From: a virus
Direction: 5' to 3' (one strand)
Virus record (IMG/VR): IMGVR_UViG_3300007276_000372
Span: 1 to 21,365 of that record
Length of the DNA: 21,365 nucleotides
Positions 1-21,365 of the stretch are shown in pieces. The translations under genes and the position numbers were made by a program. The notes below the pieces were generated by a model, which was given only the letters and a program-made list of their open reading frames with translations, had not been told where the DNA came from and made no database searches. How positions within the stretch are numbered: position 1 is the stretch's first letter; every line of letters starts with the position of its first letter.

Positions 1-17
1 CTATATGTAACGTATAG
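1..17. promoter_or_regulatory. imperfect palindrome upstream of the plus-strand gene pair
   Basis: The first 17 bases, CTATATGTAACGTATAG, read almost the same on the other strand: the outer CTATA/TATAG arms are perfect and only an inner pair and the centre differ. It sits 35 bases before the first plus-strand start in an AT-rich stretch, where an operator or promoter would be expected. The window edge cuts off whatever lies upstream, so function is inference only. Confidence 0.25.
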
Positions 18-51
18 AAATTAAAATAGCAGATACAAAAGGACCGATGAT

Positions 52-363
52 ATGGCCGCAGTACCGGAAGATTTAAGAAAGCCCTTTCCTTGGGGACTTG
101 TGATCGAAATTATGGAAATCGGTCCGTACATTGTCCGCGCGTTTCACCCTGAGAAGTTTGAAAGTAACAGGGGTATGGGCTTCAACGATACCGATGTGAT
201 CCACTATCACGGATACATCGACGGCAAAGATTGCCACGAAAGCTGGATGACCTTGGACGACGCATTGGCGGGCATGATTGTGCGCCGCAATGTCGGACTG
301 AATTGCCGCCAAATCAATGAACACTTCATGGCCGGATTGAATGCCATGAAGCCTACTCAGTAA
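52..363 (+). CDS. hypothetical phage protein, 103 aa
   Basis: I do not recognise this small soluble protein. It is acidic to neutral with scattered aromatic residues (motifs PFPWG and VIHYHGYIDG) and has no signal peptide, membrane segment or known catalytic motif that I can see. An AAAAGGACC ribosome site at 37-45 supports the ATG at 52; an ATG at 48 is out of frame. The gene is followed 13 bases later by another small gene with the same style of ribosome site, so the two probably share a transcript. It points toward the minus-strand late genes and ends before a shared terminator. Real-gene status rests on the ribosome site, tandem arrangement and natural-looking composition. Confidence 0.7.
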   Translation: MAAVPEDLRKPFPWGLVIEIMEIGPYIVRAFHPEKFESNRGMGFNDTDVIHYHGYIDGKDCHESWMTLDDALAGMIVRRNVGLNCRQINEHFMAGLNAMKPTQ

Positions 364-376
364 AGGACCATCACTA

Positions 377-616
377 ATGCCAATGTTTAGAAAAAAACCC
401 GTAGTTATTGAAGCCCGCGAATATACGCGCAACGGGCTAGAGGCCGAGCAGGTCGCAGAATGGTGCGGCGGAAGCCAAAGTAATGACGGCTGTGTGATCG
501 CCACACTCGAAGGTGACATGCTTGCCGAGTATGGCGACATGATTATCAAGGGCGTGAAGGGTGAGTTTTACCCATGCAAGCCTGACATTTTCGCGGCCAC
601 ATACGACAACGCATAG
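377..616 (+). CDS. conserved small phage protein of unknown function, 79 aa
   Basis: The sequence starts MPMFRKKPVVIEAREYT and carries GDMIIKGVKGEFYPCKPDIF near its C-terminus. Both are hallmarks of a small protein family seen in many phages and prophages, for which I know no established function. The length of 79 residues fits that family. An AAGGACC ribosome site lies at 364-370, starting in the stop codon of the preceding gene. One Cys sits in the conserved YPCKPDIF segment and another in an AEWCGG segment. It is the last plus-strand gene before the terminator at 636-669. Membership of the family is from memory of its motifs and is fairly secure; function is unknown. Confidence 0.85.
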   Translation: MPMFRKKPVVIEAREYTRNGLEAEQVAEWCGGSQSNDGCVIATLEGDMLAEYGDMIIKGVKGEFYPCKPDIFAATYDNA

Positions 617-635
617 AAGGACCGTCCAAACATAA

Positions 636-669
636 AAAGCCCCGCGCAGCACAACACTGGCGGGGCTTT
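636..669. terminator. bidirectional rho-independent terminator
   Basis: A 10-bp perfect stem, AAAGCCCCGC at 636-645 and GCGGGGCTTT at 660-669, encloses a 14-base loop. On the plus strand the stem is followed by TTTCGTTTG; on the minus strand it runs into a run of five T. It lies between the convergent plus-strand pair (ending at 616) and the minus-strand late block (ending at 690), so it can stop both transcripts. Confidence 0.9.
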
Positions 670-689
670 CGTTTGTTGTGTTGGCGAAA

Positions 690-920
690 TTAAAATTTGA
701 ACTCAACACCAAAAACAGACGATAGGTTTGACCCGTCAGCGTGTACGGATGGAGCCACGAACAAAGAAACGTTGTCATTGACGTTGTACCCGGCGCGACC
801 ATAGGGCAGCACGTCAGCCCGCTTGTATCCAGTCACACCACCGACCTCTAGGAACCAATCGTCATGTTGGAATGTGTATGTGAAGTAGCCCGACACTTCC
901 TCAATGTCGTTTGTGCCACG
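690..920 (-). pseudogene. 3' remnant of an outer-membrane beta-barrel-like gene
   Basis: The frame from 920 down to 690 encodes about 76 residues in alternating polar and aromatic strands (GYFTYTFQ, DDWFLEVGG, NDNVSLFVAPS) and ends in FGVEFKF. A terminal Phe after an alternating strand is the usual C-terminal signature of outer-membrane barrels. The frame opens directly after a TAA at 921-923 and holds no ATG and no signal peptide; the only normal initiator is a GTG at 896. It also overlaps the end of the neighbouring reading frame by 73 bases in the normal gene order. The simplest reading is that the 5' part was lost by deletion. An alternative is a short intact protein started at GTG 896, without export signal, which seems less likely. 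Confidence 0.5.
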
Positions 921-1057
921 TTAGCACTTTTAGACTGTTCCTGCAATAATTCAGCGCCAGCTAGTAATATATGCGGCAAGTCATCACGCGGGATAAATAG
1001 CGTTTGCCCCTCGCTGCATAAAACTAGCCCGTGATCCGTCTTGCGGGCCGTGGTCAT
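848..1057 (-). CDS. small hypothetical protein with a chimeric-looking C-terminus, 69 aa
   Basis: The N-terminal part (MTTARKTDHGLVLCSEG, then helical residues around LAGAELLQEQ) looks like a normal small soluble protein that I do not recognise. Its ATG overlaps the TGA of the preceding gene as ATGA, so translation is probably coupled. From about residue 55 on (RKCRATSHTHSNM) the frame reads the beta-barrel remnant out of phase, giving a composition unlike the first part. The true ancestral stop was therefore probably lost in the event that truncated the barrel gene. Function is unknown. Confidence 0.55.
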   Translation of the reverse strand: MTTARKTDHGLVLCSEGQTLFIPRDDLPHILLAGAELLQEQSKSANVAQTTLRKCRATSHTHSNMTIGS

Positions 1058-1320
1058 TCTGACAACTCCGCAGCAAGCGCGATGTATCCAGCCGCGTCAA
1101 TCATGCTGTCAGGTTTTGGATTGCCCACCGTAGCCATGCGCGCAAGTTTAAGGTCTGCCATCATCAAGGCCACCTCCCACGCCTTCAATTTGCGACCCAC
1201 TGTCTGCGACCATCGCTCTGCAATGTTTGCAAAGTTTTCTTGCGGCGTGCCATAGTCATTTTCGCGGTCGCCGTTGATTAGCGCCGATGCTGTCTCAAGC
1301 GTGCGTGTGCGTGTGTTCAT
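1054..1320 (-). CDS. DUF6378-type phage protein, 88 aa
   Basis: The sequence has the pattern I associate with the DUF6378 family of phage proteins: a Leu/Ala-rich start, then INGDRENDYGTPQENFANIA, a Trp, and later a helix with KLARMATVGNPKPDSMIDAAGY. The conserved R-x-x-x-Y-G-x-P-x-x-N-F signature is intact at about residues 19-30. No biochemical role is established to my knowledge; the family is usually found among accessory genes of tailed phages. The gene overlaps the metallophosphoesterase stop as ATGA and its own stop overlaps the next start, so it is part of the same transcript. Family assignment is from memory. Confidence 0.8.
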   Translation of the reverse strand: MNTRTRTLETASALINGDRENDYGTPQENFANIAERWSQTVGRKLKAWEVALMMADLKLARMATVGNPKPDSMIDAAGYIALAAELSE

Positions 1321-2471
1321 TCTAAATGTACCTCAATTGTTGATTTCCGACCGCCGCGCTCGTGGTATGTAATACCCTGCAAAATGCTGTCGCTTTCATA
1401 TACGTTATCTTCATCATAATTGCTCTTGCGGCTGATTGCAGCGTGTTGGCAGAAGTGAACCCCACCGACATCCATGCGCGTCTCTTTAATGTGGTGCAAG
1501 TGTCCCGTGTGATGCTCGTGAAAGCGCGTCACGCCACGCTCAACTCGGTATTTCTGACAGATCGCCAGTGCCATATCCTTCATTGCCCGGCGAATGTCGC
1601 CATGATGCGCGGTCAATAAGTTCTTACCAAATACGCGCCGCCAATGGTTAATCCCGATCAGGTCAACATCAACACCATCGCTGTCCCGGTATCTTTGACG
1701 CAATGCCGCGCGAATGATCTTTGCGGTTGCCGGATCATGATTGCCGATCAAGTCTTTCGTTTCCACCCGGTCAAACTTCTTTGCAGCGTGTTCAATGATT
1801 GCAATCCGTGCATCAGTCGCCGCATCCGTGGTGTCGGTGTAGTTTGCGCTGATCGGCAATGGATGCTTGCTTTGCGGCGTCTGGTTGCTGTCATCGTTCT
1901 GGTGCGTGAAGTCGCCGCCGTTGATAATCGCAATGCAACCCGCCGATGGCATTGCGTCGATAGCTTCAAACGCGCCGCTAACTAAACGCGCAACGGCATC
2001 ATCCAAGCCATAGCCCGGCATTTGAAGGCCAAGGTGCGCATCAAACAGGAACAGCGCCCCGAACAAAGCCCCGTCAGATTGCTTAGGCCGTATCAATGAA
2101 GGGGCATTAGGGGTTGCGGCATTGATGCGATCTATGGCGCTATCTGTGGCCTCGTCAATTGCGGCTGCGATAGTTTCGGGATCTGCCTGCGCTGGTTTCA
2201 ACAGCACCGAATAGCTTGTGCCGTCTGGGTTCTTTGTCTTAGCCCATGCGATTGATGGAACAAGCCCCGTGCCAACCGCAGCCATGCTGTCTTGGATTGC
2301 CGGATCAAGGTCCAGCTTTTGCTTTGCTAGATTGTAACTTTGGTGAATGGAGCTGTAATTCTTACCAAGCGCCCTAGCTGCCGCGCGAATTGATCCATGC
2401 TCTTGAACGGCGTCATAGGCTTGTTGCTGCGATTCCGATATGGCTTTGTTTGCGATTGTTGGTGCGCCCAT
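1317..2471 (-). CDS. metallophosphoesterase with N-terminal helix-turn-helix, 384 aa
   Basis: A calcineurin-like phosphoesterase core is visible in order: FDAHLG (D144, H146), GGDFTH (D187), LIGNHD (N244, H245, D246), TAHHGD (H289/H290) and GHLH (H324, H326). These are the two-metal ligands of the superfamily, which includes nucleases and phosphatases, so a DNA- or nucleotide-directed hydrolase is a reasonable inference. Residues about 12-50 (QQQAYDAVQEHGSIRAAARA) resemble a homeodomain-like helix-turn-helix, with a linker before the catalytic core. The ATG overlaps the preceding stop as TGATG. It sits directly behind the lysis genes, an odd place for a DNA-processing enzyme. Substrate cannot be read from the sequence. 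Confidence 0.87.
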   Translation of the reverse strand: MGAPTIANKAISESQQQAYDAVQEHGSIRAAARALGKNYSSIHQSYNLAKQKLDLDPAIQDSMAAVGTGLVPSIAWAKTKNPDGTSYSVLLKPAQADPETIAAAIDEATDSAIDRINAATPNAPSLIRPKQSDGALFGALFLFDAHLGLQMPGYGLDDAVARLVSGAFEAIDAMPSAGCIAIINGGDFTHQNDDSNQTPQSKHPLPISANYTDTTDAATDARIAIIEHAAKKFDRVETKDLIGNHDPATAKIIRAALRQRYRDSDGVDVDLIGINHWRRVFGKNLLTAHHGDIRRAMKDMALAICQKYRVERGVTRFHEHHTGHLHHIKETRMDVGGVHFCQHAAISRKSNYDEDNVYESDSILQGITYHERGGRKSTIEVHLE

Positions 2472-2716
2472 CAGGTGTCACCACATCCGGCATCAATAGC
2501 GGCAATAAGTGCGCGCCCTGTTTGTTGCGATTGCGGACCGCCGTCAGTGGCAAGCCCGCCCGCATGGTTTGTTAATAATTCTTGCGTGCCGTCACAAATC
2601 GCGTTTGCGCTTGGCCCGCTCACGCAGCCACTCATCGTCAGAGCCGCTATTGTCAACGCCATCAATCCGCTTGCGCGTCTCGACGTATTCATTGTGGTCT
2701 TGGAGTTGGTTCTCAT
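2471..2716 (-). CDS. putative outer spanin lipoprotein (Rz1-like), nested in the inner spanin gene
   Basis: From ATG 2716 the protein has 81 residues with a basic start, a hydrophobic stretch (LMALTIAALTMSG) and a lipobox LTMSGC placing the acylated Cys at residue 31. The mature part is short and Gly/Ala-rich with two further Cys. Start 2716 is chosen because AAAGGA lies 7 bases upstream; an ATG at 2692 also gives a usable signal but lacks a ribosome site. The first half lies inside the 2592-2816 frame in another phase, the architecture known from Rz/Rz1 pairs. Lipoprotein status is seen; the spanin role is inferred from context. Its stop overlaps the next start as TGATG. Confidence 0.65.
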   Translation of the reverse strand: MRTNSKTTMNTSRRASGLMALTIAALTMSGCVSGPSANAICDGTQELLTNHAGGLATDGGPQSQQTGRALIAAIDAGCGDT

Positions 2717-2816
2717 TGTCAGCATCCTTTTGTCCCTTGCGATACAATACAACTCCCGCGATAGAAAGCAAGCCCGCGATAAATGCTGTGATGTATGCGC
2801 GGATCACGTCGTCCAC
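2592..2816 (-). CDS. putative inner spanin (Rz-like), 74 aa
   Basis: The protein starts with one membrane helix (about residues 8-25, AYITAFIAGLLSIAGVV) followed by a charged, helical periplasmic-type tail containing NEYVETRKRIDGV and ending in DDEWLRERAKRKRDL. The YVETRKRI signature is common in small membrane proteins next to endolysins of Gram-negative phages. With the lipoprotein nested in its 3' half, the pair fits an Rz/Rz1 system that joins inner and outer membranes in the last step of lysis. The start is GTG at 2816, overlapping the holin stop by 13 bases. Shortness compared with lambda Rz is the main reservation. Confidence 0.65.
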   Translation of the reverse strand: MDDVIRAYITAFIAGLLSIAGVVLYRKGQKDADNENQLQDHNEYVETRKRIDGVDNSGSDDEWLRERAKRKRDL

Positions 2817-2989
2817 CCCACGCGCTTTGCATAGGTATAAGCGACCTCAACGCCAGCGCCAAGAACAGCGCCAACGATCAGCACAATGTCAGGATTTAAT
2901 TGCGCGGCGTCCGGTGCAGTAAGCATCCCGTAAGTGACAAGCGCGCCTGATATGTATCGCGCAATGATACGTGCGAATGGGGCAATCAT
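2804..2989 (-). CDS. putative holin, two membrane segments, 61 aa
   Basis: Two hydrophobic segments (about residues 7-24 and 33-52) are separated by a short polar turn (DAAQLNPD), and the protein ends in a short basic tail (AKRVGWTT). This is the shape of a small class II-like holin, and similar small proteins follow endolysin genes in phages of Rhodobacterales as I recall them. The ATG overlaps the endolysin stop as ATGA and the gene is followed by the spanin candidates, completing a lysis cassette. Holins share little sequence, so the call rests on topology and position. Confidence 0.65.
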   Translation of the reverse strand: MIAPFARIIARYISGALVTYGMLTAPDAAQLNPDIVLIVGAVLGAGVEVAYTYAKRVGWTT

Positions 2990-3552
2990 TTCTTAAACAT
3001 CCTCAAAATAGCGGCAATAAACGCAGTCCACGGGTTTGCATTGCCGATGTTGGTTGCCGATGTTGGCGGCTTCCGTCGATAGTCGCGCACCTTTTGTCGC
3101 AACAAGTCGCCTGTTTGACTTGGCAACCCGACACGATCCATGCCCGGCAACCAGTTTACATCCCACTTGCCCCGCTGCGTAACGCCCAGCGTGCCTTGAA
3201 CCTCGGCATGTGTCAGCACGGCTTGCGGCGTCACCGGAATGCCGTATTTCTCGCACATGTCAGATACAAGCCGCACCATAGCCTTGACCTGCTTATCCGT
3301 GACGGGATACTTGCCAGCGCTGAATGGCCGCTCTTTGGCCCCATGCATGGCTGCAAACGCAACCCCGATGCTGCCCGTGTTCATGCCGCGTGTGTGAGCC
3401 GCATATGCCGTCGATGTGCTTAGATTGTCCTCTGGCTTCATGTCGCCGTTCACCACATTGCCAATCCCATCGACAATATAGTGATAATGCATTTTGTCGG
3501 TAGCGCTTGGTTTATGCGTTCCGGCTGTCCAGTGAATTATGATCCGTTTCAT
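2986..3552 (-). CDS. N-acetylmuramoyl-L-alanine amidase endolysin, 188 aa
   Basis: This is an Amidase_2 (T7 lysozyme-like) fold enzyme that would cut the amide bond between MurNAc and the peptide stem. The start MKRIIIHWTAG supplies the first zinc His (H7). TRGMNTGSIGVAF at 54-66 is the conserved strand, THAE supplies H115, and GKWDVN supplies the catalytic Lys (K129) and third ligand (D131). No signal peptide is present, so release needs a holin. After a basic, Pro-containing linker, residues 173-188 (NPWTAFIAAILRMFKK) form a hydrophobic, cationic helix that is not part of the catalytic domain. The ATG directly follows the upstream TGA. Confidence 0.93.
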   Translation of the reverse strand: MKRIIIHWTAGTHKPSATDKMHYHYIVDGIGNVVNGDMKPEDNLSTSTAYAAHTRGMNTGSIGVAFAAMHGAKERPFSAGKYPVTDKQVKAMVRLVSDMCEKYGIPVTPQAVLTHAEVQGTLGVTQRGKWDVNWLPGMDRVGLPSQTGDLLRQKVRDYRRKPPTSATNIGNANPWTAFIAAILRMFKK

Positions 3553-3894
3553 TCAAGTCCCCGTAAAATAGCTGAATGCCTTTTCGCGCACGGCATCCCA
3601 AAACACCGTTACCATACCACCAATCATACCAAATACAATCATCGCGCCCATAACCATTGACTGCCACCCATTTACCCGCGCGATAACTGGCTTGACCTTT
3701 GCCATGTCGCTTTCGATATTCGTCACGCGATGATCAATGCTTGATGCGTTTGACCTGATAGCGGCGATATCTTTTGACATGGCGTCGCGTTGCTCTTTCG
3801 CCTCAATGCGGTCTCGATCATCGGCCCTCATCTTAGCCTCAAGCGTTGCCCGCATTGCCGCAAGTTCTACCGCTGTATTTGGTCGTTGTGTCAA
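3553..3894 (-). CDS. coiled-coil protein with one C-terminal membrane helix, 113 aa
   Basis: Residues 10-70 are highly charged and helical with heptad-like spacing, and residues about 79-99 (MVMGAMIVFGMIGG and following) are a single membrane segment near the C-terminus. Such proteins are common beside endolysins in tailed phages and are often guessed to be holins, antiholins or membrane anchors. The start is TTG at 3894, directly after the TAA of the upstream gene; an in-frame ATG at residue 14 is the alternative and would keep the membrane helix. The gene abuts the endolysin start exactly. The lysis role is inference from position. Confidence 0.7.
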   Translation of the reverse strand: MTQRPNTAVELAAMRATLEAKMRADDRDRIEAKEQRDAMSKDIAAIRSNASSIDHRVTNIESDMAKVKPVIARVNGWQSMVMGAMIVFGMIGGMVTVFWDAVREKAFSYFTGT

Positions 3895-4143
3895 TTACCC
3901 GTCCACTTCCAATAATAATGCCCGCGCATCACGCACATCAGCAAGGTGCGCGCCCTCGCAATGATTGCGCTGACCGAATAGCCGAAACACTGCGTCGATG
4001 ATAGCCGCACGCCGCTTGTGTCCTTGCCGATGCATTCGGGCGCTAATGCTTTCATTCGGCCCGGTGTTGTCCAAGTCAAACGCAGTCAACACATTGCCAA
4101 TCTGTGACAATGCACTACCGATCATTTTCAGTCGTGTGTTCAT
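3895..4143 (-). CDS. hypothetical protein, 82 aa
   Basis: I do not recognise this small basic protein. It contains helical stretches (MIGSALSQIGNVLTAFD, RRAAIIDAVFRLFG) and a motif NHCEGAHLADVRDAR near the end, but no clear signal, membrane helix or enzyme motif. The ATG overlaps the preceding stop as TGATG with AGGTG 7 bases upstream, and its TAA is followed at once by the next start. It lies between fibre-related and lysis genes and could belong to either module. A second frame at 3891-4079 overlaps it but looks like a shadow. Confidence 0.6.
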   Translation of the reverse strand: MNTRLKMIGSALSQIGNVLTAFDLDNTGPNESISARMHRQGHKRRAAIIDAVFRLFGQRNHCEGAHLADVRDARALLLEVDG

Positions 4144-4478
4144 CAGACGTTCACCTGCATTGCCGCGCGGAATAGGTCGTCCGTTTGTTCGTCGGTGTAA
4201 CCCAAAAGGTATCCGAAAAATGCGATGTTCTCACTTAGGCGTCTCCAATCCAAGGCGCTGTCAATGATGACCTTTTCCGCCCATGTCGCATACGTGTCAC
4301 GGTAGGCTAGTACCTTACCCCATTCCGTTTCGCCAAGGGTCAATACACCCTGCAACGGTGTGCATGTCATGGCGGTTCGCTCGGCGACCATGAGTTCGGC
4401 TTCTGTCTTAGGCGACGGAATTGCGTCAATTTCATCTTGGGTCATATCGACCAGTTCACCGTTGACTAGCTTTTTCAT
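4143..4478 (-). CDS. putative tail fibre assembly-type protein, 111 aa
   Basis: The N-terminus MKKLVNGELVDMTQDEIDAI is typical of small phage proteins encoded next to fibre genes, some of which act as fibre assembly chaperones. The rest is helical with TEWGKVLAYRDTYATWAEKV and an aromatic FFGYLLGYTDEQTDD near the end. The ATG overlaps the fibre-like gene stop as ATGA, which supports a functional link with that protein. No transmembrane or enzymatic signature is seen. The chaperone role is inferred from the N-terminal style and position. Confidence 0.6.
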   Translation of the reverse strand: MKKLVNGELVDMTQDEIDAIPSPKTEAELMVAERTAMTCTPLQGVLTLGETEWGKVLAYRDTYATWAEKVIIDSALDWRRLSENIAFFGYLLGYTDEQTDDLFRAAMQVNV

Positions 4479-5119
4479 ACCTTCATCCCGTACATACGAA
4501 TAGTTCCAGCGGCGAACGTATCACCACCATCCCATTGAAAGCGAACAGCATCCACAACGGCGCTTTCGCCCCTGACCGCGATAAAGTCACCTCTTTCCGC
4601 ACCAAAAACACCGCCACCAACGGAACCCGAAGTCCCAATAGCGTATCCCCAAAATGCCGTGCGAGCTGATGAATTGCCTGCCCCAATCACCTCCACCTTG
4701 CCTAACACCCCATAGTCGTCCTCCGCACCAGACACCATAATAACTTGGGCCGCTGGGATATCAGTGCCGTCACCTGCCGACGGTCCGAAAATAGAGTAAT
4801 CACTAACGCCGTTGTCAAAAGTCACTCCCCCATCGCTTGACGACCTCAACCACAAATCCGCACTGCTAGTAGGAATTTTGACATCCTCAAGCATGAATAT
4901 GTAAGATGCATAAAGCGTGGCGTCAAACGCAGTAAAGTCAACGACAGTAGGGCTTCCTGTGATGACGGTTGTATTTATTAGTGTCAGGCCTGTACGAGGC
5001 GCACCAACAGCCCCATCTGCAATAGCTGTAGGGTTATCCCTAAGCGCCGTCATAAGCGCAGTATCAACGGGTGAACCCGGATCAACCTGCGTATTTGCAA
5101 TATCTGTCCAATCTGCCAT
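4475..5119 (-). CDS. putative tail fibre or receptor-binding protein, 214 aa
   Basis: The N-terminal 45 residues (ADWTDIANTQVDPGSPVDTA, then LMTALRDNP) follow a pattern I associate with the virion-anchoring end of phage fibre or spike proteins. The remainder is Gly/Ser/Thr-rich and beta-like, ending in GTIRMYGMKV, consistent with a jelly-roll-type distal domain. It lies at the downstream end of the tail genes, the usual place for host-binding proteins, and is followed by a fibre-assembly-like protein. The ATG shares one base with the TAA of the 41-codon frame upstream (TAATG). No enzymatic residues are evident; receptor binding is inference. Confidence 0.7.
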   Translation of the reverse strand: MADWTDIANTQVDPGSPVDTALMTALRDNPTAIADGAVGAPRTGLTLINTTVITGSPTVVDFTAFDATLYASYIFMLEDVKIPTSSADLWLRSSSDGGVTFDNGVSDYSIFGPSAGDGTDIPAAQVIMVSGAEDDYGVLGKVEVIGAGNSSARTAFWGYAIGTSGSVGGGVFGAERGDFIAVRGESAVVDAVRFQWDGGDTFAAGTIRMYGMKV

Positions 5120-5244
5120 TATGCTATCGTCGCTCCTGTTGTGCCATCTGAATTTAACCCGCTGTTGTCAGTTATAAACGCATTTCCCAAACTAAACAAC
5201 GCTGGCGTGTAATCGCCTATGCCGTTTTCAGTGATAACGTAGAT
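5119..5244 (-). CDS. 41-codon open frame without a canonical start between tail hub and fibre
   Basis: Immediately after the tail hub TAG (5247-5245), the same frame stays open for 41 codons and ends at a TAA sharing one base with the fibre start. The product reads IYVITENGIGDYTPALFS onward to GTTGATIA, a natural-looking composition. The first codon after the TAG is ATC, exactly where a stop-abutting ATG would sit in this compact block. Either this is a small tail protein begun at a near-cognate ATC, a gene whose ATG was mutated, or a C-terminal extension of the hub made by stop readthrough. An open run this long can also occur by chance, so the call is tentative. Confidence 0.4.
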   Translation of the reverse strand: MYVITENGIGDYTPALFSLGNAFITDNSGLNSDGTTGATIA

Positions 5245-7416
5245 CTAACCGTCTGCTGTGATGTCTGTCACCGTGATTTTCTGCGTGTGTCCAGCCTCAA
5301 CTTCTTCAGCCTCAACCACAACCCACCGCCGCGATGCATCAATAGCGCCCAAGTCCGTCACTAGATAATCATGCGATATGGTCACGAATGACCCAACCCA
5401 AATTGCTCGGTCTTTGGCGTCAACTAGCATTTCAGCATATAGCGGAACTTCAACATAACGGTTGCTTAGGCGTGCGGCTGTCTGCGTTATCTGCGCGTTT
5501 GTGGTCAACCACCGCGAAAACAACTCCCGCGTCTGTGGCAACTTGCCATACTGGTCAGGATCGCTTGCGTTTGCATTGCTAATCAAAACCGCGTTCTTGA
5601 AGTTTGTGGGCTTGCCAAGATCGCCAGCAAAGTCGCGCGGATTGTAAGACATCGTGACAGTTGTCAGGCGTTCGTCTGGCCGCTCCATCAATGAAAAGCT
5701 GTTGCCAATGATGTTGTTTTCTTGCGTCAGTGCGTAATCAACGCCGGACAATGGCTTGATTGCCTGCATGTCAACCTTTTGCGTCCGCTCGTCCCACCAG
5801 ATATAGAACGCGCAATCTTCAGCCATTTCACCGATAAGCTGATCCGCGCCCGTTGGCTCGCTGATAACCGTTGTCAATGTGTATGCATTCAGGTCGTCAT
5901 CATAGACGGATGTAAACCTGGCAAGGTTGATTAACTGCGCTGGAATTTCCGCGTCAGTTACTAGCAATTCTTTAAGCACATCGTCAATACGCGCGCCCGT
6001 GTACCTGCGACAAATCTGGACAACCTCGTCAACATCATGCTCGTCAGCCGTGCTACCATCAGTCCCGCGTGTTAGCCCTGTGAAGTCCGTTTGATCGTCC
6101 ACGCCATCATATGAGCGGCCCGTGTACGTCATCAACTCGTCACCGATCCGCAACGTGCCTGTTGCCGGGTAATCGTTTGTTACGTCCCCTGCAATGAATA
6201 ACGATGTGGCAACGTCTGTCAGCGCAACATCCAAAGCGCCGCTTGATTGCGCCGGAACCTGCGTTTTGCGGAACTCTGTCAATGACAAAAAATCGCGGCA
6301 TTGAATGCTAACCTGATCACGGCCTAATGCAACTTTATCCAGCACATATGATTGCCGTTGCATGGCAGACAACGCCTGCCCATCGTAGCCAGTATAACGC
6401 CGCACAATCGCCCGTGTCTTGCCGTACTTGTTGCGCACTTGAAACTTAGGCCAGAACGTCCCGCGCGTCAGTGGGTCATACGTGCGCCCAGACAGATACG
6501 GGTCAAATATAAAGTCAGTGTGCGCGAAGTCCCCAATTGACAAAGACATAAACGCCCGCCGCCCAAGCGGCTCATACCGCCCATCTGCGCCCGTGATATT
6601 CAACCGCGTGCCAACAGTATTTGTACCCGTCAACGCGGGCAGTCGATAGATGTCATCGCTTGGCTTGGCCTTACGACCATCGTCAAAGAAATACCGCTGG
6701 CGAAATGCGTCTGGCGTTTCAATAATGTCTGCGGATGTTTGCGCCTCAAAGAACCGCACGCTTTCAATCCGGCCCGTGAATGTCCCGCCGTCCTCGCCAA
6801 CGGGAATGCTCGACCCGCCGTTCAAGCCAATTGCGCCCGCGTCGGTATCTGCCCAAGTCGCGCCAGCCGTGAAACTATCATCGCCGATCTTGGTCAACAC
6901 CAGTTCAATCGGGTCAAATTCCCAAAGATAAACCGTGCCTGTCGATAATTCCACGCCCGCAATCAAAACAACCGTGCGACCCGCAAAGCCCGTCAGCGCG
7001 GCTGTGATCTTGCCAGTGCTTGCCCCTGTTGCAACGCTACCATCGCCAGCGCGCCAAACAAGGTCTGTGCCTGTAATGCCCAGATAAGCGCCAACACCGG
7101 ATCCGCCCTGATCCCAGATCGTTCCTGTTGCGTTTGCGCCGAATGTCACTTTAGCCTCAAACAAAACATCAACAGACCTGTCAATGTCACCGCTTGCAAT
7201 GGCGTCGCCTTGGATTGCCACAAGGTCAGGCGTCAGGTGCGCCAATGGCCTAGCTTGGAAGTCTGGAATGCTGCGACATGTTGCGCGCGTGTTGAAACAC
7301 TTGGCGTCGCCCGTTCCCGTTGCAGTGCATGGCGCTGACCCGAACACGTTAGCGCACTTTGGCACAACGATTTCGACAACTTCAACAGGTTCGCGGCCTA
7401 GTTCATTCTCACTCAT
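5245..7416 (-). CDS. large Cys-rich tail hub / baseplate-type protein with LamG-like insert, 723 aa
   Basis: The N-terminus carries four Cys at residues 21, 30, 40 and 47 in a C-x8-C-x9-C-x6-C pattern with CFNTRATC, seen in tail proteins of siphoviruses including YuA-like phages as I recall. Residues about 60-240 look like a concanavalin/LamG-type beta-sandwich (VDVLFEAKVTFGANATGTIW, later RIESVRFFE). The rest contains repeated beta segments and GDELMTYTGRSYDG, consistent with a hub that joins tail tube and fibres. ATG 7416 is preferred over an upstream TTG/GTG-type extension because GAGG lies 9 bases before it; it overlaps the previous stop by 8 bases. The stop is TAG, followed by an unusual open stretch. 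Confidence 0.8.
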   Translation of the reverse strand: MSENELGREPVEVVEIVVPKCANVFGSAPCTATGTGDAKCFNTRATCRSIPDFQARPLAHLTPDLVAIQGDAIASGDIDRSVDVLFEAKVTFGANATGTIWDQGGSGVGAYLGITGTDLVWRAGDGSVATGASTGKITAALTGFAGRTVVLIAGVELSTGTVYLWEFDPIELVLTKIGDDSFTAGATWADTDAGAIGLNGGSSIPVGEDGGTFTGRIESVRFFEAQTSADIIETPDAFRQRYFFDDGRKAKPSDDIYRLPALTGTNTVGTRLNITGADGRYEPLGRRAFMSLSIGDFAHTDFIFDPYLSGRTYDPLTRGTFWPKFQVRNKYGKTRAIVRRYTGYDGQALSAMQRQSYVLDKVALGRDQVSIQCRDFLSLTEFRKTQVPAQSSGALDVALTDVATSLFIAGDVTNDYPATGTLRIGDELMTYTGRSYDGVDDQTDFTGLTRGTDGSTADEHDVDEVVQICRRYTGARIDDVLKELLVTDAEIPAQLINLARFTSVYDDDLNAYTLTTVISEPTGADQLIGEMAEDCAFYIWWDERTQKVDMQAIKPLSGVDYALTQENNIIGNSFSLMERPDERLTTVTMSYNPRDFAGDLGKPTNFKNAVLISNANASDPDQYGKLPQTRELFSRWLTTNAQITQTAARLSNRYVEVPLYAEMLVDAKDRAIWVGSFVTISHDYLVTDLGAIDASRRWVVVEAEEVEAGHTQKITVTDITADG

Positions 7417-8215
7417 AGCTGTGAACCTCGCCCGATACGCCGAACGTCCAAAGATCAACCATGCCTTGCGCATTTGGTGGTGTGACGGACGCCCGCATCA
7501 AATAGTCAACATCACCGACAACAGCAGGACGCCAAGCCACATAAGCGGTCTTTGTCTCGAGGCTCTGAATAAGCCCGCCAGTGCCGTCTAGGTTCGCCCG
7601 CACCCAATCATATGTCAGGTTGTTCCATTGGTACGCAGCGGACAGCACAGTGCGCTTGATGCTACGTCCAAGCAATTCGCCCGTGCGCGATAGATTGCCG
7701 ACAACCTCCGTGCCTCGGTTCATGCGTGCCGGGGTATAGCCGCCATAAAATGACCGTTGCATGACGAGCGGGTTGCCGATCATCACGTTGTAAATTGTTG
7801 GCTTGGCTGTTCCCGTTCCTGTGATCCGAAACGTGGCGCTCGTCTTTGTGTCAAACAGAAATAAAACAGGCCCATTGTCAGTTGGCGTTGCGCTGTCAAT
7901 CGTGACAAAGCCTGTGTCATCGTACTGCACAGAAACCGTTTGGCCGCTTGTGAATAGATCGTCAGAACCGATTGCAATTGCAGACACGCCAGCAGAACCA
8001 CCAGTCAATGCGATTTCAATCGTCCATGTAGTTGCATTCGGCTTGTACCTATCAACCGTCAATCCGTTGATGATATTGGCGTCTGCAAATGATGCGCTGT
8101 CAACGTCGGTCGTGTTGGCGTCAACCACTGTAAACGGCAATACAACCCCATCGTGCATGATGCGCGCGTTGTTGCCGTCTGTTAGCGTATAGCCTGCTTC
8201 GATTTCTACAGTCAT
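7409..8215 (-). CDS. putative distal tail / minor tail protein, 268 aa
   Basis: The first half is Thr/Asp/Ala-rich and beta-like (VLPFTVVDANTTDVDSASF, WTIEIALTGG), resembling an Ig-like or carbohydrate-binding sandwich. The second half (RSFYGGYTPARMNRGTEVV onward) contains Trp-rich segments (YDWVRANLDGTGG, AYVAWRPA) typical of a conserved phage tail protein found directly between tape measure and Cys-rich hub genes. The ATG overlaps the tape measure stop as ATGA. Position just after the tape measure is where distal tail proteins are encoded. I do not recognise a named family with certainty. Confidence 0.7.
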   Translation of the reverse strand: MTVEIEAGYTLTDGNNARIMHDGVVLPFTVVDANTTDVDSASFADANIINGLTVDRYKPNATTWTIEIALTGGSAGVSAIAIGSDDLFTSGQTVSVQYDDTGFVTIDSATPTDNGPVLFLFDTKTSATFRITGTGTAKPTIYNVMIGNPLVMQRSFYGGYTPARMNRGTEVVGNLSRTGELLGRSIKRTVLSAAYQWNNLTYDWVRANLDGTGGLIQSLETKTAYVAWRPAVVGDVDYLMRASVTPPNAQGMVDLWTFGVSGEVHSYE

Positions 8216-10035
8216 CTGCGGCCCCTAATGTCTATCAATCTTGTACCATCTCCGCCCGCTTCATTCAATGCCTCGGCAACCTGCACCACCTGCGCGCGCG
8301 TGAACCCTTGATCGCCAATCAACGTCAGGTTAACACTTGCCCGTTGCGCTTGTTCCGCAGCAGCACCGCCGCCGCCGCCGCCGCCGCCTCCGCCTTGAGA
8401 CGCGATAACAGGTTGCCCGCCACCAGATGCAACAGCCCCTCCGCCGCCGCCGCTGGATTGCGCGCTCCGCAGTTGGCCTATCATCGCGCCCGTTTTGGCA
8501 ACAGACGCCGCAGCGAATGCAACCGCTCCGGGTGGACCAGCAACAGACATGCCTTTTTCCCAAGCAGTTATGGCCGAATTAATGCCGCTCACGACAGCCT
8601 CTGCGATTGCCGCAGCCTTGCCGATTTCAAAAAGCTTTTTATTTTCCGACTGCATAAGCGTTGAAAGATCGCCAAACATTCCACTAAAGGCGGAAAGCTT
8701 GGATTGCATCGCAGCGCGGTCAAGAGCCGCCATGTCTGCGTTATGCCTTTCCTTTATGCGTTTTTCTAAGTCGTTATATTCTTCTTCTGCGCCGATGCCA
8801 GCGTCCCTAAACGCCTGCAATTCTGCGAGTTGTTCAGCCTGCGCGTTTGCGATAATCTCGCTTTCAGTTGCGAATGCCGCCTCTAACGCCTCAAAGTCAT
8901 CGTCAGTCAGGCCAAGTGATGCGCGCTTGCTACTGCCACCTTTACCGCCTGTCCAGTCTCCAACACCACCTCCGCCACCGCCGCCACCACCGCCGGATAT
9001 ATCAAGCGAAAGCGGTGGGGTAGGCTGCACTGGGGCAAGTGGCGGCAATCCCAAAGCTGTGCGGCCCGCCGCTGTCAGATTTCCCTCATTTAAACCTTCA
9101 CCACCGCTGCCGCCTTCTCCGCCGCCCGGTGCTTGGATGTCTAGGTCTGCAAGGCCAGCGATTTGATTGGCTGTTTTTAAAAACACCTTTAGCGCCTGCA
9201 CCGCTATGCCAATGTCTTGCGCGAATGCCACGGCGCTCTCAAACGTGCTGCCCATTGCTGGGATTAGTTTGTTTGTTATGAAGTCAACAACTTCAATTAT
9301 TTCGTCCTTGTATTCAACAATCGCCGTTGTGGCCTTGGTCTTCAACGTGTTAGCAAGCGCTGCCAATTCGCGATCTAACTCAACCGCGCCCGCAATTGTT
9401 TCATCACTAAGAATGCGGCCAGTCCGCTCCGCCTCGTCGCCAAGTCGCGCCATTTCCTGACCGTTGTTTTGCAACAGCGGAATAAGGCGTGTGGCGTCAG
9501 ATGCCAGCGCCTCCATATAGAACGTCATTTCTTTTTGCGATACGCCAGCCTTTTCAAGGGACGAAACATAAAGCTGTAACGCGTCTGGCCCTGATAGCTT
9601 GGCAAACATATTAGCAGTCACGCCGATTTTTGGTGCTATGTTCTCGAAGAAGTCAGCAAGCGGACCCGCGCCCGTCGCTTGGAAGTCACCAAACTTGTCG
9701 TTAACGTCCTTCAGAATGTCGCTTAGTTTTTCCTGTTCAAACCCGACCGTGCGCGTTGCCGCTGCCATTTTCTGAAAGTCGGTTGTACTTATACCCGCCT
9801 GCGCTGATAGGTTCTTGATTTCAACGCCAGCCGCCGCAGCCTCGCTTGCCATTTTAAGAACGCTTGCGCCAATAGCAGCAACGGCGACCACAACAGCCGC
9901 GCCAGCCTTGGCGACGTTGATGGACATCTGTTTTGTCTTTTTGGAAAAGTCATCGACAGACCTTCCCGCCTTATTCATGCCTTGCTGTAATGGCTGCCCG
10001 TCAACTGATAACTTTACCTTAATGTCTTTAGTCAT
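8212..10035 (-). CDS. tail tape measure protein, 607 aa
   Basis: The N-terminus (VDGQPLQQGMNKAGRSVDDF) is the usual helical start of tape measure proteins, followed by a hydrophobic segment at about 44-62, TMP-like repeats (AQAGISTTDFQKMAAATRTV) and long helices. Extended poly-Gly linkers lie near residues 305-315, 348-360 and 528-558, separating helical blocks. The protein sets tail length and runs through the tube lumen; at 607 residues it is short, predicting a modest tail. It follows the G/GT chaperones and overlaps the T frame stop by 8 bases, the standard order in siphoviruses. The Gly runs are encoded by GGC-type triplet repeats that may vary in length. Confidence 0.9.
   Translation of the reverse strand: MTKDIKVKLSVDGQPLQQGMNKAGRSVDDFSKKTKQMSINVAKAGAAVVVAVAAIGASVLKMASEAAAAGVEIKNLSAQAGISTTDFQKMAAATRTVGFEQEKLSDILKDVNDKFGDFQATGAGPLADFFENIAPKIGVTANMFAKLSGPDALQLYVSSLEKAGVSQKEMTFYMEALASDATRLIPLLQNNGQEMARLGDEAERTGRILSDETIAGAVELDRELAALANTLKTKATTAIVEYKDEIIEVVDFITNKLIPAMGSTFESAVAFAQDIGIAVQALKVFLKTANQIAGLADLDIQAPGGGEGGSGGEGLNEGNLTAAGRTALGLPPLAPVQPTPPLSLDISGGGGGGGGGGVGDWTGGKGGSSKRASLGLTDDDFEALEAAFATESEIIANAQAEQLAELQAFRDAGIGAEEEYNDLEKRIKERHNADMAALDRAAMQSKLSAFSGMFGDLSTLMQSENKKLFEIGKAAAIAEAVVSGINSAITAWEKGMSVAGPPGAVAFAAASVAKTGAMIGQLRSAQSSGGGGGAVASGGGQPVIASQGGGGGGGGGGAAAEQAQRASVNLTLIGDQGFTRAQVVQVAEALNEAGGDGTRLIDIRGRR
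8366..8393. repeat. triplet microsatellite (CCG)n within the tape measure gene
   Basis: A near-uninterrupted run of CCG/GCC triplets on the plus strand encodes a poly-Gly linker in the minus-strand tape measure protein. Shorter copies occur at about 8437-8452, 8945-8996 and 9102-9128. The run stays in frame in triplet units, so length change by slippage would alter linker length without breaking the gene. Confidence 0.85.
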
Positions 10036-10635
10036 CTTGCGCCGCTTTCTCTTTAGCCTGACGTGCTTTTACTTCGTCATAAAGCTGCTTTAATTCTTTC
10101 GGCTTTTGAATAACGCTTTGCGGCATCATGTCCTCAACCAACCACCAAACCTGCCCCGGCGTCATTTGCCAGAACTCGAAAGCGGTTACCATTTTTCCAC
10201 CGACGACAAGTCGATGCAACATGCGAACTATTCCGCCTTCGGCTTCTTCTTCGGCGTCACCGCTTCGCTTTTTTTTTCACCAGCGGCAAGCAATACGCTC
10301 CCCAATGGGGGCGAAACGATAGCAATCAAATTGATGACAGCGGATTGAATTGCGGCAATGCCTTCTGCGCTGCCCGTGGACAATTCAGATTGCAGAGATA
10401 GATAGACATCATCGTCAGAAACAACAGCGCCAGCATAGCGCAGCGCGGCCCCGTATGCCTGTGCAAGTCGTGCTTGTGGTGGACCTTGGCGACGCATAAG
10501 AACAGTCAATGCCTGCTCGCCACTATCGCCCGCCAAAGCATCTTCAATCTTGCAAACAAGCATAAGCATTTTGTTGGCGGGGACGATGAATTCGCCCCCC
10601 CTCCAACCTAGAGTTACATCGTCAAAGCCTTGCAT
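10028..10635 (-). CDS. GT-type tail assembly chaperone fusion made by -1 frameshift, 202 aa predicted
   Basis: Slippage by -1 at the A-tract lets ribosomes leave the upstream chaperone frame after Lys122 and continue in the frame that ends at 10028. The -1 frame is open without stops from 10270 to 10031 (80 residues: KRSGDAEEEAEGG, then the T domain with FEFWQMTPGQVWWLVEDMM). This is the G/GT arrangement known from lambda and many siphoviruses, where the minor fusion protein binds the tape measure during tail assembly. Read alone, the T segment could begin at ATG 10222, but no ribosome site precedes it. Placement between tail tube and tape measure matches exactly. Translation in vivo is inferred. 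Confidence 0.75.
10228..10635 (-). CDS. tail assembly chaperone, G-type, 135 aa
   Basis: This is the in-frame product of the chaperone locus, helical in the middle (ANKMLMLVCKIEDALAG, QARLAQAYGAALRYAGA) and ending in a charged tail KKSEAVTPKKKPKAE. Its position directly after the tail tube gene and before the tape measure is that of G-type chaperones, with resemblance to gene transfer agent gp10-like proteins. The ATG lies three bases after the tail tube stop and has no strong ribosome site, suggesting coupled translation. The Lys-rich tail is encoded over the slippery A-tract. Function, keeping the tape measure soluble and recruiting tube subunits, is inferred from family and order. Confidence 0.78.
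   Translation of the reverse strand: MQGFDDVTLGWRGGEFIVPANKMLMLVCKIEDALAGDSGEQALTVLMRRQGPPQARLAQAYGAALRYAGAVVSDDDVYLSLQSELSTGSAEGIAAIQSAVINLIAIVSPPLGSVLLAAGEKKSEAVTPKKKPKAE
10269..10277 (-). other. programmed -1 frameshift slippery site (nine A)
   Basis: On the coding strand nine A follow GGTG, giving codons GAA AAA AAA AGC. The heptamer A-AAA-AAA at 10276-10270 fits the X-XXY-YYZ rule for simultaneous -1 slippage of two Lys tRNAs. The -1 frame is open directly into the T domain. I see no convincing stimulatory hairpin or internal ribosome site nearby; only a weak GCG/CGC stem follows. A nine-base homopolymer is also error-prone in sequencing. Confidence 0.75.
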
Positions 10636-10638
10636 GGA

Positions 10639-11040
10639 TTAAACCGCAGGCGTGTAGGTCCACGCTCCATCGCTTGTCAGTGAAAATTGGAACGTCTGCG
10701 CGTCTTCGTAAGCGCCAGTTTCCGAATAGCTTGCAAGGAAAAAATCACCGCTAACTGCGTCGCCATTTGGAAGTTCTACAGTAATGTCCGTCATGAATTG
10801 GCCAGTTGATGTGGTCGCCAATGCAACGTCACGAAAAACCTGATCTGTTTCAAGCCCATCGCCTGTAAACTCAACAGAACGGCCAGTCATTGTCCCACCG
10901 AGCAACGTCTGGAACCCAAGGTCCAACTGATCCTCAATATTGATAGGAGAACCGTTTACGGTCATTCCGACGTTGCGCAACCCGCCGATAGTAGTGGTTG
11001 CTTTCTTGATAAAGAATAAACGTCCTGCTGTCTTTGCCAT
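10639..11040 (-). CDS. major tail (tube) protein, 133 aa
   Basis: The sequence begins MAKTAGRLFFIKKATTT, continues with RNVGMTVNGSPINIEDQ and GRSVEFTGDGLETDQVF, and ends in FSLTSDGAWTYTPAV. This beta-rich pattern is typical of siphovirus and gene transfer agent tail tube subunits, which stack as hexameric rings round the tape measure. ATG 11040 is chosen over an upstream start at 11070 because AAGGA lies 6 bases before it. It is preceded by an 88-base gap with a promoter-like element and palindrome, suitable for strong expression of an abundant protein. The chaperone pair follows directly. Confidence 0.88.
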   Translation of the reverse strand: MAKTAGRLFFIKKATTTIGGLRNVGMTVNGSPINIEDQLDLGFQTLLGGTMTGRSVEFTGDGLETDQVFRDVALATTSTGQFMTDITVELPNGDAVSGDFFLASYSETGAYEDAQTFQFSLTSDGAWTYTPAV

Positions 11041-11086
11041 GTCGTGTCCTTCTAAGGGCTTGGCGCGCAATCATGCGAGCTTTGTT

Positions 11087-11096
11087 AGGTTAACCT
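11087..11096. promoter_or_regulatory. perfect palindrome AGGTTAACCT near the tail tube promoter
   Basis: This 10-base perfect palindrome lies six bases downstream of the promoter-like TATAAC hexamer on the minus strand, near the expected transcription start. That position would suit an operator. Function is inference, and short palindromes occur by chance. Confidence 0.25.
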
Positions 11097-11102
11097 GCGC
11101 TT

Positions 11103-11131
11103 GTTATAGCACATGGCTGGATTGATTACTA
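11103..11131 (-). promoter_or_regulatory. putative promoter before the tail tube gene
   Basis: On the minus strand the gap before the tail tube gene holds TGTGCTATAAC. It combines an extended -10 TG-n with TATAAC, matching five of six bases of TATAAT. A -35 candidate 17 bases upstream (TAGTAA) is poor. The same TGTGCTA occurs in the gaps before the protease and portal genes. It also overlaps the last bases before the tail terminator stop. Confidence 0.4.
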
Positions 11132-11548
11132 GATGCCGTCAAACGTAATGCCAAACGTGGCGAACCCATGAACCGTAACGCCGTCTGGATCGTCAAACTC
11201 GCCACCGCTTTCGAATAAACAGTTGACCGTATTGGCCCCACTGATAACCAAATCAAATCGGTGAAGGCAGTCATAAACGCTGTCAAGAATTGCTTTGAAT
11301 TGCAGATCTGATTGCGACCGCGACCACACATCAACCTGCAATGATGCCGTGATGCCGTCCGTCGTTTGCGTGTCCCACTGGTTAAGGCCGCTGACTTGGA
11401 ACGTCACATAAGGGAAGTCCGCCGCATCGCCCGCATCGTCAGGCTGTGGCACGCGCGACATGACGCCTAGCGATGACAGTTTAGACGTCAGGGCAGTGAA
11501 CCCGGCAAGGCGTGTATAGATCGCTTGGTGCAGTGCTGCGCTGTTCAT
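11129..11548 (-). CDS. tail terminator / completion protein, DUF3168 type, 139 aa
   Basis: The pattern is that of DUF3168 proteins: an N-terminal helix MNSAALHQAIYTRLAGF, a segment SRVPQPDDAGDAADFPYVTF, a central ASLQVDVWSRSQSDLQF, and a beta-rich end VTVHGFATFGITFDG. Members cap the tail tube and join it to the head, as in lambda gpU-like and gene transfer agent proteins. Length fits. The ATG overlaps the HK97 gp10-like stop as ATGA with AAGGG 7 bases upstream. It ends just before the gap that carries the tail tube promoter, so it is the last gene of the connector group. Confidence 0.88.
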   Translation of the reverse strand: MNSAALHQAIYTRLAGFTALTSKLSSLGVMSRVPQPDDAGDAADFPYVTFQVSGLNQWDTQTTDGITASLQVDVWSRSQSDLQFKAILDSVYDCLHRFDLVISGANTVNCLFESGGEFDDPDGVTVHGFATFGITFDGI

Positions 11549-11988
11549 TTGGTTGCCCTTTCAAGATATGCGTTGATGCGCTTGATGAATTTGACCTGTG
11601 CTTTTTTCGCTTCAGGCTCCCAAACAGGGCGCGGCTTCATGTTCCGTGTACCATATTCAAGGTGCAACGCATAGGCAAGTTTGCTGCCGACCGTCGCAAC
11701 AGCCGCACCGAATGACCCGCGCGCGCTGTCAAAATAGACCGAACCCACAAGGCGACCTGTGTCAGTTGCTGGCGCTTGGCCCGGTGACGATGCCGTGTGA
11801 CTGATGGTGCCGCGTTTATATGTGCGCCCTGTATTTGGCCCCCGCAAAATACGCTTCTTGATGTTACCCTGCAACTCAACAGCCGTCGCGTTTGCAATCT
11901 TAGTGGTTGCTGGGCCGGATTGCTTGCCGATCTTCTTTAGTGCCGCCGCCAATTCGTCAGCGCCCTCTAAGGTGACGCTGATTGTCAC
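11545..11988 (-). CDS. HK97 gp10-like neck/tail morphogenesis protein, 147 aa
   Basis: The sequence shows the HK97 gp10 family pattern: VTLEGADELAAALKKIGKQ, then RTYKRG and TASSPGQAPATDTGRLVGS, and YALHLEYGTRNMKPRPVWEP toward the end. This family is needed for head-tail joining or tail assembly; the precise role differs between phages. Start GTG 11988 is chosen because it overlaps the preceding TGA as GTGA and leaves the family-typical N-terminus; a longer frame to 12024 adds residues that only mirror the upstream gene. It is followed by the tail terminator gene. Confidence 0.88.
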   Translation of the reverse strand: MTISVTLEGADELAAALKKIGKQSGPATTKIANATAVELQGNIKKRILRGPNTGRTYKRGTISHTASSPGQAPATDTGRLVGSVYFDSARGSFGAAVATVGSKLAYALHLEYGTRNMKPRPVWEPEAKKAQVKFIKRINAYLERATK

Positions 11989-12329
11989 GTTGCAGCCCCG
12001 CCGTCCAAGCTGATCTCCAGCCACTTGTCGGCAAACTCAATGTTATTGATAAACCGGATATTGTAAGCCCGCCCGCGTATCTCGACACGATCCGCCTCAA
12101 GCAACCCCGCAAAATACCGCACCACGATCTTGACCGATACGCGCGCCTCAACCCGCTCCGATGCATACCGCTCGCCACCTGATGCGAACCTTGCCCGCGC
12201 GCGCGTTGGCGTGCCTGTAATCGTCGGCCATGATGTTGTGAACCCACCAGCCCCGTCAGTCGTGCGCGTCTTGCGTTGGAATGTCACAGGCTCTTGAAGT
12301 TGGCCCACTGTGATGTCGCAGCACTTCAT
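11985..12329 (-). CDS. phage head closure / head-tail adaptor protein, 114 aa
   Basis: A start MKCCDITVGQLQEPVTFQRK, a segment DGAGGFTTSWPTI, and ADRVEIRGRAYNIRFINNIE are typical of the SPP1 gp16-like head-tail joining family. These beta-barrel proteins seal the portal-connector channel after packaging. ATG 12329 is preferred over a frame start at 12362 because AAGGCG lies upstream and it is one base after the preceding stop; residues MLSHAH before it are not family-like. The gene overlaps the next start as GTGA. Confidence 0.87.
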   Translation of the reverse strand: MKCCDITVGQLQEPVTFQRKTRTTDGAGGFTTSWPTITGTPTRARARFASGGERYASERVEARVSVKIVVRYFAGLLEADRVEIRGRAYNIRFINNIEFADKWLEISLDGGAAT

Positions 12330-12330
12330 A

Positions 12331-12870
12331 TCATCGCGCCTTGTGTGTGCGTGTGATAACATAGCGAATGTCGTAAACGCTCAAAGGCCCGTTTGCCCGC
12401 AGGTAAACAGTCGCCCCGTTGGCTTCCCATGTGTTCAGCGTATAGGCCGCAGTCGTATAATTCAAAGGCCGCTCCACCCCAACTCCCTTTGGAAAGCTGA
12501 TAATTCGTTTATAGAGCGGCCCAATACCGCCGCCAATATCAAACCACAATTCAACAAATGTCGTTCCGGCACCCGTCGGCAAGAGAACAGCATCAATCGT
12601 GGCAAGGATGCTGTCACCGTTGCGGCCTGTTATTTGCGCGCCGTCGTAAAATGTCGTCACATCAGCGGGCTTTTGCGTTTCAATTACCGTGCCTTTGTTG
12701 TTAGGCAAAACAGTGTCAGTGTCAGCCGAAACAAGAAACGGCGACCCGCTGGTGTAAACCGTGTCAACATAGTCTCCCCATCCGGTGTCAACCGTTTGCA
12801 GCGACGTTTGCGCCAAGGCAATGCCCGCGTCAATCTGTGGCCCTGTGTATGCGCCGCTGTAATCAGCCAT
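12331..12870 (-). CDS. putative virion-associated beta-rich protein, 179 aa
   Basis: A short N-terminal anchor-like part (YTGPQIDAGIALAQTSLQTV) is followed by a beta-rich domain of about 140 residues with ADTDTVLPNNKGTV, DSILATIDAVLLPTG, VELWFDIGG and an ending YDIRYVITRTHKAR. The layout resembles TNF/C1q-like jelly rolls used in phage decoration or fibre proteins; this is my impression, not a firm family assignment. AGGAG lies 7 bases before the ATG. It sits inside the connector group, which suggests a protein attached to the neck or head. It could equally be a small fibre. Confidence 0.6.
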   Translation of the reverse strand: MADYSGAYTGPQIDAGIALAQTSLQTVDTGWGDYVDTVYTSGSPFLVSADTDTVLPNNKGTVIETQKPADVTTFYDGAQITGRNGDSILATIDAVLLPTGAGTTFVELWFDIGGGIGPLYKRIISFPKGVGVERPLNYTTAAYTLNTWEANGATVYLRANGPLSVYDIRYVITRTHKAR

Positions 12871-12871
12871 G

Positions 12872-13225
12872 CTAAGTCTCCTGCACTTTGTATGTTAACC
12901 CGTTTGATGTGATGTATCTGTCACTACCAGACGGAATGTATAAAACATATACCACCACCTCGCGTGTGACCACGATAAACGCGCCCCTAGATTGCGACCG
13001 CACCCAAACGCGCTGACCAGCCGTTAAACTGTATTGCGTGAAGTCCAAAGGCGCTTGGAACGTCTGCACCCTATGCGCTGGTGCGTCAATTTCTGGCTGC
13101 GTACTGACGTTTGAAAAATGAACAAGAAACGATCCGCTAACGCCACCCTCTGCGAGAATGATTGGCGACCCTTGCGTAATCTCAACCCATGCCGCATCCG
13201 TTATTTCAACACGCTGCGTTTGCAT
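12872..13225 (-). CDS. hypothetical beta-rich structural protein, 117 aa
   Basis: I do not recognise a named family. The protein is beta-like (TQRVEITDAAWVEITQGSPI, SGSFLVHFSNVS, REVVVYVLYIPSG) with few charges, resembling small virion subunits. ATG 13225 is chosen because it overlaps the connector stop as TGATG; a longer frame to 13243 adds only six residues read from inside the upstream gene. It is followed by the beta-rich 179-residue protein one base later, and both may form one accessory structure at the neck or head. Function is unknown. Confidence 0.6.
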   Translation of the reverse strand: MQTQRVEITDAAWVEITQGSPIILAEGGVSGSFLVHFSNVSTQPEIDAPAHRVQTFQAPLDFTQYSLTAGQRVWVRSQSRGAFIVVTREVVVYVLYIPSGSDRYITSNGLTYKVQET

Positions 13226-13887
13226 CAGATATGCGCCACCCAATAACCGGACAGCAGCGACTTAGCCTGCGCCAGTGCATTGTCCGGCACGCAATCATCG
13301 CCCTTGTGACTGTATAGGTAGGCGGCAATCTGCTTAACCGCGCGCTTGAGTGATGCGGGAACGTCCGCCGCGTCGCCATACCCGGCAACGTATTCAACAA
13401 TGATCGCGTTGTTTGCGCGCAATGCAATCGGCCATGTTGATCCGACCTTTAGCGTGATGCGCCCCGGCTTGCGGAATGTGTCAACGTCAAAGATGTCGCC
13501 CGCAGTGGATTCAGTGCTGGCCTCGTCGTAAACCTTGACGCTAGATAATGTCTGCAACGGGTATCGCGGCAAACAAAGATCGCCGTGACCGCCGTACAGG
13601 TCAGCCATAGACCCTTGCCGGATACCGTCCCACCACTCCGCTTGCTGTGCGGGCCAATGGTCTAGCGCAAGCTGCCATGTCTGCGTGATTAAGGCCAGCC
13701 CTGTGGCCTCCTCTATCATCTCGCGAGCCTCTGCCACCAAAGCGTTAGCCTCTGCGTCTGGCAGGCCCGTTGCGCTTTCCACAAGGTACGACCGCAACTC
13801 TGCCGCAGTTACAGGCTCGGTCGCTGGTGCAACCGTGCGCTTGTGTCCGCGATATTGATAAAGGTCTCTAGGTGGACGAATTGCCAT
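13225..13887 (-). CDS. head-tail connector protein, gp6-like, 220 aa
   Basis: The sequence contains AAELRSYLVESATGLPDAEA and AEAREMIEEATGLALITQTW in the N-terminal helical part, LPRYPLQTLSSVKVYDE in the middle, and VPASLKRAVKQIAAYLYSH near the end. This is the gp6/phiE125 gp8-like connector family, which forms a ring under the portal. The length fits well. The ATG shares one base with the previous TAA and has AGGA 5 bases upstream. It opens the neck gene group and is followed by head closure and terminator genes. Confidence 0.9.
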   Translation of the reverse strand: MAIRPPRDLYQYRGHKRTVAPATEPVTAAELRSYLVESATGLPDAEANALVAEAREMIEEATGLALITQTWQLALDHWPAQQAEWWDGIRQGSMADLYGGHGDLCLPRYPLQTLSSVKVYDEASTESTAGDIFDVDTFRKPGRITLKVGSTWPIALRANNAIIVEYVAGYGDAADVPASLKRAVKQIAAYLYSHKGDDCVPDNALAQAKSLLSGYWVAHI

Positions 13888-14099
13888 TATTTCCTGCCTT
13901 TACGCTTGGCCTTTGTCTCGGCAGGCACGATCACTTTGCGATCTGCAACTGGATCGAACATAGCAGACGCAGCCTTATCAGCCAAGGCCCACTCTGCAAT
14001 CTGACCATCAACCACCGTCCCAAAAGGAACCGTGATAACAGTGTGACCGGAAGGCGCGCATTTGTAACCGCCCTTTTTTGTGATCTTTGCTTTCTTCAT
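13887..14099 (-). CDS. small basic protein between capsid-decoration and connector genes, 70 aa
   Basis: The protein has KKGGYKCAPSGHTVITVPFG at 9-28 followed by VDGQIAEWALADKAASAMFD and a very basic tail ETKAKRKGRK. The GYKCAPxGHTV and AEWALADKAA motifs look conserved in capsid-region genes of related phages as I recall, without an established function. AGGGGA lies 7 bases before the ATG. It is between the decoration-like gene and the connector, so a virion or assembly role is plausible. A GC-rich hairpin precedes it. Confidence 0.65.
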   Translation of the reverse strand: MKKAKITKKGGYKCAPSGHTVITVPFGTVVDGQIAEWALADKAASAMFDPVADRKVIVPAETKAKRKGRK

Positions 14100-14124
14100 G
14101 GTGATATTCCCCTATGCTTGATGA

Positions 14125-14144
14125 CGGGCCACCGCAGCGGCCCG
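14125..14144 (-). other. GC hairpin in the gap before the small basic gene
   Basis: CGGGCC and GGCCCG form a six-base perfect stem with an 8-base loop in the 54-base gap between the decoration-like gene and the small basic gene. No T-run follows on the minus strand, so it is more likely an RNA stability or attenuation element than a full terminator. This is a structural observation only. Confidence 0.4.
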
Positions 14145-14153
14145 CTTTGAAAC

Positions 14154-14588
14154 TTAGGTACGCGCAACAACAGCGCCCGCAACAGTTGTCGGGGCAAGGT
14201 GTGGCTTGCCAAGAACGCCAACCAAGGTAATAACAGCATCTGTGCCAGTTGTACCCGTTACCGTCACGCCGATATAGCGCGCGGAACCGTTGTAACCAAC
14301 AGCGCCAGCAACGACATTATCAGCGGTGTCTGACGTAACAGTGACCGTGCCGCCGTTAACTGTTTCAGTTGCCGTAACAGCAGCCGCAGCAGTTGTGTCT
14401 GCGCTTTCCTGCAACGTGACCGTAAAGCCCGAAGCAGTTCCGGCGTCTGTGATCGTGCCATTGACGACCATGATTGACGCGGCGTCGAAGCCCTTAGTGT
14501 CCAGATAGCCAGACAGACCCGGCGTAACACCGCTAAGTGTTAGCGAACCGAGGTTCACATATTGGACGTTTGAGATATTATCACGCAT
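14154..14588 (-). CDS. putative capsid decoration protein, 144 aa
   Basis: The protein is rich in Thr, Val, Gly and Ala, with strands such as VNLGSLTLSGVTPG, ASIMVVNGTITDAG, FTVTLQESADT and ARYIGVTVTGTTG. This is the composition of a small beta-sandwich virion protein, and the place right after the major capsid gene suggests capsid decoration or stabilisation. AAGGAG lies 8 bases before the ATG. It is separated from the capsid gene by a hairpin, which may adjust its level. I cannot name a family, so the call rests on composition and position. Confidence 0.6.
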   Translation of the reverse strand: MRDNISNVQYVNLGSLTLSGVTPGLSGYLDTKGFDAASIMVVNGTITDAGTASGFTVTLQESADTTAAAAVTATETVNGGTVTVTSDTADNVVAGAVGYNGSARYIGVTVTGTTGTDAVITLVGVLGKPHLAPTTVAGAVVART

Positions 14589-14619
14589 TTGATTTACTCC
14601 TTGTAATGCGTTTCAGAAA

Positions 14620-14646
14620 GGGAGGCGGCAGGAATCACCGCCCCCC
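14620..14646 (-). terminator. hairpin after the capsid gene, partial terminator
   Basis: A 9-base stem with one G-T pair (plus strand 14620-14628 with 14638-14646) encloses a 9-base loop. On the minus strand it is followed by TTTCTG, a weak T-tract that may give partial termination or protect the capsid mRNA end. On the plus strand it is followed by TATTTTTTAGG, a better terminator tail, which could block antisense transcription. Confidence 0.55.
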
Positions 14647-14652
14647 TATTTT

Positions 14653-15948
14653 TTAGGCTTTGAAGTTGATCAGCTTGATCGCTTCGAAGTTCACGACATC
14701 GCCACCAACACGCTTTGTAGTGTAGAACTGAACGTAAGGCTTCGCGCTAAACGGATCGCGCAGTGTGCGGATGCCGATGCGGTCAACGATCTGGTAGGCT
14801 GCGCGCATGTCGCCAACAGCCAAGGACAAAGAACCCGTTGCCGGATCTGGCATGTCCTCAAACGCCGCGATGGGATAGCCCATCAGTGACGCAGGCTGAC
14901 CAGCCGCAATACCCGGTGACCAAAGGTAAGCACCGTCACTATCCCTCATCTCGCGGACCAACTTTGTTGTGCCACGGTTCATGAACCAAGTAGCGTTTGC
15001 ACGGTACTGGGCTTTCAAACCATAAAGCGCATCAATCAGAACATTTCCGCCGTTTGGAGCAGCCGCAAATGCGCCATTTACGCCAGTATCAAACTGCTCA
15101 ATCGTGCCGGGCAGTGTGGTGCCGTCTGTGTAATCCAAGAAGCCGCGTGGCTTTTCAACACCGTCGCCAGTGATGAACGCAACAGCTTCAGTGCGTGCAA
15201 ACTTGTCTGCAACCTTAGCCGCGAGCCAGCTTTCCATGTTGATTTCAGCATCATCAAGGATTTTCTGGGTCGCGCGCGGGTTTGCATAAAGCTCATGCAC
15301 AGGAATTGACCACTTGCCAAGGTTTGGCGTGTTGGTTTCTGTGCGTGCGCCCGTTTCGCCAACCCAGCCAGCGTCGGCTTCGTTCAGGTCAAACAGACCC
15401 TCAAGCGAGTTAGTCGAGATTGCCTGAATGGACGCATAAGCGCGCATCGGGGAAGTCTCGAAAACCTGCGTAACGACTTGGCCGGACATGTCAGGGTTGA
15501 CCACATAGCCGCCCTGTGGATCGCCACCAACGGAAAGAGCCTTGCGCTCGATCTCGCTAAGTGCGTCCATGCCTTTGCGCATGTAGCCAGCCAGTGCGCC
15601 GTTGTAGATTTCCAGCGCGGATGCGTCAGACTTAAAGCCCTTTTGATCAAGCGCAGCGGCAACCGAACGGCTGAACTGTGCGGCTTTGGCTTCCATGTCA
15701 ACGACCTGACCGTTTTCGTCAGTGATGACGCGGGATGCCTTTTTGATGTCAAGGACTGCTTTGTCCGTGATCTCTTGCATGCGCGCCATGTCTGCGTCGA
15801 TCTTTGCCAGCTTTTCTTCAGTCACTGGATCAACAGCGCCCTTGGCTTCGATCTGCTTTAGGCGCTCGTCGTTGGCTGTCTTGTATTCAGCGAAAGCGGT
15901 ATTTACGCCTTCAACTGCTTTTTTGATTTCAATGTGATCATCCGACAT
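14653..15948 (-). CDS. major capsid protein, HK97 family with N-terminal scaffold domain, 431 aa
   Basis: Residues 1 to about 130 are charged and helical, like the delta scaffolding domain of HK97 gp5. The capsid fold begins near ALSVGGDPQGGYVVNPDMSG and shows family motifs VFETSPMRAYASI, WVGETGARTETNTP, PVHELYANPRATQKILDDA, ITGDGVEKPRGFL and MGYPIAAFEDMP. The protease encoded just upstream would remove the scaffold domain near residues 134-140. ATG 15948 is chosen because AAAGGAG lies 8 bases before it; a longer frame to 16002 lies within the protease gene. It overlaps the protease end by 11 bases. No separate scaffold gene is seen, consistent with the built-in domain. Confidence 0.96.
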   Translation of the reverse strand: MSDDHIEIKKAVEGVNTAFAEYKTANDERLKQIEAKGAVDPVTEEKLAKIDADMARMQEITDKAVLDIKKASRVITDENGQVVDMEAKAAQFSRSVAAALDQKGFKSDASALEIYNGALAGYMRKGMDALSEIERKALSVGGDPQGGYVVNPDMSGQVVTQVFETSPMRAYASIQAISTNSLEGLFDLNEADAGWVGETGARTETNTPNLGKWSIPVHELYANPRATQKILDDAEINMESWLAAKVADKFARTEAVAFITGDGVEKPRGFLDYTDGTTLPGTIEQFDTGVNGAFAAAPNGGNVLIDALYGLKAQYRANATWFMNRGTTKLVREMRDSDGAYLWSPGIAAGQPASLMGYPIAAFEDMPDPATGSLSLAVGDMRAAYQIVDRIGIRTLRDPFSAKPYVQFYTTKRVGGDVVNFEAIKLINFKA

Positions 15949-16597
15949 TTGAAATGCTCCTTTGGAGTTGTGAAAGTTGTTCGATGATGTCCCGTAGGCC
16001 ACCGTTATCAGCTTCCGTCACATCAGCATCCCGCTGCGGCTCAAGTGCTTTGTAGCCATGCAATGCAATTGCTGTGGCGTCTTTGCGGCTGTAGCCTGCA
16101 TCCCGCAGAAACGCCTCAAAATCTCGTTCGGTCTTGATTGACTTGATGTCAGTAATCCTAGCCGCTTCCAACATTGGGAACGTCACGACCGACACCTCGT
16201 ATAGATCAACCTCAAGCAAGCGACGGACTGCGCCGCTGCCTTCCTCTGTGGCTGCGATGGTTTTGTATCCAATGGACATGCTGTCGATAGCGCCATGACG
16301 CATTAAGGCCATAGCCTCGCGCCCTTTGACAACGTCCTTGAGCAATCGTCCCTTAACGAACAGCCCGCGCTCGTCTTCACTGACTTCATCCCAAACGCCG
16401 ATTACTTGGCTGGGATCGTGCTGCCATAGCATCTTAGGTTTGCGGGTTGCGATTGATTTTGTAAATGCGCCACGGCTTACAACGTCCATGCCTTGGTCAA
16501 CAACGTCAAAAACGCTGGCATAGCCTTCAAAGATGCCGTTTTCGTCAGGCTCGCGCTTGATTTCAAAGCTGACTGACTTGTGTTTAATCTCTGTCAC
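15938..16597 (-). CDS. HK97 family prohead protease, 219 aa
   Basis: This is the serine protease that matures the capsid shell. Visible family motifs are FEGYASVFDVVDQGMDVVSR, PKMLWQHDPSQVIG with the catalytic His (H60), HGAIDSMSIGY with the probable Ser (S108, or S106), and LYEVSVVTFP (E134). The C-terminal helix region (DAGYSRKDATAIALHG) is usual for capsid-targeting. The start is GTG at 16597 with GGAG 5 bases upstream. A promoter-like element lies in the 90-base gap before it, so protease and capsid may form a separately boosted unit. Confidence 0.95.
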   Translation of the reverse strand: MTEIKHKSVSFEIKREPDENGIFEGYASVFDVVDQGMDVVSRGAFTKSIATRKPKMLWQHDPSQVIGVWDEVSEDERGLFVKGRLLKDVVKGREAMALMRHGAIDSMSIGYKTIAATEEGSGAVRRLLEVDLYEVSVVTFPMLEAARITDIKSIKTERDFEAFLRDAGYSRKDATAIALHGYKALEPQRDADVTEADNGGLRDIIEQLSQLQRSISNVG

Positions 16598-16647
16598 TTG
16601 ATCTCCATCAGCGGGAATTGGGATGCTTCACAGCAGCCGTTTGCAAA

Positions 16648-16676
16648 GTAATAGCACAGTTATTGCAAACTTGCAA
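16648..16676 (-). promoter_or_regulatory. putative promoter before the protease-capsid pair
   Basis: On the minus strand TTGCAA (16676-16671) is followed 17 bases later by TATTAC (16653-16648), preceded by TG-C as an extended -10. Each hexamer matches four of six consensus bases. Three TTGCAA palindromes lie at 16641, 16663 and 16671. The TGTGCTA core recurs before the portal and tail tube genes. Confidence 0.45.
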
Positions 16677-16687
16677 ACCCATGCAAC

Positions 16688-17464
16688 CTAGTCAACATCA
16701 AACTCATCATCCAGAACGTGCGCAATCTGACATCGGCAATTAATAACCCCGCGCGCCGGGCCAGACCTATCGCCGGGATACATCAGGCGATAAGACCCAA
16801 AGTTAAAGTCTTGATCCATGTCAACGACCTCGCCATCCATGTCCGCGTGTTCGTCCCGTGTGCGCCCATCGCCAGCAGCAACCCATTCCTTGCGCAGTTT
16901 TAGCCCTGTGGCCTTAGCTGCCTCGTCTGCCCCATAGTTAGCCGCCCCGTGAACCTCTGTCCGCGCAATCATATTGGCACGGAAACGCGGAATTGTTCTG
17001 GACAACGTGCGCAACTGCTTTGATATTTCTGTGAGCGACGATCCAGCCGCCTGACCAGCGCCGATCACGTTGACAATGTTCTGCCGCAATGTTTCAGAGA
17101 CCATCGTAATGCGCGCGCGGATCATTTCGCTGCTGATATACTCAAGTGACAGCCGCGCGAACAACTCGGCAAACGATTTCGTCTCAAGGATAAGCCCAGA
17201 AGCCTTGCCCTGATCCAGAACCCGCCCACCAAATGCCCTGATAGATACGTTTGCTATTTGCGCCCAGATCTCCGCCATTCGCTCCTCATGTTCAAGTGGT
17301 AGGGTGGGTGTGGCGCGGGTTGCCTCATATTGCGCAATCATCTCGCCCATTGCGCGGGATATTTCAGCCTCAAGGACGCGCTCAAATCGCGCCGTTAATT
17401 GATCCTGCAAGAGCGTCGTGGCCCGTGCGGATGAAGCCGCTGATGTGCCAACCAGATACTTCAC
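16688..17464 (-). CDS. phage head morphogenesis protein, SPP1 gp7 / Mu F-like, 258 aa
   Basis: The N-terminal two thirds are helical. The C-terminal domain carries the family signature: MIARTEVHGAANYGADEAAK, WVAAGDGRTRDEHADMDGEV, then YPGDRSGPARGVINCRCQ. This minor capsid protein enters the prohead with the portal and in SPP1 affects DNA ejection; in Mu-type phages it is needed for head assembly. The start is GTG at 17464, overlapping the portal stop as GTGA, so portal and this protein are co-translated. Length is in the usual range. Confidence 0.93.
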   Translation of the reverse strand: MKYLVGTSAASSARATTLLQDQLTARFERVLEAEISRAMGEMIAQYEATRATPTLPLEHEERMAEIWAQIANVSIRAFGGRVLDQGKASGLILETKSFAELFARLSLEYISSEMIRARITMVSETLRQNIVNVIGAGQAAGSSLTEISKQLRTLSRTIPRFRANMIARTEVHGAANYGADEAAKATGLKLRKEWVAAGDGRTRDEHADMDGEVVDMDQDFNFGSYRLMYPGDRSGPARGVINCRCQIAHVLDDEFDVD

Positions 17465-18714
17465 TTGATTTCATAGCCTGCAATGATTGCCGCCGTCTTT
17501 GCGTCGATGCCACCGAACCCGCCTTCTTGCTTGGGTTCCGCCAATACGTCACCGCCAGCAATAGGCTCGTACCCCATAGCCTTGCGCTTTTCATTAACTG
17601 TCAGGCTTGGCGATGCGTCCAGCATGGTCCATAACGTTTTGCGCTTGTCCACGATAGCCGGGATTTGATCCAAGTCAGGCCGCAACTCAAGACCAAACGG
17701 CTCGCCTATCCAGTTCGTCCAATCCTGCGCCAACTTATCAAGCAGCGGCAAGATTGTGTCCTCCCAGAACGCCAAACGCGCCTCGGCATAATTGGAATAT
17801 GTGTTATCGCCGGGGATGCCTAGCAGTTGAGGCGGAACACCCCAAGCCAAAGCAACGTCACGCGCGGCACTGTTCTTTGTCTCAAGTGCCAGCATGTCTT
17901 TAGGCGATGCGCCCATTGCCTGCCACTCCAGCCCGCCCTCAAGCAGCATCGGACGGCCTGCGTTCTTAGCGCCTTGATACTGGTCCTCTGTCTGCGCCTT
18001 TAATCGGTTATAGTTCTCGTCGCTTAGGGTTTCCCCGTCCTTCATCACAAGCGCGCCTGATGGTCGTGCGCTGTTCTGCAATAGCGCCTGCATCCACGCC
18101 ATGCTTTCGTTATGCTGGTCGATTGCATATGTGCCTGCGCGGGCTGGGCTTTGGCCGTACCAATCATCAAGCGGATTGAATAGCTTGGTGTGAAGGATCG
18201 GCCCTTTCTGCGTGTCAGGGTCAACATCAAACCGCGTCTTGCGCCCGTTGATGTCGTACTCGTATGCAATTGGAACGCCGCGCGATCCGGGGATGACCTT
18301 CATGCGGTCTGACCTGTGGATGTATAACTCGCGCGGTAGGTTTGCGGTTGCTGTGATTTGTTCTTCGTACGCGTTGCCGCTAATCATCAAATAGGCGACC
18401 TTGGCCTCCATGTATTCACGACCAGACATGGCTGGGTTCGGTCGCGCGATAAGGTCAAGCAATGGGGATTGTGTCACTTCAACATCGCCCCGCCATGCAG
18501 TCCACGGCACCGATGCAACAGCCTCCGCAATGGCGGACACGGCACGATATGCAACCACGTTTTTTTGATATGCCTCTGGTGCGTATAGCTTGGCGTTGGT
18601 ATCTGATGACCAAACCGCCTGCCCCGGCGACATGACGATGGTCGCAGCGGTTGCGCTTTCTTTCGTCTCAACCACTGGCTGCGCTTTGGCGCGAAACATA
18701 TCTGTAAATTTCAT
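17461..18714 (-). CDS. phage portal protein, HK97 family, 417 aa
   Basis: The portal forms the dodecameric ring at one capsid vertex through which DNA is packaged. Family motifs are ISGNAYEEQ, LFNPLDDWYGQSPARAGTYA, LALETKNSAARDVALAWGVP followed by PQLLGIPGDNTYSNYAEAR, FWEDTILPLLDKLAQ and SLTVNEKRKAMGYEPIAGGD. ATG 18714 is preferred to a frame start at 18735 because AGGG lies 6 bases upstream and the protein then begins MKFTDMFRAKAQ like relatives. It is separated from the terminase gene by a 57-base gap with a promoter-like motif. Confidence 0.95.
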   Translation of the reverse strand: MKFTDMFRAKAQPVVETKESATAATIVMSPGQAVWSSDTNAKLYAPEAYQKNVVAYRAVSAIAEAVASVPWTAWRGDVEVTQSPLLDLIARPNPAMSGREYMEAKVAYLMISGNAYEEQITATANLPRELYIHRSDRMKVIPGSRGVPIAYEYDINGRKTRFDVDPDTQKGPILHTKLFNPLDDWYGQSPARAGTYAIDQHNESMAWMQALLQNSARPSGALVMKDGETLSDENYNRLKAQTEDQYQGAKNAGRPMLLEGGLEWQAMGASPKDMLALETKNSAARDVALAWGVPPQLLGIPGDNTYSNYAEARLAFWEDTILPLLDKLAQDWTNWIGEPFGLELRPDLDQIPAIVDKRKTLWTMLDASPSLTVNEKRKAMGYEPIAGGDVLAEPKQEGGFGGIDAKTAAIIAGYEIK

Positions 18715-18729
18715 TTTCTGCCCTATGGT

Positions 18730-18771
18730 TTGCAACTTTGCAGTATTATTAGCACAACTTCGCAGGATTTG
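18730..18771 (-). promoter_or_regulatory. putative promoter before the portal gene
   Basis: The 57-base terminase-portal gap holds, on the minus strand, TGTGCTAATAATACTGC, with an extended -10-like TGC before an AT-rich stretch. A clear -35 box is not seen; TAGCAA is the nearest candidate. A TTGCAA palindrome lies at 18730-18735 and a near copy at 18738. The same TGTGCTA and TTGCAA elements lie before the protease gene. Confidence 0.4.
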
Positions 18772-19995
18772 CTATAGCGAGCGAATACTAGGTGCGCCCT
18801 TGGATTTAATCATCGGCCCAAGCGCATATCGGATAGCGTCAATGTAGTGGTTGTTCGCGTCAACGACTACAGGCAAAATATCCTCCGATAATCGGTCGAC
18901 CTTGTAACTGTAAAGGCGAAACTCGCGCGCAACCGATGTGCAGTCTGGATGAATAACGATTTGCTCGTATGATTTCATATGCTCAACACCATCGGCAACA
19001 GACCCCGGCCACTTCTTGACGCCTTGCATATTTGGCAGGCCGTGGCGTTTTAGGTAACTGATGCTTTCAGGCCGTGCGCTGTCTGCGCGTATCGCGTGCC
19101 TATCAATGCCGGGTATGCGGTCAATAATAAATTGCGATGTTGCGTCCAACTCCAGCTTAACCTTGCCAGCCTCGCGCCTGATATAAAGCGTCTTGTCATG
19201 TATGAAGCATTCAACGGCAACAGTCGGATCTTGCGCAAAGCCAAAGTCGATACCGTAGTACGGCCCGCTCCAGAACGGCGCAGGTTCAAATTCATTAACA
19301 TCAAACTTTCCCGCAAAAATCTGCGCTTCCGTCATGGTTAAGAAAGCGCCCTCCCAAACATGATCGTAAATGTCTGGCCGCAATCTGTGATCGTCCAGCC
19401 GTTGCTGGTTCAGCATGTCTGGAAACCACGGATTGTCCCGCCAATTGACCTCTGTAATAATACAACTTGCTGGCGGATTTTCCACGAACCGCTTATGCGT
19501 TGCGCTATCTGCGCTTTCCGGGTTGTAGCTGATCCAGATTTCAGCGTCATCGTCTCGAATGGTCGGCAATAACTTACGCCAAGCAACCTCGGATACGTTT
19601 TCCGCTTCCTCAATCCATGCGCCAATGATCCGCGCTTTTGACTTTACGCTGTCGAGGTTGTGGCGAAGTCCGGCAAAGACAAAACTGATGCGCTTGCATT
19701 TGGTGCGCACATATTTTTCGCCAACATCAAAGAACGCTTCAAGCATTGGATCGGATCGAATTGCGGATTTGATTTCCTGCAAGCTGCTTTCGTCAAGGCT
19801 GTTGAGGTGTTCACGCCCGCAAAGAAACACGCCTTCCTTGCCGGACATTGCCATGCGCATGACGTAGACCGCAGCCATGATTGCAAGCGGTGCAGTCTTT
19901 CCCCCACCACGTCCACCCTTGAACACCCTAAATGTTGCGGGTTGTGCAAAGTTAGCGGCTACCTTTTGAGATACCTTGACCCGGAGTTCAGTCAT
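18772..19995 (-). CDS. terminase large subunit, PBSX-type, 407 aa
   Basis: This is the packaging motor ATPase and nuclease. The Walker A motif is FKGGRGGGKTAP (residues 25-36), Walker B is IIGAWIEEAE (123-132), and the coupling motif is ISYNPES (155-161). Nuclease acidic residues are D250 in YGIDFGFAQDP, D305 in IRADSARPES and D386 in NNHYIDAIRYAL. The pattern fits the PBSX/Terminase_3 group. ATG 19995 is chosen over a frame start at 20055, since the earlier residues are Arg/Leu-rich and unlike the family; it overlaps the previous stop by 8 bases. Portal follows after a short promoter-like gap. Confidence 0.95.
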   Translation of the reverse strand: MTELRVKVSQKVAANFAQPATFRVFKGGRGGGKTAPLAIMAAVYVMRMAMSGKEGVFLCGREHLNSLDESSLQEIKSAIRSDPMLEAFFDVGEKYVRTKCKRISFVFAGLRHNLDSVKSKARIIGAWIEEAENVSEVAWRKLLPTIRDDDAEIWISYNPESADSATHKRFVENPPASCIITEVNWRDNPWFPDMLNQQRLDDHRLRPDIYDHVWEGAFLTMTEAQIFAGKFDVNEFEPAPFWSGPYYGIDFGFAQDPTVAVECFIHDKTLYIRREAGKVKLELDATSQFIIDRIPGIDRHAIRADSARPESISYLKRHGLPNMQGVKKWPGSVADGVEHMKSYEQIVIHPDCTSVAREFRLYSYKVDRLSEDILPVVVDANNHYIDAIRYALGPMIKSKGAPSIRSL

Positions 19996-20359
19996 TGTCT
20001 TTCTTTGGCGCAACACCCTCAATGATAAACGCAGAAGGCGGCGACATAGACCCATCGCTTGACGTGCTGTCTACATGCTGCGTTGGTGCGCCTAGCCCGC
20101 GTGTCTCGCTGTCTGTCAGCAGCTTTAGAAATGCAGCGTCGATGTGATCCATGCGTGCCTGCGCCTGTAGGATATCCATGTGTTCGGTCGCGGCATCTAG
20201 TAACATGCCCCGCAGCTTGGTTGCCTTTTCAGCGTTGGCTATTTCCATCTTGCGTTGCTCGGATGTTCTGCCTTGTGGGTTCGCACGTTCACCCGCCCCA
20301 AAGCGAGTGCTAGGGGACGGGTTTGGATTTCCCTGCGGTGCTGTTTTGTCTTTTTCCAT
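19988..20359 (-). CDS. putative terminase small subunit, 123 aa
   Basis: The gene sits directly before the large terminase and overlaps it by 8 bases, the usual place of the small subunit. The N-terminus is low-complexity (GNPNPSPSTRFGAGERANPQ), with FGAGERANPQGR recalling the DUF5681-type motif seen in some terminase-linked proteins. Residues about 30-90 are helical and may form the oligomerising core. No clear helix-turn-helix is seen. ATG 20359 is used, but it lacks a ribosome site; GTG 20407 would add 16 residues and cannot be excluded. The role is inferred from position. Confidence 0.6.
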   Translation of the reverse strand: MEKDKTAPQGNPNPSPSTRFGAGERANPQGRTSEQRKMEIANAEKATKLRGMLLDAATEHMDILQAQARMDHIDAAFLKLLTDSETRGLGAPTQHVDSTSSDGSMSPPSAFIIEGVAPKKDND

Positions 20360-20426
20360 GTCAGGAAATTTACCACATCCGTTGTTTCTGTTCAAGCGTC
20401 GCCCCACACGTCACCGCCCGGCCTTA

Positions 20427-20741
20427 TCAAGCAGCCTCGCCATAAGCATCAAAGCACTTCAATTCTTCAATGTTGCGAAAGTCCTCAATAACATCTGCAA
20501 CGATGCTTGGCGTGCGATAGCGTGGCGTGCTGTATGCGTCAATGACCATCTGATACTGCGTTTGGTTGATGTTATCCCATGCCGTTAGCGTTGTGGATAG
20601 CGGGACACCGATTTGGCGGCTGTTCATAACCAGTTCTGCGGTCTTGCCCCAAGCCGTGCATATGTCCATTGCACTTAGCTGTTCGGCCTGTGCTGTTGTT
20701 GCTGTGATTGCGATCAAAGCCGCTGCGATTGTGAGTTTCAT
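20427..20741 (-). CDS. exported small protein of unknown function, 104 aa
   Basis: A clear signal peptide (MKLTIAAALIAITATTAQA) with AQA cleavage before Glu20 is followed by about 85 residues with two Cys (C28, C96) that may form a disulfide in the periplasm. The segment ELVMNSRQIGVPLS and VIDAYSTPRYRTPS resemble a small periplasmic family repeatedly found in phages, of unknown function. AGGAG lies 7 bases before the ATG, which overlaps the previous stop as ATGA. Its place just before terminase genes is unusual for an exported protein. Envelope modification or exclusion of other phages are possible but unproven. Confidence 0.75.
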   Translation of the reverse strand: MKLTIAAALIAITATTAQAEQLSAMDICTAWGKTAELVMNSRQIGVPLSTTLTAWDNINQTQYQMVIDAYSTPRYRTPSIVADVIEDFRNIEELKCFDAYGEAA

Positions 20742-20977
20742 GTCGTTTCTCCTATTTTGCGGACATGTACCATTTCGTCCACATGGTCATACCATACGAA
20801 GTTTTCTTTTAAATCGATTTTGTATTCATCAACTGATTTATTCGCCTCCAAATTCAAGACACGCTTTGCAATGTCAATAATTGCAGGGCCTGTTACATTA
20901 TCAATTTGTCCGGGCTGCGGAGGTTCAATATTTAGGCCAAGCAGATTTATAAGTTTCGATGCTTCGGTTGGCGTCAT
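20738..20977 (-). CDS. hypothetical protein, 79 aa
   Basis: I do not recognise this acidic small protein. It has a helical start (TPTEASKLINLLGLNIE), a Pro/Gln stretch, a second helix (AIIDIAKRVLNLEANKS) and an ending VWYDHVDEMVHVRKIGE with several His and aromatic residues. There is no signal peptide or membrane helix. GGGA lies 5 bases before the ATG, and the stop overlaps the exported protein start as ATGA, so the two are probably co-translated. A functional link with the exported protein is possible but not visible. Confidence 0.65.
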   Translation of the reverse strand: MTPTEASKLINLLGLNIEPPQPGQIDNVTGPAIIDIAKRVLNLEANKSVDEYKIDLKENFVWYDHVDEMVHVRKIGETT

Positions 20978-20998
20978 GTCGTTCCCTTTCGTGTTTCA

Positions 20999-21112
20999 TT
21001 AAGTCACCAGATCACCGCCAACCTTTTCAGGCGGAAGGTGGATCAGCCTAAGCCCGTCCACGGCGGCTCTGGTTGCGGGTGTTATGTAGGCACCGCCCGC
21101 TGGCCCTATGCG
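20999..21112 (-). CDS. 37-codon open frame after the HTH gene, lacking a canonical start
   Basis: The frame of the HTH gene stays open for 37 codons beyond its TAA at 21115-21113, reading RIGPAGGAYITPATRAAVDG onward and ending at TAA 21001-20999. The only early start candidate is ATA at 21109; the first normal initiator is GTG 21058, which would leave about 20 residues. An open run of this length arises by chance in roughly one case in six, so this may be non-coding. Otherwise the 135-base gap holds no recognisable promoter. Confidence 0.25.
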   Translation of the reverse strand, partial: RIGPAGGAYITPATRAAVDGLRLIHLPPEKVGGDLVT

Positions 21113-21310
21113 TTAGTTTACCGAGAACCCCTGATAATCCATTACGTTCGATCGACACCGGGTTAGCCAGCCCTTAGCCCTTAACACTTGGTTAATCCGG
21201 TTCCTTGCGTATCCTGTTGCATCTGCAATGTCTTGTATCGTGACATTCCATTCATTCGGCTCACAATACGCGCGAATGAAATATGCTTGTGTTTCCATGC
21301 GTGGTGTCAT
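21113..21310 (-). CDS. small helix-turn-helix protein, 65 aa
   Basis: Residues about 24-48 (TIQDIADATGYARNRINQVL) form a clear helix-turn-helix, preceded by a helix METQAYFIRAYCEPNEW. The protein is probably a small DNA-binding regulator, or an additional packaging-site binding protein since it lies shortly before the terminase genes. ATG 21310 is chosen because it shares a base with the stop of the upstream partial gene (TAATG); a longer frame runs to the window edge but would overlap that gene. Its TAA is followed by an in-frame open stretch. Confidence 0.7.
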   Translation of the reverse strand: MTPRMETQAYFIRAYCEPNEWNVTIQDIADATGYARNRINQVLRAKGWLTRCRSNVMDYQGFSVN

Positions 21311-21365
21311 TAAACCGCATCCCATGTAATCTTGGTCAGATTGCCGTCTACGCGGGTTGCCGTCC
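21310..21365 (-). CDS. C-terminal end of a gene cut by the window edge
   Basis: The last 17 codons of a minus-strand frame read TATRVDGNLTKITWDAV and end with TAA 21312-21310, which shares one base with the ATG of the helix-turn-helix gene. The natural composition and TAATG junction, matching others in this block, support a real gene entering from beyond the window. It is too short to assign. Confidence 0.5.
   Translation of the reverse strand, partial: TATRVDGNLTKITWDAV

Follow-up and report, generated by a model that had tools for sequence, protein, structure and literature searches.

The closest described systems for the locus reported here are the G and G-T tail chaperones of phage lambda and the tail chaperone genes of RcGTA-like elements. 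Tail chaperones produced by −1 frameshifting are described for lambda: its G/GT system yields G and, in smaller amounts, G-T, both of which attach to the tape measure protein, and the tail tube protein is bound by T (PMC5009743). In RcGTA-like elements, tail chaperone 1 is the product of g10 (pfam11836) and tail chaperone 2 is the product of g10.5 (PMC11409702). The locus that we compared with these systems lies in a 21,365-base virus record, the whole of which was analyzed and is referred to as the window, and which carries a siphophage structural module on its minus strand. Pfam and PHROG profile searches placed a neck protein, a tail terminator and a tail tube protein on the 5' side of G. 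The tail tube gene (upstream) and the tape measure gene (downstream) bracket both the G and the T open reading frames, which agrees with the position given to G and T by an initial annotation made from the DNA letters. The features of the locus are listed here.

10639..11040, minus strand: tail tube protein (Phage_tail_2, E 8e-9), with its start at ATG 11040 or TTG 11070
10228..10635, minus strand: G, putative tail assembly chaperone, zero-frame product of 135 aa (open reading frame, homologous loci, position)
10277..10279, minus strand: TGA stop of the −1 frame, overlapping the first A of the slippery tract (sequence)
10269..10277, minus strand: slippery tract of nine A's (A9), with A_AAA_AAA in slip register (direct sequence; heptamer and register conserved in relatives)
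10028..10276, minus strand: T segment in the −1 frame (KKKRSGDAEEEAEGGIVR...; 82 codons plus stop; translation, conserved core, PF09550 relatives)
10220..10222, minus strand: ATG 10222, rival start of T, preceded by the moderate SD-like sequence AAGGCGG (alignment; anti-SD duplex)
8212..10035, minus strand: tape measure protein of 607 aa (PHROG tape measure families, E 5e-80)

The locus shares with lambda G/G-T the placement of G and T between the tail tube and tape measure genes, a short zero-frame G, a −1 extension (T) that departs from a heptamer in the last part of G, and a T without a conserved start. It differs from lambda in that G and T of the window lack a Pfam or PHROG match, and in its slip site, which is A_AAA_AAA inside A9 with no visible stimulator, whereas the lambda slip site is G_GGA_AAG. 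The gene order is also the same as that of RcGTA (g10, Phage_TAC_11, PF11836; g10.5, Phage_TAC_6, PF09550). Given that the position and layout are like those of lambda, we infer tail chaperone roles for G and G-T, and it is very likely that this is a siphophage locus for the tail assembly chaperones G and G-T, with a −1 frameshift predicted to occur on A_AAA_AAA. The initial annotation had likewise proposed a programmed −1 frameshift joining G and T, and the sequence comparisons that follow argue for that reading as a whole.

The coding strand around the tract reads GGT GAA AAA AAA AGC GAA, with the nine A's at 10277-10269, and the G frame runs from ATG 10635 to TAG 10230-10228. The codons GAA AAA AAA AGC had been read in the initial annotation as an A-AAA-AAA heptamer near the end of G, followed by a stop-free −1 frame through T to 10028. 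Both readings hold, in that the heptamer stands in slip register and the −1 frame is open for 82 codons from the tract, ending at TAA 10030-10028. Within this frame, a Phage_TAC_6-like T domain extends from about GGIVR onward and has the conserved core FW..xPG..WW. On the upstream side the T frame is closed by TGA 10279-10277, whose final base coincides with the tract's first A. Because of this overlap, access to the T frame is possible only through the tract itself or from a start codon that follows it. The start-type codons (ATG/GTG/TTG) ahead of the T core in the −1 frame are ATG 10222, TTG 10219 and ATG 10192, and the stretch of T between the closing TGA and ATG 10222 contains no start codon.

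According to the predicted mechanism, the majority of ribosomes would translate G as far as its stop (10228), and a minority would slip back by one base with the two lysine codons of A_AAA_AAA in the P and A sites. The slipped ribosomes would continue in the −1 frame to the stop at 10028 and would produce a fusion of about 200 aa, consisting of G up to the second lysine of the tract and then KRSGDAEEEAEGGIVR... By analogy with lambda, the role of G would be to coat the tape measure protein, and that of the T portion in the fusion would be to bring in the tail tube protein, and neither G nor the fusion would stay in the virion.

The stop of T and the ATG of the tape measure gene overlap by 8 bases (ATGACTAA, 10035-10028), which is the most frequent arrangement among the relatives described below (14/54). 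Since SD pairing at the tape measure start is weak (−2.9 kcal/mol), we speculate that translation of the tape measure protein may depend on ribosomes that have finished T, which would be frameshifted ones. At the other end of the pair, ATG 11040, which has AAGGA upstream of it, is more likely than TTG 11070 to be the start of the tail tube gene. The C-terminal half of the tape measure protein contains several long glycine runs. Phages L006-L010 share its N-terminal part, and the genes upstream of it in these phages seem to bear no relation to G and T.

Using G and T as queries, we collected 66 different loci with both domains, 54 of which fall under 85% identity in G; a locus with T in the +1 frame and a broken G (L103) and a truncated locus (L027) were omitted. 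Most of the relatives come from uncultivated virus contigs, with three residing in Rhodobacterales genomes and one in an isolated phage, GJ44. The Rhodobacterales carriers, an uncultured Rhodobacteraceae bacterium, Pseudooceanicola marinus and Rhodovulum marinum, were recovered by a scan with a wider alignment, an earlier prophage scan with a three-sequence alignment having given no match. GJ44 was the sole isolated phage to match any of the G queries. With the N-terminus of the tape measure protein as the query, the matches were mostly phages with unrelated upstream genes, and this search was useful only for L005. From the occurrence of relatives in Rhodobacterales genomes and in phage GJ44, the host of the window is probably a marine alphaproteobacterium.

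In 66 of 66 relatives, T lies in the −1 frame relative to G, and that frame is free of stops from a point ahead of the G stop onward into T. The initial annotation had looked to homologues for conservation of the heptamer and of the open −1 frame and, as evidence to the contrary, for stops between the slip site and the T domain. None of the 66 relatives has such a stop. Of the 54 relatives below 85% identity, 45 have a classical X_XXY_YYZ heptamer in register within the final 35 codons of G, compared with 5.6 expected, and 35 have A_AAA_AAR, compared with 1.3 expected. The expectation was obtained by shuffling the order of these 35 codons. Kin sequences were counted separately, so that the cases are not all independent; the tree shows that several are.

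The classical motifs are A_AAA_AAG (29 relatives), A_AAA_AAA (6), G_GGA_AAG (4), G_GGA_AAC (3), G_GGA_AAA (2) and C_CCA_AAG (1). The commonest of these, A_AAA_AAG, ranks in E. coli with the heptamers most prone to shifting (PMC5009743; PMC4066793), and A_AAA_AAA shifts less readily than A_AAA_AAG in that species (PMC5009743). Two further motifs are near-canonical, G_GAA_AAG in 5 of the 54 relatives and G_GGG_GAG in 3. They include A_AAG and G_GGG, respectively, tetramers of the Z_ZZN type that are treated as E. coli frameshift motifs (PMC4066793). These two classes were left out of the statistics because they were recognized only after being seen. The relatives with only a near-canonical motif (L021, L030, L031, L039, L055, L056, L057 and L096) have the same −1 arrangement, and in one relative of the 54, L075, no slip motif was recognized. 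The near-canonical group includes the relatives carried by Rhodovulum marinum DSM 18063 (L031) and Pseudooceanicola marinus (L030), with the motifs G_GAA_AAG and G_GGG_GAG. Mapping the motif types on a tree built from G and T together requires at least 18 changes, and the −1 arrangement persists throughout.

We also examined the GTA counterparts of these genes, in loci of the same bacterial family that carry the same two domains. The G protein of one GTA, L128, matches PF11836 with an E value of 1e-27. Among 29 parsed GTA loci from Rhodobacterales genomes (L126-L157), T is in the −1 frame in 20 and in the +1 frame in 9, and the T genes have a separate start codon that adjoins or overlaps the stop of G, a few bases away and often as ATGA. 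Just one of the 29 loci contains a slip heptamer. Thus, while the phage family has a conserved −1 slip site, the GTAs have a separate T start, a −1 or +1 frame and no slip motifs as a group. It follows from this contrast that gene order does not explain the unvarying −1 frame or the heptamers seen in the phages. The phages thus appear to have a lambda-type G/GT arrangement that is absent from the related GTAs.

The isolated phage among the relatives is Oceanospirillum phage vB_OliS_GJ44, in which the pair corresponds to ORF29 and the next hypothetical protein (QSM00605.1 and QSM00606.1). This is a distant homologue with A_AAA_AAG at the stop of G and a T frame that is open in −1. At L028:3998-4524 (MW560978.1 17287-17813), the end of the GJ44 G gene reads GGA AAA AAG TAG and the −1 frame is open into the next gene. 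The pair is annotated as two separate genes, with G named a 'gene transfer agent family protein', and the paper describing GJ44 makes no mention of frameshifting (PMC8451122). We consider the GJ44 pair a candidate for an unannotated G/GT frameshift.

With respect to family identity, comparison of the G and T proteins of the window with Pfam and PHROGs gave nothing credible (for T, no Pfam match at E 1). Likewise, nothing credible was found for G in NCBIfam or among solved structures, and nothing was found for T among solved structures. Among the relatives of T, 6 of 11 aligned members match Phage_TAC_6 (PF09550), the best with an E value of 0.0013, and T of the window itself fails the curated cut-off of this family. 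T is probably remotely related to Phage_TAC_6, and we do not file it as a member. As for Phage_TAC_11 (PF11836, GTA-gp10), the G relative in GJ44 gives a weak match that is below the cut-off (E 0.0063), and there is no match for G of the window or for the other aligned members. No PDB entry matches an AlphaFold model of G with a mean pLDDT of 77 (best E 0.65). The best matches of this model among viral structures are unnamed proteins, and proteins named 'tail assembly chaperone' appear only at weak scores.

The initial annotation had remarked that a stimulatory element was not apparent, and we came to the same view of the window. The 65-71 nt downstream of the tract fold no better than shuffled sequences (z of +0.5 and −0.25), and SD-like pairing was not found just upstream of the tract (−0.9 kcal/mol). 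Downstream structure was considered as a family-wide stimulator and rejected, as the mean z is −1.2, with strong structure in some relatives and none in the window. The mean upstream SD-like pairing of the relatives is −5.6 kcal/mol, compared with −3.1 kcal/mol in the body of G, and is absent in the window; because the tail of G is purine-rich, we do not claim this pairing as a stimulator.

Of the other explanations for the two frames, slippage by RNA polymerase on A9 is the most probable. An mRNA with one extra A, or with two fewer, would place T in the zero frame, and bacterial polymerases slip highly efficiently on nine A or T in vivo (PMC5009743). The window and its nearest relatives, L005 and L014, form a supported A9 clade (100/98), and the lack of a visible ribosomal stimulator in the window is consistent with such a route. 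However, the A run is six long in 15 and seven long in 12 of the 35 A_AAA_AAR relatives, which is short for efficient polymerase slippage, and other relatives use G_GGA_AAG or G_GGA_AAC, so that what is common to the family is a ribosomal slip motif in register. Because 27 of the 35 A-tract relatives have only six or seven A's, ribosomal slippage is favored for the family, and it is unlikely that T is reached mainly via RNA polymerase slippage. Within the A9 clade itself, ribosomal and polymerase slippage would be inseparable by sequence. We give a small chance to the idea that this clade has a lengthened slip site at which polymerase slippage, alone or together with ribosomal slippage, sets the ratio of G to G-T with no stimulator. 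If true, transcriptional slippage would operate the tail chaperone switch of the A9 clade.

It is much less probable that T is a separate protein initiated at ATG 10222 and coupled to the stop of G 5 bases upstream, with the A tract being incidental. TAG 10228 and ATG 10222 are indeed close together, with AAGGCGG upstream of the ATG, and the anti-SD duplex is −7.7 kcal/mol at ATG 10222, compared with −2.9 kcal/mol at the start of G itself. In addition, expression of the TAC_6 protein in the GTA relatives begins at a separate start beside the G stop. Yet the window alone (1 of 52 aligned sequences) has a start codon at the position of ATG 10222, and 22 of the 53 relatives with an assigned motif have no ATG, GTG or TTG between the slip motif and the FW core of T. 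Independent initiation of T has no conserved start in the family, but in the window itself it may occur at ATG 10222, with its moderate SD-like sequence. Initiation at this ATG had been named in the initial annotation as the outcome that would speak against frameshifting, and these counts speak for frameshifting instead. Moreover, a T motif, G-[LIF]-V-[RKQ], is conserved in the −1 frame upstream of ATG 10222 (G in 38/52, L/I/F in 48/52, V/I in 50/52), where the window has GGIVR. Because this conserved motif precedes the ATG, the T domain thus appears to begin upstream of it, and the strong enrichment of slip motifs also argues against an incidental tract. Under the frameshift reading, some free T alongside the fusion is possible. 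Finally, we attach next to no probability to a homopolymer sequencing or assembly error in one ordinary gene, given that, although A9 is an error-prone tract, identical nine A's are present in a further contig that departs slightly from the window (L002; 5 differences over 5 kb, with the G/T pair unaffected), and the same −1 relation is found in 66 relatives with differing motifs and run lengths.

Ribosomal −1 frameshifting on A_AAA_AAA is what a phage specialist would expect of a G/GT pair at this position, and the mild surprises are the unrecognized family, the turnover of the motif and the GTA genes that lack slip sites. The usual two-gene annotation, as in GJ44, misses the predicted fusion product. 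The contrast with the GTAs, where each of the two related proteins has a gene of its own and slip sites are lacking, is testable. The motif changes on the tree suggest that a slip motif can turn over many times while the frameshift is kept, and the findings as a whole would add a phage family, largely uncultivated and with no curated match for G and T, to those in which the tail chaperone frameshift is conserved.
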